The position numbers and the translations under genes were made by a program. Source: Candidatus Mediterraneibacter faecavium (GTDB lineage: Bacteria > Bacillota > Clostridia > Lachnospirales > Lachnospiraceae). From it: 64,000 nucleotides of DNA. The notes below the pieces were generated by a model that was not told the DNA's origin, did no database searches, and saw nothing but the letters and a program-made list of their open reading frames with translations. The stretch lies in assembly GCA_019119995.1 (NCBI GenBank), contig DWVY01000028.1:1-64000 (forward strand), written 5' to 3'. Positions within the stretch are counted from its first letter, which is position 1. The number at the start of each line of letters is the position of its first letter. This document shows positions 1-64,000 of the stretch, in pieces.

Positions 1-81
1 AATATATTCCTGATCTTCCCGAAGATCCCGGTTAAAGAGCTTCAGGCCGATGTGCAGGTCTGAAAGATGAAAAAACTTCAT
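1..81 (-). CDS. sbcD: Exonuclease SbcD, N-terminal fragment (runs off the window)
   Basis: The first 27 codons, read on the minus strand, give MKFFHLSDLHIG followed by LKLFNRDLREDQEYI. The DLHIG block is metallophosphoesterase motif I (D-x-H metal ligands) as found at the start of SbcD, the nuclease subunit of the SbcCD complex that processes hairpin and protein-blocked DNA ends. A GGGAGG ribosome binding site sits 7-8 bases before the ATG. The rest of the gene, and an expected sbcC, lie outside the window. Identification rests on a short stretch, but the motif and its position at the N-terminus are typical of SbcD. Confidence 0.85.
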   Translation of the reverse strand, partial: MKFFHLSDLHIGLKLFNRDLREDQEYI

Positions 82-187
82 CCCGATGTCCTCCCTTATC
101 TGTTTCTGTTCCGCTTATTTATCACCTATAGATAACCTTCAGCCGTATGTATGCATTTACCATTCTGTCCGTGCCGCACGGTTGGTC

Positions 188-1030
188 CTAAAGGAACAGA
201 AGCGCTGCAATGACCGCACAGATCGTGCTTAACAGTGTCCCCAGCAGATAGTACTCCGCAAACTCCTGATCCTTTGAGATCCTGTCGTACCGCGCGATGG
301 ATTTAGCAGTCAGGACAAGTCCCACCGCAGAATACTGCCCGATCGAAATGAAGATGACCATGATGATCCGCTCAAGAGTACCGATCATCCTTCCTGCGTT
401 TTTGTCTTTCTGTATCGCCCTTCCTCTGTCTGGCTCCCTTTCGCTGTCCGGTTCCCTTCCGCTGTCTGCTTCTCCTCCATTGTCCGCGCCGCCGTCCTTA
501 TCCGGCTTGTATCCGGAAAGGATATTCGCGATCAGGATATTCACCGGTTTGTGGATCAGCAGCAGGACTGCCGCCCACCGCAGGCATGTTATCTCCGAAA
601 TGCCGAAAGAGTCAAAAAGGACAGCGCTGCTCTCCCTGTATAAGGATGCAATGTCAGACTGCGCCGTCCAATATGAAACTCCGAGGATCGCGGCCAGATG
701 AACCGCCTGGTCGAGCAGGAAGACATCTCTCCTTCCCCTCGGACTTTCTATGAACTCTCTGAGCGGACGCCTTTCCCTGAAAATCCGGCACACCGCATAT
801 TTCACGATATCGACCGCAGCGTGGGCAGCGGCAAACGCAAGGATATACCGCAGTTTCATCCCGGGCAGGAAAAGGAAAAGCAAAAGCCATGAACCCGCAC
901 CGTAGATCAGGCAGTGGCAGATCGTCCAGGAGAACTGTCCCTGCTTTTTGTCCGCCATTTTCTGCGTCTGAAAGTAAAAGTCTCCGAGCAGGTGCACACA
1001 CAACAACACTGTAAAAACTGATTTAATCAT
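188..1030 (-). CDS. DUF3307 family membrane protein
   Basis: About 280 aa. The N-terminal half holds several hydrophobic segments and the start MIKSVFTVLLCVHLLGDFYFQ, typical of DUF3307, a family of unknown function. More hydrophobic helices follow at the C-terminus after a hydrophilic linker built of degenerate repeats rich in D, E, G and R (DNA about 420-505). I start at 1030, not at the in-frame ATG at 1060, because ATGATTAA lets this start codon overlap the stop of the SatD-family gene, implying translational coupling. Pairing of DUF3307 with SatD recurs in Firmicutes. Function unknown; membrane location is inferred. Confidence 0.8.
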   Translation of the reverse strand: MIKSVFTVLLCVHLLGDFYFQTQKMADKKQGQFSWTICHCLIYGAGSWLLLFLFLPGMKLRYILAFAAAHAAVDIVKYAVCRIFRERRPLREFIESPRGRRDVFLLDQAVHLAAILGVSYWTAQSDIASLYRESSAVLFDSFGISEITCLRWAAVLLLIHKPVNILIANILSGYKPDKDGGADNGGEADSGREPDSEREPDRGRAIQKDKNAGRMIGTLERIIMVIFISIGQYSAVGLVLTAKSIARYDRISKDQEFAEYYLLGTLLSTICAVIAALLFL

Positions 1031-1703
1031 CCCGTATCTCTCCAAGTATCTTCGCCGCATTTCTCAGCGCGCTTTCATAGGTATAGTAACTTCCCGCCGC
1101 CAGTGTCTTCTGGACTGTCGACTGGGTGATCTCCAGCCTGCCGGCTGTGTTCTGCTGGCCATCCCCGTGGAAAAGCATATCCCATATGACCTCTCTCTGC
1201 CGGTCTGTCCAGCCGCTCTCCACCACATACATCAGGTCAAAGACCGTGTTCAGCAGGATCTCTTTGTCCCGCAGTTTCTCATCCATCTTAAGGCAGAGTT
1301 CCGCCAATACCGGACGGTTCTTCTTCTCACGTTCCTTCAAAAGCTCCACTGCCTCGCGCGCCCGGTAATACCCCGGACCGTCCGCGCCCAGTGCCATTTC
1401 TGTCCTGATGTCCGTCGTGATCTGCCCGAATCCGATCCCGAAGCGCAGACGCACAGGGTACATCTCCATCCGGATCTCATTGATCATGTCCAGGACTGCT
1501 TTCCCGCTGCACAAAAGTCCCTGAAACTCGTCTCCCAGCGTGATCAGAAACCTGGACACAATCTCCTCTTTGTAATTTTCGTTCAGCCTCTCCAGCACTT
1601 CCTGGAGACGGAGCTGTACTTCTTTTCTGTTTTCCAGAAGCCTGGAATCTTTGATGTCGCCGATGACAGCGACAAAAGAATATATTGTAGTTGAATGATC
1701 CAT
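1023..1703 (-). CDS. SatD family protein (cyclase-like N-terminus, HTH C-terminus)
   Basis: 226 aa. It resembles the SatD family, named after an acid-tolerance locus of Streptococcus mutans; the biochemical function is not known. The N-terminus reads AVIGDIKDSR and, about 45 residues on, LITLGDEFQGLL, recalling the metal-binding and GGDEF-type motifs of nucleotide cyclase folds; that link is my inference. The C-terminus (about 165-215: WTDRQREVIWDML and ITQSTVQKTL) looks like a sigma-region-4-type helix-turn-helix. GGAGGG lies 6-7 bases before the ATG. The gene overlaps the start of the DUF3307 membrane gene by 8 bases, so the two are probably made together. Confidence 0.75.
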   Translation of the reverse strand: MDHSTTIYSFVAVIGDIKDSRLLENRKEVQLRLQEVLERLNENYKEEIVSRFLITLGDEFQGLLCSGKAVLDMINEIRMEMYPVRLRFGIGFGQITTDIRTEMALGADGPGYYRAREAVELLKEREKKNRPVLAELCLKMDEKLRDKEILLNTVFDLMYVVESGWTDRQREVIWDMLFHGDGQQNTAGRLEITQSTVQKTLAAGSYYTYESALRNAAKILGEIRDD

Positions 1704-1749
1704 ACTGTTCCCTCCATATTTACAGTATATAGACGAAAATATGAATAAA

Positions 1750-2496
1750 TCAGATCACAAAAAGCCGAATCATGCCGAGGATCAGCAGATGCACCGGATA
1801 GAACAGATAGAAGAACCACTTTGAGAACGTCCTTCCCCGCTCCATCCGTTTTCCGTTATAGAAGCAGACGACGGTGATTCCCGCCGCCAGTATCCCCGAT
1901 GCTGATAAAACGGCATAGATCAGGCTCTGCACGGTCTGCGCCGCGCTGGCGCCAGGCGCAAAACCGAGGAAAGCGAACGCTGCCGCTCCGATGAAGAAGG
2001 CATTACGCACTTTCCCTCTGTCCCTATCTGCCCTGGCAAACAGAAGGGTGAACAGCGGAGCGATGAGCGCCCAGTCTGAGAACAGAGAAATCAGGAAGAG
2101 CACGGCGGTCAACACTCCTGCAAGGATTCTATCCCGCACATTCTCCCTCACATACAGGATGCCAAAGCACAGCAGCAGAGTGAAGATCATGTTGAACCCG
2201 CAGAAGGAGATGATCCGCTCGCCGTTGTATGCCTCGGAAAAAGCAAGGCAGAACGGGAGCTCTGAGACCAGGGCGAATACCGCCAGCCGCTCTGCATAGC
2301 GCTTTTTTGAATGTGTGTAGTGATAACCTTCCACGAGGAAATAGCACATGACCGGAGCTGTAAAATATCCAACGTCCACAAGGATCTCGAACAGCAGGCT
2401 GCCCGGCGTGAGGAAAATATTTGCGATATGGTTCATAAGCATCGTAAACATAGCGATATACTTGATCACATCTCGGTTTAATACTTTGCCTTTCAT
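1750..2496 (-). CDS. TraX family membrane protein
   Basis: 248 aa with about eight hydrophobic segments. The N-terminal MKGKVLNRDVIKYIAMFTMLMNHIAN region and the GYFTAPVMCYFLVEGY stretch are characteristic of TraX. F-plasmid TraX acetylates pilin, but chromosomal TraX-like proteins of Firmicutes have no assigned substrate; the fold is related to membrane acyltransferases. The start codon overlaps the recQ stop (ATGA), so it is translationally coupled to recQ. There is no conjugation gene nearby, so a role in transfer is unlikely. Confidence 0.75.
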   Translation of the reverse strand: MKGKVLNRDVIKYIAMFTMLMNHIANIFLTPGSLLFEILVDVGYFTAPVMCYFLVEGYHYTHSKKRYAERLAVFALVSELPFCLAFSEAYNGERIISFCGFNMIFTLLLCFGILYVRENVRDRILAGVLTAVLFLISLFSDWALIAPLFTLLFARADRDRGKVRNAFFIGAAAFAFLGFAPGASAAQTVQSLIYAVLSASGILAAGITVVCFYNGKRMERGRTFSKWFFYLFYPVHLLILGMIRLFVI

Positions 2497-4823
2497 TCGT
2501 CTGCACCTTTCTTTTTCAGCAGTTCTACAAGATATCTCTGCGCTTTCTCTGTATACATGTATACCTCATAGGGATTCCCCTTCGAGCTGATCCGCTCCTC
2601 CGCACGGATTCCCGCTTCCCTGCCCTTTTCTGTCAGGACCGTTCTTGTAAATCCGTTCCAGTATTTTTTCTCAAGGCAGCCCTCTTCCAACAGCTTTTCC
2701 GTCAGCCATTTGATGGTCAGGCGTTTCATCCGGCTCTCATCCCGCAGGTCATTGATCTGCGCTGCAAAATCGCTGATCGTAGTCTCCGGGACATACCGGA
2801 CGGCAGACAGGATCTCATCCGTCAGGCGGAACTCTTCCTTCCTGCCCTTTGCCCTTTTCTCCGTCAGCAGTGCCGTAGGATCCCCTCTCTTCTCTCCGGC
2901 GGCGTCCGCTCCGGACAGAAAGAGGGACGGATCTGCGCCCCATCCTTCCCGGTCGCCGCCGGTGACTGACCGGATCTTCTCAAGGAACCTTCCACCGTAC
3001 TGCTCCATCTTCTTCGCGCCCATCCCGTTCACATCCAGCATCTCATCCTCCGTGAGAGGGATCCGAAGACACATGTCCCTCAGCGTCCGGTCTGACGCCA
3101 CCATATAGGGCGGCACGGAGCGTTCCTGTGCCAGTTCGGTGCGAAGCCTTCGGAGCTCTTCGAACAGCTCTCTGCCCTTCTCCGTCAGGTCTGCCGTCCG
3201 CGCGGCTTTCTTTCCGGAAGTCTTTGCGCCGGATGCGCTCTGCCTCTCAACTTCCTTTTTATAGCGGATCACAAAAGGCTCTTCTCCGGCAAGGAGCAGG
3301 TCCGACTGTTCCGTCAGCTTCAGAAGAGCGTACTTGTCTTCCGTCTGTCTGAGATATCCGCACTCCAGCATGGTGCGGATCACTTCCTTGACCATAGCCT
3401 GCCCCATCTTTCTCTGACTGCCGTAGGCCGGATTCTGGTCCATCCGGTAATTCCGGATCTTCGCCGTATTCTCGCCGAGCAGCGTCCCGGCGATCATGTT
3501 CCTTCCGAAGCGCTGGCCTGAAGTCCGGATACAGCGGACTACATCGGCGGCCGCATCCGACACATCCTTTTCTTCAAATTCCGTCAGGCAGTTGGAGCAG
3601 TTCCCGCACCGCTCTTCCGCCTGTTCTCCGAAGTAGGTCAGGATGCAGTTTCTCAGACATTTCGTGGTCGTGCAGTAGGACTCCATCTTCCGCAGGCGCT
3701 CCGCATCCTGCGCCTGGATCACCCGCAGCTCTTCTACTGTATAATCCCGGTAGTCTTCCCTGCTCTCCAGGAGCATCCGGTTGATCACCGTGTCCTGGGG
3801 TGAGTAGAAAAGGATGCACTCCGCGGGCTCGCCGTCGCGCCCGGCCCTTCCTGCCTCCTGATAGTAGTTTTCCATACTCTGGGGCATATTATAATGCAGG
3901 ACATAGCGTACATTCGACTTGTCGATCCCCATCCCGAACGCATTGGTCGCGATCATCACCCGGGTCCGGTCATAGATAAAATCCTCCTGGCTCGACCGGC
4001 GCGCCTCCGCGCTCATGCCTGCATGGTATCTTCCCACAGGGAATCCCGCGTTCTCCAGTTCCAGGTACAGCTCGTCCACTCCTTTTCTCGTGGCGCAGTA
4101 GATGATCCCGCTTTCCTCCCTGTGCTCTTCTACATAGCTGCGGATCTGTTCCTTCTTGTTTCCTGCTCTGCGAACCTCGAAGTAAAGATTTTCCCGGTCG
4201 AATCCGGCGACCGTCTCATAGGGCTGTTCCAGTTCAAGCGAAGCGATGATATCCTCCCTCACCCGCTCTGTCGCCGTCGCGGTAAACGCCGAGACCACCG
4301 GCCGCGCCGGAAGCCGCCGGATGAAGTCGAGGATCCGCACATAGCTCGGACGGAAATCCTGTCCCCACTGGGAGATGCAGTGCGCCTCATCCACAGTGAC
4401 CATGGAGAGCTCCGCGTGGCAGGCAAAGTCCAGAAACCTCGGCGTCTCCAGTCTCTCCGGAGCCACATAGATGATCTTGTACCGTCCTGTTTTTGCCAGT
4501 TCCAACGCCTTTGTGACCTGAGTCTCCGTCAGGGAACTGTTGATGTAGGCCGCGTGGATCCCCGCCTCGTTGAGCGCCTTCACCTGGTCCATCATCAGCG
4601 AGATCAGAGGCGACACCACCACCGTGATCCCAGGCATCAGAAGCGCCGGCAGCTGATAGCACAGAGACTTCCCGGCGCCGGTCGGCATGACTGCAAGGAC
4701 GTCCCGCCCGGCGAGGACCTGGTCGATGATCTTCTCCTGTCCCGGCCGGAAGGCGTCATATCCAAAGTATGTTTTAAGCGTCTGTATTTTGAATAATCTG
4801 GTTTGTTCCTGATCGTATATCAT
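2493..4823 (-). CDS. recQ: ATP-dependent DNA helicase RecQ
   Basis: 776 aa from the ATG of MIYDQEQ. The helicase core shows Walker A MPTGAGKS (about 46-53) and the DEAH box VDEAHCISQWG (about 144-154). A RecQ zinc-binding cluster follows (CLRNCILTYFG with CGNCSNC), then a winged-helix RQC part and an HRDC domain (near VPPYMVASDRTLRDM). Beyond HRDC is a linker and a further helical/HTH-like region of about 130 aa, as in long Firmicutes RecQ proteins. An upstream ATG at 4883 has no ribosome binding site and adds 20 residues without family character, so I reject it. The enzyme unwinds 3'-tailed duplexes in recombination and fork repair. Confidence 0.93.
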   Translation of the reverse strand: MIYDQEQTRLFKIQTLKTYFGYDAFRPGQEKIIDQVLAGRDVLAVMPTGAGKSLCYQLPALLMPGITVVVSPLISLMMDQVKALNEAGIHAAYINSSLTETQVTKALELAKTGRYKIIYVAPERLETPRFLDFACHAELSMVTVDEAHCISQWGQDFRPSYVRILDFIRRLPARPVVSAFTATATERVREDIIASLELEQPYETVAGFDRENLYFEVRRAGNKKEQIRSYVEEHREESGIIYCATRKGVDELYLELENAGFPVGRYHAGMSAEARRSSQEDFIYDRTRVMIATNAFGMGIDKSNVRYVLHYNMPQSMENYYQEAGRAGRDGEPAECILFYSPQDTVINRMLLESREDYRDYTVEELRVIQAQDAERLRKMESYCTTTKCLRNCILTYFGEQAEERCGNCSNCLTEFEEKDVSDAAADVVRCIRTSGQRFGRNMIAGTLLGENTAKIRNYRMDQNPAYGSQRKMGQAMVKEVIRTMLECGYLRQTEDKYALLKLTEQSDLLLAGEEPFVIRYKKEVERQSASGAKTSGKKAARTADLTEKGRELFEELRRLRTELAQERSVPPYMVASDRTLRDMCLRIPLTEDEMLDVNGMGAKKMEQYGGRFLEKIRSVTGGDREGWGADPSLFLSGADAAGEKRGDPTALLTEKRAKGRKEEFRLTDEILSAVRYVPETTISDFAAQINDLRDESRMKRLTIKWLTEKLLEEGCLEKKYWNGFTRTVLTEKGREAGIRAEERISSKGNPYEVYMYTEKAQRYLVELLKKKGADE

Positions 4824-4904
4824 TGTCCGTCTTTCTGTCCTTTCTTCTGAAACTGTCGCTCCGGCATCTTCTGTGCAAGCCATACAGGCGGCGGTCAGTG
4901 ACGG

Positions 4905-6173
4905 TCAGCTGCGAGCGGCAGCACTTTTTCTCAGCCCTTTCCCAGCCGTCAGATACACGAGTCCTGCCAGTGGCATCGTCACTGCCAGCGTCGGATAGAA
5001 CAGTCTGATATCCAGTCCTCCGTACAGCGCTCCCCCGATCACAGGCCCCAGGGTCATGCCGAGATCCAGGCCAATATAATACGTGCTGTTCGCCAGGCCC
5101 CTCTTCTCTTTGCCCGCCAGAAGGATCGCCGTGGACTGGCACACCGAACTCATGATCCCGTATCCTCCCGCCAGAAGCGCCGAAGAGATGAGCATGGTCA
5201 CATTGCTGTGCATGACCGCAAGCAGCGCAATGGCAAGAAGCTCCGAGATACAGGCGGCCAGCAGGAACACCCGGAAAGGCAGCTTATCGAAGAGATTGCG
5301 CAGGCTCAGCCTGAGCACGATCAGCACCACCGCATAGGATGGGAAAAACATGCTCACTGCAACGTCCAGTCCCCGCGTCTCCACATAGGTCACGAGGAAC
5401 GACTGGGTCGCGCAGTACGGAACCGCAAACAGCATGATGATCAGCGCGATCGGGATGACCTTGACGTCGATCAGCTCGATCCGCCTCTTCCCCGCCCTTT
5501 CCCTGGCGTCTGCCGCTGCTGGAATGTCTGTCCCTGCCGGAGCGTCTGTCTCTGTTGGAATGTCTGTCTCCGCCGGAATGTCTGTCTCTGCCGGAGCGTC
5601 TGCTTTTACCGGCTCTCCCTTATCCCCGATAAACTGGATCACCGCGATGATCGCCACAGAGAACACCAGGGCAATGACAAACGAAGCGCGGTATCCGAGC
5701 GCCTGGTACGCGCTCACACCGATGGCAGGGGCGACTGCCATCGCCAGGGCGTTCATCGTGCCGTAGAATCCCATGCCTGATCCGATCTTATCCTTCGGAA
5801 GCATATTGGACATCCAGGTCGCCATACAGACAGAGCAGCAGGCAAACCCGAAGCCGTTTATGATCCTGGCGATCACCACGACGGCCTCATTCGGTGCAAA
5901 GATATAGCCGACGCAGGCGGCCGTCATGAATACAGCGCCTGCAAAGGAGAGCTTATATTTACTGATCCTGTCCGCCAGATTGCCCGCCAGAGGCCGGCAG
6001 AATAAAGATACAAGGTTCATCATTCCGCCCACCAGTCCCATCAGTGCCGCCGATGCGCCGATGCTCTCCGTAAATCCCGTGATCAGCGGCGTCACGAGCA
6101 TGGGACTTGCCATATAGAAAAAGCTGGCGGCAAGTACCAGGATGATATCTTTTGAATAGGATTTCTCTGCCAT
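4905..6173 (-). CDS. MFS transporter with repeat-bearing central loop
   Basis: 422 aa with 12 predicted hydrophobic segments and a major-facilitator signature after TM2 (GNLADRISKYK). The substrate is unknown; relatives are usually labelled multidrug or sugar exporters. I use the ATG at 6173, which has AAGAAGG 7 bases upstream, rather than the TTG at 6179. The cytoplasmic loop between TM6 and TM7 contains about five copies of a five-residue unit (PAETDI-like; DNA about 5510-5610), an acidic insertion likely to vary in copy number. A stand-alone promoter and a leader hairpin lie upstream; recQ follows 81 bases downstream. Confidence 0.8.
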   Translation of the reverse strand: MAEKSYSKDIILVLAASFFYMASPMLVTPLITGFTESIGASAALMGLVGGMMNLVSLFCRPLAGNLADRISKYKLSFAGAVFMTAACVGYIFAPNEAVVVIARIINGFGFACCSVCMATWMSNMLPKDKIGSGMGFYGTMNALAMAVAPAIGVSAYQALGYRASFVIALVFSVAIIAVIQFIGDKGEPVKADAPAETDIPAETDIPTETDAPAGTDIPAAADARERAGKRRIELIDVKVIPIALIIMLFAVPYCATQSFLVTYVETRGLDVAVSMFFPSYAVVLIVLRLSLRNLFDKLPFRVFLLAACISELLAIALLAVMHSNVTMLISSALLAGGYGIMSSVCQSTAILLAGKEKRGLANSTYYIGLDLGMTLGPVIGGALYGGLDIRLFYPTLAVTMPLAGLVYLTAGKGLRKSAAARS

Positions 6174-6211
6174 GAGCAAACCTTCTTTCTGTCTCTTTCA
6201 TTCTGCGCCTT

Positions 6212-6236
6212 CCCTGCGGGAAGAGGCGCGCTTTCG
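6212..6236 (-). other. Leader hairpin before the MFS gene
   Basis: GC-rich inverted repeat (arms read GCGCC..TTCCC and GGGAAGGCGC on the minus strand, with a 2-base bulge) between the promoter at 6265-6293 and the start codon at 6173. No U-tract follows, so it is not a terminator; it may stabilise the mRNA or affect translation. Confidence 0.4.
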
Positions 6237-6264
6237 GGATGCTTTACAAGACTCCCGCCTTAAC

Positions 6265-6293
6265 ATCATATACCTTTGAGAGCGGGAAAACAA
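6265..6293 (-). promoter_or_regulatory. Candidate sigma-A promoter for the MFS gene
   Basis: TTGTTT, 17-base spacer, TATGAT on the minus strand. The -10 is good and the -35 is half-matching. It lies just downstream of the terminator of the ATPase operon, which fits an independent start. Partly dyadic CCCGC/GCGGG blocks flank it and could be an operator. Confidence 0.5.
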
Positions 6294-6330
6294 GAAGACC
6301 TGCACGGCTTTTTCTCCGCACAGGTCTCAA
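6290..6330 (-). terminator. Intrinsic terminator of the ATPase-ftsH operon
   Basis: Inverted repeat with arms AGACCTG..CGG and CCG..CAGGTCT enclosing an A/T-rich loop, 35 bases past the stop codon of the ATPase gene. On the minus strand it runs into a T-rich stretch (CTTCTTGTTTTCC). Stem 10-12 bp with two mismatches or wobbles. Confidence 0.6.
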
Positions 6331-6364
6331 GTTTTCCTGTTCTTACACTCTGCAGCAGAGTGGT

Positions 6365-8809
6365 TTATGAGTCTTCCTCAGGCTTTCTTCCTCTGAGCCT
6401 CAGATAATAGAACCTTAGTTTTTCTACAAGTATAGTCAAATATCTAAGAACCGGCTCGGTCGCTATGGCAAATACGACGAACAGCATGATACATTCCATC
6501 GTCATGCCTGTGATCGCGAACAGATCGTTTAAGAAGATGCTGCAGAACAGCAGTCCGGCAATACATCCGCCGAGTATGCCGATACGGATCTTGTTCATCG
6601 GCGCACTGATCTTATACAGGATCATGAAGCCGACGATAGCCAGCAGCATAGTGGCCGCCGTTGAGATATCCGTCGGATCGACTCCAAATGTACGCCCGAA
6701 GATGACCAGGGCTCCCACCGCAAGCGCATCTGTGATCGCTGCCGGAAGTGCTTTCAGGAACACATTTGTCAGGAAGTGTCCTTTGATCCTGTTCTTATTC
6801 GGCTCCAGTGCCAGGAAGAATGCAGGAACGCCGATGGTAAACATACTGATCAGAGAGATCTGCGACGGTTCCAGCGGATACGTGAACATAAACACGACCG
6901 AGATCAGGCTCAGCAGGAACGAGAATATATTCTTCACAAGGAAAAGACTCGCTGAACGCTGGATATTATTCACTACTCTCCTGCCCTCTAACACGACTTC
7001 CGGCATACAGGAAAAGTCTGATTCCAGAAGAACGAGCTGTGATGCCTGTGCCGCCGCATCGCTCCCTGAAGCCATGGCGATACTGCAGTCCGCATCTTTC
7101 AGCGCCAGGACGTCATTGACACCGTCTCCTGTCATCGCGACCGTATGTCCTGCCTCTTTCAGCACCCGGACGAATTTGCGTTTCTGATCCGGGGTAACGC
7201 GTCCGAATACCGTGTTTTTGAGCACTGCTTTGCGGAGAGACTGTTCGTCTTCCAGCTCAGATGCATCTACATATTTATCTGCATTTTTGATCCCGGCCTG
7301 CCTTGCTACTTTGGATACTGTGACAGGGTTGTCTCCGGAGATGACCTTGACTTCTACCCCCTGCTCGGCAAAATATTCAAACGTCTCCCTCGCAGCCTCA
7401 CGGATCGGGTTCGCCAGAAGGATGAATCCGAGCGGAGTGATCCCGTGATCCAGAGGCTTACCGTCCACTTCTTCATCATAAGAGCCGAACACAAGTACAC
7501 GGGCTCCTGTGGAGGCATGTTCCGTGATCTCTTCCGCGTAGTCACCGTATTTTTCTTTCAGGACGAACTCCGGGGCTCCAAGCACATATGCGCCGTCTTC
7601 AAAAGTAACGCTGCTGTATTTTGTAGCGGAAGAAAAGCCTGTTTTTGAAACAGCTTTCTTTCCGGAACCTTTTGTGAAATATTCTTTCATAGCTGCCATA
7701 GTGATATTATCTTTTGTCATGGCAGCGGCAAAATCTCCGATCAGCGTGCGGAGCGGATCCATTGTATCTGGATCATATTCGTCTGTCTCGATCACACCCT
7801 GTACTTTCATTGTATTATCTGTGATCGTTCCGGTCTTATCCACGCAGAGCACATCTACCCGCGCCAGCGTCTCGATGCATTTCATATCGTGGAGCAGGAC
7901 TTTCTTCTGTGCGAGCCGTATAGAGCTGACGGCAAGCGCTACACTTGCCAGCAGGTACAGTCCCTCAGGTATCATGCCGATCACGGCGGCGATCATGGAA
8001 GTCACGCTTTCACGGAATCCGTCATCCTGGAAAAAGAATGCCTGCGAGAACAGGACAAGCCCGATCGGAATGATCGCCACGCCCACACATTTTACCAGTT
8101 TGTCGAGAGAGCGTATCATCTCGGACTGCTCCCCTGACTGCATCTGTTTTGCCTGCAGCGTCAGCTTGGAAATATAGGAATCTTCACCCACCCGGTCCAG
8201 TCTTGCATGACACTGCCCGGATACGATAAAGCTTCCGGACATGAGCTTATCGCCTCTGCGTTTTGTGATCTCGTCGGATTCTCCGGTCAGGAGCGATTCG
8301 TTGACCTGTACTTCTCCTGCGCTGACGACAGCATCTGCACAGACTTGATTTCCTGCTTTGAAAATAACAATATCATCGATCACCAGCTCTTCTGCATCTA
8401 TGACCGACTTCTTGCCGTCACGTACGACAGTAGCGTGCGGTGCGTTCAGCATCGTAAGCTTGTCCAGTACCTGTTTGGCGCGCACTTCCTGTACGATACC
8501 GATCAGTGTATTGGCGATAATGACCGGCAGAAAGGTCAGGTCACGGAAAGAGCCGACCAGGATCAACAATATAGCTAAAATAGCGAAGATAAGATTGAAA
8601 TATGTAAAGACATTTTCGTGTATGATCTCTTTTGTCGTCTTAGAAGGTGGTTCCACAGAGCGGTTCACCCAGCCATGCAGGCGGTGTTCCTGTACCTGCT
8701 GGCTGGTAAGCCCCTTTTTATATTCAGGATCGTAACGCGTTGTAGGGATCCTTCTGTCCTTCTTTTCTTCTGTCTGTACTGTTTTTCTCCTTGGCATATT
8801 CTTCGGCAT
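6365..8809 (-). CDS. P-type cation ATPase, Exp7/YoaB-like
   Basis: 814 aa. Complete P-type ATPase: actuator motif LTGES, phosphorylation site CVDKTGTITDN, hinge MTGDGVNDVLALKDAD, and an IPEGL motif in the fourth membrane helix typical of the Ca2+/Mn2+-related class. Overall it looks like the streptococcal/lactococcal Exp7/YoaB group of cation exporters; the transported ion is not certain. The start ATG shares one base with the ftsH stop (TAATG), so the gene is translationally coupled to ftsH. As the last gene of the riboswitch-led operon it is probably induced by Mn2+. Terminator follows at 6290-6330. Confidence 0.85.
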   Translation of the reverse strand: MPKNMPRRKTVQTEEKKDRRIPTTRYDPEYKKGLTSQQVQEHRLHGWVNRSVEPPSKTTKEIIHENVFTYFNLIFAILAILLILVGSFRDLTFLPVIIANTLIGIVQEVRAKQVLDKLTMLNAPHATVVRDGKKSVIDAEELVIDDIVIFKAGNQVCADAVVSAGEVQVNESLLTGESDEITKRRGDKLMSGSFIVSGQCHARLDRVGEDSYISKLTLQAKQMQSGEQSEMIRSLDKLVKCVGVAIIPIGLVLFSQAFFFQDDGFRESVTSMIAAVIGMIPEGLYLLASVALAVSSIRLAQKKVLLHDMKCIETLARVDVLCVDKTGTITDNTMKVQGVIETDEYDPDTMDPLRTLIGDFAAAMTKDNITMAAMKEYFTKGSGKKAVSKTGFSSATKYSSVTFEDGAYVLGAPEFVLKEKYGDYAEEITEHASTGARVLVFGSYDEEVDGKPLDHGITPLGFILLANPIREAARETFEYFAEQGVEVKVISGDNPVTVSKVARQAGIKNADKYVDASELEDEQSLRKAVLKNTVFGRVTPDQKRKFVRVLKEAGHTVAMTGDGVNDVLALKDADCSIAMASGSDAAAQASQLVLLESDFSCMPEVVLEGRRVVNNIQRSASLFLVKNIFSFLLSLISVVFMFTYPLEPSQISLISMFTIGVPAFFLALEPNKNRIKGHFLTNVFLKALPAAITDALAVGALVIFGRTFGVDPTDISTAATMLLAIVGFMILYKISAPMNKIRIGILGGCIAGLLFCSIFLNDLFAITGMTMECIMLFVVFAIATEPVLRYLTILVEKLRFYYLRLRGRKPEEDS

Positions 8810-10683
8810 TACTCTTCCTTCTCATTGTATACTGGTTTCTGCTCTTCATCGGAAAGTTTTTTCTGCGTCAGGATCCGCATGAATTCTTCACCGGTGATCG
8901 TTTCTTTTTCATACAGATATTTGGCAAGTTCATGAAGTTTTTCATGGTTCTCTTTCAGGAGCGTCATAGCTTTATCGTACGCTTCTTTTACAGTATCGAC
9001 AACCATATCATCGATCAGTGTTGCAGTCTCCGGCGAACAGCTTAAGCTGCTGTCGCCGCCCAGATAGGGATTTGCCTGAGTTTCAAGCGCCACCATACCG
9101 AACTTGTCGCTCATGCCGTAACGTGTGATCATGGCGCGGGCAAGTTTCGTCGCCTGCTCGATATCGTTGGAAGCGCCTGTGGTGACAGAGCCGAATACCA
9201 ACTCTTCTGCACAGCGTCCTCCGGTCAGTGTGGCGATCTTATTTGCCAGCTCTTCTTTCGACATCAGGTTTCTTTCTTCTTCATCCACCTGCATCGTATA
9301 TCCGAGCGCACCTGAAGTCCTCGGTATGATCGTGATCTTCGTGACAGGCGCGGGATTGGTCTGCAGCGCCGCTACGAGAGCATGACCGATCTCGTGGTAT
9401 GACACGATCAGCTTCTCTTTTGTAGAGAGTACTTTGTTTTTCTTCTGATAGCCCGCGATCACGACCTCGATGCTCTCTTCCAGGTCAGACTGGGTCACAT
9501 ACTTACGGTTCTCACGTACAGCCCGTAACGCAGCTTCATTTACCATGTTGGCAAGCTCCGCACCGGAAGCTCCCGATGCCGCTCTTGCGATGGCGCCGAA
9601 ATCAACGTCATCTCCGACCTTGATCTTCTTTGCGTGGACTTTCAGGATCTCTTCCCTGCCTTTCAGGTCCGGCAGTTCTACCGGGATCCTCCGGTCAAAT
9701 CTTCCCGGTCTCAAAAGAGCCGGATCCAGTGTGTCCGGACGGTTTGTCGCCGCCAGGATCACAACGCCTTTGGACGCATCAAATCCGTCCATTTCGGTCA
9801 GAAGCTGGTTCAAAGTCTGCTCGCGCTCGTCATTTCCGGCAAAGCCCTGGCTGTCACGTTTCTTTCCGATGGTATCGATCTCATCGATAAATACGATACA
9901 CGGCGCCTTTTCATTTGCCTGTTTGAAAAGATCTCGGACTTTTGACGCTCCCATACCAACGAACATTTCCACAAACTCAGATCCGGAAATGGAGAAGAAT
10001 GGAACGCCCGCCTCTCCTGCGACCGCTTTTGCCAGCAGTGTCTTGCCGGTGCCCGGCGGTCCTACGAGCAGCGCGCCTTTCGGGCAGATCGCGCCGATCT
10101 CCTGGTATTTCTGCGGATTGTGAAGAAAGTCTACAATTTCTGTGAGCAGTTCCTTCGCCTCGTCTTCCCCCGCCACATCGTTAAACGTGATCCCGGTCTG
10201 CGACTGGACATACATCTTGGCATTGCTCTTTCCGAACTGCATGAACGGACTGCCGTCAGCTCCCCCGCCCATCTTCTTCATGAGCATCCTTGAGAGGATC
10301 TGCCCGATAACGATGAATACAACGATCGGTATCACAAGCGAGAGCAGCATGCTGAGGATCGGATTCATCGGTTCTTCAGCAACCCTTCCGAACTCGCATC
10401 CCGACTCCTGCAGCCGGTTCACCAGATCCGGATCTTCGAACCTGGTCGTCTCATACTGTACCGGAGTGTCGCTTTTATCTGTAAAGTAGATCGTCTCTCC
10501 TTCCAGCTGGACTTTCGATACCTGTTTTTCCTCCACCATATTGAGGAATGTACCGTAGTCCACTTCCTCAATATGGGTTCCCGTCATTGCCGGGAATACG
10601 AAAAAGTTAAATAAGAGCAGCACAGCCAGCACGATCAGATAATAGACTATCAGAGGTTTCTTTGGCTTCTGTACCTGTTTCAT
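8809..10683 (-). CDS. ftsH: ATP-dependent zinc metalloprotease FtsH
   Basis: 624 aa. Two N-terminal membrane helices (about 11-32 and 108-128) with a short extracytoplasmic domain between, AAA+ Walker A GPPGTGKT (208-215), Walker B IVFIDEID (about 263-270), arginine-finger region RPGRFDRR (325-332), and the zinc protease motif HEIGH (430-434; the usual form is HEAGH, HExxH intact). It degrades unneeded or damaged membrane and soluble proteins. Placement between two P-type ATPases suggests a specialised FtsH copy linked to cation pumps rather than the housekeeping copy, which is usually next to hpt/tilS; that is inference. Confidence 0.93.
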   Translation of the reverse strand: MKQVQKPKKPLIVYYLIVLAVLLLFNFFVFPAMTGTHIEEVDYGTFLNMVEEKQVSKVQLEGETIYFTDKSDTPVQYETTRFEDPDLVNRLQESGCEFGRVAEEPMNPILSMLLSLVIPIVVFIVIGQILSRMLMKKMGGGADGSPFMQFGKSNAKMYVQSQTGITFNDVAGEDEAKELLTEIVDFLHNPQKYQEIGAICPKGALLVGPPGTGKTLLAKAVAGEAGVPFFSISGSEFVEMFVGMGASKVRDLFKQANEKAPCIVFIDEIDTIGKKRDSQGFAGNDEREQTLNQLLTEMDGFDASKGVVILAATNRPDTLDPALLRPGRFDRRIPVELPDLKGREEILKVHAKKIKVGDDVDFGAIARAASGASGAELANMVNEAALRAVRENRKYVTQSDLEESIEVVIAGYQKKNKVLSTKEKLIVSYHEIGHALVAALQTNPAPVTKITIIPRTSGALGYTMQVDEEERNLMSKEELANKIATLTGGRCAEELVFGSVTTGASNDIEQATKLARAMITRYGMSDKFGMVALETQANPYLGGDSSLSCSPETATLIDDMVVDTVKEAYDKAMTLLKENHEKLHELAKYLYEKETITGEEFMRILTQKKLSDEEQKPVYNEKEE

Positions 10684-10695
10684 TTAATAATCTCC

Positions 10696-13314
10696 TTATT
10701 TTTTCTTCTTAAACAGAAGACGGATCCCTTTCATCGCCTGGATGATCGGAATGTTTACTGCCGCAAGTCCGTATACGGTAAGGAGCTGCGTCAGCGTGAG
10801 TGTCTGCACTTTAAACATATTGTGAAGTCCCGGTATCATAACGACTGCTGTGATCAGAACGATCCCGAGGACAAATGCGCCGATCAGGAACTTATTATTT
10901 ACGACTTTGCGCGTAAATACGACCGGTCTGTCAGACTTACAGTTAAATCCGTGGAACAGACGCGCAGAACACAGTGTAGCGAATGCCATCGTGCTTCCAA
11001 GCAGTTCATTGCTGCCGTGATAGCCGATCATAAATGCGATCATCGTTGTCACAGCGATCGACAATCCCTCTGTTCCGATCTTGATCATAAAGTCTTTGGT
11101 CAGGATCGACTCGTTCATCGGTCTTGGCTTCTCATTCATTACGTCTTTTGATCCCGGCTCCAGACCAAGCGCGATCGCCGGGAGACTGTCTGTCAGCAGG
11201 TTGATGAACAGCAGGTGGACCGGTGCGAACGGCACGGGCAGCGCCATGATCGATGCGTAGAGTACTGCAAGGATCGCACCGAAGTTTCCGGACAGAAGGA
11301 ACTGGATGGACGCTTTGATATTGCGGTAAATATTACGTCCGTTCTCAACTGCCTTTACGATCGTCGCAAAGTTGTCGTCTGTCAGCACCATTGCCGCGGC
11401 GTCTTTTGATACTTCACTTCCGGTGATACCCATGGCAACGCCGATATCAGCCTGTTTCAGCGCCGGAGCGTCGTTAACACCGTCGCCGGTCATAGATACG
11501 ATATTTCCCTTATCCTGCCATGCGCGGACGATACGGATCTTGTGCTCCGGTGATACACGCGCGTAGACAGAGATGCCCTCGACAAAATCTTTCAGCTCTT
11601 CGTCTGACATTTTATCGATCTCAGCGCCCTCACATGCCTCAGATTCATTTTCAAGGATACCGATGCGTTTTGCGATCGCCGCTGCAGTCACTTTATGGTC
11701 TCCGGTGATCATGATCGGCCGGATACCGGCTCTCTTACACTCTGCGACCGCTGCCCTGGATTCTTCACGCGGCGGATCCATCATAGCGATCATACCAATA
11801 AATGTAAGGTCATACTCGTCATCAAGAGTAAGCTCCTCTTCATCTGATACCACTTTATATCCAAATGCTAGTACACGGAGTCCTTCCCTCGAGAAACTCT
11901 GGTTCTGGTCTTCGATATTTCTGCGGTCAGCATCTGTCAGCGGACGGATCACATCTCCGATCTGGATCTGTGTCATGCGGTCAAGGAGCACGTCTACCGC
12001 CCCCTTGATCACCATAGTCGGTACGCCTTCCATCGTGTGTTTTGTGGACATCAGTTTTCTGTCACTGTCAAACGGATTTTCACTCTCGCGCGGATATTTC
12101 GCACGTACTGCCTCAGGATCGAGTCCCAGCTTGCTTCCCAGATTGATAAGCGCTGTCTCTGTCGGATCACCGATCTCCACACCGTCTGTGTTCTTTGAAT
12201 CGTTGCAGAGCATACTGCTGATGAGCAGACGGCTCTGTGACGGGTCATTAATATCAACATCTGCGGCTTTGATACATTTCTCATCCACATAGTAGTCTTC
12301 TACCGTCATCTTGTTCTGTGTCAGTGTACCTGTCTTGTCTGAGCAGATGATGGATACACTTCCAAGACCTTCCACAGCCTGCAGCTTACGCATGATAGCA
12401 TGCTCTTTTGCCATCTTCTGTGTACCGAAAGAAAGCACGATCGTAACGATGGAACTCAATGCTTCCGGGATCGCTGCAACCGCAAGCGCAACTGCAAACA
12501 GGAATGCATCTCCGATATTGTCTCCCCTGAAGATACTGATACCAAACAGGATCGCACAGAATACCAGGATCAGAATCGAAAGTTTCTGCCCGAACTGATC
12601 CAGATTGATCTGGAGCGGCGTCCTCTTCTCTGATGTCGTCTTGAGCAGGCTTGCGATCTTACCGACCTCGGTCTCCATACCGATGCCTGTCACGACAAAG
12701 GCGCCCCGCCCGTAGGTAACAAAACTTCCGGAATAAACCATGTTAAGCCTGTCTCCCAGCGGAACTTCATCTTCCTTAATGATATCCGTCGTCTTTTCAA
12801 CGCCGAGGCTTTCTCCCGTCAGTGCACTTTCGTCCACTTTCAGGCTGGCGCATTCTGTCAGACGGCCGTCTGCCGGGATATAATCTCCTGCATCCAGCAT
12901 CACGATATCGCCCACGGTCACTTCAGATGACGGGATCTGTACCACATTTCCGCATCGAAGGACTTTTGCTTCCGGTCCGGACAGTTTCTTCAGACTTGCC
13001 AGCGACTGCTCGGCTTTGATCGTCTGGACTGTTCCTAGGATCGCGTTCATGGTGATCACGATCAGAATAACGACCGCGCTTTCCAGATCACCCATAAATC
13101 CGGACGCGATAGCTGCAATGATCAGGATAATAACAAGGAAATCCTTGTACTGCTCGAGAAAGATCTGAAGGACTGTCTTCTTTTTGCCTTCAACCAGCTC
13201 ATTCGGGCCGTATTTTTCCTGATGCTCCAATACCTGTTCTTCGGTGAGAGGCTCCAGAGATCCGTTGACCTGCATGATCGTCTCTTCACCGGATAATTGA
13301 TAATACTGTTTCAT
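10696..13314 (-). CDS. Calcium/manganese-translocating P-type ATPase (P2A type)
   Basis: 872 aa. Actuator motif ALTGES, phosphorylation site CSDKTGTLTQNKM, hinge MTGDGVNDAPALKQADIG, and an AAIPEALSSIV fourth helix as in bacterial P2A calcium pumps; the C-terminus has the extra hydrophobic helices of the PMR1/SERCA class. The start at 13314 (MKQYYQLSG) follows AGGAGG; the longer in-frame start at 13347 lies inside the leader terminator and is rejected. A yybP-ykoY-type riboswitch upstream points to Mn2+ (with or without Ca2+) export, as shown for related pumps in lactic streptococci. First gene of an operon with ftsH and a second ATPase. Confidence 0.9.
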   Translation of the reverse strand: MKQYYQLSGEETIMQVNGSLEPLTEEQVLEHQEKYGPNELVEGKKKTVLQIFLEQYKDFLVIILIIAAIASGFMGDLESAVVILIVITMNAILGTVQTIKAEQSLASLKKLSGPEAKVLRCGNVVQIPSSEVTVGDIVMLDAGDYIPADGRLTECASLKVDESALTGESLGVEKTTDIIKEDEVPLGDRLNMVYSGSFVTYGRGAFVVTGIGMETEVGKIASLLKTTSEKRTPLQINLDQFGQKLSILILVFCAILFGISIFRGDNIGDAFLFAVALAVAAIPEALSSIVTIVLSFGTQKMAKEHAIMRKLQAVEGLGSVSIICSDKTGTLTQNKMTVEDYYVDEKCIKAADVDINDPSQSRLLISSMLCNDSKNTDGVEIGDPTETALINLGSKLGLDPEAVRAKYPRESENPFDSDRKLMSTKHTMEGVPTMVIKGAVDVLLDRMTQIQIGDVIRPLTDADRRNIEDQNQSFSREGLRVLAFGYKVVSDEEELTLDDEYDLTFIGMIAMMDPPREESRAAVAECKRAGIRPIMITGDHKVTAAAIAKRIGILENESEACEGAEIDKMSDEELKDFVEGISVYARVSPEHKIRIVRAWQDKGNIVSMTGDGVNDAPALKQADIGVAMGITGSEVSKDAAAMVLTDDNFATIVKAVENGRNIYRNIKASIQFLLSGNFGAILAVLYASIMALPVPFAPVHLLFINLLTDSLPAIALGLEPGSKDVMNEKPRPMNESILTKDFMIKIGTEGLSIAVTTMIAFMIGYHGSNELLGSTMAFATLCSARLFHGFNCKSDRPVVFTRKVVNNKFLIGAFVLGIVLITAVVMIPGLHNMFKVQTLTLTQLLTVYGLAAVNIPIIQAMKGIRLLFKKKK

Positions 13315-13346
13315 CTTTGTCTCTCCTCCTGTAACTGTGCGGTGCA

Positions 13347-13402
13347 ATAAAAAATGAGACTTCTATTGCACGACGTTGTTATGTAATGCAATAAAAGTCT
13401 CA
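13347..13402 (-). terminator. Leader terminator (expression platform of the riboswitch)
   Basis: Minus strand: TGAGACTTTTATTGCA and TGCAATAGAAGTCTCA form a 16-bp stem with one mismatch, followed by TTTTTT. It lies between the promoter and the ATPase start, so it acts as a conditional terminator. Its 5' arm contains the GACTTTT that can also pair with AAAAG at the 5' end of the aptamer. Confidence 0.88.
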
Positions 13403-13490
13403 CTATTTAATCGCGATACGGATGGCACAGCCATCGTACTGACGATATCGCAAACGCTTGGCACAAGCGCCAGTTACTCCCTTTTACCAA
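13395..13490 (-). ncRNA. yybP-ykoY-type manganese riboswitch (leader aptamer)
   Basis: The leader begins AAAAGGGAGTAACTGGCG and contains TATCGTCAGTACGA and a closing GAGACTTTT. These match the landmarks of the yybP-ykoY class: a GGGAGUA box, a conserved UCGUCA(A/G)U loop, and a P1 helix made of 5' AAAAG with 3' CUUUU. The 3' strand of P1 overlaps the 5' arm of the terminator at 13347-13402, so Mn2+-stabilised P1 should prevent termination and switch the operon on. The downstream P-type ATPase is a known target type. I judged this by motif recall and context, not by a covariance model. Confidence 0.82.
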
Positions 13491-13495
13491 AAACT

Positions 13496-13524
13496 AATAT
13501 AAAGGAATTTTCCGGAAGTGTCAA
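13496..13524 (-). promoter_or_regulatory. Sigma-A promoter of the ATPase-ftsH-ATPase operon
   Basis: Perfect TTGACA, 17-base spacer, TATATT on the minus strand. The predicted start lies a few bases before the GGGAGUA box of the riboswitch, giving a leader of roughly 175 nt. Confidence 0.88.
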
Positions 13525-13560
13525 CGCTTTTTACCGTTTTTTCACAATCTTAAACGAATC

Positions 13561-14999
<1,439 letters not shown>

Positions 15000-15162
15000 T
15001 CGGAAATTTCAATATTTTACAGTTTTATCACTTTATCTCGGGAAAATTGCAGGAACTCACATGTGCATGCTGCACTTCCCCTCTTCTATCCATTTGTCAC
15101 GATGGTTCTCAGGCGTACAGTGCTGCAAAGTTCGCCAGAACTTCTATCAACAATACCGATAT

Positions 15163-15197
15163 ACAAAAACAGGATGCTGCCGAAACAACATCCTGCT
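15163..15197 (-). terminator. Intrinsic terminator of rpsU
   Basis: Minus strand GCAGGATG and CATCCTG arms with a 12-base loop, followed by TTTTTGT, 14 bases after the rpsU stop. Confidence 0.8.
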
Positions 15198-15210
15198 TAA
15201 AGTGCACTTA

Positions 15211-15387
15211 TTAATTATATTTACGTTTTCTAGCAGCTTCAGATTTCTTCTTACGTCTTACGCTTGGCTTTTCATAGTGTTCTCTCTTGCGGATCTCCTG
15301 CTGAATGCCAGCTTTAGCGCAGTTTCTTTTGAATCTGCGTAAAGCGCTGTCTAACGTCTCGTTTTCTTTAACGATTACATTTGACAT
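15211..15387 (-). CDS. rpsU: 30S ribosomal protein bS21
   Basis: 58 aa: [19 protein letters not shown], then [20 protein letters not shown] and a basic tail with [16 protein letters not shown]. This is the full length and pattern of bS21, which helps 30S initiation. It has its own promoter (15467-15494) and terminator (15163-15197), so it is a monocistronic unit between gdhA and alaS. AGGTAAGGTGTGAG precedes the ATG. Confidence 0.97.
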
Positions 15388-15466
15388 AGTCTCACACCTT
15401 ACCTCCCCTCCAGCCTGGTATTGTGCATAATACGACTGTTCGGGTATTTTTATTGCACTAGTAAAG

Positions 15467-15494
15467 ATTATATCATATTTTTCTTTCCCGTCAA
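15467..15494 (-). promoter_or_regulatory. Sigma-A promoter of rpsU
   Basis: TTGACG, 16-base spacer ending in a TGA that acts as an extended -10, TATAAT. About 80 bases upstream of the start codon. Confidence 0.85.
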
Positions 15495-15528
15495 CTATTT
15501 TACGCTAAAAACTCGCAAAAGTCGCAAA

Positions 15529-18171
15529 TCAACCATGTATCTGGGATTCCAGGACCTCGGCAGCTTTTGCAAGCGCATCCGGAATGCCTGCCGGATCCTT
15601 TCCTCCTGCCTGTGCCATGTTCGGGCGTCCGCCGCCACCGCCGCCGACGTATCCTGCGATCGCTTTGACAAGATTACCTGCATGTGCGCCCTGCTTCATC
15701 GCGCCGTCTGTAGCGGTTACCATCAGGCTGACCTTTCCGTCGTTTGCAGATGCGAGCACGACAACGCCGTCTCCCAGTTTCGCCTTGAGTTGATCTCCGA
15801 GGTCGCGAAGGCCGTTCATGTCGATGCCGTCAAGCTGGGCTGCAAGCAGTTTTACGCCTTTGACGTCTTTGACCTGATCCATCACATCTCCGGCGGCTTC
15901 CTGTGCCATCTTGCTCTTGAGGCTCTCTACTTCACCGTGGAGCGCTTTGTTTTCCGCCATAAGATGGGTGATCTTGTCCGCCAGATTCTCCGGAGTTGCT
16001 TTCACAAGATGCGCTGCATTCTTTAACGTCTCTTCGATCTGTGCATAATACTTCATCAGCCCGTCGGAAGTCAGAGCCTCGATACGGCGGACGCCTGCAG
16101 CCACGCCGGTCTCGGAGATAATCTTAAACGCCATGATCTCAGAAGTATTCTTCACATGAGTACCGCCGCAGAATTCGATCGAGAATCCGCCCATATTTAC
16201 TACGCGCACGATATCGCCGTACTTCTCACCGAAGAGTGCCTGTGCTCCTGTTTTCTTTGCCTCTTCGATCGGCATATTCTTCACGATGACATCAAGTCCT
16301 TTAGAAATCTGTTCGTTGACGATATCCTCAACTTTCTTAAGTTCTTCTGCTGTCATCGCAGAGAAGTGAGTAAAGTCGAATCTCAGCCTGTCTTCATTTA
16401 CGCTGGACCCTGCCTGCTCGACATGGGTGCCGAGTACGGTGCGCAGCGCTTTCTGGAGCAGATGGGTTGCACTGTGGTTTCTCGCGGAAAGAGCACGTTT
16501 CTTCGCATCTACTTCAAGTGTCACCTTATCTCCGTTCTTGATCATGCCTTTTGTCATGACGCCGATATGGCCGATCTTGCCGCCCAGGAGTTTCACAGTG
16601 TCTTCTACTCTGAACTCGCCCTCGGCAGTACGGATATATCCGGTGTCAGCCTCCTGGCCGCCGCTCGTGGCATAGAACGGCGTCTCCTGTACAAAGATTG
16701 TACCCTTCTGTCCCTCGGAAAGCGCCTCCACGATCTCATCTTCTGTTGTGAGTACTGTCACGTCAGATCCGTATGTCAGATTGTCATAGCCGACAAATGT
16801 GCTTGTCACGCCCGGATCGATAGACTCATATACTGTCACGTCCGCGCCCATGTAGTTTGTCACTTCGCGGGCGTCACGCGCCTTCTTTCTCTGAACTTCC
16901 ATACATGCGTGGAAACCTTCTTCATCCACATCCAGTTCCTTCTCTTCCAGGATCTCTTTTGTCAGATCCAGCGGGAATCCGTATGTGTCATAGAGACGGA
17001 ATGCCGCTTCGCCGTTCAATGTTTTCTCGCCTTTTGCCTCCATGTCGGCGATCATATCGGACAGGATGCCCAGTCCCTGATCGATCGTCTTGTTGAACTG
17101 TTCTTCTTCCTTGGAGATCACTTTAAGGATGAACTCTCTCTTCTCCTCCAGCTCCGGATATCCGTCTTTGGAACCCGCGATCACGCTCTCGGCAAGCTCC
17201 GGCAGGAATCCTTTGTGGATGCCGAGCAGTCTTCCGTGGCGGCATGCCCTTCTCAAGAGACGGCGCAGCACGTATCCGCGTCCTTCGTTGGACGGCATGA
17301 TCCCGTCCGAGATCATGAATGTGACGGAACGGATATGGTCTGTAATAACACGGATAGACACATCGTCTTTATATTCTTTCCCGTACTCTTTTCCTGCGAG
17401 ACGGCACACATGGTCTCTCAGCGCTTTGATCGTATCAACGTCGAAGATGGAGTCCACATCCTGTACGACACTTGCGAGACGCTCAAGTCCCATTCCGGTA
17501 TCGATGTTCTTCTGCTCCAGTTCGGAGTAGTGCCCCTCCCCGTCATTGTCAAACTGGGTAAACACATCATTCCAGATCTCCATGTAACGGTCACAGTCAC
17601 ATCCTACCGTACAGTCCGGTTTGCCGCATCCGTATTTCTCGCCCCTGTCATAGTATACTTCCGAACACGGACCGCACGGGCCTGAACCATGCTCCCAGAA
17701 GTTGTCTTCTTTTCCGAATTTGAAGATCCGGTCGGCAGGAATTCCGATTTCTTTATTCCAGATCTCGAATGCCTCATCGTCATCCACATAGACGGACGGA
17801 TACAGACGGTCAGGGTCGAGTCCCACGACCTCGGTCAGGAACTCCCATGTCCAGTGGATCGCCTCGGTCTTAAAATAATCGCCGAAAGAAAAGTTGCCGA
17901 GCATCTCAAAGAATGTGCCGTGACGCGCGGTCTTTCCCACATTCTCGATATCCCCGGTACGGATACACTTCTGACAGGTCGTTACCCTTCTCCTCGGCGG
18001 GATCTCCTGTCCGGTAAAATATGGTTTTAAAGGTGCCATTCCTGAATTGATGAGCAGCAAGCTCTTGTCATTGTGAGGCACCAGGGAAAAGCTCTTCATC
18101 GCAAGATGGCCCTTGCTCTCGAAGAACTTCAGAAACATTTTTCTCAGCTCGTTTACTCCATATGGCTGCAT
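15529..18171 (-). CDS. alaS: Alanine--tRNA ligase
   Basis: 880 aa, normal for AlaRS. Class II catalytic core in the N-terminal third (KCIRTGDIENVGKTARHGTF), editing domain with the zinc motif HSATHLL and CGGTH, and the C-Ala domain with the glycine run before RPNMAQAGGKDP. It charges tRNA-Ala and hydrolyses mischarged Ser/Gly. AGGAGG precedes the ATG. The leader is only about 40 nt, with no T-box, so control differs from many Firmicutes AlaRS genes. Confidence 0.97.
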   Translation of the reverse strand: MQPYGVNELRKMFLKFFESKGHLAMKSFSLVPHNDKSLLLINSGMAPLKPYFTGQEIPPRRRVTTCQKCIRTGDIENVGKTARHGTFFEMLGNFSFGDYFKTEAIHWTWEFLTEVVGLDPDRLYPSVYVDDDEAFEIWNKEIGIPADRIFKFGKEDNFWEHGSGPCGPCSEVYYDRGEKYGCGKPDCTVGCDCDRYMEIWNDVFTQFDNDGEGHYSELEQKNIDTGMGLERLASVVQDVDSIFDVDTIKALRDHVCRLAGKEYGKEYKDDVSIRVITDHIRSVTFMISDGIMPSNEGRGYVLRRLLRRACRHGRLLGIHKGFLPELAESVIAGSKDGYPELEEKREFILKVISKEEEQFNKTIDQGLGILSDMIADMEAKGEKTLNGEAAFRLYDTYGFPLDLTKEILEEKELDVDEEGFHACMEVQRKKARDAREVTNYMGADVTVYESIDPGVTSTFVGYDNLTYGSDVTVLTTEDEIVEALSEGQKGTIFVQETPFYATSGGQEADTGYIRTAEGEFRVEDTVKLLGGKIGHIGVMTKGMIKNGDKVTLEVDAKKRALSARNHSATHLLQKALRTVLGTHVEQAGSSVNEDRLRFDFTHFSAMTAEELKKVEDIVNEQISKGLDVIVKNMPIEEAKKTGAQALFGEKYGDIVRVVNMGGFSIEFCGGTHVKNTSEIMAFKIISETGVAAGVRRIEALTSDGLMKYYAQIEETLKNAAHLVKATPENLADKITHLMAENKALHGEVESLKSKMAQEAAGDVMDQVKDVKGVKLLAAQLDGIDMNGLRDLGDQLKAKLGDGVVVLASANDGKVSLMVTATDGAMKQGAHAGNLVKAIAGYVGGGGGGRPNMAQAGGKDPAGIPDALAKAAEVLESQIHG

Positions 18172-18211
18172 GTTAAAAATCCTCCTCTTTCGCTTAAAAA
18201 GCCTGTTTTAT

Positions 18212-18240
18212 AATATATCACAGCAGAATATATTTGTAAA
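18212..18240 (-). promoter_or_regulatory. Sigma-A promoter of alaS
   Basis: TTTACA, 17-base spacer, TATATT on the minus strand, about 40 bases before the alaS start codon. Confidence 0.75.
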
Positions 18241-18249
18241 GATTTGTAA

Positions 18250-18280
18250 AGCGGACGCCTGTTTGGCGCCCGCTCTGCTA
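18250..18280 (-). terminator. Terminator after the hydrogenase-like gene
   Basis: Minus strand AGCGGGCGCC-AAACA-GGCGTCCGCT, a 10-bp stem with one wobble, followed by TTTAC and other T-rich sequence. It sits 25-30 bases past the stop codon. Strong stem, weak U-tract. Confidence 0.65.
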
Positions 18281-18305
18281 TAAATTCCATTATTTACATC
18301 TGGAC

Positions 18306-19754
18306 TTATCTGTGCATGGAGAAAGAATCCTCGTCGTAATTGCTCAGGTTCTTATAGATTCCTCTGTCATCCGCCTCTTTGATCAGGGCATCCCTGGACT
18401 TTTTCGCCATCATCTGATCTTTGAAAGAGCTCGGACCGCCGACACATCCGCCGTCGCATGCCATACCTTCGATGAAGTCTTCCGGAAGTCTTCCCACTTT
18501 CATGAGCAGGAGCGCTTTCTTACATTCTGCCGCTCCGTTTGCCTTGTATACTTTCACGTCAATATTATTTCCGGATTCTTTCAGGCTCTCCTGCACTGCC
18601 GCAGCGACACCGCCGGAATTGCCGAATCTCTTGCCGAATACGGATGCTTCCTGATATGTATTCTCTACCGGCTCCAGCGCTACGCCTTTTGCACGCATCA
18701 TCGCGCGGATCTCACTGTATGTCATGGCGTAGTCTGCATTGCCCTCGATCTTCTGGTCAACGATCTCTGACTTCTTCGCAAGGCAGGGTCCGATAAATAC
18801 CGTAACAGCCTCCGGGTCTTTCGCCTTGATCATACGGGAAACGCCGCACATCGGAGAGACTGTCGTGGAGATCCTGTCGCTGAGCTCCGGATAGTGTTTG
18901 CGCACCATATTGACGAATCCGGGGCAGCAGGACGTCACTTTCTTTTCGCCGTTCTGATATGCCTCGCGCCACTCTTCTGCTTCGTATTTCGCCGTCAGGT
19001 CGCCGCCTAATCCTACCTCGACAAATTCGGTAAAGCCGAGTTCTTTCATCGCTTTTCTCCAGCTCGCCATTGTGATGTCCGGACCAAACTGTCCTTCTGT
19101 CGCCGGTGCGAGCATCGCATATACATGTTTTCCTGAATTGATCGCATTGATGACATCCACGATCCATGTCTTGGAACCGATAGCGCCGAACGGGCAGCTG
19201 TGGATACATTTTCCGCAGCGGATACACTTTTCTTCATCGATCACGGAAATGCCGTACTCGTCATATGAGATCGCGTCTACCGGGCAGCTGAACTTACATG
19301 GTCTCTGAAGATGTGCGATCGCGTTATACGGACAGGCGTCGGCACATTTCCCGCACTCTTTACACTTAGACGGATCGATATGCGAGCGGTGGCGTCCTGC
19401 CTCGATCGCACCGAACTTACATGCATTGATACATGCTTTTCCCAGACAGTTCTGACAGTTCTCCGTCACTGTATAACTGGAGATCGGACAGTCCTCGCAT
19501 GCCGAACTGATGACCTGGATGATATTGCCGTCGTCTTCTGTGCCCGGCGCTTTTCCCTCTGCAAGGCGTACACGCTGACGGATGATCTCTCTTTCCTTGT
19601 AGATACAGCAGCGGAACTGCGGTGTCGGTCCAGGGATCAGCTTAAACGGGATGTCGTCCTTGCGCTCCTCCAGTTCTCCGGCAAAAGCCAGACGCGCCAC
19701 CTCTTCCAGAACTGCATGTTTGATCTTGATTACATTTGCATCTGCGTACCTCAA
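18306..19754 (-). CDS. [FeFe] hydrogenase-like iron-sulfur protein
   Basis: 482 aa. The N-terminal part carries several cysteine clusters: C(P)ISSYTV...CQNCLGKACINAC, CKECGKCADACPYNA and CIRCGKCIHSCPFGA, which are 4Fe-4S ferredoxin motifs. The H-cluster domain shows L1 TSCCPGF, L2 GPCLAKKSE and L3 GMACDGGCVGG. The family norms are TSCCPxW, MPCxxKxxE and ExMACxxGCxxGGGxP, so this fits a group B-like monomeric enzyme whose physiological role (H2 evolution or sensing) is unclear. The start is TTG, with GGAGG 9 bases upstream and no in-frame ATG nearby. Cytoplasmic; an electron partner is not encoded here. Confidence 0.85.
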   Translation of the reverse strand: MRYADANVIKIKHAVLEEVARLAFAGELEERKDDIPFKLIPGPTPQFRCCIYKEREIIRQRVRLAEGKAPGTEDDGNIIQVISSACEDCPISSYTVTENCQNCLGKACINACKFGAIEAGRHRSHIDPSKCKECGKCADACPYNAIAHLQRPCKFSCPVDAISYDEYGISVIDEEKCIRCGKCIHSCPFGAIGSKTWIVDVINAINSGKHVYAMLAPATEGQFGPDITMASWRKAMKELGFTEFVEVGLGGDLTAKYEAEEWREAYQNGEKKVTSCCPGFVNMVRKHYPELSDRISTTVSPMCGVSRMIKAKDPEAVTVFIGPCLAKKSEIVDQKIEGNADYAMTYSEIRAMMRAKGVALEPVENTYQEASVFGKRFGNSGGVAAAVQESLKESGNNIDVKVYKANGAAECKKALLLMKVGRLPEDFIEGMACDGGCVGGPSSFKDQMMAKKSRDALIKEADDRGIYKNLSNYDEDSFSMHR

Positions 19755-19822
19755 AACTCTTCTCCTCCATAACGATAATCTTTTCAGTTACAAAGTACGG
19801 TTACACATACTTTCCTCCCACT

Positions 19823-19831
19823 AATATACCA
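19823..19831 (-). promoter_or_regulatory. Candidate extended -10 promoter of the hydrogenase-like gene
   Basis: TGGTATATT (extended -10) about 70 bases before the TTG start, with no recognisable -35. The leader then contains GGGAGGAAAGT and a 6-codon ATG frame that I do not regard as a gene. Confidence 0.45.
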
Positions 19832-19920
19832 TGGGCGGCTGTTTTTTCCCAGTGATTTATTTAACAAACCCTGTATAAATTGAAATACAATATTTCCGGA
19901 TATGACCTGCAGGATATCCA

Positions 19921-22365
19921 TCAGCCGGCAAACAGTTCCTGGGCAAAGCGGACGGACTGCATCGCGTCTTTCCCATAGAAGTCAGCCCCGATCATATCCG
20001 CATAATCCTGATTGAGGACTGCTCCTCCGACCATTACTTTACACTGGGGGGCTTCTTCTCTGAGCAGCCGTATCGTCTCTTCCATACTCACGACAGTCGT
20101 TGTCATAAGAGCGCTCAGCCCCGCCAGCCGCACATTCTTTTCACGGACTGTTTCCACGATCAGTTCCGGTGCTACATCTTTGCCCAGGTCGATCACATCA
20201 AAGCTGTAATTTTCAAGAAGGACTTTTACGATATTTTTCCCGATGTCGTGAATATCGCCCTTTACGGTAGCCAGGACGATCGTGCCGATCTTCTCCTGTA
20301 CTTCCCCGCTCCTGTCCATCTTATCCTTCAGGACTGCGAACGCATTCTTGGCTGCTTCAGCGCTCATAAGAAGCTGAGGAAGAAAAACAGTTCCTTTCTC
20401 AAATCCGTCGCCCACATGATTGAGCGCGGGGATAAGCTCTGTGTTGATGATCTCGAGAGGATCCTGTTTCTCTGAAAGCTGTGCGGTGATCACCGAAGCA
20501 TCTTCTTTCAGACCCTTTTCTATGGACTCTCTCAGGCTGAGAATACTCTCCTGTCCGCTCCGTGAGGGAGCTGCTCCTGCCGGATCCGACAGGGCTCCTG
20601 CGGGCTGCATACGGCTGTATCTTTCGATATAGCGCTCACAGTTTGCATCCAGTCCCATCAGGGCGTGATATGCATACCATGCTTTCATCATATCTTCTGA
20701 GGACGGATTAATAATACCCGCGCTCAGTCCGTTCATCATTGCCATTGTATAGAAAGCGGCATTGATGACAGGACGCGACGGAAGTCCGAAAGATATGTTG
20801 GAAACGCCGAGTACTGTATTGACACCGACTTCATCTCTCAGCCGCCGGAGTGTCTCGAGCGTCACTTTCGCTCCGTCCGGTTCCGAACTGATCGTCATAG
20901 CCAGTGCGTCGATCACGATATCTTTCTTCTTGATCCCGTATTTTGCAGCTTCCGAGATGATCCGTTCAGCAATGCGGACACGACCCTCTGCATCCGCGGG
21001 GATCCCCTCTTCATCCAGTGTCAGCCCGATGACAACGCCTCCGTATTTCCGGATCAGGGGAAATACTTTATCCATGGATTCCTGCTTGCCGCTGACGGAA
21101 TTGACCATCGCTTTTCCGTTATAGATACGCAGCGCCGCCTCCATCGCACCGGCATCTACCGTATCGATCTGGAGAGGCAGATTGACGACACTCTGCAGTT
21201 CCTGCACGGTCTCTTTCATCATAGATATTTCATCAATATCCGGCAGTCCCACATTGACATCAAGAATATGTGCGCCGTTGTCCTGCTGGGCGATTCCTTC
21301 GCGCAGGATGTATTCCAGGTCATGTTCTTTCAGCGCCTGCTTGAACTTCTTCTTGCCCGTCGGGTTAATGCGCTCTCCGATGATCTTTGAACCCTTCCCG
21401 AGGGAAACGCTCTGCCCGTAGGAAGAAACGATCGTATCGCTTTTTTCAGATGGCGGGATGATGTCCAGCTTTCTGCACTGTGTTATCATAGCCTGTATAT
21501 GTTCCGGGGTAGTGCCGCAGCATCCGCCGATCACACATGCCCCCATGGAAACGATCTTCTCCATAAATCCGGCAAACTCTTCCGGCGACACATCATAGTA
21601 AGTCTGCCCGTCTCTTTGTTTCGGGAGGCCGGCATTTGGCTTCACGATCACAGGAAGTGAAGAATATCTGATATACTCTTCTACGACAGGAAGCATCTGT
21701 TCCGGCCCCATGCCGCAGTTGATGCCGAGCGCATCCACCCGCAGCCCTTCGAGAAGAGCAATGACGGAGGGAACGTCTGCGCCGGTGAGAAGCTTGCGGC
21801 GCTCATCGAAGATCGCGGTTGCAAAAACAGGCAGGGATGTATTTTCTTTTGCCGCAAGGACAGCCGCCTTCAACTCGTACGTATCGCTCATCGTTTCGAT
21901 ATGGATCAGATCAGCGCCCGCTTCTTCTCCCCACACCATAACCTCTTTGAAAGCGTCATAAGCGTCTTCGAAATCAAGATCACCCATCGGCCTGAGCAGC
22001 TTGCCGGTGGGACCTATATCAAGGGCGGTGTAAATCCTGCGCTTTCCTGTGCGTTCCGTTTCTTCCCCGGTTCCTGCTCCTGCCTCTTTTGCGGCTTCCC
22101 TGACAAGCTGTACCGCTCTTTTGACTGTCTCCTTCAGCGAATATCCGTCGGCATGGAATTTCAGCGCGTTCGCGCCGAATGTGTTTGTCAGCACAATGTC
22201 GCTGCCCGCCTCGATATAAGCCCTGTGGATCGCCCTGATCTGTTCCGGACGGGTCAGATTCCACGTCTCAGGAAGTTCTCCCGGGGCAAGTCCGCGTTCC
22301 TGAAGGAGCGTCCCCATCCCGCCGTCGAAGAAAAGCAGCTCGTTTCCCAATTTCTCTCTGATCAT
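19921..22365 (-). CDS. metH: Cobalamin-dependent methionine synthase MetH, lacking the reactivation domain
   Basis: 814 aa. In order: homocysteine-binding barrel with zinc cysteines GINCGMG and GGCCGTT, pterin-binding barrel (GERINPTGKKKFKQAL), helical cap, and cobalamin domain with the base-off motif GDIHDIGKN. It transfers the methyl group of 5-methyl-THF to homocysteine. The C-terminal S-adenosylmethionine activation domain of the E. coli enzyme is absent and is encoded by the preceding gene. I start at the ATG at 22365, which has AAAGGA 7 bases upstream; the ATG six codons earlier lacks a site. Confidence 0.95.
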   Translation of the reverse strand: MIREKLGNELLFFDGGMGTLLQERGLAPGELPETWNLTRPEQIRAIHRAYIEAGSDIVLTNTFGANALKFHADGYSLKETVKRAVQLVREAAKEAGAGTGEETERTGKRRIYTALDIGPTGKLLRPMGDLDFEDAYDAFKEVMVWGEEAGADLIHIETMSDTYELKAAVLAAKENTSLPVFATAIFDERRKLLTGADVPSVIALLEGLRVDALGINCGMGPEQMLPVVEEYIRYSSLPVIVKPNAGLPKQRDGQTYYDVSPEEFAGFMEKIVSMGACVIGGCCGTTPEHIQAMITQCRKLDIIPPSEKSDTIVSSYGQSVSLGKGSKIIGERINPTGKKKFKQALKEHDLEYILREGIAQQDNGAHILDVNVGLPDIDEISMMKETVQELQSVVNLPLQIDTVDAGAMEAALRIYNGKAMVNSVSGKQESMDKVFPLIRKYGGVVIGLTLDEEGIPADAEGRVRIAERIISEAAKYGIKKKDIVIDALAMTISSEPDGAKVTLETLRRLRDEVGVNTVLGVSNISFGLPSRPVINAAFYTMAMMNGLSAGIINPSSEDMMKAWYAYHALMGLDANCERYIERYSRMQPAGALSDPAGAAPSRSGQESILSLRESIEKGLKEDASVITAQLSEKQDPLEIINTELIPALNHVGDGFEKGTVFLPQLLMSAEAAKNAFAVLKDKMDRSGEVQEKIGTIVLATVKGDIHDIGKNIVKVLLENYSFDVIDLGKDVAPELIVETVREKNVRLAGLSALMTTTVVSMEETIRLLREEAPQCKVMVGGAVLNQDYADMIGADFYGKDAMQSVRFAQELFAG

Positions 22366-22439
22366 ATTCTGGTCCTTTCTCATCTCGTTAATATCATTTT
22401 CATCTCACGTATGCCCTTGCTCTACAGGCTGCAGTATGC

Positions 22440-23081
22440 TCATCTTCGGTACGCGCAGTCTGTCCTGGCGCACGCCTCACAGCCGGCGATCGGACACCGT
22501 TCTTTGACAGGGCTTGCCCCGATCACCGCAGTCACCGATTTCGTCGGGGTCATCATATAGCTGTCCGTCATCGTCAGTCCGATATTCTTTGCGCAGTCAA
22601 GCATTCTCATGATCGGTTCCTGATAATGAATGTCAAAATCTCCGTATCCGGGACTGAATCTCGGCCTGAGATATAGCCCCTCCTCTTCCATTTCCTGTCC
22701 GATCTCCAGCTGTTTTTCATCGCAGTACTCTTCAAGGAGCGCTGCAGCACACGCCTGCTGTACCACGGCCATACTCATATCCTTCAGCGAAGTGCGCCTG
22801 ATCAGCCGGTCGACGCCTGAGCCGAGCGTGGCCCCGAAAATCACGGCTTTTGTACACCCCTTCAAATTTCTCGCAAGGCTGCTGCTGCCGATTTCCAAAT
22901 TTCCTATTTTGATCATTTTATCCGCAGTCTGCTTAACATCAAAAACGCGGCAGATGGATTTGGGCCCGGACGCTCTTTCCACCTCGGTAAAAGCGTTCTC
23001 TATCATTATACGGGTCCTCTCATCTGCCGTATTTCTTCCATATCCCAGATAGCGGATGGCTTCTTTCATCCGTTTTTCCAT
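22440..23081 (-). CDS. Methionine synthase reactivation (activation) domain protein
   Basis: 213 aa. RPRFSPGYGDFDI is the S-adenosylmethionine-binding signature of the MetH activation domain, and TPTKSVTAVIGAS is also typical. A cysteine-rich tail (CPIAGCEACARTDC) is common in clostridial stand-alone versions. It should reductively remethylate oxidised cob(II)alamin of the separate MetH using S-adenosylmethionine and a flavodoxin or ferredoxin donor. It lies between metF and metH with short gaps, in one operon. AAAGGA sits 7 bases before the ATG. Confidence 0.9.
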   Translation of the reverse strand: MEKRMKEAIRYLGYGRNTADERTRIMIENAFTEVERASGPKSICRVFDVKQTADKMIKIGNLEIGSSSLARNLKGCTKAVIFGATLGSGVDRLIRRTSLKDMSMAVVQQACAAALLEEYCDEKQLEIGQEMEEEGLYLRPRFSPGYGDFDIHYQEPIMRMLDCAKNIGLTMTDSYMMTPTKSVTAVIGASPVKERCPIAGCEACARTDCAYRR

Positions 23082-23099
23082 TTATTGATCCTTTATACT

Positions 23100-23969
23100 C
23101 TAAGCTTTTATAATTTCTGACAGGTTCTCCATGATCGCCGCCGCGATATCGGGTTTGTTCATCGAATAAATATGTATATTCTTCACACCGTTGGCAAGAA
23201 GATCGATGATCTGGTCGGTCGCATAGGCAATCCCCGCCTGTCTCATCGCTGCCGGCGAACTGCCGAACCGGTCAAGGATTGCCAGGAATCTGCGCGGAAA
23301 TACCGTGCCTGACAGCTGCTGGCTCTTTTTCATCTGCGCCGCGCTTGTGATCGGCATAATCCCCGGAAGTACCGGGACGCTGATCCCGGCTTCCCGGATC
23401 CGGTAGAGAAAATTATAGTGGATATCATTGTCAAAAAACATCTGTGTGGTCAGAAAATCAACGCCACAGTCCACTTTCTGCTTCAGATACCGGATATCGT
23501 CCGCCTTATGCTCATTTTCCACATGCCCTTCCGGATAGCACGCTGCCCCGATACAGAAATCCCCGTGTTTCTTTATCTCCTCCACCAGCTCGTATGCATA
23601 CCGGAAACGGTCTGCATCCGGGAACTTCATCCCTTCCGGAATATCCCCGCGCAGCGCCAGTATATTCTCGATCCCGAGTTTCTCCAGATTCCCTATGACC
23701 GTGCGCACCTCTTCTTTGGTGGAAGATGCACATGTCAGATGAGCAAGACTTAAGACACCCAGATCATCCTTTATGTGGGATGCGATCTTTGCCGTATTCC
23801 TGCTCGTGCCGCCGCCCGCTCCGTATGTCACGCTGATAAACGCCGGGTCCAGCCGTGAGATCTCATCTACCGCACGGACCACTTTGTCATAACCCTCGTC
23901 CGTCTTTGGCGGAAACACTTCAAACGAAATATGGATCTTATCCTCTTTTAACCTGTCGATTATCTTCAT
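23100..23969 (-). CDS. metF: Methylenetetrahydrofolate reductase
   Basis: 289 aa, single-domain bacterial MTHFR length. SFEVFPPKTDEGYDK at the N-terminus holds the catalytic glutamate, and VTYGAGGG and LALRGDIPEG are FAD/folate-site motifs. It makes 5-methyl-THF for the MetH encoded two genes downstream. The leader before it is only about 38 nt after glgA, so no SAM riboswitch fits there. Confidence 0.95.
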   Translation of the reverse strand: MKIIDRLKEDKIHISFEVFPPKTDEGYDKVVRAVDEISRLDPAFISVTYGAGGGTSRNTAKIASHIKDDLGVLSLAHLTCASSTKEEVRTVIGNLEKLGIENILALRGDIPEGMKFPDADRFRYAYELVEEIKKHGDFCIGAACYPEGHVENEHKADDIRYLKQKVDCGVDFLTTQMFFDNDIHYNFLYRIREAGISVPVLPGIMPITSAAQMKKSQQLSGTVFPRRFLAILDRFGSSPAAMRQAGIAYATDQIIDLLANGVKNIHIYSMNKPDIAAAIMENLSEIIKA

Positions 23970-24007
23970 TCAGCCCGCTTGCTCCTGTCTTCTGTAATGT
24001 ATCGTAC

Positions 24008-25456
24008 CTATTCTCCGATCAGGCTCCTGTAGAGATCTTCATACTGTCTTGCCGAATTCTTCCATGAGAAATCCTGACTCATGGCACGTTCCACGATCTT
24101 ATTCCAGTCACGCTTTTTATCGTAGTAGATCCTTTCGGCATAGCGGATCGTATTCAGCATCTCGTGCGCATTGTAGTTACAGAAGCTGAAGCCGGTACCT
24201 GTTTTCTCGTACTCATTGTACGGCTCAACCGTATCTTTGAGTCCGCCTGTCTCCCGGACGATCGGAAGTGTTCCGTAACGAAGGCTCATGAGCTGGCTCA
24301 GTCCGCATGGCTCAAAGAGCGACGGCATCAGGAATGTATCACATGACGCATATATCCTGTGCGAGAGTTCATCGGAATAATAAATGTTTGCCGACACGCG
24401 TCCGGAATACTTCCATGCGAAGTGGCGGAACATATTCTCATATTTCACATCGCCTGTTCCCAGTACTACGATCTGGACTGCATCCTGGCACAGCTCGTCC
24501 ATGATATAGTCGACCAGGTCGAATCCTTTCTGGTCTGTCAGACGGGATACCATACCGATCAGCATTACTTTCGGATCTTTCTCAAGTCCGAGTTCTTCCT
24601 GAAGAGATGTCTTGTTGATCGGTTTGTTCTTTCTGAAATCATCGATCGTAAAGTTCTTTGCGATACGGTTGTCAGTCGCAGGATTCCAGTCGTCGTAATC
24701 AAGTCCGTTCACGATACCGCACAGATCACCGGATCTGGCAGACATGAGCCCGTCAAGTCCTTCTCCGTAGAACGGAGTTTTGATCTCCTCTGCATAACTG
24801 CTGCTGACTGTCGTTACTTTATCAGCATATACAAGGCCTCCTTTTAACAGGTTGGCATCTTTGTAAGCTTCCATCTTATCCGGTACAAAGTAATACTCCG
24901 GAAGTCCTGTGATACCTCTGACTGTCTTTGTATCCCATACACCCTGGAATTTCAGGTTATGTATTGTCATGATCGTCTTGATCCCGCGGTAATATTCACC
25001 CAGATATCTGAAGTTATCAAGATAAACAGGGATCAGTCCCGTCTGCCAGTCGTGGCAGTGGATGAGATCCGGCCGGAATCCGATCACCGGCAGTATACTC
25101 AGAACGGCCTTTGAGAAGAAAGCAAATTTCTCGATCCCCCACTTCGGATCACCGTCGTACGGTGCAAATCCGCTGAAATAATGTTCATTATCAATAAAGT
25201 AGAACGTAATGTCATTGAGTACAGTCTTCAGTACGCCTACATACTGATCCTGGCCTGCTATATCCATGTAGAAATGTGTGACATATTCCATCCGGTCTTT
25301 CCATTCCTGTTTCATACAGGTATATTTAGGCATCACTACACGGACATCATACTTCGATTTGTCAAATTCTTTCGGGAGCGAGCCGACAACATCGGCAAGT
25401 CCTCCTGTCTTGATAAACGGGACACACTCTGATGCAGCAAACAAAATGTTCTTCAT
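24008..25456 (-). CDS. glgA: Glycogen synthase (ADP-glucose type)
   Basis: 482 aa. KTGGLADVVGSLPK near the N-terminus is the ADP-glucose binding signature of GlgA; the C-terminal GT-B half has PSLFEPCGLSQL. It elongates alpha-1,4-glucan. The start at 25456 has GGAGG 8 bases upstream; the start five codons earlier overlaps that site. No other glg gene is in the window. The neighbour spo0A is upstream on the same strand, with a separate promoter between them. Confidence 0.95.
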   Translation of the reverse strand: MKNILFAASECVPFIKTGGLADVVGSLPKEFDKSKYDVRVVMPKYTCMKQEWKDRMEYVTHFYMDIAGQDQYVGVLKTVLNDITFYFIDNEHYFSGFAPYDGDPKWGIEKFAFFSKAVLSILPVIGFRPDLIHCHDWQTGLIPVYLDNFRYLGEYYRGIKTIMTIHNLKFQGVWDTKTVRGITGLPEYYFVPDKMEAYKDANLLKGGLVYADKVTTVSSSYAEEIKTPFYGEGLDGLMSARSGDLCGIVNGLDYDDWNPATDNRIAKNFTIDDFRKNKPINKTSLQEELGLEKDPKVMLIGMVSRLTDQKGFDLVDYIMDELCQDAVQIVVLGTGDVKYENMFRHFAWKYSGRVSANIYYSDELSHRIYASCDTFLMPSLFEPCGLSQLMSLRYGTLPIVRETGGLKDTVEPYNEYEKTGTGFSFCNYNAHEMLNTIRYAERIYYDKKRDWNKIVERAMSQDFSWKNSARQYEDLYRSLIGE

Positions 25457-25513
25457 ATTACGATCCTCCATTTTCTGCCTTTCCTCGCCGCAAAAGGCAT
25501 CTTATCACTTGCT

Positions 25514-25541
25514 ATTATACTCCATTCCCTGTATATTGCAA
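25514..25541 (-). promoter_or_regulatory. Sigma-A promoter of glgA with 5' hairpin
   Basis: TTGCAA, 16-base spacer, TATAAT on the minus strand. The leader then forms TGCCTTT..AAAGGCA (about 25480-25503), a short hairpin before the ribosome binding site. Confidence 0.75.
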
Positions 25542-25550
25542 AGGATTTTA

Positions 25551-26342
25551 TCAGCTTTTGTGGCGATATTCCAGCTGGATCGTATCCGCGATCAGTGCAA
25601 TGAATTCAGAGTTTGTCGGTTTTCCCTTTCCTGTGCTTACCGTGTATCCGAACAGTTGGTCCAGTGTGTCAAGTTTCCCTCTGCTCCAGGCCACCTCGAT
25701 GGCATGCCGTATGGCCCGTTCCACACGGCTGGAAGTTGTCTGATACTTCTTTGCCACCGTAGGATAGAGTATCTTTGTTATTGCATTTAAGACATCCATG
25801 TCATTTACTGCCATTATGATGGCATCACGCAGATAATGGTATCCTTTTATATGAGCAGGGATTCCTATCTCATGGAGCATATTTGTGACACGGCTCTCCA
25901 GATTCTCTGTTTTCAGAGTATTATCTGTCGTAATATCGTCATTCTTCCTTTCCGTATTTCTTGACAGATTTCTTATGGATTTTATCCGTTCAAGCAGCAT
26001 CCTGTTGTTGAACGGTTTCATAATATAGTAATTTGCGCCTTTGTCAAATGCGTCTTCTGTGATCTTTTCCTGGCCGACCGCTGTGATCACAATAAAATAC
26101 GGATGTTTACTGACAGAGTTGTCCTGTCCCACTTTCTCCATGACGGTCAGTCCGTCCATTTTCGGCATGATCAGATCGAGAAGAACAACATCCGGTTTTC
26201 TGTCCTTGATGATCTGACACATTTCCTCGCCGTTTTTGGCCTTGCCGACCAGGTCCAGCTCTTTGTCCGTACTGATGATCTCGTCAAGAACATCCAGTAT
26301 TTTCTGATTATCATCAGCGATGGCCACACGCAAATGCTCCAT
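25551..26342 (-). CDS. spo0A: Sporulation master regulator Spo0A
   Basis: 263 aa. Receiver domain with acidic pocket D10-D11, phosphoacceptor D56 ([13 protein letters not shown]) and the conserved lysine in MKPFNN near 108; a variable linker (about 125-150), then the effector domain with the recognition helix [19 protein letters not shown]. The phosphorylated protein activates entry into sporulation through TGTCGAA boxes. Two such boxes lie just upstream, inside the end of spoIVB. The spoIVB-spo0A order is conserved across endospore formers. Confidence 0.97.
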
Positions 26343-26392
26343 TTTCTCCTCTCCTCCAGATATGAATACCTCCCTTAAAACACCACCCGCTT

Positions 26393-26421
26393 ATTATATC
26401 CGCACGAAAATGCAGAATCAA
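26393..26421 (-). promoter_or_regulatory. Candidate sigma-A promoter of spo0A
   Basis: TTGATT, 17-base spacer, TATAAT on the minus strand, about 50 bases before the start codon. The 0A boxes at 26441-26459 lie 20-40 bases upstream of the -35, a usual distance for activation. Confidence 0.65.
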
Positions 26422-26436
26422 GAATATTTTGTAGCA

Positions 26437-27546
26437 CTAATTCGACACCATTTTCGACATTTCAGACGATTCGACCTGATCCAGCATATTTTCTATAAAT
26501 ATGCCATACCCCTTTGTCGAATCCTGCACGAACACATGTGTCACTGCTCCGATCAGCTTCCCGTTCTGTATGATCGGGCTTCCGCTCATTCCCTGGATGA
26601 TACCTCCTGTTTTTTCCAGAAGTTCCGGATCCGTCACCTGGATCACGAGTCCTTTATTAGCCTCCGATGCTGTCATGTCGATATCTGTCACCTGGATATC
26701 ATATTCTTTTATCTCATTGTCGATATAACAGCGGATCTTTGCAGCTCCGATTTCGATCTCCTCTTTTGACGCTGTTTCGACGGGGATCTGTTCATCAAAA
26801 AGTTCATCGATCTTTTCGATGGTTCCATAAATCCCTGCCTCTGTATTTTTGTCGATCGTGCCGAGGATATTATACTTATTGTATACAATGATCCCTTCCA
26901 TTGTTCCCGGCGAACCGCTGCTGCCTTTCGTAATATCCTGTATACTCGTGCGATAGACTCTTCCGCTTTCGATCGTCATGAGCATATTGGTGTCTGTATC
27001 ACTGATCCCGTGTCCGAGGGCGCCGAATCTGCTCTGTTCCGTGAGAAACGTGACCGTGCCAAGGCCCTGGACATTGTCCCTGACCCAGATCCCAAGCCTG
27101 TACTGCCCCGGCTCGTATTCGATCGGGCTGATCTTTCTATCCATCGTCTCCTCTCCTCTGCGCAGCGTGAGGACGATATCACCGCCGTCGATCTGTCCGA
27201 CCGCATCGAGAAGATCCGCCTTCCCTAAAATCGCATGATGATCCACAGCCGTGATGTAATCCCCCGTCTCGACCACATCCGCTGCCGGCTCATGCTCCTC
27301 TCCGTCGATCCCTTCGACCTTTTCTGTATTCAGCACCATGACACCGTCTGTTTCCATATAGATGCCGACAGGCATTCCTCCGAGCAGTACTGTATCGTTT
27401 CCCGCCGACGATGTGCTTGCCTCTGTCTGCCAGAGCGCTTTTTCTTCCTGCCATGTCTGTATTTGATCCCACACAACAACGCCGGAAAGAAACAGAAAAG
27501 CCCACATAAGCGCCCGGCCGGCTCTCTTTTTCCGGCTTACCGCCAT
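26437..27546 (-). CDS. spoIVB: SpoIVB serine peptidase
   Basis: 369 aa from the ATG of MAVSRKKRAG, with AAAGGA 9 bases upstream; the longer frame to 27615 runs through the recN terminator and is rejected. N-terminal membrane anchor (about 12-28), PDZ domain (about 90-165), then the S55 peptidase with catalytic His in GALGHGISD and Ser in GMSGSPIIQNG. It is secreted from the forespore and triggers pro-sigma-K processing. Its last codons carry two Spo0A boxes. Confidence 0.94.
   Translation of the reverse strand: MAVSRKKRAGRALMWAFLFLSGVVVWDQIQTWQEEKALWQTEASTSSAGNDTVLLGGMPVGIYMETDGVMVLNTEKVEGIDGEEHEPAADVVETGDYITAVDHHAILGKADLLDAVGQIDGGDIVLTLRRGEETMDRKISPIEYEPGQYRLGIWVRDNVQGLGTVTFLTEQSRFGALGHGISDTDTNMLMTIESGRVYRTSIQDITKGSSGSPGTMEGIIVYNKYNILGTIDKNTEAGIYGTIEKIDELFDEQIPVETASKEEIEIGAAKIRCYIDNEIKEYDIQVTDIDMTASEANKGLVIQVTDPELLEKTGGIIQGMSGSPIIQNGKLIGAVTHVFVQDSTKGYGIFIENMLDQVESSEMSKMVSN
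26441..26459 (-). promoter_or_regulatory. Two Spo0A boxes embedded in the 3' end of spoIVB
   Basis: TGTCGAA occurs at 26453-26459 and at 26441-26447 (minus strand), 12 bases apart. Both are exact copies of the core 0A box. They form part of the last codons of spoIVB (reading M-S-K-M-V-S-N-stop). A third, weaker TCGAA lies near 26470. Confidence 0.7.
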
Positions 27547-27596
27547 ATTTTCACATCCTTTCCTGACCTGATCTATATGCAAAACGTCTGCATACC

Positions 27597-27630
27597 AAAA
27601 GAAACGGATACTCATTGCCGTATCCGTTTC
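27597..27630 (-). terminator. Intrinsic terminator after recN
   Basis: Perfect 11-bp stem (GAAACGGATAC / GTATCCGTTTC) with an 8-base loop followed by TTTT on the minus strand, 36 bases past the recN stop. The opposite strand also has a T-run, so it could work both ways. Confidence 0.75.
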
Positions 27631-27665
27631 TATTATGTGTGTTTTTTTCTGTTTTCACACTGGTA

Positions 27666-29342
27666 TTATCTTTCACCCTTTGCCAGTTCTTTCATTTCTT
27701 TTGCACTTTTCAAGATAGACTCTGTTATTTTCGAGCCTCCGAGTATCCGGGCCAGTTCTTTTATAGAAGCGTCCTGATCCAGACGTTCGATCCTTGTCTT
27801 TACGGAATTATCTTCTGCATTTTTTTCGATCAGGAAATGAATATCTGCAGCCGCGGCGATCTGAGGCAGGTGCGTGATGCAGATCACCTGACGGCTCTTC
27901 CCGATCAGCCGGAGCTTTTCGCCGACTTTGTCCGCGGTAATGCCGGAGATTCCTGCATCGATCTCATCAAAGATCAGTGTAGGTGTATCTTCTTCGTCAG
28001 CCAGCACGGTCTTGACCGCCAGCATGATCCTGGAAAGTTCACCGCCCGATGCAATATCCGCCAGCGGCCGGAGCGGTTCTCCCGGATTCAGGGCGATATA
28101 GAATTCTGCTTCGTCCCGTCCGTTTGCACTGCATCGTCCGCTGTCTGTAAGACGTATCTCAAGTCTCGTGTCCATGAAATTCAGTTCCTGCAGCTGCTTT
28201 TTGATCTCATCGGAAAAGATCCCGGCATACTTTGCACGTATCCCGTGAAGCGTTTCCGATACATGGTCGGTCTCTGACTCTGCTTTTTTCAGTTTTTCTT
28301 CCAGTTCCTGCATAAAAGCGTCATAATCGTTCAGCTCTTCTATTCTCTGTTTTTTTCTGTCGCAGTATGTAAGGATATCCTTTACAGTTTTTCCATATTT
28401 TGCCTTCAGATGATTGATCAGGTTCAGCCGTTCCTCTGTCTCATTAAACTCCTCTTCGGAAAACTCAAACGTCTTGGCATATTCAGAGAGTTCGCGGTTA
28501 AAATCATTGAGCAGACTGTCTGCATCCAGAAGCTGGCTGTACAGCTGGGAGGCGTTCCCGTCAAAGTCCGCGATCTCCTGGAATGCACGGATCGCCCGGC
28601 TCAGACAGTCGCTTGCATTTGCAGATAAATCCTCGGAAGTATAGCGATAGGTTTCGGCGATGGCTTCCGTGACTTTCCTGCTCTCTGTCATCCGCCGGTA
28701 AAGCTGTTCAAGTTCATCATCTTCACCCTCTGCCAGAGCAGCCTCTTCGATCTCATTTACCTCGAATTCAGCAAGGGAAAGCTCTCTTCGCCTACTCTCA
28801 TCGTCAAGCGATGCCTCTTCCAACTGCCTGCTGACCTCCCGATATGTACGATAGGCTTCTGTCATGCGTTCTTTTACCGGGCTTATCTCCTTTCCCGCAA
28901 AAAGATCCAGGAGCGCAAGATGATTTTTGCGGTTCAACAGAGTCTGGTTGTCATGCTGGCCGTGGATATCGATCAGAAGAGATGCCGCTTCCCTGAGCGT
29001 CCCCATGCTTACATTTTCCCCGTTGATCCTGCTGACGCTCCGTCCTTCCATCAGCCTGCGGCTCAGGGTGATCATATCATCCTCCGGGAAAATATCCATT
29101 GCCCCTAATTTTTCCCGGATCCTGTCATCCTCGACTGTAAATGTAAGCTCGACAAGGCCGCTCGAAGCCCCGCTCCTGAGCATATCCGCACTGTATCTTC
29201 CTCCGAGCGCCAGGCCCACCGATCCCATAAGGATAGATTTTCCCGCGCCGGTCTCGCCGGTAAGTATATTCAGCCCCGGACCAAAATCCACTTCTGTCTC
29301 ATCGATCAATGCAAGATTTTTTACATGAAGATTCTGTAACAT
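27666..29342 (-). CDS. recN: DNA repair protein RecN
   Basis: 558 aa. SMC-like: Walker A GETGAGKSI near the N-terminus, a long coiled coil in the middle, signature ASGGELSRIMLA and Walker B TLIFDEIDAGISG near the C-terminus. It acts in double-strand break repair. It starts 3 bases after argR ends and is followed by a terminator, so it closes the xseA-to-recN operon. Confidence 0.96.
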   Translation of the reverse strand: MLQNLHVKNLALIDETEVDFGPGLNILTGETGAGKSILMGSVGLALGGRYSADMLRSGASSGLVELTFTVEDDRIREKLGAMDIFPEDDMITLSRRLMEGRSVSRINGENVSMGTLREAASLLIDIHGQHDNQTLLNRKNHLALLDLFAGKEISPVKERMTEAYRTYREVSRQLEEASLDDESRRRELSLAEFEVNEIEEAALAEGEDDELEQLYRRMTESRKVTEAIAETYRYTSEDLSANASDCLSRAIRAFQEIADFDGNASQLYSQLLDADSLLNDFNRELSEYAKTFEFSEEEFNETEERLNLINHLKAKYGKTVKDILTYCDRKKQRIEELNDYDAFMQELEEKLKKAESETDHVSETLHGIRAKYAGIFSDEIKKQLQELNFMDTRLEIRLTDSGRCSANGRDEAEFYIALNPGEPLRPLADIASGGELSRIMLAVKTVLADEEDTPTLIFDEIDAGISGITADKVGEKLRLIGKSRQVICITHLPQIAAAADIHFLIEKNAEDNSVKTRIERLDQDASIKELARILGGSKITESILKSAKEMKELAKGER

Positions 29343-29345
29343 AAT

Positions 29346-29810
29346 TTATCCCTGTACTCCTTTTGAAACGATCCTGCGGATCTTCTCCATAACGATTGAT
29401 GTATCTTCTGCCGTACGTATCGCGCACATGATCGTGTCATCCCCCGCAATGCAGCCGACGACTTCATGCCACTTCATAGCGTCCACCGCAGCCGCGACTG
29501 CCATTGCCATTCCGGATACCGTCTTAATGACAAGGATATTCTGCGCCTTGTCCATTGAGACATAGCCGTCGCGCAGCACCCGGATGTATTTCTCATTCAT
29601 TTCGGGTTCTTCCTGTCTGTGTATGACATATTTCTGTCTGCCGCCGCTGACCGAGATCTTGGTCAGCTTCAGGTCGCGGATATCTCTGGAGACAGTTGCC
29701 TGTGTCACCTTGAACCCTGCATTATTCAGGTATTCCGCCAGTTCTTCCTGCGTCTCGATATCATACTGGCTGATCAGTTCAATGATTTTTGCATGTCGGC
29801 TGACTTTCAT
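29346..29810 (-). CDS. argR: Arginine repressor ArgR
   Basis: 154 aa. The N-terminal winged helix (TQEELAEYLNNAGFKVTQATVSRDIRDLKL) has the ATVSRDI recognition helix; the C-terminal hexamerisation and arginine-binding part has GCIAGDDTIM. It represses arginine biosynthesis and activates catabolism in response to L-arginine. No arg genes are in the window. Position between nadK and recN matches the spore-former arrangement. Confidence 0.95.
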   Translation of the reverse strand: MKVSRHAKIIELISQYDIETQEELAEYLNNAGFKVTQATVSRDIRDLKLTKISVSGGRQKYVIHRQEEPEMNEKYIRVLRDGYVSMDKAQNILVIKTVSGMAMAVAAAVDAMKWHEVVGCIAGDDTIMCAIRTAEDTSIVMEKIRRIVSKGVQG

Positions 29811-29816
29811 CTTTCT

Positions 29817-30650
29817 CTAATTTCCTTTCATTTTTCTGCGCATTGTTATCATGAAACTCTCACGGCTGAGCTTGATGAGCCTCGCGGTCTGCTCCGCCTT
29901 CCTGATGCAGACTTTCTCGCCTGTCACAAGTGTTGTCTGTTCCGCTCCGTCGAAGCAGAGAGAGACCTGCTCCTGTCTGCCGTAACGTCCTTCACAGACC
30001 TCCACTTCGATCGTATCGCCCGCCGAGAGTACGACACTGCTGGTATTGAGCGCATGGGAACAGATCGGAGTGACCACGATCATCTTTGCCGTCGGCTCAA
30101 CCACCGGCCCCCCTGCGGAAAGATTATATCCGGTACTGCCTGTCGGCGTAGAGAGGATCACGCCGTCTGCGTGATAGGTGTTAAGAAGCGTGCCGTTTAC
30201 ATAAATGTTAAAACTGACGATCCTCACCTTTCCCTCTCTTGCGAGGACGATATCATTCATTGCAATGTCTGTCCGGGAACCGCGGAACGCCCCCTCCAGC
30301 ATCATACGCTCTTCGATATCAGGTTCTCCTTCAAAAAGCCGGTCCAGAGCCGGTTTGAAATCTTTAAGCTCTACATCGGTCAGATAACCGAGCGTGCCCA
30401 GATTGATGCCCAGAAGAGGCAGCGTGTTCCTGCCGAGGTCACGTACCGCACGGATCAGCGTGCCGTCCCCGCCGAGTACGAGCCCGCACCGGGCGTCCGC
30501 AGGAACAGTTCCCGGGATGATGTGTCCTTCGCTGTCTTTTTCCGAAACGTAACATTTCTTTCCGTTGCTTTCAATATATTGTCTGATCTCGTTTGTGATC
30601 GCGAAATCCGGATCCTTTAATTTGTTTGTAATAATATAAAAGCCGTCCAT
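29817..30650 (-). CDS. nadK: NAD kinase
   Basis: 277 aa. GGDGT motif (VLGGDGTLIRAV), NDIVLAR, and the PTGSTGYNLSAGGP signature are those of ATP-dependent NAD kinase, which makes NADP+. Ribosome site AGAGG 6 bases before ATG. It is inserted between tlyA and argR relative to Bacillus, an arrangement common in Clostridia. Confidence 0.95.
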   Translation of the reverse strand: MDGFYIITNKLKDPDFAITNEIRQYIESNGKKCYVSEKDSEGHIIPGTVPADARCGLVLGGDGTLIRAVRDLGRNTLPLLGINLGTLGYLTDVELKDFKPALDRLFEGEPDIEERMMLEGAFRGSRTDIAMNDIVLAREGKVRIVSFNIYVNGTLLNTYHADGVILSTPTGSTGYNLSAGGPVVEPTAKMIVVTPICSHALNTSSVVLSAGDTIEVEVCEGRYGRQEQVSLCFDGAEQTTLVTGEKVCIRKAEQTARLIKLSRESFMITMRRKMKGN

Positions 30651-30668
30651 CCTGTACCTCTTACAGTT

Positions 30669-31475
30669 TTACTTTGCCAGCGCCGCAAATGCATTGTCTA
30701 CAACTGTCTCCGGATCGATCCCGTGGTTTTCCCCTGTCTTCTCTGCACTTTTTCTGAGATGGATCAGATACTCGATATTTCCTTCCGGGCCTTTGATCGG
30801 TGAAAAGTCGAGGGCACAGAGATCAAAGCCGATAGACATGGCATGGTCCATCACTTTGCGGATCACTTCCAGATGGGTGCTCTTCTCCCGCACGACGCCT
30901 TTCTTTCCCACTTTCTCCCTGCCCGCCTCAAACTGGGGCTTGATCAGGGCTACGATCTCCCCATTGTCTCTCAGGTAATCACGGATCGGCGTCAGGACTT
31001 TCGTCAGAGAGATAAAGGAGACGTCGATCGAAGAAAAGTCCACAGGCTCTCCGATGTCATCGGGCGTGACATAACGGATGTTTGTCTTTTCCATGCAGAC
31101 GACTCTCGGGTCGTTCCGCAGTTTCCAGTCCAGCTGGCCGCGGCCTACATCAATGGCGAACACTTTCCTGGCGCCGTTTTGCAGCATACAGTCTGTAAAC
31201 CCTCCTGTCGAAGATCCGACATCCGTACACACTTTATCCCTTACATCCACATCGAAATTTGCCAGGGCTTTCTCAAGCTTGAGACCTCCACGGCTTACAT
31301 ACGGGAGTGTATGCCCCCGTACTTCGATCGTTACTTCCGGAGCGAAAGTACTCCCCGCCTTGTCTTCTCTCTGGCCGTCGACAAATACATTTCCCGACAT
31401 GATGACGGCTTTCGCCTTCTCGCGTGATCCCGCCAGATTTCTCTTTACAAGTAATACATCCAAACGTTCTTTCAT
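30669..31475 (-). CDS. tlyA: TlyA family rRNA 2'-O-methyltransferase (S4 + FtsJ domains)
   Basis: 268 aa. N-terminal S4 RNA-binding domain (ERLDVLLVKRNLAGSREKAK), then a Rossmann methyltransferase with DVGSSTGGFTDCML (SAM site) and conserved aspartates. Relatives methylate 16S/23S rRNA cytidines (capreomycin sensitivity) and were once called hemolysin A. It starts 1 base after the dxs stop. Confidence 0.92.
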   Translation of the reverse strand: MKERLDVLLVKRNLAGSREKAKAVIMSGNVFVDGQREDKAGSTFAPEVTIEVRGHTLPYVSRGGLKLEKALANFDVDVRDKVCTDVGSSTGGFTDCMLQNGARKVFAIDVGRGQLDWKLRNDPRVVCMEKTNIRYVTPDDIGEPVDFSSIDVSFISLTKVLTPIRDYLRDNGEIVALIKPQFEAGREKVGKKGVVREKSTHLEVIRKVMDHAMSIGFDLCALDFSPIKGPEGNIEYLIHLRKSAEKTGENHGIDPETVVDNAFAALAK

Positions 31476-31476
31476 C

Positions 31477-33351
31477 TTATCTGTCCTTTATCATCAAATA
31501 GTCCGAGATCGCCTGTTTCACGATCGTATCACAGTCCAACCCGACCTCTTTTCTGAGGATCTCCACATTTCCATGCTCCACATAATCATCTGAGATCCCG
31601 ATATTTCGTACATGCACATCCAGCTTTGCAGAAGACACATAGTCCATCACCTGTTCGCCGAATCCGCCTGTCAGTACGTTCTCCTCGATCGTCACAAACA
31701 GGCAGTGATCTTTGGAAAGGTGCTCCAGCATCTCTTTATCAAAAGGCTTCACGAATCTTGCGTTGACCAGACTGCAGCTGTAGCCGGTGTCCTTGAGTTT
31801 CCGTCTGACACGGTCCGCCAGCTCCGCCATATGTCCTACAAATATGACCGCGATATTCTCTTCTTCATAGAGGATCTCACTTTTGCCGTATTCAACCGGA
31901 GCCCGGAATTCCCGCATCCCTTCGTATGCGCCTCCGCGCGGGTACCGGACCGCGATCGGGTACTGGAAGTCAACGGCAAAGCGGATCATATCCGCCATCT
32001 CCCATCGGTTCTTCGGCGAGATGACCGTCATATTCGGGATCGTTGACAGGAACGACAGGTCAAAGACTCCCTGATGCGTTTCCCCGTCGCTTCCCACAAG
32101 CCCTGCCCGGTCCACTGCGATCACCACCGGAAGGTTCTGGAGGCAGACATCATGAAGCGTCTGGTCATACGCTCTCTGTAAAAAGGAAGAATAGACGGCG
32201 AACACCGGCTTCATGCCGCCCGCCGCAAGCCCTGCGGCAAATGTCATGGCATGTTCTTCCGCGATCCCCACATCGAAAAAGCGGTTCGGGAAATGTTTCG
32301 CGAATGTAGACAGCCCTGTTCCATCCGCCATGGCAGCGGTGATGGCAACAACTTTATCGTCCTTTTTCGCAATATCCGTGAGTACTTTTGAGAAAACCTG
32401 CGTGTAGCTGTCTGTCGTGCTGGCCTCCGCCGGCTCCCCTGTCTCAATCTGAAAGGGGCCTGTGCCGTGGAATTTCGCAGGGTTCTCTTCCGCCGGAGGA
32501 TATCCTTTCCCTTTCTTGGTTATGACATGCACGAGCACTGCATGATCTACCCGCTTTGCCTCATTGAATACTTTCACAAGCTTACGGATATCATGTCCGT
32601 CTACCGGACCGAGATAGGTGATGTCCATATCCTCAAAGAACATCCCCGGCACGAGGAGCTGCTTGATACCGCTCTTTGTCCTTCGGATCTGGCTGATGAT
32701 CCGGTCCCCTTTCCGGGGGATTTTTTTCAGGGTATCTTCGACGCCCTTTTTGATGTCCGTATATGCCTGCGCGGTCCGGATCCCGTTCAGGTATCTGGAC
32801 ATGCCGCCCACATTCTCTGATATCGACATATTGTTATCATTGAGGACGATAATAAAATTACTCTTCAGTCTTGATGCATTGTTCAACGCTTCATAAGCCA
32901 TGCCGCCTGTCAGGGATCCGTCCCCGATCACCGACACGACGCTGTGCTCTTCTCCTCTGAGTTCCCGTGCGGCCACATAGCCGAGCCCGGCGGATATAGA
33001 AGTGGAGCTGTGCCCTGTATCGAACGCGTCACAGTCACTTTCTTTCCGCTTCGGGAATCCGCTCATCCCGCCATATTTGCGCAGACTGTCAAACCCGTCC
33101 CGGCGGCCTGTGAGCAGCTTGTGTGTATAGGACTGATGCCCTACATCCCATATCAGTTTGTCTTCAGGAAAGTCAAGAGTCAAATGCAGCGCCATCGTAA
33201 GTTCTACGACTCCAAGATTAGATGCAAGATGCCCTCCTGTACGGCTGATCTTCTCGATCAGGAACTGGCGGATCTCATCCGCGAGAAGTTTGAGCTGCTC
33301 TCCGTTTAATTTTTTTATATCATTTGCATGACGGATCATTTCAAGTACCAT
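31477..33351 (-). CDS. dxs: 1-deoxy-D-xylulose-5-phosphate synthase
   Basis: 624 aa. Thiamine diphosphate motif GDGSLTGGMAYEALNNA, N-terminal HxxxGHQSYTHK and the transketolase central domain with AAGLAAGGMKPV. It makes DXP from pyruvate and glyceraldehyde-3-phosphate, the entry to the MEP isoprenoid pathway and to thiamine/pyridoxal. GGAGG sits 6 bases before the ATG. It follows ispA, so two isoprenoid steps are co-transcribed. Confidence 0.96.
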   Translation of the reverse strand: MVLEMIRHANDIKKLNGEQLKLLADEIRQFLIEKISRTGGHLASNLGVVELTMALHLTLDFPEDKLIWDVGHQSYTHKLLTGRRDGFDSLRKYGGMSGFPKRKESDCDAFDTGHSSTSISAGLGYVAARELRGEEHSVVSVIGDGSLTGGMAYEALNNASRLKSNFIIVLNDNNMSISENVGGMSRYLNGIRTAQAYTDIKKGVEDTLKKIPRKGDRIISQIRRTKSGIKQLLVPGMFFEDMDITYLGPVDGHDIRKLVKVFNEAKRVDHAVLVHVITKKGKGYPPAEENPAKFHGTGPFQIETGEPAEASTTDSYTQVFSKVLTDIAKKDDKVVAITAAMADGTGLSTFAKHFPNRFFDVGIAEEHAMTFAAGLAAGGMKPVFAVYSSFLQRAYDQTLHDVCLQNLPVVIAVDRAGLVGSDGETHQGVFDLSFLSTIPNMTVISPKNRWEMADMIRFAVDFQYPIAVRYPRGGAYEGMREFRAPVEYGKSEILYEEENIAVIFVGHMAELADRVRRKLKDTGYSCSLVNARFVKPFDKEMLEHLSKDHCLFVTIEENVLTGGFGEQVMDYVSSAKLDVHVRNIGISDDYVEHGNVEILRKEVGLDCDTIVKQAISDYLMIKDR

Positions 33352-33375
33352 AACGATCCTCCTTGTCTTTCCTGT

Positions 33376-34266
33376 TTATTTTTCTCTGTATACGAGCCAT
33401 TCCAGCAGTTCGTTCAGGAACATATCCTCATTCTGCATTTCCTTGAGCGTATCGAGAGCCTCTGAGGTCAGACGTTTTACTTCTTCCCTGGATTCATCTA
33501 TGCCTCTTAAGGTTACGTACGTAGTCTTCTCATTTTTTTCATCACTGTGTACCGGTTTCCCCAGCATTTCCGTCGTGCTCGTGACGTCTAGGATATCATC
33601 CTGGATCTGGAATGCCATCCCCACTTTTCCCGCGATCTCTTCGATCTTTGAGACCTCTTCGTCGGATGCGCCTGCGAGGACAGCTCCGACCATGACAGAC
33701 GCCTCTATGAGCGCTCCCGTCTTCAGACGGTAGATAAAGTCGAGCACATCACCGGTTATCCTGCGGCCGGACTCTTTGACATCCACCACCTGGCCGCCGA
33801 TCATACCGTAGATCCCCGCCTTATCAGCCAGTATTTTGAGCGCCCGTCCGATCATAAGGCTGTTTTCAGGCTCCAGTTCAAAGGCAGTGCATGCCGTCTC
33901 AAACGCATAGTTCAAAAGAGCATCCCCTGCAAGGATCCCCATATCCTCTCCATAGACTACATGGGTCGTCTTTCTTCCGCGGCGGTAGTCGTCATTGTCC
34001 ATTGCCGGAAGATCATCATGTACCAGGGAATAGGTATGGATCATCTCGATCGCAGCCATAAACGGCTCGATCCGTTTTCCCTTTCCGCCAAACAGTTCAA
34101 AAGATTCCCGCATCAGCATAGGCCGGAGACGCTTTCCGCCTGCCATCAGGCTGTACTCCATGGCTTCCATGATCACTTTCTGATATCCGGTCTGCTCAGG
34201 CAGGTATTTCTGCAGGATATCCTCGATCAATTCCGTTCTTTTTTGATATTCTTCTTTAAAATTCAT
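33376..34266 (-). CDS. ispA: Farnesyl/geranyl diphosphate synthase
   Basis: 296 aa. First aspartate-rich motif DDLPAMDNDD and second DDILD, plus GGKRLRPML for diphosphate binding. I start at MNFKEEYQ (34266): GGAG lies 6 bases before it, and its first bases overlap the xseB end. The longer start adds nine residues encoded inside xseB. Product chain length (C15 or C20) cannot be fixed by eye. Confidence 0.94.
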   Translation of the reverse strand: MNFKEEYQKRTELIEDILQKYLPEQTGYQKVIMEAMEYSLMAGGKRLRPMLMRESFELFGGKGKRIEPFMAAIEMIHTYSLVHDDLPAMDNDDYRRGRKTTHVVYGEDMGILAGDALLNYAFETACTAFELEPENSLMIGRALKILADKAGIYGMIGGQVVDVKESGRRITGDVLDFIYRLKTGALIEASVMVGAVLAGASDEEVSKIEEIAGKVGMAFQIQDDILDVTSTTEMLGKPVHSDEKNEKTTYVTLRGIDESREEVKRLTSEALDTLKEMQNEDMFLNELLEWLVYREK

Positions 34267-34516
34267 GAGTTTCTCCATCTTCGTCCAGAACAAGGACTTT
34301 CTTTTCTACTTCATCGATTGTACGGTTACACTCTTTTAGGATCTTCATGCCTTTATGATACAGGTCAAAAGACTGCTCCAGCGTCACATCACTGTCCTCC
34401 ATCTTCCCGATCACTTCTTCAAGATCTTCAAACATCTCTTCCAGGTTTTCTCTCTTACCTGTCTCCTCTGCATTTTCCACTGCAGTTTCCGTTACTTTAC
34501 TCGCAGTATCGCTCAC
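34256..34516 (-). CDS. xseB: Exonuclease VII small subunit
   Basis: 86 aa. NLEEMFEDLEEVIGKMEDSDVTLEQSFDLYHKGMK is the XseB helical hairpin, preceded by a variable acidic N-terminal tail. The start codon is GTG, with GGAGG 7 bases upstream. It partners the XseA encoded just before it in degrading single-stranded DNA. Confidence 0.94.
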   Translation of the reverse strand: MSDTASKVTETAVENAEETGKRENLEEMFEDLEEVIGKMEDSDVTLEQSFDLYHKGMKILKECNRTIDEVEKKVLVLDEDGETHEF

Positions 34517-34536
34517 TTTGCGGCCTCCTTATTCTG

Positions 34537-35742
34537 CTATTCGATTTCTTCTCCGGTTCCGGTGACCAATGCATGTATCCTGCCGTCACTGACAAAGATC
34601 TCCAGCCTGGTCCCGTCGCTGACCTGCCGGATACTTCTGACATTTTCTCCGTTTTGATCCTGTATATAGGAATAACCGTGGCTGAGTTTCTCTAACGGTG
34701 ATAATCCTTTCATCTTTTCCACGCACAGAGCCAGCCGGTGTCTCTCCCGGTCAAGCCGGTTCTTCATCAGCAGCCTGAGACGGGTTTCCAGATCCGCTGC
34801 ATATTGTCTGCTCTCGTTTAATTTCTGACGGGGATGTGCATAGTCAAGCCGCATCCGCAGCCGTTCAAGTACAGCGCGTTTCTCTGACAGTTTCAATGTG
34901 ATCTGTCTTTGCATGGATTCCCGATATATGCGCATCCGCTCTTTTGCTTCCCGGAGATCATAGACGGCAAGTTCTGCAGCCGCCGACGGCGTCGGGGCGC
35001 GGAGATCTGCAACGAAATCTGCGATCGTAGTATCTGTCTCATGTCCGACCGCAGATATGACCGGTATCCTGCACTCAAAGATCGCTCTGGCAACAGGCTC
35101 TTCATTAAACGCCCAGAGATCTTCGATACTTCCGCCGCCGCGTCCGACGATCATTACATCCACTTTTTTCTTCTCGAGTGCGCGGATCCCCCTGACAATA
35201 CTTTCCACAGCGCCTTCGCCCTGCACCTGTGCAGGATATAAGATGATCTGTACATATGGATTGCGGCGTCCGGCAATATTGATGATATCCCGGACAGCGG
35301 CTCCCGTAGGCGCGGTGACGACTCCGAGCGTATGGATATACTTCGGGATCGGCTGCTTGTATTCCCGGGCAAACATGCCCATTTCTTCCAGTTCTTTCTT
35401 CAGGGCTTCAAATCTCTCATAGAGTGCGCCCGCACCGTCCAACATGATCTCTCTTGCATAGAGCTGATACTGGCCGCTCCTTTCATACACGCTGACCGCA
35501 CCGAGCACGATCACCTGCTGTCCTTCCTGTAACCGAAAAGAAAGCCCTGACCTGTGGCCTGCAAACATGACGCAGGCGATCATGCCGGACTCATCTTTTA
35601 ACGAAAAATATATATGCCCTGATGTATGATATTTACAGTTGGAGACTTCACCCTTGACATAGATACGGTTCAGCATGAAGTCCTGCGCAAACATATTTTT
35701 GATATAGGAATTGACCTGCCTCACCGTGTAGACATTTTTCAT
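34537..35742 (-). CDS. xseA: Exonuclease VII large subunit
   Basis: 401 aa. N-terminal OB fold (VKGEVSNCKYHTSGHIYFSLKD), catalytic part with GVVTAPTGAAVRDI and GRGGGSIEDLWAFNEE, coiled-coil region, and C-terminal XseB-binding part (LSPLEKLSHGYSYI). AGGAG 8 bases before ATG; 2 bases separate it from nusB. Confidence 0.96.
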   Translation of the reverse strand: MKNVYTVRQVNSYIKNMFAQDFMLNRIYVKGEVSNCKYHTSGHIYFSLKDESGMIACVMFAGHRSGLSFRLQEGQQVIVLGAVSVYERSGQYQLYAREIMLDGAGALYERFEALKKELEEMGMFAREYKQPIPKYIHTLGVVTAPTGAAVRDIINIAGRRNPYVQIILYPAQVQGEGAVESIVRGIRALEKKKVDVMIVGRGGGSIEDLWAFNEEPVARAIFECRIPVISAVGHETDTTIADFVADLRAPTPSAAAELAVYDLREAKERMRIYRESMQRQITLKLSEKRAVLERLRMRLDYAHPRQKLNESRQYAADLETRLRLLMKNRLDRERHRLALCVEKMKGLSPLEKLSHGYSYIQDQNGENVRSIRQVSDGTRLEIFVSDGRIHALVTGTGEEIE

Positions 35743-35744
35743 CT

Positions 35745-36152
35745 TCAGGACTCCTGTTTTGCGACTTTACCGAGCACGCCGTTGACAAAGGAAGAGCTGC
35801 TGTCGCCGCCGAATCTTTTCGCCAGCTCTACAGCCTCATTGATCGCGACGCCTTCGGGCACATCGTCATCCCATTTCATCTCATAGACGGCAAGGCGCAG
35901 GATCGTAAGATCCACCTTATTCATCCGGGCTGTCTTCCATCCCTTTGACACGTCATTGAGCAGGCGGTCGATCTCTTCTACGTGGGAGATCACGCCTTCA
36001 TACTTTTTCTGTATATCATCCTTGTTCTTTGCGCTGGCATTCTCGATAGACTCGAAATAATACTTCAGATGCTCCGGCATCTCCGCTTCATCGTTAAATT
36101 CAATCTGGAAAAGCATCTTAAATACATGCTCTCTCAGCTCTGATCTTGTCAT
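35745..36152 (-). CDS. nusB: Transcription antitermination factor NusB
   Basis: 135 aa, all-helical NusB fold: TRSELREHVFKMLFQIEF at the N-terminus and EAVELAKRFGGDSSSSFVNGVLGKVA at the C-terminus. It supports rRNA antitermination with NusE. A GGAG site lies 9 bases before the ATG. It probably starts the xseA-recN transcript or is read from the Asp23 promoter. Confidence 0.95.
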   Translation of the reverse strand: MTRSELREHVFKMLFQIEFNDEAEMPEHLKYYFESIENASAKNKDDIQKKYEGVISHVEEIDRLLNDVSKGWKTARMNKVDLTILRLAVYEMKWDDDVPEGVAINEAVELAKRFGGDSSSSFVNGVLGKVAKQES

Positions 36153-36182
36153 AGTAATCTTCTCCTTCTGTCATAACTATAG

Positions 36183-36206
36183 AAAAAGGATGTCTTGCGA
36201 CATCCT
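36183..36206 (-). terminator. Tetraloop terminator between the Asp23 gene and nusB
   Basis: Minus strand AGGATGTC-GCAA-GACATCCT followed by TTTTC: perfect 8-bp stem with a GNRA loop. A TTGCAA..TATAAT pair at 36209-36238 (18-base spacer) lies so close that its start point would fall inside this stem. Confidence 0.75.
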
Positions 36207-36254
36207 CTATTATACAACACGGGGTGCATGATTTGCAATAACACCCGAAACGGA

Positions 36255-36638
36255 TCAGTCCTGTTTCTCCATCTCGACCCCGGCCACTTTAATATTGACA
36301 TCAGCAACCTCAAGGCCGGTCATATTTTCGACGGCATTTTTCACTTTCTCCTGAACTTTTCCGGTCACATCGACAATGCTGTAATTATATTTGATGTTAA
36401 GTGCAAGGGATACTGTCACCACACCCTCAAGAACATCTACTTTTACTCCCTTTGAAAGGTTCTTGATCCCGAGTTTTCCGATCACCTCATTGGTGATATT
36501 ACCGGCCATGGAAGCAACGCCTTCAACTTCTGTAGCCGCAAGCGCTGCAATGATCGCAACCACTTCGTCAGCGATCTTTACTTCACCCAGGCTTGCCTCG
36601 TTCTGTATCGTATAAGTGTTCTTTTCGTCCTTAGCCAT
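36255..36638 (-). CDS. Asp23/Gls24 family envelope stress protein
   Basis: 127 aa. GEVKIADEVVAIIAALAATEVEGVASMAG is the Asp23 family core (YqhY/YloU type in Bacillus). Bacillus YqhY lies next to acetyl-CoA carboxylase genes and nusB; here acc genes are absent but nusB is kept. The start at 36638 has GGGAGG 8 bases upstream; a TTG two codons earlier is rejected. Molecular function unknown; possibly membrane or lipid homeostasis. Confidence 0.88.
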   Translation of the reverse strand: MAKDEKNTYTIQNEASLGEVKIADEVVAIIAALAATEVEGVASMAGNITNEVIGKLGIKNLSKGVKVDVLEGVVTVSLALNIKYNYSIVDVTGKVQEKVKNAVENMTGLEVADVNIKVAGVEMEKQD

Positions 36639-36674
36639 CTTCAAAACCTCCCGTTTTGTCTAATCTCTTTCCCC

Positions 36675-36702
36675 ATTATAGCAAATATCCGTTCATTTGC
36701 AA
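36675..36702 (-). promoter_or_regulatory. Sigma-A promoter of the Asp23-family gene
   Basis: TTGCAA, 16-base spacer, TATAAT on the minus strand. The spacer holds the dyad GCAAAT..ATTTGC, which could be an operator. Confidence 0.75.
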
Positions 36703-36713
36703 AGAAAAACCTT

Positions 36714-38306
36714 TTACGAACGCCCGAATTCAGAGAGGATAAGGCCGTCGTTGCGTTCCTGTGTCATACGGATGCTCCATTCATGGACAAACAGGAGCAG
36801 CGGACGGTCTTTTAAGTCTTTGATCTTCTTCATATCCGAAGTTCCGCTGACATGATCGAGATCGATATTTTCATTCTCGATCCAACGGATATGTTCATAC
36901 GGCAGGTTCTCAAGGATGATCTCAACGTTGTATTCATTTTTTAATCTGTATTTCAGCACGTCAAACTGCAGTACTCCCACAACTCCGACAATGATCTCCT
37001 CCATGCCGGTGTTGTACTCCTGAAAGATCTGGATCGCTCCCTCCTGGGCGATCTGGTTAATGCCTTTTACAAACTGCTTTCTCTTCATCGTGTCCACCTG
37101 ACGCACCCTTGCAAAATGCTCCGGTGCAAATGTGGGAATTCCTTCAAAAGCAAACTTATCTTTCGATGTAGTCAGCGTGTCTCCGATAGAAAAGATTCCC
37201 GGATCAAAGACGCCGATAACATCTCCGGCGTAGGCTTTATCGATGATCTTCCGTTCGCTTGCCATCATCTGCTGGGGCTGCGAGAGCCTTACGTCTTTAC
37301 CGCCCTGTACGTGATAGACTGTCATTCCGGCATCAAATTCACCGGAACAGATCCTCATAAAAGCGATCCTGTCTCTATGCGCTTTATTCATGTTTGCCTG
37401 TATCTTGAAGACAAATGCCGAAAAATCCTGTTCTGTCATCGGATCGATCTCTCCGCGGTCGGACATACGCGGAAGCGGCGATGTGGTCATGGCAAGGAAG
37501 TGCTTCAGGAATGTCTCCACGCCGAAGTTCGTCAGAGCCGAGCCGAAAAACACAGGCGAGAGCTGCCCTTTATCTACAAGTTCCTGATCAAATTCCGCTG
37601 ATGCGCCGTCCAGAAGCTCGATCTCTTCCTCCAGTGTGACCTTTGCCTCTGTGCCGATCAGCCAGTCCACCTCCGGATTATTGATGGCAACTTTCTTTAC
37701 CTCGCCCATGGACGTACCTTTTCTTGTGTCAGAGAACAGATCCACTTCTTTCTCCTGACGGTCATAGACACCTTTAAACGCCTTTCCCGAGCCGATCGGC
37801 CAGTTGATCGGGCAGGTCGGGATCCCCAGCTCTTTTTCGATATCATCCAACAGGTCAAACGTGTCTTTCGCATCCCTGTCCATCTTATTGATGAACGTAA
37901 AGATCGGGATATGTCTCATGGCACATACCTTGAACAGCTTTCTTGTCTGCGCCTCCACACCTTTCGACGCATCGATCACCATGACCGCCGAATCCGCCGC
38001 CATAAGGGTACGGTACGTATCCTCCGAGAAATCCTGATGTCCAGGCGTGTCCAGGATATTGATGCAATATCCGTCATAGTTAAACTGCAGCACAGAAGAG
38101 GTTACGGAAATACCTCTTTCTTTCTCGATTTCCATCCAGTCGGAAACAGCGTGTTTCGCCGTCGCCTTGCCTTTTACAGATCCTGCCGTATTGATGACTC
38201 CGCCGTAGAGAAGAAATTTCTCTGTAAGCGTCGTCTTGCCTGCATCCGGATGAGAGATAATGGCAAATGTTCTTCTCTTTTTTATTTCACTCTTAATATC
38301 AGACAT
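36714..38306 (-). CDS. prfC: Peptide chain release factor 3
   Basis: 530 aa. Translational GTPase with G1 SHPDAGKTT, G3 DTPGHQDF, G4 NKMD and the RF3-specific C-terminal domains. It recycles RF1/RF2 from ribosomes. I start at MSDIKSEIKK, with AAAGGG 7 bases upstream. It occupies the place of accBC of Bacillus between the spoIIIA operon and the Asp23 gene. Confidence 0.95.
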   Translation of the reverse strand: MSDIKSEIKKRRTFAIISHPDAGKTTLTEKFLLYGGVINTAGSVKGKATAKHAVSDWMEIEKERGISVTSSVLQFNYDGYCINILDTPGHQDFSEDTYRTLMAADSAVMVIDASKGVEAQTRKLFKVCAMRHIPIFTFINKMDRDAKDTFDLLDDIEKELGIPTCPINWPIGSGKAFKGVYDRQEKEVDLFSDTRKGTSMGEVKKVAINNPEVDWLIGTEAKVTLEEEIELLDGASAEFDQELVDKGQLSPVFFGSALTNFGVETFLKHFLAMTTSPLPRMSDRGEIDPMTEQDFSAFVFKIQANMNKAHRDRIAFMRICSGEFDAGMTVYHVQGGKDVRLSQPQQMMASERKIIDKAYAGDVIGVFDPGIFSIGDTLTTSKDKFAFEGIPTFAPEHFARVRQVDTMKRKQFVKGINQIAQEGAIQIFQEYNTGMEEIIVGVVGVLQFDVLKYRLKNEYNVEIILENLPYEHIRWIENENIDLDHVSGTSDMKKIKDLKDRPLLLFVHEWSIRMTQERNDGLILSEFGRS

Positions 38307-38333
38307 ACTAATTCCCTTTCCTGACACGATAGC

Positions 38334-38386
38334 AGCGCCGGCTCTGTCACCGGCGCTCTATGAAGTTCCCGGAGCCTGTCTCCGGG
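38334..38386 (-). promoter_or_regulatory. prfC leader: two tandem GC-rich hairpins
   Basis: On the minus strand CCCGGAG/CTCCGGG (38368-38386, 5-base loop) is followed after about 10 bases by AGCGCCGG/CCGGCGCT (38334-38357, 8-base loop). Both loops contain ACAG. Neither has a U-tract. They lie between the promoter (38398-38426) and the ribosome binding site. Confidence 0.6.
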
Positions 38387-38397
38387 CATGCTTATTC

Positions 38398-38426
38398 AGT
38401 TTAGCATATCTGGACCGATACTTCAA
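38398..38426 (-). promoter_or_regulatory. Candidate sigma-A promoter of prfC
   Basis: TTGAAG, 17-base spacer, TAAACT on the minus strand, in the gap after spoIIIAH. Confidence 0.55.
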
Positions 38427-38491
38427 CTGTTCAACGGCTGCACTTTCTCGTACCTTTCTGTGTACTTTCTACGGGGATCCGGCATCCGTGC

Positions 38492-39103
38492 TCATTCGCG
38501 GATCGGTGTTATCACGATATTTTCCGGCGCGATATCGGTTTTCCTTGTTACGATATCCTCGATCTGCGCCCGGTTCGCATCTGTCAGTTCGTCTGCTTTT
38601 ACAACAACATCCGCAGAATCCTCATCCAGACTTACCACAGCTTCTGAAAATCCTTTTGATGACATAAGCGTTTCGATCGCCGCCTCCTGCTCTGCTATTT
38701 CCGTGATCCTGACCATCTGGTCTACGGCATCCTGTTTCTCTGCGTCGCTTAAATTTGTGTTATCGATAATAGCCTGAAGGGTTTCTTTGTTTTCTGCCCT
38801 CACCTGCTCTCTTGTTACTTTTGCCTGGGCCACGGTAGCTTCGGCAGCACCGCTCGTGAGGACAGCTTCGCCCGGAGTCCCTTCCACATCCGAATCGTTG
38901 CTCTCGATATCTTCTGTCGAACTTTCAATGTCATCCTGGGAAATATCCAGCAGTTCCTGATTCGCAAGATCTGCGTTTGCCTCTGTCGTGCTGTCACCGC
39001 TCTCACCGAACAGTATACCGGAATAGTTCAGGTATCCGGCAATTGCGATCATGACCGCCAGCGTTGCGATGATGATCTGATTCTTTTTGAATAATCGTTT
39101 CAC
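38492..39103 (-). CDS. spoIIIAH: Stage III sporulation protein AH
   Basis: 204 aa. One N-terminal membrane helix (about 10-28, KKNQIIIATLAVMIAIAGYLNYSG) followed by an acidic linker and the YscJ/FliF-like ring domain that binds SpoIIQ in the channel between mother cell and forespore. Start choice: the ATG at 39112 touches the AGGAGG itself, and the TTG at 39133 has no site; GTG at 39103 has AGGAGG 9 bases upstream and gives the usual V/MKRLFKKNQ start. Last gene of the spoIIIA operon. Confidence 0.9.
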   Translation of the reverse strand: MKRLFKKNQIIIATLAVMIAIAGYLNYSGILFGESGDSTTEANADLANQELLDISQDDIESSTEDIESNDSDVEGTPGEAVLTSGAAEATVAQAKVTREQVRAENKETLQAIIDNTNLSDAEKQDAVDQMVRITEIAEQEAAIETLMSSKGFSEAVVSLDEDSADVVVKADELTDANRAQIEDIVTRKTDIAPENIVITPIRE

Positions 39104-39129
39104 TTTCTCCATCCTCCTACTTTTATGTA

Positions 39130-39732
39130 TCAAGCCCGTTTCATTATTTTTATCTTATGCGCTTCCACACCGAATAATGCCTGAACTGCTTCCGTAATAT
39201 CCTGCGCTGTAACAGCGTTCCCGCCTCCGTCTGCGATCACCACTACTCCTTCGATCTCCGGCGAGAGTTCCTTGCTCACATAAGGGATCGATGAACCGTC
39301 AGCCCCCTGCTCATAAACACTCGTCTTGTCTGAAGTGCTCTCTTCCACTGTCCGCTTACCTCCCGCACTGTCCTCCTCTTCTGTTGTCTGGGAAGATCCG
39401 GACTGGTCTTTCTCTATGATCTTCTGTCCTCCGGATCTCAGCGTGATCATAACCGTCACCTCTCCTACTCCGTCCACCTGTTTTAATACATCCGCAGTCT
39501 TTTTTTCAAGATAAGCTTCATATTCTCCCACTGCCGTGCTTCTTTCCTCTATTGTAGTTGCGGAAACGTTTTCGGCTGTATCTGTTCCTGTATGATCCGA
39601 CGCCGGAAAAGGAAATACAGCGACAAACAGGATCATTCCTACAAGGAACAGGATCAGAAGATGATTTTTCTTAGGCAGTCTATCGCCTGACCGAATGCTT
39701 TGAAACCATTCTTTCCATTTATTATTGTCCAA
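39130..39732 (-). CDS. spoIIIAG: Stage III sporulation protein AG
   Basis: 200 aa. One membrane helix (about 24-42) and a ring-forming extracytoplasmic domain (VDGVGEVTVMITLRSGG, and IEGVVVIADGGGN). The TTG start overlaps the spoIIIAF stop; GGGGGAG lies 7 bases upstream. Part of the SpoIIIA-SpoIIQ feeding-tube complex needed for late sigma-G activity. Confidence 0.93.
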   Translation of the reverse strand: MDNNKWKEWFQSIRSGDRLPKKNHLLILFLVGMILFVAVFPFPASDHTGTDTAENVSATTIEERSTAVGEYEAYLEKKTADVLKQVDGVGEVTVMITLRSGGQKIIEKDQSGSSQTTEEEDSAGGKRTVEESTSDKTSVYEQGADGSSIPYVSKELSPEIEGVVVIADGGGNAVTAQDITEAVQALFGVEAHKIKIMKRA

Positions 39733-40084
39733 TCTCTATCTCCCCCACTTCGATCCGGCTGTTTTCATCCCGCCCGTCCCCTTCCTGTATGTTTTTATCC
39801 ATCCGAAGATGATCTGAAAGCACCGGATCCGTATAGAGTTCTTCCACTCTTTCAATCTCCTGTTTCTCCAGTTCATATTCATTGTTTCTATAGAGAGTCT
39901 CAAACCGTTCTTTCATTCCTGTCAGGTTCAATAGCGGCGTAGCCAGCAGAAGAATAAGGATCAATCCGGAAAAGAAGCGGATATACTTCCCGTAATCTTT
40001 CCCTGGTACGGCGTGCATTATGGCAGCCGTAACGATCAGATACACTGTAATGTCCTGTATCCAACTGTAAATCTGTTGAAACAT
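39722..40084 (-). CDS. spoIIIAF: Stage III sporulation protein AF
   Basis: 120 aa from MFQQIYSW. Two N-terminal membrane helices and a cytoplasmic C-terminal part with the acidic LEKQEIERVEEL stretch. GAGGAG precedes the ATG by 9 bases; the longer frame overlaps the spoIIIAE end and is rejected. Component of the SpoIIIA complex. Confidence 0.9.
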   Translation of the reverse strand: MFQQIYSWIQDITVYLIVTAAIMHAVPGKDYGKYIRFFSGLILILLLATPLLNLTGMKERFETLYRNNEYELEKQEIERVEELYTDPVLSDHLRMDKNIQEGDGRDENSRIEVGEIEIGQ

Positions 40085-40109
40085 AAGGCTCAGCTCCTCT
40101 CCGGCGTGT

Positions 40110-41276
40110 TCAGGATGTGGATGCAGCAACGATCGCTATTGTGATCATGAAAAGGAGTCCGGCAGTAAAGATCACTTTCACCATGATCTCATATCCCTCG
40201 CTGACTCCGCTGATACATGTAGTGATCCGTTTATCTGAAACCGGCTGTACGAGAGCGGCAGCCAGTTTATACATAAACGCCATGATCAGCATTTGAAGGA
40301 TCGGTACGGCGCACATGGCGATGGTGATCACAGCTCCCGCCATACCGATCCCATTTTTGATGAGAACCGCCGTGCCCAGTACGACCTCGGCCACTCCGCC
40401 CACAGCATTTCCGACCCATGGCAGGGCTTCCGCAGTACGTGTAAGCGCACTTCTTTTTACTGTATCGATAGCCGGAGCAAGCAGGCCTTGTACCACATTG
40501 ACGCTGACGACACAGACCAGCATCGTCTTCAAGATCCACGACACTCCTTTGCGGATCAAATCGGCAAATTCCGAAAGGAAATCCTCGCCTGTCAGATTGC
40601 CCAGTACGCGCACCATAATATAAATATTGACCACTGGCAGCAGGAAACGGACGATCACCAGCTCCACTATATAAATGAGGAAAAGGATCACATTATAAAA
40701 AAAGAGCGAGGTCACACTTCCAGATGCGAATGCCACTGCCAGAAAAAAACTTGGACACAGGACTTGCATGAACTCCAGCAAAGCGTCCAATCTTTCTTCC
40801 AGACCTTCTGCTGATGTCTGGAACGAAGTCAGGCACAGGGTGATAAGCAGCATATACATAACATAGAAACTGATGTCTGATATCTGCCTGTTCCTAAATG
40901 CTCCTGCAAAGTTGCTGAATACTGCTGCAGTCAGGGCTGTTATCAGCACATATACAAGGCTTCTGCGGTTATAGTCAAATTCATAGGATATCTGATCTGT
41001 CACAAATTGCAGAAATATCCGGACCGCCTCTGTCACATCCCCGGATATCAAAGTCGAAACCACGTCGCTGAATGTTATCTTTTCCCGTGGAAACATCTGG
41101 TCCAGATTTTCTTCTATTTCGTTAAAATCAAATTCCGCAAGGAGCGCGTCCTGTATTTCGTCCTGCTGAATGTCCGTTTCCGGATCTTCTTCTGCATTTA
41201 CGATTTTCGTTCCCAGGCTGAATACGATAAGCACCAGTAATATCGTGAACAGAAACCTTCCTCTTCTTCCGCTCAT
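40110..41276 (-). CDS. spoIIIAE: Stage III sporulation protein AE
   Basis: 388 aa. N-terminal signal peptide (about 1-28, ending near NAEE), hydrophilic segment, then about seven to eight membrane helices. Start overlaps the spoIIIAD stop (ATGA) with GGGAG 8 bases upstream. Polytopic membrane core of the SpoIIIA complex. Confidence 0.95.
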   Translation of the reverse strand: MSGRRGRFLFTILLVLIVFSLGTKIVNAEEDPETDIQQDEIQDALLAEFDFNEIEENLDQMFPREKITFSDVVSTLISGDVTEAVRIFLQFVTDQISYEFDYNRRSLVYVLITALTAAVFSNFAGAFRNRQISDISFYVMYMLLITLCLTSFQTSAEGLEERLDALLEFMQVLCPSFFLAVAFASGSVTSLFFYNVILFLIYIVELVIVRFLLPVVNIYIMVRVLGNLTGEDFLSEFADLIRKGVSWILKTMLVCVVSVNVVQGLLAPAIDTVKRSALTRTAEALPWVGNAVGGVAEVVLGTAVLIKNGIGMAGAVITIAMCAVPILQMLIMAFMYKLAAALVQPVSDKRITTCISGVSEGYEIMVKVIFTAGLLFMITIAIVAASTS

Positions 41277-41659
41277 GACATAAACTCCCGGATCGTCTGG
41301 AGCAGTGCAAGGAGCACCGGCAGCCCGAGCACAAGGATCGTCAGCTTTCCAAAAATCTCAATCTGTCCTGCAAGAGTCTGATATCCTGCATCTTTGCAGA
41401 TTCCCGATGAGAATTCCGCAATATACGTGATCCCGATCATTTTGAACATAGTAGACATATATCCCGTATCCAGATCTATATAGGATGTGATCTGCCTGAA
41501 AGTACTGATAAAGATCCCGAGTCTGTCGACGATCAGTGAAAACAGGATCACACCTGTTGCGACACAGACATAAATGCCGTACTCTGCCTTTCCTGCTTTC
41601 AGTTGCACCGCAAGGACTGCACCGATCACGGCGATAATCCCTGCCTGTATCATGCTCAT
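41273..41659 (-). CDS. spoIIIAD: Stage III sporulation protein AD
   Basis: 128 aa, about four membrane helices; MIQAGIIAVIGAVLAVQLK and the GKLTILVLGLPVLLALLQTI end are typical. AGGAGG precedes the ATG. Follows spoIIIAC after a 52-base gap. Confidence 0.93.
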   Translation of the reverse strand: MSMIQAGIIAVIGAVLAVQLKAGKAEYGIYVCVATGVILFSLIVDRLGIFISTFRQITSYIDLDTGYMSTMFKMIGITYIAEFSSGICKDAGYQTLAGQIEIFGKLTILVLGLPVLLALLQTIREFMS

Positions 41660-41711
41660 TCTTTTCCCTCCTGTTCTTGAAATCGGTGAAGCACTTCATA
41701 TCCCGGATATT

Positions 41712-41906
41712 TTACAGCGCAAACAGCTGGCGGATCGTCTGAAACAGATCGTAAATATAGGGAAGCACCCAGGAAAGCACCAGGATCAATCCTGCCAGGC
41801 TCGCCAGAAATGCCTGTTCTTCCCTGCCGCTGTGTTTGAGCACCTGACTGAGGATTGATACAAGGATCCCGACCGCAGCTATTCGAAAAATCAGATTGAT
41901 ATCCAT
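41712..41906 (-). CDS. spoIIIAC: Stage III sporulation protein AC
   Basis: 64 aa, two membrane helices: MDINLIFRIAAVGILVSIL, then REEQAFLASLAGLILVLSW. I start at 41906 with GGGAGG 4-5 bases upstream, matching family length; the ATG at 41918 would place the ribosome site inside the gene. Confidence 0.93.
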   Translation of the reverse strand: MDINLIFRIAAVGILVSILSQVLKHSGREEQAFLASLAGLILVLSWVLPYIYDLFQTIRQLFAL

Positions 41907-41919
41907 ATTTCCTCCCATC

Positions 41920-42438
41920 TCAGATCAGGATCACTATAAGGAAGATCCCGCTCATCACACCCAGACATCTGCCGATACGTGTTTTCGCCGCAAGGCTTTC
42001 CCTGAGCTTTTCGATCTCAAGATCTACCCGGTTCAGATACATTTGCAGTGTGTGATCCAGTGTATCCTGCTCCAGGCTCCCCAGAAAAGTACCGGGTTCT
42101 TTCATCAGGATCGAATGTTCCTGTTTTAATCCCAGTGGTTTCAGATATCTGTCCGCACATCGGCTCCACGCTCTGGCAAATCCGCTCTCCTCCCTCATTT
42201 CCACCGCCTGAGCAGTTTCAAGAAGCCATGTGCGGTACGGCTTTTTCACCCGCCTTGCCACCTCTGTAAATATTTCAGGCAGAGGAGCATGGGTATAAGC
42301 GATCTCGCCTTTGATCAGACTGAAAACATACCTCAGATAAAGCATTTTCTCCAGATATGCTTTCAGCTCCCTGCAATAAACATACCCAGCGCCGGTCGTC
42401 GCGGTAAGGATCAATATCCCGCCTATCACTCTCTGCAC
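41920..42438 (-). CDS. spoIIIAB: Stage III sporulation protein AB
   Basis: 172 aa. N-terminal hydrophobic helix, SYM-type cytoplasmic helical domain like secretion-system F proteins, and a C-terminal membrane helix (GVMSGIFLIVILI). GTG start with GGGGGAG 6 bases upstream; overlaps the spoIIIAA stop by 13 bases. Confidence 0.93.
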   Translation of the reverse strand: MQRVIGGILILTATTGAGYVYCRELKAYLEKMLYLRYVFSLIKGEIAYTHAPLPEIFTEVARRVKKPYRTWLLETAQAVEMREESGFARAWSRCADRYLKPLGLKQEHSILMKEPGTFLGSLEQDTLDHTLQMYLNRVDLEIEKLRESLAAKTRIGRCLGVMSGIFLIVILI

Positions 42439-43382
42439 AATACACTCCCCCGCTCGTCATAGATTCCACGGATCTCTCCCGGGTGTTCCTCGTTGCCGAG
42501 CACTACATACCGCTCGAACATCCTGCGCCGGATCAGCTCGCCGAGCACCGGTTTCTTCTTCGCCTCTTCCATATCAAGTCCGTGTACGCTTGCGATCAGT
42601 TTGCATCCGCACTGCATTGCATATTCTATCGCATGGATATCTTCACTTGTACCGATCTCATCTACAGCGATCACCTGGGGAGCCATCGACCGGATCAGCA
42701 TGATCATTCCCTCGGCTTTCGGGCAGCAGTCCAGGATATCTGTCCTGGAGCCCAGATGATTCTGGGCGATCCCAAGATAACATCCGCCCAGTTCGGATCT
42801 TTCATCGACTACACCTACCGAACACCCCTTTACATACTGGTTCCCGTCCGATATCTGGCGGATCAGGTCCCGTATGAGCGTAGTCTTGCCGCAGCAGGGC
42901 GGCGATATGATCAGAGTATGGCATACCTGTTTATTCTTCGTGATATACGGAAGCAGACCGTCGGCACACCCGATCACTTCATGCGATATCCGGATATTTA
43001 CGGATGATATGTATTGAATGTTCTTTACCTTATCCCGCTCCATGATCACTTTGCCCGCCACTCCCACTCTGTGCCCTCCTTCGATCGTCAAAAACCCCTG
43101 CCGCAGTTCGTTCTCATATGCATAGAGGGAGTAATGGCTGATATAGTCCATTGTCTCCCTCACTTCTTCTTTCGTTATGATATGCGGATCTGATTCTGAC
43201 GGCAGGATCTTTTCCCTGTTGCCGCGCACGATCCTCACAGGCTGTCCTGTCCGCAGCCTTATTTCCTGCAGTCCCTCAAGACCGCCCGCATCCTCCTGTA
43301 TGATCCTTCTGACACTCTTTGCCAGAATGCTTAGGATCTGTCCGTCTCTTCCCGTTTTCTGTTTTCTATCACTTCTTTCCAT
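42426..43382 (-). CDS. spoIIIAA: Stage III sporulation protein AA (ATPase)
   Basis: 318 aa from MERSDRKQKTG. Secretion ATPase-like: Walker A SPPCCGKTTL (a Cys pair where glycine is more usual), Walker B VIAVDEIG. The open frame extends to 43658, but its first 92 residues are encoded in the palindromic DNA upstream and have no family character; AGAGGTGG 5 bases before 43382 and a sigma-E-like promoter fix the start. Energises the SpoIIIA complex in the mother cell. Confidence 0.93.
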   Translation of the reverse strand: MERSDRKQKTGRDGQILSILAKSVRRIIQEDAGGLEGLQEIRLRTGQPVRIVRGNREKILPSESDPHIITKEEVRETMDYISHYSLYAYENELRQGFLTIEGGHRVGVAGKVIMERDKVKNIQYISSVNIRISHEVIGCADGLLPYITKNKQVCHTLIISPPCCGKTTLIRDLIRQISDGNQYVKGCSVGVVDERSELGGCYLGIAQNHLGSRTDILDCCPKAEGMIMLIRSMAPQVIAVDEIGTSEDIHAIEYAMQCGCKLIASVHGLDMEEAKKKPVLGELIRRRMFERYVVLGNEEHPGEIRGIYDERGSVLCRE

Positions 43383-43401
43383 CTTGTCCACCTCTTTACA
43401 C

Positions 43402-43430
43402 AATATATGTGGACCCACTGAAATTATGAA
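43402..43430 (-). promoter_or_regulatory. Sigma-E-type promoter of the spoIIIA operon
   Basis: TTCATAAT, 13-base spacer, CATATATT on the minus strand, close to the sigma-E consensus (GKMATATT, CATACAMT). It is about 20 bases before the start codon of spoIIIAA and directly abuts the outer end of the palindrome at 43431-43750. Confidence 0.65.
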
Positions 43431-43750
43431 TAAAATTCGTGTCTGTTTAACAGATGCCGCTGCAGCAGTAAGAATAACTACTAGGTGCGAATGTGGGACG
43501 CGGGAAAAGAGGATCCTGCAGCGCTGTGCCGACCCGCTCTGCCTCATCCCCTCGAATCCGTGTAACGCGAGGTCAAAATGCTCGTCCAAAGGGACTCGCA
43601 TTTTAATCTCGCTAACATGGAGAACGAGGTGTATTCGGAACGCTCCATGTCGATGCACAGCTTATGCAGTATCCTCTTTTTCCGCTGTCTCATCCGGCCA
43701 GTAGTCTTTCCCTCCTCCGCAGCATCATCCTTCAACAAACACTCATACAA
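43431..43750. repeat. Long imperfect palindrome 1 (about 320 bp)
   Basis: The halves 43431-43588 and 43589-43750 are inverted copies of each other, about 70% identical by eye. The centre is around 43588 (AATGCTCGTCC facing GGACTCGCATT). Good matches include AAAAGAGGATxCTGCA at 43504-43520 against 43665-43681, and the GCGAG..AAAATGC blocks beside the centre. Each half can encode a related peptide in convergent orientation (CLxDAA..TT..KRIL..C), in frames of 68 and about 90 codons with no ribosome site. No similarity to a known gene or element is recognised. Confidence 0.7.
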
Positions 43751-43810
43751 ACCGGAAGAGATCGGAACTTACTCGGCTAAGTCCACCATTTCGACCGGTT
43801 TCAAGTGAAC

Positions 43811-44169
43811 TTCGTGATTGCCGAAGTGAATGCTGGATTCGATAAAGTAGAAAACGGACGGAGATAAGGCGCAGAAAGACTTAAAAAGAGATGACCGGTA
43901 TGTGCGGAAGGCGACTTCGGAATAATCTGCCAGAAAAAGTTAAGGGGCTGGGAGCTGATGTTAAGCCGCAAAATGGATTGTCTGAGCCAGAGGCGAGTTA
44001 TCCATTTTGCGGCTTTGTCTTTAATCAGTTTCCAGACCCTTTAGTTTTTCTCAGATTATGGAGCGGAGCCTGAAGCACATGCCGGTCATCTCAAAGAAGT
44101 ATTTTAGCGCCTTATCTCCGTCCGTTTTCGGACTTTATCTCTATCGGCATTCAAGCCGGCAATCACGAA
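43811..44169. repeat. Long imperfect palindrome 2 (about 360 bp), overlapping the miaB stop
   Basis: Halves 43811-43978 and 44000-44169 are inverted copies (about 70-75% identical by eye) around a 21-base loop. Perfect blocks: 13 bp at the outer ends (TTCGTGATTGCCG at 43811-43823 and its complement at 44157-44169), 23 bp at 43850-43872 with 44107-44129, and 14 bp next to the loop (43965-43978 with 44000-44013). The right outer end contains the miaB stop codon at 44163-44165. No transposase or RNA family is recognised. Either a MITE-like element or a very large hairpin RNA. Confidence 0.8.
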
Positions 44170-45608
44170 TTCCGCTCCCCGATGTAGTAGAACCCCCTGC
44201 ATTCTTTGAGCAGCACCGGATAGAATTTCCCGATCATCGATGCATCTCCCGGGAAGTGGACGAGCAGATTATTGCTCAGCCGTCCTGTTACCAGGCTGCT
44301 GTCGTGGTCGTTTACGGATTCTACCAGGGCGGTCTGCACAGTCCCTTCATGGACAGCGCACGCTTCTGCGGAGATATCCTGTACTTCTGTGAGCAGTCTG
44401 TTAAACCGGTCTTTTACGATATCTTCCGGCACCTGATCCTCCATGACAGCGGCAGGCGTGCCTGTGCGCTTTGAGTAAATAAAGGTAAAAGCGCTGTCAT
44501 AGCGGACTTTCCTCACTACGTCCAGTGTCTCCTGAAAGTCTTCTTCCGTCTCTCCCGGAAAGCCTACGATGATATCTGTGGTCAGAGAAATGTCAGGTAT
44601 TGCATCTTTGATACGTTTTACCAGGTCGAGATATCCTTCTTTTGTATACCGGCGGTTCATCATCTTCAGGATCCTTGTGCTGCCCGACTGCACCGGCAGA
44701 TGCAGATGACGGCAGATTTTTTTCGACTCCGCCATGACCTGGATCAGCTCGTCCGAGAGATCTTTCGGGTGTGAGGTCATAAAGCGGATCCGCTCCAGTC
44801 CGTCGATCTTTTCGATCTCTTTTAGAAGCTCTGCGAACGTGATCGGCTGCTCCAGCGTCTTGCCGTAGGAATTCACATTCTGCCCGAGGAGCATAACTTC
44901 AACCACACCGTCGGCGACGAGACGTTCGATCTCCCGTATGATCGCTTTCGGATCACGGCTCCGCTCCCGCCCGCGCACATAAGGCACGATACAGTAGCTG
45001 CAGAAATTATTGCATCCGAACATGATATTGACTCCGGATTTGAAGGGATATTTTCTCTCTACGGGCAGATCTTCCACGATCTTATCTGTATCTTTCCAGA
45101 TATCGATCACCATGCGCCCGGACTCCATGCGGGTTGCCAGAAGTTCGGCAAATTTAAAGATATTGTGGGTGCCGAAGATCAGATCAACGAAACGATAGCT
45201 CTTCTTTAACTTCTCTACTACTTCAGGCTCCTGCATCATGCAGCCGCACAGAGCGATCATCATGTGCGGATTTTTCTTTTTGATCCTGCCAAGCTGCCCC
45301 AGACGTCCGTATACTCTCTGGTTGGCATTTTCGCGGACGGTACATGTATTATAGATGACAAAGTCAGCCTTTTCCTCTTCCGGTTCTTCGACATAGCCGA
45401 TCTGCTCAAGAATGCCGGTCAGTTTTTCTGAATCACGCGCGTTCATCTGACACCCGAATGTGGTAACACAAAAAGTAAGCGGCCGGCCGGCCGCCTCGTT
45501 CATTTTTTCCAGATATTTTTTTGCTTTATCAATAAAATAATACTGCCTCTGAGGTTCTGTCGACGGGATTTCCGTATCCTGTCCGGCAGCGTTCCATATA
45601 TTCTCCAT
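44163..45608 (-). CDS. miaB: tRNA-2-methylthio-N6-dimethylallyladenosine synthase MiaB
   Basis: 481 aa. N-terminal cluster domain with TTFGCQMNARDSE, radical-SAM CNNFCSYCIVPYVRG, and a C-terminal TRAM domain. It adds 2-methylthio to A37 of tRNAs that read U-starting codons. I use the ATG at 45608 rather than the TTG at 45620. Its last codons (AAT TCG TGA) lie in the outer arm of palindrome 2; the C-terminus GERNS is still of ordinary length. Confidence 0.95.
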   Translation of the reverse strand: MENIWNAAGQDTEIPSTEPQRQYYFIDKAKKYLEKMNEAAGRPLTFCVTTFGCQMNARDSEKLTGILEQIGYVEEPEEEKADFVIYNTCTVRENANQRVYGRLGQLGRIKKKNPHMMIALCGCMMQEPEVVEKLKKSYRFVDLIFGTHNIFKFAELLATRMESGRMVIDIWKDTDKIVEDLPVERKYPFKSGVNIMFGCNNFCSYCIVPYVRGRERSRDPKAIIREIERLVADGVVEVMLLGQNVNSYGKTLEQPITFAELLKEIEKIDGLERIRFMTSHPKDLSDELIQVMAESKKICRHLHLPVQSGSTRILKMMNRRYTKEGYLDLVKRIKDAIPDISLTTDIIVGFPGETEEDFQETLDVVRKVRYDSAFTFIYSKRTGTPAAVMEDQVPEDIVKDRFNRLLTEVQDISAEACAVHEGTVQTALVESVNDHDSSLVTGRLSNNLLVHFPGDASMIGKFYPVLLKECRGFYYIGERNS

Positions 45609-45624
45609 ACTATCTTCCAATCTT

Positions 45625-45688
45625 ATGTAATCTCTCTATTCTGAAATTCCTCTGTTCCATAATCCCTCTGTTTCATAACCCCTCTGTT
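45625..45688 (-). repeat. Four 16-bp tandem repeats before miaB
   Basis: Exact 16-base periodicity: units at 45625-45640, 45641-45656, 45657-45672 and 45673-45688. Minus-strand consensus AACAGAGGGATTATGG; the two units farthest from miaB are the best preserved and decay toward the gene. Each unit carries a GAGG and most a nearby ATG-like triplet. Confidence 0.75.
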
Positions 45689-45697
45689 CCGAGATCT

Positions 45698-45724
45698 GAC
45701 GTACAGGGATCTCCGCTGTACGTC
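45698..45724 (-). terminator. Hairpin after the DUF4250 gene
   Basis: Perfect 9-bp inverted repeat GACGTACAG/CTGTACGTC with a 9-base loop, 5 bases past the stop codon. No U-tract follows, so termination is uncertain. Confidence 0.4.
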
Positions 45725-45728
45725 TGTG

Positions 45729-45911
45729 TTATACAAATTGATTGCGCCGTGCATCATATTCATAATCGATCAGATCCAGCTTCTCTGAAAGCTCTTTTCT
45801 GTCAATCTGCATATCATCGCACAGTGCCTCTAATGTGGGATAATAGTCTCTCAGCTTCGTATTGATAACACTTAAGAGTATTACCGGGTCTCCCGGAAGT
45901 CCTGTGAGCAT
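45729..45911 (-). CDS. DUF4250 domain protein
   Basis: 60 aa. LPGDPVILLSVINTKLRDYYPTLEALCDDM and the closing IDYEYDARRNQFV match DUF4250, a small clostridial family of unknown function. It overlaps the end of the cyclo-ligase gene by 31 bases, and GGAGG lies about 10 bases before the ATG. Confidence 0.85.
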   Translation of the reverse strand: MLTGLPGDPVILLSVINTKLRDYYPTLEALCDDMQIDRKELSEKLDLIDYEYDARRNQFV

Positions 45912-46489
45912 AGGATCAACTCCTCCTCTGTAACAATCATATCAACCTTTATATCGGTCGGGTCAGCCGGTATCTCCGGTGCGATCTGGGCGGAGTAGGC
46001 CAGAGCCGCTTTCGTACATTCGGCATGTCCTTCCAGATACGTATCATAGTAGCCGCCGCCGTAGCCTGCCCTTGTACCAGTCCGGTCGAATGCAAGGCCG
46101 GGTACCAGCACTAATGTGTCTTTAAACGGCGCAGGTGCCTTCGGGCACCACGGACCGGGTTCTCTGATCCCCATAAATCCAGGTTTCAGATCCGCCGGGC
46201 TCTTGATGAAGCAGAACTCCATCCTCCGTTTTCCTCTCACCCTGGGCAGGGCTACTCTCTTGCCGTTTCGCAGCGACTCTTCTATGATCTCATTTGTATC
46301 AGCCTCGTCTTTAAGGGACGCATAGCAATAGATAAACCGGGCATCCCGGTAAAACTCCCCGTCAAAGAGCCGCTTTGCGATCATTGCATCCGCGCTTTTT
46401 CGGATTTCGGGCGATATTGCCTCCCTGATCCGCCGGTATTTTTCTCTAATTTCCTTTTTTCTCTGACTTATTTCCGTATTTTTCACCAA
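45881..46489 (-). CDS. 5-formyltetrahydrofolate cyclo-ligase
   Basis: 202 aa. GTRAGYGGGYYDTYL is the MTHFS signature, and the N-terminal K-E-I-R-x-K-Y-R-x-I-R helix is typical. It converts 5-formyl-THF to methenyl-THF with ATP. The start is GTG at 46489, inside the DUF896 gene (44-base overlap), without a clear ribosome site; no better in-frame start exists, so it may depend on coupling. Confidence 0.88.
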   Translation of the reverse strand: MVKNTEISQRKKEIREKYRRIREAISPEIRKSADAMIAKRLFDGEFYRDARFIYCYASLKDEADTNEIIEESLRNGKRVALPRVRGKRRMEFCFIKSPADLKPGFMGIREPGPWCPKAPAPFKDTLVLVPGLAFDRTGTRAGYGGGYYDTYLEGHAECTKAALAYSAQIAPEIPADPTDIKVDMIVTEEELILCSQDFRETR

Positions 46490-46676
46490 GATTCACTACC
46501 GTTCCGTCTTTTTCTTCGATATCGATATTGTTAAGCTGCACCCTGAGATTGCGTTTTACGGATTCCAGATACTCCATTCGGAGGAGCTTCTGTTCTTTCT
46601 TTTCCGCTTCCGTAAGTCCCTCTGCTTTTGATTTCCGGTACAGCTCATTGATCCTGTTTATCTTCTGTCTGTCCAT
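46446..46676 (-). CDS. DUF896 family small protein (YnzC-like)
   Basis: 76 aa. INRINELYRKSKAEGLTEAEKKEQKLLRMEYLESVKRNLR is the DUF896 helical hairpin. Bacillus YnzC is linked to the SOS operon but is of unknown function. AAAGGA lies 7 bases before the ATG at 46676. It leads a three-gene overlapping unit with the cyclo-ligase and DUF4250 genes. Confidence 0.88.
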   Translation of the reverse strand: MDRQKINRINELYRKSKAEGLTEAEKKEQKLLRMEYLESVKRNLRVQLNNIDIEEKDGTVVNLGEKYGNKSEKKGN

Positions 46677-46753
46677 GACCGATCCTTTCAAAATATATAT
46701 TTTTCATGAATATTCTTCATGATCCGATCCGGTTTTCTCGTTCACCGGACTGT

Positions 46754-46782
46754 ATTATACACTATTTCATCAGGTTCGTCCA
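46754..46782 (-). promoter_or_regulatory. Candidate sigma-A promoter of the DUF896 unit, with leader hairpins
   Basis: TGGACG, 17-base spacer, TATAAT. The leader then folds TCCGGT/ACCGGA (about 46725-46746) and TCATGAA/TTCATGA (about 46704-46722) before the ribosome site. Confidence 0.55.
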
Positions 46783-46796
46783 GAATATCTGTTCCG

Positions 46797-47171
46797 TCAG
46801 CTCGAGTAGTTTTCCAGAAAACCATATAGTTCATCTTTGTCTGCAATATATTTTCCGGCCGCGATCTCCTGCTGGACTTCCTCCGGGAGATCTGAAAGAG
46901 GGATCTCTGTCATTTCATAGATCGTCTGTCTGTCACTGAGATATACCACTACAAATCCCTGCATCTCACAGAGATAATAGCCCTCTTCCCCGCTGGCGTC
47001 TTCAGCTGCCGCCTCCCCTTCGGCCGTGATGCTGCGTGTGTCCGTGATCTCATTATCAGGCGCGGCACTGCGCTCTGCGATACGTTCATAGGATATCTGA
47101 TATCCGGCTGTAAGAAGCGCTCCAAAGATCAGTATTACAGCAAAAAAGCCAACAATGTATTTTGTCTTCAT
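46797..47171 (-). CDS. BofC-like C-terminal domain protein
   Basis: 124 aa. N-terminal membrane anchor or signal (about 5-24), an acidic linker, and a C-terminal domain (YYLCEMQGFVVVYLSDRQTIYEMTEIPLSDLP...) like the C-terminal domain of BofC. In Bacillus BofC restrains SpoIVB; whether this protein does so is unproven. Start at 47171 with AAAGGA 9 bases upstream. Confidence 0.65.
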   Translation of the reverse strand: MKTKYIVGFFAVILIFGALLTAGYQISYERIAERSAAPDNEITDTRSITAEGEAAAEDASGEEGYYLCEMQGFVVVYLSDRQTIYEMTEIPLSDLPEEVQQEIAAGKYIADKDELYGFLENYSS

Positions 47172-47216
47172 GTTCCCACGTCCTTTTTTCATACAGTATT
47201 GGCTTTTTTGATCTTT

Positions 47217-48920
47217 TTATTCAGTTATATCATCCTCTTCTTCCATTTCAGGGATCAGATGTAATTTCCGGCTGTAGCGGAGCAATCTGCCTCCCATCGG
47301 AAGGGAAAGGATATCATCTTCCGAAAGTGTTCCCATTTTAAGTATCAGTACAATATAAACAGCGATAGCCACACAGATCGCGATCACGGTCGGGAACACA
47401 CGGCCGCCGATCAGCAGATCCAGTACAAACCAGATGATATATGTAACGACTCCCATCACCGCCGCCGCGATGAAAGGTTTCAGGAACATATGCCGGATAT
47501 TGATCTTATACCCGCATACTTTCCGGATCTTCAGCTGATTCAGGATACACATGATAAGTGCGAATACGATGTTGCTTCCAACCAGTGCATACACGTTCAT
47601 GCGGAAAGCCACAAGCATGACTACGAATGCGATCAGATGGATCACAAGTGCCACAGCAGCATTCTTAGCCGGGCTGGACATATAATTCAGTCCGTGCAGC
47701 ACAGAGTTTGTGATCGATGACCACCCGTATAATACGATAACAATAGCTCCCAGCATGAGAAGATTGGCGGGCGTCGCACTGGAGTCATTATATAAAAGCA
47801 CCATAAGAGGAGACGCCAGTACCGCAATGCCCACACAGCTCGGGATCGTGATGATCGTCGCGATCCGGAGCGTCTGATCGATCTGGTAGTGTACCCTCTT
47901 TCTCTGTCTGTTCATGACCGCCGCCGTAAGTGTCGGAACGATCGAAGCGCTGACTGCCGACGGGATGGACAGCGGAACATTGATCAGAGGATCATATTTT
48001 CCTGTATAGATTCCCTGCAGCGCCATATATTCCTGTTCGGAGAATCCCTGCCATGACATGATATGGTTAAACACCGTAAGGTCTATGATCTGGTTGATAT
48101 TGTAGATCGCTGTACTGAAGATCACAGGGACCGCGGTAAGGATGAGCGCTTTCAGGATATGGGAATATGCCTCTTTCTTCCTTGAACGGTCACGCTTCAG
48201 CTGTCTTTTGATACCGCCTCTGAAGAGCCAGAGCACGAATAAAAGGAACAGCAGTCCCGCCAATGCACCCGTCACAGTACCGAGTGTGCCCCCGGCAGCT
48301 CCATATGCGGGTCCCAGAAGTTCCTCGCCGGCCTCCCGGCCTGCGCGTGTCCCGATCCCGAACAGCACCCCTGCTCCGACGATACTCACTACGGCATTGA
48401 TGAGCTGTTCGATCACCTGAGAGACGGCGGTCGGCATCATTGTGCCAAGTCCCTGGAAATATCCCCGGAGCACTGCCATGACAGCCACGATAAACAGACC
48501 TGGTGCGAGCACTTTCAGCGCATAAACACTGAGCGGCGCTTTCATGACATGGTCCGAGATCGCCCCGGCGCCCAGGAAAATAGCCACTGCGATGATAAAT
48601 CCTACGATAACGGCAAAGACGAGCGAACACAGAAACGCGCGGAATGCATTTCTCTTCTGTCCGACAGAGACACGCATCGATACGATCTTTGATACAGCGG
48701 TCGGAAGACTGAGGGAGGAGATCATCAGGGCAAATGCATACACCTGATATGCATAGCCGTAAAAGCCGTTTCCTTCATCTCCCAGAAGATTTGTCAGCGG
48801 GATCCGATAGACGACGCCGATCACCTTTGTGATCACGGCTGCCGCCGCAAGGATCGAGCCCTGGACGATATAGTCCCCTCCTCCGGATTTTGTTTTCTTG
48901 TTCCTTGGTGTATCAGACAT
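47217..48920 (-). CDS. SpoVB-like polysaccharide/lipid flippase (MOP superfamily)
   Basis: 567 aa with about 14 membrane helices. The N-terminal GSILAAAAVITKVIGVVYRIPLTNLLGDEGNG is typical of SpoVB/YtgP proteins of the MurJ-like oligosaccharide flippase group. Bacillus SpoVB is needed for spore cortex; paralogues move lipid II or capsule precursors, so the precise substrate is open. AAGGAGG precedes the ATG. Next gene downstream is the BofC-like gene (24-base gap to its possible early start). Confidence 0.82.
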   Translation of the reverse strand: MSDTPRNKKTKSGGGDYIVQGSILAAAAVITKVIGVVYRIPLTNLLGDEGNGFYGYAYQVYAFALMISSLSLPTAVSKIVSMRVSVGQKRNAFRAFLCSLVFAVIVGFIIAVAIFLGAGAISDHVMKAPLSVYALKVLAPGLFIVAVMAVLRGYFQGLGTMMPTAVSQVIEQLINAVVSIVGAGVLFGIGTRAGREAGEELLGPAYGAAGGTLGTVTGALAGLLFLLFVLWLFRGGIKRQLKRDRSRKKEAYSHILKALILTAVPVIFSTAIYNINQIIDLTVFNHIMSWQGFSEQEYMALQGIYTGKYDPLINVPLSIPSAVSASIVPTLTAAVMNRQRKRVHYQIDQTLRIATIITIPSCVGIAVLASPLMVLLYNDSSATPANLLMLGAIVIVLYGWSSITNSVLHGLNYMSSPAKNAAVALVIHLIAFVVMLVAFRMNVYALVGSNIVFALIMCILNQLKIRKVCGYKINIRHMFLKPFIAAAVMGVVTYIIWFVLDLLIGGRVFPTVIAICVAIAVYIVLILKMGTLSEDDILSLPMGGRLLRYSRKLHLIPEMEEEDDITE

Positions 48921-48934
48921 GTACGTCCTCCTTG

Positions 48935-49432
48935 TTATCGCAGAATATTGATCTTCTCCAGGATCTCCCTCTGCTTCTGTTCCATCTCTTTTCTTTCGCC
49001 GTCTTCCATATGGTCATATCCGCACAGATGCAGCATGCTGTGGGCAATAAGGAACGCATATTCACGTTTAGGTGAATGTCCGTACTCTTCTGCCTGCGCC
49101 CTGACTTTATCCGCGGAGATGACGATATCTCCGAGCATCAGTTCGCCCGTCTCCGGATCAAATAACTCCGGCATCTCTTCATCGATCCCGGAAAAATCAC
49201 CGGGGTTCTCAAACTCCAGCATAGGGAACGACAATACATCGGTAGCCCGGTCGATCCCTCTGTGCTCCCGGTTCATTTCATGGATCTCATCATCATGCGT
49301 GATCAAAAGATTCACTTCCGCCTCATAAGGACAATCAATATATTCCAGTGCCGCATCCACTGTCATTTCCGCAATTTCTCTTATATCAAACGGGAAATCA
49401 ATATCCCCCTCTGTCTCTATATAAAGGCTCAT
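48935..49432 (-). CDS. ybeY: Endoribonuclease YbeY
   Basis: 165 aa. HSMLHLCGYDH is the zinc-binding HxxxHxxxxxH motif, preceded by the RxxATDVLSFP block. It acts in 16S rRNA 3'-end maturation and ribosome quality control. Start overlaps the phoH stop (ATGA); AGGAGG is 8 bases upstream. Confidence 0.96.
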   Translation of the reverse strand: MSLYIETEGDIDFPFDIREIAEMTVDAALEYIDCPYEAEVNLLITHDDEIHEMNREHRGIDRATDVLSFPMLEFENPGDFSGIDEEMPELFDPETGELMLGDIVISADKVRAQAEEYGHSPKREYAFLIAHSMLHLCGYDHMEDGERKEMEQKQREILEKINILR

Positions 49433-50427
49433 GACCGTTTCCTCCTGCCGGCTCCCCGTGACTTTGCAGTGCTTTTCTTCTCATATTCCTCGTAGGCTTT
49501 TACGATCTTCTGGACAAGCGGATGACGGACCACGTCTTTGCTCGTCAGTGTACAGATACTGATCCCTTCCAGATCTTTTACCACTTTGACTGCCACGTCA
49601 AGTCCGGATGTCGTGCCGGAGGGCAGGTCTTTCTGTGTTGCATCGCCCGTGATCACTACTTTTGAGCCGAAACCGATCCTGGTCAGGAACATCTTCATCT
49701 GCGCGGGAGTCGTGTTCTGCGCCTCATCCAATATGATAAATGCATTGTCAAGAGTACGTCCTCTCATATATGCGAGAGGCGCGACCTCGATCAGACCTTT
49801 CTCTGAATTTTTCACAAAACTGTCCGCTCCCATGATCTCGTACAGTGCGTCATAGAGAGGCCGCAGATAAGGGTCGATCTTACTCTGCAGATCGCCGGGC
49901 AGAAATCCAAGCTTCTCGCCCGCCTCGATCGCCGGGCGGGTCAGGATGATCCGGTTTACTTCATTCCGCTTAAACGCCGTGATCGCCATTGCCATCGCAA
50001 GATAAGTCTTGCCGGTTCCGGCCGGCCCCAGGCCGAATGTGATCATATCCTTCCGTATCGCGTCGACATATTTCTTCTGTCCCAGGGTCTTCGGTTTGAT
50101 CGGCTTGCCCTGAAGCGTATGACAGATCAGCTCACGGTCGATCTCGACGATTCCTTCCTCCTGGTCTTCGAACACAAGGGAGATCGCATAGTCTACATTC
50201 TGCTCTGTGATCGTATTTCCCCGCTTCGACAATTCCAGAAGCTGTGTCAGCACCCGCTGGGCTTTCTGCGCGGCATTCGTCTCGCCCACGATCTTTGTAG
50301 CCCCGTCGCGCGCGATCAGCGTGACATGGAATGTGCGCTCAAGTTTTTTTGCATATGTGTCAAACTGGCCGAACACATTCGCCTCATGTTCAGCCGGTAT
50401 GTCAATCATCAGTTCTGACAGACTCAT
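49429..50427 (-). CDS. phoH: PhoH family ATPase
   Basis: 332 aa. Walker A GPAGTGKTYLAMA, Walker B FIILDEAQNTTPAQMKMFLTRIG and a C-terminal helical part. PhoH-like proteins are probable RNA helicase/NTPases functionally tied to YbeY. The 26-base overlap with yqfD and the 4-base overlap with ybeY place it in one operon. AAAGGA lies 9 bases before ATG. Confidence 0.95.
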   Translation of the reverse strand: MSLSELMIDIPAEHEANVFGQFDTYAKKLERTFHVTLIARDGATKIVGETNAAQKAQRVLTQLLELSKRGNTITEQNVDYAISLVFEDQEEGIVEIDRELICHTLQGKPIKPKTLGQKKYVDAIRKDMITFGLGPAGTGKTYLAMAMAITAFKRNEVNRIILTRPAIEAGEKLGFLPGDLQSKIDPYLRPLYDALYEIMGADSFVKNSEKGLIEVAPLAYMRGRTLDNAFIILDEAQNTTPAQMKMFLTRIGFGSKVVITGDATQKDLPSGTTSGLDVAVKVVKDLEGISICTLTSKDVVRHPLVQKIVKAYEEYEKKSTAKSRGAGRRKRS

Positions 50428-51682
50428 CCGTTTCTTTCCTTTCGATCGTCAATATTTCCGTATCCGCCTCTTCCGTGATCCTTTCATTCAGATAGAGGAT
50501 GCCCGAAGCCTCGGCGGAATCGGCATACAGATGTATTTTAACACTATTTTCTCTGATTTGAACACCTTTTTCCTCCAAATCTTTACAAAACCGCTGAAAA
50601 TTCCCGCTCAGGATCTCCCTGAGCTCTTCTTCACTATATGTTTTTTCCTGAAATGTATAAGATCTTGCCTTTTTTATTCCCCAGGAAAGAGGCAGATAAA
50701 AGTTCTCGCCCGCTTTGAGCTGATGCTCAGTTGCAGAAAGTTCGCTGTTTTCATATTGATTGGAGACAGTCCCCGCCGATATCCGGAAATCTCCGATCCT
50801 GATATAAGGCTGATATCTGTTTCTGTCATCATAGACCTTTTGCTGATAAGTCCTGGAAATCCTGTCTCTATATCCGAGCTCTGTGTCGGCGAATATATCA
50901 GCGTCCGACTGCTGGTATTGATATCCTGTCACTTCTCCGCTGTCGTTTACCACGTCCACGCGGCCGAGCACAAGGATATCCCCTTTCTTCACTTCATCGC
51001 CCGCATGCACCTGCGGCACCCCGGAACGGGTCACAATACTCGTTATGACGCCGTCCGACGCAGCGATCAGATCTGTCGGGCTTTCCTTTCCCCCGGCAGA
51101 TGTTTTCTCATCCGCGCTTTTACCACCGGTCTCATTCAAAAGAGTGTCCTCATTCTCTTTGATCTGTATTTTCAGGAGGCTCCCGTCAATCGATGCGGAA
51201 ACCCAAACGATATCATTATATTCTCTCCGGATATTTTTTACAATACCCGGGCAGTCAACTTCACTTTTCAGCATAAGCGGGGCGACTCCCTCGCTTTTCA
51301 GATACCCGGCAAGCGTTTCATCCGGCCATTTTTCATTGCCCTCAAAATGGATATCCCATATGAACAGAGAGTATATCTTTAAAAGGATAATGCATATGAA
51401 CAACCCGAAAAAAAACAGCTTTCTCTTCCTGTAGCGGAAAAGAAAGAACGGGAAACCGCAGCGCCTGATCAGTATGACTTTTGAGTGCGTTTTTCTTGCC
51501 AGAGGCTTCAGTCTCCGGAAATCAGCGATACTGAGATACATTTCATATCCGTTTCCCGCAGGCGAGAGTCCCCAGATATAAATGTCATGATAGGAGCACA
51601 TATTGAGGAACCGCTCCGGAGAAAAGCCCTGGATCCTGATCTTCACATAGCCTTTGAGATAACGGATAAATGAACGGATCAT
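50402..51682 (-). CDS. yqfD: Sporulation protein YqfD
   Basis: 426 aa. Cytoplasmic N-terminal segment, one membrane helix (about 88-108), large extracytoplasmic part with VDCPGIVKNIRREYNDIVWVSA, followed by a lipoyl-like block (ASDGVITSIVTRSGVPQVHAGDEVKKG). Sigma-E-dependent in Bacillus and needed for efficient sporulation; function unclear. ATGA overlap with yqfC. Confidence 0.93.
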   Translation of the reverse strand: MIRSFIRYLKGYVKIRIQGFSPERFLNMCSYHDIYIWGLSPAGNGYEMYLSIADFRRLKPLARKTHSKVILIRRCGFPFFLFRYRKRKLFFFGLFICIILLKIYSLFIWDIHFEGNEKWPDETLAGYLKSEGVAPLMLKSEVDCPGIVKNIRREYNDIVWVSASIDGSLLKIQIKENEDTLLNETGGKSADEKTSAGGKESPTDLIAASDGVITSIVTRSGVPQVHAGDEVKKGDILVLGRVDVVNDSGEVTGYQYQQSDADIFADTELGYRDRISRTYQQKVYDDRNRYQPYIRIGDFRISAGTVSNQYENSELSATEHQLKAGENFYLPLSWGIKKARSYTFQEKTYSEEELREILSGNFQRFCKDLEEKGVQIRENSVKIHLYADSAEASGILYLNERITEEADTEILTIERKETDESVRTDD

Positions 51683-51966
51683 TCTTTGTTCCTCCCGTCA
51701 GCAAATTCGATACTCTCGATCTTCCCTGTGATCTTCATCTCGTCGTTTGTATAATACTCTACCTGCAGACATTTTCCTGCCAGACGGATCTGCCCGCCTT
51801 TTGTCTGCACTCTGACAAGACACTCCGTATATTCCGTTATCCCTCTGTAGTTTTCGATACAGACTTCAAAATTCCCCAATGCGGTAAGGACTGCCGCTTT
51901 CATGACTACATCTTTCGGCATACCAGCAGCTGACGCAAGCCGTTCTCCCAACTGTTCTTTTCCCAT
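51679..51966 (-). CDS. yqfC: Sporulation protein YqfC
   Basis: 95 aa from MGKEQLGERLAS. YabP/YqfC fold (VVMKAAVLTALGNFEVCIENYRGITEYTE). I choose 51966; the ATG at 51981 has only a 3-base gap to its best site. The ribosome site is weak in either case and lies in a hairpin arm. First gene of the yqfC-yqfD-phoH-ybeY operon. Confidence 0.9.
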   Translation of the reverse strand: MGKEQLGERLASAAGMPKDVVMKAAVLTALGNFEVCIENYRGITEYTECLVRVQTKGGQIRLAGKCLQVEYYTNDEMKITGKIESIEFADGRNKE

Positions 51967-51972
51967 TAAAAT

Positions 51973-52027
51973 GCCACACATACGCCTTTTATAACCAGTA
52001 TATGTGCGGCATATAATGTCCTATTCA
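51973..52027 (-). promoter_or_regulatory. Candidate sigma-E promoter and RBS-covering hairpin of yqfC
   Basis: TGAATAGG, 15-base spacer, CATATACT (-10 at 51997-52004) resembles sigma-E. Overlapping it, 51998-52010 and 51973-51985 can form a 13-bp stem (one mismatch, two wobbles) ending 6 bases before the ATG. The predicted start (near 51990) would leave the 5' arm untranscribed, so only read-through mRNA could fold. Confidence 0.4.
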
Positions 52028-52078
52028 TTTAACTTTTATGCGGATCGCTGATTCCGATCGCATCGCCGTATACGTTCT

Positions 52079-52378
52079 CTACTCATAATCCAGGCACGCA
52101 CGCTCTGTCACGTACGGTCTGACATACGTGTCCGCAACAGCCACATGAGCCGGATGTGCTGCGTAAACTGCGATATCCTCCGCTTTTTCCAATGTTGTCA
52201 CAAGCGCCACATCATGGGTGCTTGACGGGATCGGATCTTCCACGAATTCTACAGTAAGAAGCCCCGGCACCTTCCCCACCAGTGCACTCAGATTCTCATT
52301 CATCGCTTTTTTCAGTTCCGGTTTCTTTGCCTCTTCGATCTCCGGTTTAAATTTCCACATTACGATATGATGTACCAT
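52079..52378 (-). CDS. Dabb (dimeric alpha/beta barrel) stress-responsive protein
   Basis: 99 aa. MVHHIVMWKFKPEIEEAKK..., VEFVEDPIPSSTHDVALVTTLE and AHPAHVAVADTYVRPY match the Dabb family. Function unknown; dimeric barrels often bind small aromatic or fatty compounds. AAGGAGAAGG precedes the ATG at 52378; an upstream frame to 52459 runs through a direct repeat and is rejected. Confidence 0.88.
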   Translation of the reverse strand: MVHHIVMWKFKPEIEEAKKPELKKAMNENLSALVGKVPGLLTVEFVEDPIPSSTHDVALVTTLEKAEDIAVYAAHPAHVAVADTYVRPYVTERACLDYE

Positions 52379-52404
52379 TTTCCTTCTCCTTATTCTTTTG
52401 TTCC

Positions 52405-52460
52405 CATTATCCGGGAATCTTTTTTCTTTATCCCTTTTATCCGGGAATCCTTTTTTCATT
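52405..52460 (-). repeat. Direct repeat of about 21 bp at the end of the DUF89 gene
   Basis: Two near-identical copies (TTATCCGGGAATC plus a run of T, plus strand) at about 52408-52428 and 52438-52458, differing by one base. The second contains the DUF89 stop codon; the first lies 30 bases downstream. A recent local duplication of the gene end. Confidence 0.75.
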
Positions 52461-53312
52461 GATGAACATGCCCTCGAACCGCTCTGCGTTGAATTTCTTT
52501 ACAAACCAGTCGCACTTGCACAGGAACAGATAATAAATATTGAGCCCGCATCCGTGTATGGTCTCAAAATTTCCCTGGCCTTTCGAGAGGATCACATCTG
52601 CCGTTTCTATTTCATTGCGCGCTTCGTCACTGATATCGTCCAGATCCGTTCCCGCAATGCCGCTTCCGTTCCCGATCACTTTCACCACACGGTCAAGCCC
52701 TACATAACGGGCAGCTTCGAGGTCCGCGTCATTTACAACAGGTTCTCCCCGGACAACGGCAGTCACTTCCAGATCCGGATATCTCTCCTGTATGATCTTA
52801 AGCGCGATCTTGTCAAGGACGACTTCTCCGCAGTTATCCGTAAGACAGACAAGTTTTGAAGCATGTTCCATGTCTTTCAAAAACCGACTGTATTCGTTTT
52901 TCTCAAGTCCGGCCTGTTCCTGCTCTTCAAAGAGCTCCAGAAGCTTATCTTTCGAGATATCTTTTACTGCGGCATAGTCGATATAGTTTCCCGTCCGGGC
53001 GAAACAGAGCGCCGCTTCCAGCGGATCACTATGTTTCCGGATCTGCGTTTCCAGATCCTTCTCCATGGACAGAAGGAAGTCATTAAACTCTTTTTTCACC
53101 GCATCCATACTGTCCCGCCTGCCCCAGTATTTCTCATAGATCCTCGACAGAGGCTTCACAAGAGCCGGAGCCGACAGATCCGGATTACAGGATGAGAGAA
53201 AAGCCAGCACTTCCCTCATATATTTCATTTTTTTCTCTTCGTCGTCAAACTTCCGCACCTGCGACTCCTGCATCCGGATCAGACAGGTGAGACAGAACGA
53301 ATTAATCTTCAT
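52437..53312 (-). CDS. DUF89 / ARMT1-like damage-control phosphatase family protein
   Basis: 291 aa. LTDNCGEVVLDK and LSKGQGNFE carry the metal-binding D and N residues of DUF89 proteins; CLTCLIRMQ at the N-terminus is typical of the bacterial/archaeal branch. Members dephosphorylate damaged sugar phosphates or other metabolites; the substrate here is unknown. GGAG lies 7 bases before ATG. Confidence 0.85.
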   Translation of the reverse strand: MKINSFCLTCLIRMQESQVRKFDDEEKKMKYMREVLAFLSSCNPDLSAPALVKPLSRIYEKYWGRRDSMDAVKKEFNDFLLSMEKDLETQIRKHSDPLEAALCFARTGNYIDYAAVKDISKDKLLELFEEQEQAGLEKNEYSRFLKDMEHASKLVCLTDNCGEVVLDKIALKIIQERYPDLEVTAVVRGEPVVNDADLEAARYVGLDRVVKVIGNGSGIAGTDLDDISDEARNEIETADVILSKGQGNFETIHGCGLNIYYLFLCKCDWFVKKFNAERFEGMFINEKRIPG

Positions 53313-53361
53313 ATTCAGTCTCCTTCAGTTCTGAAAAAATAATGTCCGCACGATCAGCATT

Positions 53362-53868
53362 TTATATTTTCAGGACTTTCACGATCTCTGCAATATACAT
53401 CGTGTGATAGTCCTTGTCCGGATACCACTTTGTATCACATTCGCTGTCAATAAAGCATTCCGGAAGCATCTCCTGCGCGTAGAGCTTTCTGCACACAAAG
53501 ACCTCTTCCGCCTCTTCCACCGCGGTCGTCCCGTCGATCTTGACAGGATGCAGTCCAGCCTCCTGCCATTTATCCTCAACATTTCTTCCGGACACTGAAC
53601 CGCACACATTCAGCGCCTTGCGGTACTCTTCCGGCAGGAAAGAAAGGGTGAAGTACTCGTTTTTATCAACGAATTCCTTTGTGTATCTCTGAGGACGGAT
53701 ATATACGGTTGCCACCGGTTTTCCCCACATGATCCCGACGCCGCCCCAGCTGGCTGTCATCGTGTTGGACGACTCTTCGTCCCCTGCTGTCACCAGCATC
53801 CACTGTTTACTGATCTTATCGAACGGATTAAAATTCATTTCTGAAACTTGTATTTCTTTGAACTCCAT
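53362..53868 (-). CDS. Flavin reductase family protein
   Basis: 168 aa. Split-barrel flavin-binding fold: NTMTASWGGVGIMWGKPVATVYIRPQRYT is the FMN-binding part. The enzyme probably reduces flavin or binds FMN; partner unknown. GGAGG lies before the ATG. It follows the aldo/keto reductase gene after 13 bases and precedes the DUF89 gene. Confidence 0.85.
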   Translation of the reverse strand: MEFKEIQVSEMNFNPFDKISKQWMLVTAGDEESSNTMTASWGGVGIMWGKPVATVYIRPQRYTKEFVDKNEYFTLSFLPEEYRKALNVCGSVSGRNVEDKWQEAGLHPVKIDGTTAVEEAEEVFVCRKLYAQEMLPECFIDSECDTKWYPDKDYHTMYIAEIVKVLKI

Positions 53869-53881
53869 GTTTCATATCCTC

Positions 53882-54895
53882 CTAAATAAATGTTTTGTAA
53901 TCCTCATAGTTCTTCGCCAGAAGCTCCGGCGTATTCAGGCCGTAAGGACATTTCTCCATGCACTGGCCGCAGTGCAGGCATCCTTCGATCTTCTTCATCT
54001 TCTCCTGCCACTCTTCTGTCAGCCACGCTTCGCTGGGAGCCCTTCTTAGCATCAGGCTCATCCTCGCGCAGTTGTTGATCTCTATCCCCGCCGGGCAGGG
54101 CATGCAGTACCCGCAGCCCCGGCAGAAGTCTCCGGTCAGCTGCTCTTTATCCTTTTCGATCCTGGCCTGAAGCTCCCCGGTCAGCTCCGGCGGACATGCC
54201 TGATAAGAAAGGAATTCATCCAGTTCAGACTCTCTCTGGATGCCCCAGATCGGCGCCACATGGGAAAACTGCGGCTGGTTCATATAGGCGTAAGCGCAGG
54301 CCGAATCATTGATCAGCCCTCCCGCAAGGCCTTTCATTGCGATAAAGCCCATATTTTCCTTCCGGCACATCTCGACGATCTCAAGATCCTGTTCCGCCGC
54401 CAGATAAGAAAACGGGAACTGCATCGTCTCATACAGTCCGGATCCGATGGCTTCCTTTGCCACGGCGATCCTGTGGTTCGTGATGCCGATATGACGGATC
54501 TTGCCTTCTTCTTTTGCCTTAAGAGCTTCTTCATAGAGTCCGGTCCCGTCGCCCGGTCTCGGGCAGAACGCCGGATTATGGAACTGATAGATATCTATGT
54601 AATCCGTCTTCAGTTGTCTGAGGCTCTCCTCCAGATCTTTTCTCATATCACTTCCCGTCTGCGCCTGGGTTTTCGTGCTGATAACGATCTTGTCCCTTGT
54701 ATATTCAAAAGCGGCGCCCATCTTTTCCTCGCTGTCAGAATAAGCCCGTGCCGTATCAAAATAATTGATGCCGTTATAAAATGCTTTCTGCAGAAGATAC
54801 ACTGCCTCCTTCTTTGTCACTCTCTGGACCGGCAGCGCGCCGAAACCATTTTTATTGACCTCGATCCCGGTCTTTCCCAGTGTTACTCTGTCCAT
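53882..54895 (-). CDS. Aldo/keto reductase with 4Fe-4S ferredoxin domain
   Basis: 337 aa. N-terminal aldo/keto reductase barrel (GINYFDTARAYSDSEEKMG, catalytic D-Y-K-H set) and a C-terminal ferredoxin-like part with CRGCGYCMPCP and CLHCGQCMEKCPYG. Such fusions occur in anaerobes. I start at 54895, with GGAG 9 bases upstream; the frame further upstream lacks a site. Substrate unknown. Confidence 0.9.
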   Translation of the reverse strand: MDRVTLGKTGIEVNKNGFGALPVQRVTKKEAVYLLQKAFYNGINYFDTARAYSDSEEKMGAAFEYTRDKIVISTKTQAQTGSDMRKDLEESLRQLKTDYIDIYQFHNPAFCPRPGDGTGLYEEALKAKEEGKIRHIGITNHRIAVAKEAIGSGLYETMQFPFSYLAAEQDLEIVEMCRKENMGFIAMKGLAGGLINDSACAYAYMNQPQFSHVAPIWGIQRESELDEFLSYQACPPELTGELQARIEKDKEQLTGDFCRGCGYCMPCPAGIEINNCARMSLMLRRAPSEAWLTEEWQEKMKKIEGCLHCGQCMEKCPYGLNTPELLAKNYEDYKTFI

Positions 54896-54950
54896 GATCA
54901 TCTGCTCCTTCCCAATAATATCAAATCTTTCTGCATCTGACCTGCAGGCG

Positions 54951-55541
54951 CTATTCCCCGATCGCAGCCATCTCGTCCCTGATCTCTGCTTCGCAGGACT
55001 GCATAGCGCGAAGCGTCCTGTCAAAGAGGTCGTTTAATTCCCATCCCAGATACTCCGCGCCTGTGCGTATGATATCTCTAGAACATCCGGCAGCGAATCT
55101 CTTGTCTTTGAATTTCTTCTTCACACTGGACACTTCCATATCCGATACGCTTTTCGACGGGCGCATCAGAGCCGCCGCCCAGATGAGTCCTGTCAGTTCG
55201 TCCGTGGCAAAGAGCACCTTTTCCATCTCATGTTCAGGTTTCTCATCGCTGCATATCCCGTAGCCGTGGGAACATACGGAATGGATCATATCCTCGCCGA
55301 CTCCCGCTTCCCGCAGAAGTTCCGGCGCTTTCTGGCAGTGTTCTTCCGGATACAGTTCAAAATCAATGTCGTGCAAAAGCCCGGTAATTCCCCAATACTC
55401 CTCTTCATCATCGTACCCAAGCTCCCGGGCGAACCAGCGCATCGTCTTCTCAACTGTGATCCCGTGCTGGATATGGAACGGCTCTTTATTGTACTTTTTC
55501 AGCAGTTCGAGCGCTTCTTCCCTTGTCATCGTGCTTGTCAT
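54951..55541 (-). CDS. HD domain phosphohydrolase-like protein
   Basis: 196 aa. HD signature: H in FHIQHG, HD in GLLHDIDFELYPEEH and a later H/D set (SVCSHGYGICSDE). Probably a metal-dependent phosphohydrolase on an unknown nucleotide-like substrate. Start at 55541 with AAGGAAAG upstream; the longer frame begins in the leader hairpin. Confidence 0.8.
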   Translation of the reverse strand: MTSTMTREEALELLKKYNKEPFHIQHGITVEKTMRWFARELGYDDEEEYWGITGLLHDIDFELYPEEHCQKAPELLREAGVGEDMIHSVCSHGYGICSDEKPEHEMEKVLFATDELTGLIWAAALMRPSKSVSDMEVSSVKKKFKDKRFAAGCSRDIIRTGAEYLGWELNDLFDRTLRAMQSCEAEIRDEMAAIGE

Positions 55542-55564
55542 AATCTTTCCTTCTTTCCGCTGAA

Positions 55565-55653
55565 GCGCCCTTTTCCAAAAGAAGGAATCTTTTGAAAAAG
55601 AGCGCATTCTGTTTTTCTTATCCTATTATACACAGTAAGGATGGAAATTACAA
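55565..55653 (-). promoter_or_regulatory. Promoter and 17-bp leader hairpin of the HD gene
   Basis: TTGTAA, 17-base spacer, TATAAT at 55625-55653, then a 17-bp stem (arms 55565-55581 and 55589-55605, two U-G pairs, 7-base loop). No U-tract on the minus strand, but TTTTTC follows on the plus strand. Confidence 0.65.
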
Positions 55654-55669
55654 TAACGCTGCCGCTCAT

Positions 55670-56401
55670 TTACGACAAAAGGATTTTCGTCATCCGCTTT
55701 GTGTCCATCTTATCAAGCACATGATCCGCATCCGGGATGTCCTCTTTCGGGGATATCTCCGTCCTCACATACAGCGTTGCAAGCCCGGCATTCTTAGCCC
55801 CTTCTATGTCGCACACACCGTCGTTCCCGATCATGACAGCCCTGCGTATATCAATGCCGTACGTATGGATCAGCTTTTCAAAAAAGCGTACATCCGGCTT
55901 TTTGCAGCCGTGTTCGGATGAGATGAAGATGCCATCGAAATACGGCGTGATCCCCAGTGCGTTCATCTCATACTCCGTAAAGATCTTCTGCGCATTCGAT
56001 AACAGATAAATCTTCTTGCCGCTGCTTTTCAGGGCGGACAGCATCTCTTCCGTACCGTCATACAGTTTCAGATATTCCATGGACAAAATGCGGAAAAACT
56101 GTCCCGCATGTCTTACTAGAGCTTCATCGGCGTCTATTCCTTTCTCCTGAAAAAGCGCCTCGAAAACTTCCTCAATCCTGATTTCCGGATATGCCTCGTG
56201 GGAATCCTTCCTTATCCCGCCTTTCCCTGCACTCATCTTCTCAGTCAGACAGTCGTAAGCCTGATGCAGTTCATCGGAAGTATAGTCCGCACCGTAGAAC
56301 GCATAGAACAGCGCAAGCCTGTCCCACAGTTCCTTTTTATTTTCATCTGTGCGGATGTCCACGAGGGTTCCGTACAGGTCAAATATACATGTGTCGTACA
56401 T
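55670..56401 (-). CDS. HAD superfamily hydrolase (HAD-IA, YjjG-like)
   Basis: 243 aa. DxDxT motif I as FDLYGTLVD (D9, D11 by the MYDTCIF start), motif II LLSNAQ, motif III K in KKPDVRFF and motif IV GNDGVCDI. Likely a nucleotide or sugar phosphatase. Start at 56401 with GGAGAGG upstream; longer frame rejected because it overlaps the AAA gene end. Confidence 0.85.
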   Translation of the reverse strand: MYDTCIFDLYGTLVDIRTDENKKELWDRLALFYAFYGADYTSDELHQAYDCLTEKMSAGKGGIRKDSHEAYPEIRIEEVFEALFQEKGIDADEALVRHAGQFFRILSMEYLKLYDGTEEMLSALKSSGKKIYLLSNAQKIFTEYEMNALGITPYFDGIFISSEHGCKKPDVRFFEKLIHTYGIDIRRAVMIGNDGVCDIEGAKNAGLATLYVRTEISPKEDIPDADHVLDKMDTKRMTKILLS

Positions 56402-56429
56402 GTTTCCTCTCCTCCTCAGTTGTTGTATG

Positions 56430-57290
56430 TCAGTCTTCAAATTCATCACGATGTTCACGGAAAAATGTATAGTACGCCCTCACATTTTCCAGATCCGTCC
56501 ATCTTTTCACGTCAGCCGGGTCTTCATCCAGATCATAGATCTTTGCTCCTCTCATAGATAAGAGAAACGGTGAATGTGTAGAGATCACAAACTGGCACCC
56601 GAAAAACCTTGCCGAATCTTCCAAAAACTTTACAAGTTCCTGCTGTCTTGCCGGAGACAGGCTGTTCTCCGGCTCGTCCAGCAGAAACAGCCCGTTTTCA
56701 GTAATCTTTTCCGAAAAATAGATAAATGCACTTTCCCCATTAGAATATTCCCGGATATTATCCATCAGCTCTGACCTGACATACCGTGACTGTGTCAGAC
56801 GTCTTGCTTTTGTGATCTTTTTCAGACTTTCATAATCATCCAGAGAACGCATCTGAAAGTCTGCATACTTCGCATCCAGATAATCCTCGAAAAGTGCTTC
56901 TTTCTTCCTGTCTATCCCTTCATTCATGCTTCGGATATTCAGCATATAATCAAATACATCATCGCTCGTAATAACACGGCTGTTCGCCGGAAAAGCTCCC
57001 TGCAATTTATAGCCGCAGAGATCCAGATAATCCGGAAAGAAATTAGATTTATTAAATGCGCTGTCCCGTGCAAGCTGAAGTTTTTCCCCTATCACATTCA
57101 GGGCCGTCGTTTTTCCTGAGCCGTTACCTCCATACAGGATCGTAACCGGCTCAAAATCAAGACGATGAAGATGATGCCTTGAAAGGATCTGAAAAGGATA
57201 AAAAGAGTCATAGCATGTCCTTTTCTGCTTCAGAAAAAAGTCGAATTCCCTGTCGCTGTCAGGAAAAGTAAAATACTCTAAATATAACAT
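56430..57290 (-). CDS. OLD-like AAA ATPase (AAA_21 type)
   Basis: 286 aa. Walker A YGGNGSGKTTALN, ABC-like signature EYSNGESAFIYF, Walker B GLFLLDEPENSLSPARQQEL and a switch histidine in ISTHSPFLL. This is an ABC/OLD-type ATPase without a TOPRIM nuclease domain. Such proteins can be defence or housekeeping; here it stands alone with no partner nuclease nearby. GGAGG precedes the ATG; promoter at 57335-57363. Confidence 0.85.
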   Translation of the reverse strand: MLYLEYFTFPDSDREFDFFLKQKRTCYDSFYPFQILSRHHLHRLDFEPVTILYGGNGSGKTTALNVIGEKLQLARDSAFNKSNFFPDYLDLCGYKLQGAFPANSRVITSDDVFDYMLNIRSMNEGIDRKKEALFEDYLDAKYADFQMRSLDDYESLKKITKARRLTQSRYVRSELMDNIREYSNGESAFIYFSEKITENGLFLLDEPENSLSPARQQELVKFLEDSARFFGCQFVISTHSPFLLSMRGAKIYDLDEDPADVKRWTDLENVRAYYTFFREHRDEFED

Positions 57291-57334
57291 TCTTCATTCC
57301 TCCGGTGCTCCGTCCTCTAACAGTCTCCGGATTT

Positions 57335-57363
57335 ATTATAGCATCCGCCAGCTCCTCTGTCTC
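57335..57363 (-). promoter_or_regulatory. Candidate sigma-A promoter of the AAA ATPase gene
   Basis: GAGACA, 17-base spacer, TATAAT on the minus strand, about 45 bases before the start codon. Confidence 0.55.
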
Positions 57364-57397
57364 CTTTTTTCCTGCCATATCTAAAAGGGGGACGTGC

Positions 57398-57811
57398 TCA
57401 TTTTCCCTCCAGCGATTCTGTCATTTTCTTAATCTCGCTTCTTGATATCATGCGGCTCCCGAAGGGTCGCATAGCGAGTGCCAGCAGTTTCATAGGGTTG
57501 TCATCGGCTGCCGTGCGGTTCGAGCCGATCTTGCCGCATCTTGTACACCGGTGGATGACCGCCCACTCTCCGTTTTTCCTCACCCAGACGCCGATCGGCT
57601 CCATGCGGCCATGACAGTCCGAAGCCCGGTCTCCCGGCTCATTGTCCAGATGAATGCTGTACAGACAGTTCGGACAGTGATTTCTGTGGCCAGTTCCAGC
57701 TCCTGCTGATACGACAGGCCAGCCGCACACTTTACAGGTAAACGAATCTGTACACGGGTGTGTCCTGAAATATCCTTTATCATACTTTCTTCTCTTATTT
57801 TCTCTGTTCAT
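57398..57811 (-). CDS. RNHCP domain protein 1
   Basis: 137 aa. FTCKVCGWPV ... GHRNHCPNCLYSIH holds the RNHCP motif and a CxxC zinc pair, and CTRCGK a second. Family of unknown function, likely a zinc ribbon binding nucleic acid or protein. The neighbour at 57836 is a paralogue; they follow each other with a 24-base gap. Confidence 0.85.
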   Translation of the reverse strand: MNRENKRRKYDKGYFRTHPCTDSFTCKVCGWPVVSAGAGTGHRNHCPNCLYSIHLDNEPGDRASDCHGRMEPIGVWVRKNGEWAVIHRCTRCGKIGSNRTAADDNPMKLLALAMRPFGSRMISRSEIKKMTESLEGK

Positions 57812-57835
57812 TTTTATTCTTCTCTCTTTCCCGTT

Positions 57836-58204
57836 CTATATCTTTATCTTTCCTCGTCCGCCCATCATTTTCGTCAATTCCTCCAGTCTGTCCACCGGAA
57901 ACGGCGGTGATGACAGCGGTTTCGACGCAATTGACAGGATCTTGATGCGGCTGTCCCGTTCCGTCACCGGGGCAAGCATCATCTCTCCGCACAGACTGCA
58001 TCTCTGGATAATATACCACTCATCGTCTGACTTTACCCAGATACCGACTGCTTCCAGCATCCCGCCGCATTCATATCCTTCTGTATCTTCTTTATGGATG
58101 GCTGCCAGACAGTTCGGACAGTGATCCGGCTCATCTATATTCATATCCAATGATGAAGACCATCCGCAGTTGGGGCATATAAACTCTTTCTTATATTCAC
58201 TCAT
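57836..58204 (-). CDS. RNHCP domain protein 2 (paralogue)
   Basis: 122 aa. FICPNCGWSSS ... DEPDHCPNCLAAIH and RCSLCGE mirror the layout of the following gene, with RN replaced by EPD before HCPNC. AAGGAG lies before the ATG. The tandem copies probably arose by duplication. Function unknown. Confidence 0.83.
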   Translation of the reverse strand: MSEYKKEFICPNCGWSSSLDMNIDEPDHCPNCLAAIHKEDTEGYECGGMLEAVGIWVKSDDEWYIIQRCSLCGEMMLAPVTERDSRIKILSIASKPLSSPPFPVDRLEELTKMMGGRGKIKI

Positions 58205-58243
58205 GATACTTCTCCTTAAAATCGTACTTTAATTTTACAGAAT

Positions 58244-58278
58244 AAAAAACGGACGGCTCATTACTCTGAGTCATCCGT
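58244..58278 (-). terminator. Intrinsic terminator of the orphan transcription unit
   Basis: 12-bp stem with two wobble pairs (ACGGATGACTCA/TGAGCCGTCCGT), 6-base loop, followed by TTTTTT on the minus strand, 40 bases before the RNHCP 2 start. Confidence 0.88.
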
Positions 58279-58588
58279 ATACCTGTTTCGATATTATTTA
58301 CAACAGACTGTGACCGTATCATCTGTATCCAATGATACCATTTCCGTTTATTTTCACATATAAATATATGCGCACAGCAGTCAAATGGACATGCCAGCAT
58401 GTCCGCTTGGCTCGTTGCTCGCGGGAATAAAAAATGCCCGTGCTATGAAGCCAGCCTGATGAATGATCTATCCGCAAACAGGTACAACAAAAGAACTCAT
58501 CGCAATCATTGATGATGAGATAATATTTATCGTCCTTATTATCTGCGAACAGCCGACATCAAGCCACCTCCCTTGCTTAAACTTGTAT
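58244..58588 (-). ncRNA. Orphan transcription unit without a normal ORF
   Basis: Between the promoter at 58590-58618 and the terminator at 58244-58278 lies about 345 nt with no good ORF. GGGAGG stands 7 bases before ATG-TCG-GCT-GTT-CGC-AGA-TAA (58539-58559), a 6-codon frame; another 13-codon frame starts at 58509. Internal hairpins include GGACATGC-TG-GCATGTCC near 58387-58404. It may be a small RNA, a broken type I toxin locus, or a 3'UTR of the gene upstream. Confidence 0.5.
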
Positions 58589-58589
58589 C

Positions 58590-58618
58590 ATCATAACACA
58601 TACGTTTCTATGAGACAA
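58590..58618 (-). promoter_or_regulatory. Promoter of the orphan transcription unit
   Basis: TTGTCT, 17-base spacer, TATGAT on the minus strand; the -35 overlaps the last codons of the secreted-protein gene. Confidence 0.6.
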
Positions 58619-59408
58619 GACTTTTCTTCCTGATCCAGAACCACCAGATCAGAAATCCTGCCAGCCCTGCAACGACAATAACAGGAATGACCAGAAACAG
58701 AATAGAAAACTGTCCGCTTTCTTTTACATCGGCGATCTGCGATGCATCAGCTTCCTGCGCCGGGATCAGTTCATGTTCTGTTCTCTGGGGAATCCGGGCA
58801 TTGTTCATATCCGAGAGGCAGATCCACACGTCTCTTGTTCCGTACATATACGCTGAATATCCCCAGAGCCGTCCGTCAGGATCCTTGTAGAATGTTGTGA
58901 TCTCATAATCATCCATCACAGAAGCGCCGGATGAATCAATAACGCCGGATTCCGGATAAGACCATGATACGAATCCTGTTCCGTCGGGAAGCAGATAAGG
59001 CTCGTCTTCATATATTTCATCAGAATATTCCTCCATGAATTCCGGGCTTCCATATTCCAGATACAGATCCGCCATTAAGATCCATTTGTCCCGGTCTTCT
59101 GCCAATCCCCACTCGAGCCCGTCTTTATCGGTATAGACAAAAGAAATATGGATATCCTCTCCCTCCTGCGCCCTGCGTTCTCCCGCAGCCAGATTCGGAG
59201 CATTCCACAGATATGTATCCGCTCCCGCAATGCACGTCCGGTCAAAATAAGTACACTCATCACTGTGTCTTCCGTAGAAATCATTATCCGGCTCGAAAAT
59301 AACGTCCGCCGACACCGGAAGCGTATTTCCAAAGAGAAAGACAGCAATACAGACAGACATTATCATTCTCAAAAAGACTTTCCTTTTTCTGTCATTTTCT
59401 TTCTTCAT
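58608..59408 (-). CDS. Secreted, C-terminally membrane-anchored protein of unknown function
   Basis: 266 aa. Signal peptide (about 1-35, ending PVSADV), two SH3-like repeats (GLEWGLAEDRDKWILMADLYLEY and GRLWGYSAYMYGTRDVWICLSDM), and a C-terminal membrane helix (about 232-258) with a basic tail. Topology: outside with a C-terminal anchor. GGAGGG precedes the ATG. Third gene of the MFS module; not recognised. Confidence 0.75.
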   Translation of the reverse strand: MKKENDRKRKVFLRMIMSVCIAVFLFGNTLPVSADVIFEPDNDFYGRHSDECTYFDRTCIAGADTYLWNAPNLAAGERRAQEGEDIHISFVYTDKDGLEWGLAEDRDKWILMADLYLEYGSPEFMEEYSDEIYEDEPYLLPDGTGFVSWSYPESGVIDSSGASVMDDYEITTFYKDPDGRLWGYSAYMYGTRDVWICLSDMNNARIPQRTEHELIPAQEADASQIADVKESGQFSILFLVIPVIVVAGLAGFLIWWFWIRKKSLVS

Positions 59409-59427
59409 AATCTTCCCTCCTTACTTA

Positions 59428-59781
59428 TTACAGCAGCATTGAAATAATGAGTCCGGCAGTAAATGACAGTAGGTTCAGGACAAGCGCCATTTTCCATGGG
59501 CCGTACTCTTTATCCTGCCATATCATACATTTCCGGAACAAGACTCCTTCTGAAATAAAAACCAGCACCTCTGCTGCCAATACCACTGCATTAAACGGGA
59601 TCCCGGTGTAAGCAGGGATCAACTGGCTGAGCAGGACGGCCGCCGGATTTGTGACAGTATTGACGAGGAGCAGAAGTAACTGATCTTTTTTCTCTATGCC
59701 GAAGAAAATCCGGGCTGCCACTCCCTCAACCGCGGCTGTCAGCGCCCATGATAAGATAAATAACATACATAAACGGATCAT
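59428..59781 (-). CDS. Small polytopic membrane protein, unknown
   Basis: 117 aa from MIRLCMLF, about four hydrophobic helices (AALTAAVEG..., LLLLLVNTVTNPAAVLL, AVVLAAEVLVFI, LNLLSFTAGLIIS). The start overlaps the MFS stop (ATGA) with GGAGG 8 bases upstream; the longer frame to 59910 overlaps the MFS gene and is rejected. Confidence 0.7.
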   Translation of the reverse strand: MIRLCMLFILSWALTAAVEGVAARIFFGIEKKDQLLLLLVNTVTNPAAVLLSQLIPAYTGIPFNAVVLAAEVLVFISEGVLFRKCMIWQDKEYGPWKMALVLNLLSFTAGLIISMLL

Positions 59782-60887
59782 AGCATTTCCCTCCTGTTTC
59801 GTGTATCCTGGATGCCGTTTCTTCTCTGCAGCGGAAGCCCAAGCCCCGCCGAGATCAGGATCAGTGAGACTACCGTCAAGGCTGCATATGCAGCAGGAGA
59901 ATGCAGACATTCCGGAACACCCGCAAATACGGGGAGTACTCCGAGATACAGTGCAAATGTCAAAAGGCCGAATGAAGTCCCCGGATATCCCGGGAATTTC
60001 CGATACAGACTGACCAAAGTGACCGGCATTGTCATATTAAAGAGAAGGACACCTGCAAGTCCCGCGCCCGTCCGGTCTGATACGCCAAGAAGAACTGCGG
60101 AAATTGCAAGAGATACTGCTGCCGTCCTGTAACTTCCGAAGCGGTCAGAAGCGAAGCCTCCCAGCATTTTCCCGAGAAAAACCGTCCCCGTCAGTGCAAT
60201 CCCTGTAAAGATGCTGCGATTCCATGGAAACGTAAATACAGAACCTTCAAAGGAGCGGAAAGCCACTACAAGGACCAGGCAGAGGACAGCGATCGTCTCC
60301 TGCACTGGAGAGGATGAAAACATCTTTCCGCTGCGCACTTCACCCCCGCCCGCCGGTCCGCCTGAAGGAATCTCTTCTTTCCCTGCCAATACCGGTATTA
60401 ACGAGTATATAAGCAGGACAGACAGGATCGCACCCGAAAGAATACCGATCTCCTTCATCACGGGTATCACAGATCCTGCATATATCCCGAGCGCTCCTGT
60501 CGACACAAATATTCCCGGCCCTGCTGCCCTGCCTTTATATATTTCGAGGATCTCAGCTCCGCTTCCCACATGGAACAGCGCATTCCCGATGCCTGCGGTT
60601 ATCACCAGCGCATAAGAATCCATTCCTGCAATGAGGGCGATAAGACATAACAGACACCCTGCTGAAGCCGCCGCTCCTGCCGCTCTATGGTTTTTGAACG
60701 CAAGGCGGTCAAGGATAACGCCCGCCGGGAGCTGTCCTGCAAATGCGAAAAAGTTATAGGCCAGCATTTTTACAAACCATGCTTCACTTCCGGGGATCCT
60801 GTTTACGATCATCCATGCACAGATAAAATCGATCATAAAATGAGTGACGGATGCCCATATCAGTCTTCGGTGTCTCTTCATCGGCAC
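59778..60887 (-). CDS. MFS transporter of the three-gene membrane module
   Basis: 369 aa, about 12 membrane helices, with GIGNALFHVGSG and KMLGGFASDRFGSYR (MFS signature-like). Substrate unknown; the N-terminal half lacks the usual long loop. First gene of a unit with the small membrane protein and the secreted protein. Ribosome site GAGAGAGGAGAG lies before the ATG. Confidence 0.75.
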   Translation of the reverse strand: MPMKRHRRLIWASVTHFMIDFICAWMIVNRIPGSEAWFVKMLAYNFFAFAGQLPAGVILDRLAFKNHRAAGAAASAGCLLCLIALIAGMDSYALVITAGIGNALFHVGSGAEILEIYKGRAAGPGIFVSTGALGIYAGSVIPVMKEIGILSGAILSVLLIYSLIPVLAGKEEIPSGGPAGGGEVRSGKMFSSSPVQETIAVLCLVLVVAFRSFEGSVFTFPWNRSIFTGIALTGTVFLGKMLGGFASDRFGSYRTAAVSLAISAVLLGVSDRTGAGLAGVLLFNMTMPVTLVSLYRKFPGYPGTSFGLLTFALYLGVLPVFAGVPECLHSPAAYAALTVVSLILISAGLGLPLQRRNGIQDTRNRREML

Positions 60888-60953
60888 TCTCTCCTCTCTC
60901 TGTCTATAAGAGTGTCATATGTACAGTTTTGTTGCATCCTGTTTGATAACATT

Positions 60954-61835
60954 TTACCGGCGGGAATCTTCTCTTATGAAAGGCTCCTCCACTTTTGTTT
61001 CTGTCAAGATCTCGTATCTCTGCGGATGCCGGTATGCATTGCCGTGCACTTCACTCTTTCGGTAATCTCTCAACTGCTCAAGGTCAAGTTCTGCGATATA
61101 GATCCCTTCGCCGCATCCTGCCTCCAGAATACACATATCCCGAGAGCCTTCCATATCCGGCAGATATGCCACACCGTCAAAAACTGTTGATCTACCATTG
61201 CAGTCCGGCACATTTTCCGGATAATTGCAGGTAGCGACCGCCAGCATATTTTCATAAGCCCTTGCACGAAGCTGTGAGAGCCTGTTTATCTCCATCGGGC
61301 ATGCATTAGGTACAAGGATCAGTTCTGCTCCTTTGAGCATGAGGATCCGGGCACTCTCCGGAAATTCGCGGTCATAACAGATCATCGATCCGACTCTCAC
61401 AGTCCCTCGTGCCGTATCAAGATCTGTAACATAAAACGCTTCTCCGGGCGTCAGGTATCTCTCCGCGCTGAAATCACATGTATGCACTTTCGCATAGGTC
61501 AGCTTCTTTTCGCCGTGCCGATCATAAAGGATCATCGTATTACGGACGCCGCCGCCGTACTTTTCGAGCAGCGTGATACCGATCGCCATATCGAGCTCTC
61601 CTGCGAGAACCCGAAATCTTTCGGCAAAGACGCTGTCTGCCGGTACTGCGTCTTTCGTCCATTCATATGCAGACCGGGAACAGATATCATATCCGCAGCT
61701 CCACATCTCGGGAAAGAGCGCAATATCGGCTCCCATTTCCTTTGCCTGTCTGCAGCACTGTATTCCTTTTTCAAGATTTTTCTCCAACGAGCCGCAGGGT
61801 GATATCTGCAGCAGGGCAATTTTCAATCCATCCAT
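60954..61835 (-). CDS. Carbon-nitrogen hydrolase (nitrilase superfamily)
   Basis: 293 aa. Catalytic triad: Glu in ALFPEMWSCG, Lys in TYAKVHTCDF, Cys in SMICYDREFPES. Relatives cleave amides or nitriles or deaminate; substrate unknown. I use the ATG at 61835; its ribosome site is weak, so the upstream TTG at 61853 cannot be excluded. A TATAAT (61872-61877) with a dyad AAATxCCA..TGGxxATTT lies upstream. Confidence 0.85.
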   Translation of the reverse strand: MDGLKIALLQISPCGSLEKNLEKGIQCCRQAKEMGADIALFPEMWSCGYDICSRSAYEWTKDAVPADSVFAERFRVLAGELDMAIGITLLEKYGGGVRNTMILYDRHGEKKLTYAKVHTCDFSAERYLTPGEAFYVTDLDTARGTVRVGSMICYDREFPESARILMLKGAELILVPNACPMEINRLSQLRARAYENMLAVATCNYPENVPDCNGRSTVFDGVAYLPDMEGSRDMCILEAGCGEGIYIAELDLEQLRDYRKSEVHGNAYRHPQRYEILTETKVEEPFIREDSRR

Positions 61836-61917
61836 AAGCCATCGTTCTTTCAATCATATATGCAGAAATCCATTATAAAATCTCCACATGGAATTTCCCC
61901 TGAAAATATTCATTTAG

Positions 61918-62958
61918 TTACGGCATCACAGCATACTTTATGACGTGCTCTTTCTTATTTTCAAACACATCGTATGCTTCCATGATCTCTTCCAGAGCGC
62001 ACCGGTGGGTAATAAGGAATCCGGCGTCAAGTTTCCCGCATGAGGTCAGATCCATGATCTCCTGACAGCAGCTGCCGTCCACGCCGCCCGTCTTGAATAC
62101 GAGATTCTTGCCGTACATATCGGGAAGCGGAAGCATCTGCGGCTCTTCATACATAGCGACTATCACTACGACTGCATTCGGTCTTGCGATCTTCCATGCA
62201 GTCTGAAATGTATCTTTCCCTCCAGCCACTTCAAATACAGTATCAGCTCCCCGCCCTTCCGTTATCTCCTTGATCTGCTTTTCCAGATCATCTCTGCCCG
62301 GCATGAGCGTAAGATCCGCCAGTCCCTTTTCTTTTGCAAGATCCAGCCTGTATTCATCTGTATCTATAGCGATGATCCTGGCCGGTGTGTACAGCCGGGC
62401 GCACAGCATCGTACACAGTCCTGTCGGCCCTGCCCCGATCACAGCCACTGTATCCGCCGGTTTTATCTCTCCGATCTTCGCCGCCCAGTATCCGGTGGAG
62501 AGTATATCTCCGTTAAAGAGCGCCTGCTCATCCGTCACATGGCCGGGTATCACTGTGAGCCCGTTATCTGCAAACGGTATTCTGGCATATTCCGCCTGGC
62601 CGCCGTCGATTCGGCACCCGAGCGCCCATCCTCCATGCTCATCCGTACAGTTATTAACAAACCCCCGTTTACAGAAGAAGCACTCTCCGCAGAATGTCTC
62701 CACATTCACCGCCACCCGGTCGCCCGGTTTTACTTTCTTCACAGCGCTGCCGACTTCTACGACCTTTCCCACGAACTCATGCCCCAGTATCGTTCCCGGC
62801 ACCGCCCGCGGCACTGCGCCGTGTTTAATATGGATATCGCTGGAACAGATCGTCGTCAGCGTCACTTGCACGATCGCATCCCTGCCGTCTATGATCTTCG
62901 GCATCGGTCTCTCTTCAAGAGCAATCTGTCCGTTTCCTTTATAAACCACTGCTTTCAT
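61918..62958 (-). CDS. Zinc-dependent alcohol dehydrogenase family protein
   Basis: 346 aa. Catalytic zinc site C (ICSSDIH) and GHEFVGKVVEVG, structural zinc CGECFFCKRGFVNNC, Rossmann GAGPTGL. Medium-chain dehydrogenase oxidising an alcohol or polyol; substrate not inferable. GAGGTG lies 7 bases before ATG. Next upstream gene is the coiled-coil protein. Confidence 0.9.
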   Translation of the reverse strand: MKAVVYKGNGQIALEERPMPKIIDGRDAIVQVTLTTICSSDIHIKHGAVPRAVPGTILGHEFVGKVVEVGSAVKKVKPGDRVAVNVETFCGECFFCKRGFVNNCTDEHGGWALGCRIDGGQAEYARIPFADNGLTVIPGHVTDEQALFNGDILSTGYWAAKIGEIKPADTVAVIGAGPTGLCTMLCARLYTPARIIAIDTDEYRLDLAKEKGLADLTLMPGRDDLEKQIKEITEGRGADTVFEVAGGKDTFQTAWKIARPNAVVVIVAMYEEPQMLPLPDMYGKNLVFKTGGVDGSCCQEIMDLTSCGKLDAGFLITHRCALEEIMEAYDVFENKKEHVIKYAVMP

Positions 62959-62999
62959 GTCTATACACCTCGCTTTATTTTACCTCTTCTCTCTATGCA

Positions 63000-63941
63000 T
63001 CAGGAATCCAGTACGGCCTGTTCCAATTCTTCTTTCAGATTTTCCTTTTTACTGCAAAGCTCATTATCCATCACGTTCAATTGCCCCAGGATCTTCTGTA
63101 TCTGATCTCTTGTCCGCAGCGTCCTGCCGCGTGAGTCATTAATCTTGTCATAAACCATCCAGTCTGTAAACAGTCCGTCGAAAAAGTAATCGGCAAAGTG
63201 CAGGAAATCCCCGATCTCTACGTGCAGGTCGCCTGATATCCTCTCCGTAACATCTGCAAGCTCTGTCCTGAATCCGCGCAGCGCGGCCTGAAGATCCTGT
63301 ATCTTATCCTGTACCTTATTAAGCCTGTCGTACTTGGCCATGTCCGCAATAAGACCTCCGCCCATCAGGTCAAATGTGCTCCAGTTCTTTGCACTGTCCA
63401 GATCTTCAAGGATCTTCCGCGTGATATCAAGCGCCCGGTTTCCGGCTGTTACCGCTTCCTGTATCTCTTTCTGCTGAGTTTCGAGAAACGCTATCTCATT
63501 TTCAAGATTCATGATCCTGCCCGCTTCCGGAACACCGGACTTCTTGATCTGCTCCGTCTTTTCTTCCAAAACTTTTTCATATTGCTGTTCGCAGTCCTGA
63601 AGCTGGGAGAGCCGTCTTTGACAGTAATCTATATCATCGCTTACGGCCTGGAGTTCATTTTTCGCCGCTTCATATTTCACCGATGCCGCATAGGCTTCTG
63701 CTTCTTCTTTTGTCAGTTTTTCACCAATTTTCCCGGTCGCTCTGTAAAAGAATGCTGCAAGGCTTCTGCCGTTGAGACGGTCGACATCGTCCTGTTCCTT
63801 CTGCATGGTCTTTTCCAGTTCTTCGGTTTTCTTTTCCAGATCCGACTGCTGAAGCAGCAGATCAGACAGTTTTGCATCTGTCCGCTGCTTTTCCATAATC
63901 TCCGACTGGAGACGCTGAAGTTCGCTGTCGTAGTAATTCAT
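63000..63941 (-). CDS. Coiled-coil protein of unknown function
   Basis: 313 aa. Long heptad-rich segments (about 1-60, 85-160 and 270-313) separated by a hydrophobic stretch DLMGGGLIADMAKYDRLNKVQDKIQ and FLHFADYFFDGLFTDWMVYDKI. No signal peptide. GGAGG lies 9 bases before ATG. Not recognised; the second half recalls proteins that act as scaffolds or phage-like tape fragments, but I cannot assign it. Confidence 0.6.
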   Translation of the reverse strand: MNYYDSELQRLQSEIMEKQRTDAKLSDLLLQQSDLEKKTEELEKTMQKEQDDVDRLNGRSLAAFFYRATGKIGEKLTKEEAEAYAASVKYEAAKNELQAVSDDIDYCQRRLSQLQDCEQQYEKVLEEKTEQIKKSGVPEAGRIMNLENEIAFLETQQKEIQEAVTAGNRALDITRKILEDLDSAKNWSTFDLMGGGLIADMAKYDRLNKVQDKIQDLQAALRGFRTELADVTERISGDLHVEIGDFLHFADYFFDGLFTDWMVYDKINDSRGRTLRTRDQIQKILGQLNVMDNELCSKKENLKEELEQAVLDS

Positions 63942-64000
63942 AATTTATTTCCTCCGTATTTAATTGTAGATATGTCGCAATCTTCCCGGCTAACCCATCT

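Follow-up and report, generated by a model that had tools for sequence, protein, structure and literature searches.

Between miaB and spoIIIAA of Candidatus Mediterraneibacter faecavium lies a composite palindromic element that belongs to a real, multi-copy and fast-evolving REP-like family, with exact placement at stop codons and of unusual size. Our main reading, to which we give a probability of roughly 0.6, is that the family consists of large, modular, apparently non-autonomous REP-like palindromes that occur in part of the genus Mediterraneibacter and replace native terminators. Both the termination and the movement are inferred, from the comparisons described below.

Structure, copies and distribution of the element

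The window (the whole 64,000-nucleotide stretch analysed) had been read, from its letters alone, as containing a 360-bp palindrome around a 21-base loop. That palindrome (P) is real, since arms, loop, self-alignment and fold agree, but it is the right half of a longer composite of module A, a short middle hairpin and P (Table 1). Self-pairing of positions 43811-44169 as one alignment gave 72.5% over 371 columns (E 9e-43), and the fold energy of P is -184.6 kcal/mol, compared with -87.2 +/- 5.1 in 100 shuffles (z -19). The arms run 43804-43848/44132-44176 (73%), 43850-43882/44097-44129 (91%), 43888-43912/44068-44092 (84%) and 43963-43978/44000-44015 (100%, 16 bp), the last pair enclosing the 21-nt loop; two of the perfect blocks reported earlier (13 and 23 bp) are there, and the third measures 16 bp, not 14. 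The composite element folds into three hairpins in succession (z -20), and in locus L180 the position of the middle hairpin is held by a 54-bp hairpin (89%). A self-alignment scan in 4-kb chunks (E <= 1e-5) found one further inverted repeat in the window, a 62-bp imperfect palindrome at 13348-13409 that is matched by none of ten family elements.

Table 1. Features of the composite element, its neighbouring genes and the RAYT-like gene (window coordinates unless a locus is named)
Feature	Position	Strand	Remarks
Whole composite palindromic element, 738 bp	43434..44171	.	module A, middle hairpin and palindrome P; borders from repeated ends and modules
Outer end of module A, AATTCGTGTCTGTTTA	43434..43449	+	faces spoIIIAA upstream region; end recurs in copies
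Module A, decayed palindrome, apex CATGGAGAACGAGG...CGCTCCATG	43434..43742	.	right border read by eye from fold
Short middle hairpin, A-P junction	43743..43808	.	borders read by eye from fold
Palindrome P, 363 bp	43809..44171	.	inner end ACTTCGTGATTGCCG, outer end AATTCGTGATTGCCGG read from right
Core hairpin of P, ~95 nt	43944..44039	.	flanked by A tract and T tract; terminator form on both strands
Apical loop of P	43979..43999	+	type TTGTCTGAG...GAGTT; motif also seen on other stems and in a second genus
miaB stop codon TGA, inside element end	44163..44165	-	read from sequence and ORF list
miaB, upstream neighbour, 3' end meets element	44163..45620	-	TIGR01574, 520 bits
spoIIIAA, downstream neighbour, same direction	42426..43373	-	TIGR02858 and PF19568; 315 codons read from 43373
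RAYT-like transposase gene	L320:1400-2167, own genome contig C41		bordered by inverted repeats of its own that contain GTAG

The sequence-only reading had noted that no transposase is present and that the outer end includes the miaB stop. Both observations stand: no transposase was recognised in the ORF list around the palindrome, the 68-aa ORF, the sole ORF of the window element searched, has no Pfam match, and the stop lies within the element. Its further suggestion that the element supplied or captured this stop survives in the first half, whereas a single capture is not borne out, since the stop-codon position is common in the family. A protein-coding module was rejected, as the short ORF of module A carries in-frame stops in many matched copies and has no Pfam match. 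Known RNA families gave no Rfam match at the gathering threshold (best sub-threshold match 28.5 bits, cut-off 150), and there is no tRNA in the window. The mechanical spoIIIAA ORF (window 42426-43658) begins within module A, and automatic annotation could over-extend the N-terminus.

The family is multi-copy and dispersed in its own genome, as a copy count proposed in the sequence-only reading now confirms. The P class of the window was found at 6 places (E <= 2.6e-91), with the five further copies matching over most of the length (81-93%) and shorter matches to the ends of P, and module A gave 50 matches at about 39 places, a manual count, as one place can fill several rows through fragments or its reverse strand. 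Allowing up to 2 mismatches, the 16-base outer end (AATTCGTGTTTGTCGG) is matched 68 times, inner ends included, and its reversed control 3 times. P has GTGTTTGTCGG as its outer and GTGATTGCCGG as its inner end, with GTGATTG at both in the window copy. Other copies and genomes have two long palindromes, sometimes around a short hairpin, and one copy in the same genome (C21) is palindromic across its full 914 bp. P itself comprises several sequence classes of similar length: 31 of 33 end-to-end units measure 348-385 bp (range searched 300-420 bp), an independent figure, while the lengths of 357-364 for aligned P copies depend in part on the projection of the query ends. The assembly, 90% complete, breaks at the element repeats: counted by eye, 33 of 132 contig ends have an element-end match no farther than 700 bp away, although one of these matches, on C7, seems to be there by chance.

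A search with the window element plus a short flank hit 17 of 41 genomes, namely 17 of the 25 from the same genus, the own genome included, and none of the 16 from other families; the matches in G001, G007, G008 and G015 are weak (E 4e-6 to 1e-4). The short ORF of module A is matched in 18 of 58 genus genomes and the element end (at most 1 mismatch) in 15 of 58, so the family in its present form is carried by a minority of the genus. The core of module A is matched exactly in 23 stretches, which come from Mediterraneibacter species (including the isolate Mediterraneibacter catenae SW178) and from uncultured MAGs with related labels. Other genera of the same taxonomic family gave weak matches in 7 of 298 genomes (two candidates scored per genome). 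Eight loci from weak-match genomes were opened, of which the two in G187 contain palindromes some 200 bp long whose apical loop is TTGTCTGAGCGAAGCGAGTT. An exact search for the loop pattern in 12 genomes hit four of them (G000 6, G002 2, G005 5, G187 3). One G187 copy (L337), inspected by eye, starts 78 nt past a stop and has a terminator-like hairpin beyond it. A phage or plasmid origin was rejected, since searches of plasmids and phages gave no match to the window element and viral contigs lack three family patterns. One contig end in G013 (L312, contig C47) has 256 bp of a miaB 3' end that is 90% identical to the window, beside a module A; the longer miaB match of that genome is 77% identical, which may reflect transfer or contamination. 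No description of this palindrome family was found in the titles and abstracts of the literature searched, a scope that excluded most subscription journals.

Placement at stop codons and terminator form

In the own genome, 58 of 85 outer-end matches have an ORF of 100 or more codons pointing at them and lie at -6 to +2 nt from its stop, and 31 stand at exactly +1, so that element and stop codon share one base (first of the element, third of the codon); the remaining 27 are not flush with a stop. This count dropped end matches with less than 300 bp upstream and set aside 28 inner-type ends, 3 of which have a stop close by; the 85 include some internal look-alikes. Control positions shifted 30-200 bp upstream fell within the same range in 11 of 4250 cases, a lenient null because shifted positions are mostly inside neighbouring genes. 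The stops at flush ends are TAA (33), TGA (16) and TAG (9), and this mixture argues against a single DNA motif. Convergent gene pairs are often bridged stop to stop, and in 11 of 14 complete elements, a hand-chosen list, both ends lie within -6 to +2 of convergent stops. As an internal control, the REPs that belong to the RAYT (REP-associated tyrosine transposase) of the same genome have 9 of 32 ends in this range, less exactly placed.

Sites in relatives were compared at the window locus and in convergent gaps. The by-eye comparison of the window site rests on G000, G002, G046, G017, G024, G044, G047, G061 and G064. Palindromes were found between miaB and spoIIIAA in G000, G046 and G064 (371, 299 and 373 alignment columns), the contig of G002 ends at the start of one, and G024, G044 and G047 have a short gap without the element. 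An inverted-repeat recheck, in which G002 and G017 were left unmatched, showed no long palindrome in G024, G044, G047 and G061, the stretch examined exceeding the gap in three of them. The miaB protein of G000 ends ...GERNS with its stop within the element, and that of G002 reads ...GELIK with a TAA just ahead of it.

For the convergent gaps, the flanks of ten loci were searched in six relatives and a gap was taken when a single contig carried both flanks close together (a G017 pair with 4 kb between the flanks was excluded), which gave 20 orthologous gaps plus L182 from seven loci at most; at three of the ten loci the flanks stand together in no relative. The three gaps compared in G017 (77, 128 and 176 bp) are without the element and hold short terminator-like hairpins, two by the inverted-repeat test and the third by eye. 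The other five relatives contribute 18 gaps, 14 with a match to one of ten G000 elements and 12 with a palindrome 100 bp or longer; neither is present at locus 7 in G020 (163 bp), locus 8 in G049 (790 bp) and locus 2 in G004 (194 bp). The comparison of empty sites proposed in the sequence-only reading thus shows the element present or absent at the same site in relatives. The best match often comes from another locus, so modules move between sites; locus 7 in G002, for instance, is 87% identical to the window element and 78% to the element of its own locus.

P has the form of a bidirectional intrinsic terminator, a stable hairpin with a U tract on both strands. The A5/T5 columns flanking the core hairpin are A-T paired in 32-34 of 34 aligned copies. 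On the + strand, site 44040 has the most stable adjoining hairpin of 1123 T-rich sites in the window (-51.0 kcal/mol), and the mirror site 43943 on the - strand ranks 14 among 1123 (-39.8 kcal/mol), by a score that favours long hairpins. A formal terminator scan that admits only loops of 3-8 nt gave a single weak site for this region, where 0.7 would be expected. Since elements occupy sites where a relative has terminator-like hairpins, bidirectional termination is suggested, and on the sequence evidence they probably act as two-way transcription stops after genes. RNA polymerase leaving either neighbour gene would run into the palindrome, the core hairpin would form and the U-rich tract would then free the transcript. 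The element would thus be a bidirectional intrinsic terminator with a long 3'-end rod, the successor to a native terminator, and one that ended the transcription of two genes would be hard to lose. The window copy sits between co-directional genes, and at this site the element-free G024, G044 and G047 show, by eye, no terminator, so here the element may hinder readthrough into spoIIIAA while replacing nothing.

Arm pairing, mobility and competing explanations

Pairing was followed in 34 P-class copies from 8 genomes (6 from the own genome and 28 from G002, G004, G013, G020, G049, G063 and G069), namely the matches spanning more than 280 of 363 bases in the loci collected. RNAalifold returned 81 pairs and double-sided changes in 34 of these. 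When the 137-pair rod of the window copy served as the structure, 88.9% of the cells were paired, a share that leans to the window copy because the rod came from one of the aligned sequences. Double-sided changes were found in 60 of the 137 pairs (35.4 +/- 2.9 in shuffles) and in 250 cells (98 +/- 7 in shuffles), statistics that count related sequences many times, and with the partner slid by 1-3 columns only 13-25 pairs had them. Further pair types were barely raised (130 vs 122.8, attained in 13 of 500 shuffles). Clear double-sided cases are columns 127-128/254-255, 172-173/213-214 and 189/195. The compensatory changes that the sequence-only reading had proposed to look for are thus there, and pairing is kept by them. 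At the apical loop, many aligned copies are capped, between AACTC and CTCA.ACA, by a UUCG-like loop on a 3-bp stem, and this small stem shows double-sided changes too. On the miaB-sense strand, G-U cells number 192 and A-C cells 287 of 4633; with G-U thus no commoner than A-C, there is no sign of selection specifically on the miaB-sense RNA. Pairing of this kind is compatible with DNA as the active form, with transcription from the opposite side, or with correction by, for example, template switching.

The last of these could also account for the pairing as a whole: a mutational process (template switching between the arms, or recombination between copies) may keep the arms complementary in place of selection, the elements being selfish or neutral. 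Excerpts of PMC8794818 argue that template switching creates and maintains hairpins, A-C is at least as common as G-U, and adjoining double changes occur without G-U steps (column 127 has CG in 21 copies and UA in 13, column 128 UA in 21 and CG in 13). However, the A5/T5 tracts and the loop motif stay while the stems change, which a pure correction process does not explain, and G-U pairs are present at other columns; we consider this account somewhat unlikely. A bolder proposal also draws on template switching. Here a selfish palindrome spreads without a transposase by taking over termination: copies would be set exactly at stop codons by a process that senses where translation ends (for example through mRNA cut or paused there), the native intergenic region is overwritten, the neighbours become dependent, and the arms are kept complementary by template switching and shuffled between loci. 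This we offer as a long shot. In our preferred reading of REP-like palindromes replacing terminators, spread and homogenisation would come from an enzyme acting in trans, or from inter-copy recombination or template switching, as may be the case for REP elements.

Two known kinds of mobile element bear on the question of movement. The elements could be ordinary MITEs, deletion derivatives of an IS that are moved by its transposase, with any function at gene ends incidental and the stop merely a tolerated site. Terminal inverted repeats, dispersed copies and presence or absence at a site all speak for this, and the outermost 4 bases are equal on both sides in 9 of 14 elements, as a 4-bp target duplication would have it, although AATT is its own reverse complement and is thus expected of inverted ends. 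Yet the outer 4-mers differ in the other 5 elements, five of the +1 cases have G as first element base and TAG as stop, and neither the 31 ends placed at precisely +1 nor the flush fit on both sides is easily explained by tolerance alone. A TA target duplication was rejected, since it fits TAA/TAA pairs and fails with a TGA stop. A base-exact empty site was not found, and no autonomous relative with the same ends was recognised in the loci opened, the own genome being 90% complete. Nor was a transposase recognised in the elements opened (Pfam searches of the module-A ORF and two G063 ORFs, and of whole genomes with PF01797 alone). In G063, the longest unit bounded by both ends (2.4 kb) contains two ORFs that have no Pfam match, which counts against a MITE origin and led us to reject it as a transposon unit. 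In that unit (L173:1784-4200, beside a gene that we take to be trxB) the ORFs of 308 and 277 aa lie between two palindromic stretches, and other genomes have a plain element there. All told, a MITE origin seems unlikely. A REPIN-like family moved by the RAYT of the genome appears very improbable. The own genome does have a RAYT-like gene (255 aa, Y1_Tnp; NF047646 at 68 bits, cut-off 80), adjoining what is presumably glyS, and the REPs of this RAYT also lie near stops. However, the gene is flanked by a different repeat (GGGGACGTAGTAAA..., 47 genome matches with both strands of a place counted) that shares nothing beyond 11-mers with ten family elements, and G060 and G063 have element ends with no Y1_Tnp match. 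In L320 and nine other loci the RAYT has other repeats at its flanks and no element end; the sequence thus gives no support to RAYT as the mover. A Y1_Tnp match of some kind is present in 49 of 58 genus genomes, in many as an ORF of 255-310 aa.

Relation to known repeats and meaning

The elements resemble REP, BIME and REPIN sequences in being dispersed intergenic palindromes that follow convergent or co-directional genes, beside the stop or supplying it (58 of 85 ends lie so here). According to excerpts of PMC3733652, in two species described those REPs that stand between convergent ORFs are mostly separated from either 3' end by less than 20 bp, and a TAG stop is often provided by a GTAG REP; together with the REPs of the own RAYT, this makes proximity to stops a REP-like trait, and what is unusual in the present family is the exactness of the stop placement and the size. 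REPs are 20-40 bp long with GTAG or CGTC tags and often a RAYT, whereas these elements are about 370-1300 bp, nested and modular; the 363-bp palindrome with its end AATTCGTGTTTGTCGG has neither that length nor such a tag, the RAYT of this genome is not flanked by the same repeat, and the elements have no sequence link to it.

Inverted ends, many copies and no conserved coding capacity seen are shared with bacterial MITEs, from which the family differs by its long self-complementary body, stop-to-stop placement, no clear target duplication and no parent transposon found. Rickettsia palindromic elements are longer palindromic repeats that touch coding sequence and lie inside ORFs. Ours are like them in length and in touching coding sequence, but are mostly found after the stop. 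RPE-1 and other Rickettsia palindromic elements are named alongside REPs in excerpts of PMC3733652. With bidirectional intrinsic terminators the elements share a hairpin with an A tract and a U tract between convergent genes, and hairpins with 4 A and 4 T have been proposed as such terminators in low-GC Firmicutes (excerpts of PMC1590033); those are 30-50-nt hairpins, whereas the element is a repeated family of hundreds of base pairs.

If the main reading is true, the 3' ends of dozens of genes in one gut genus would be formed by a mobile nested palindrome that has replaced native terminators. Beyond the practical point that such repeats also break short-read assemblies, the family would provide a case in which selection for paired arms and correction by template switching might be told apart, a way to test what places REP-like repeats at stop codons, and a natural experiment on repeats turning regulatory.
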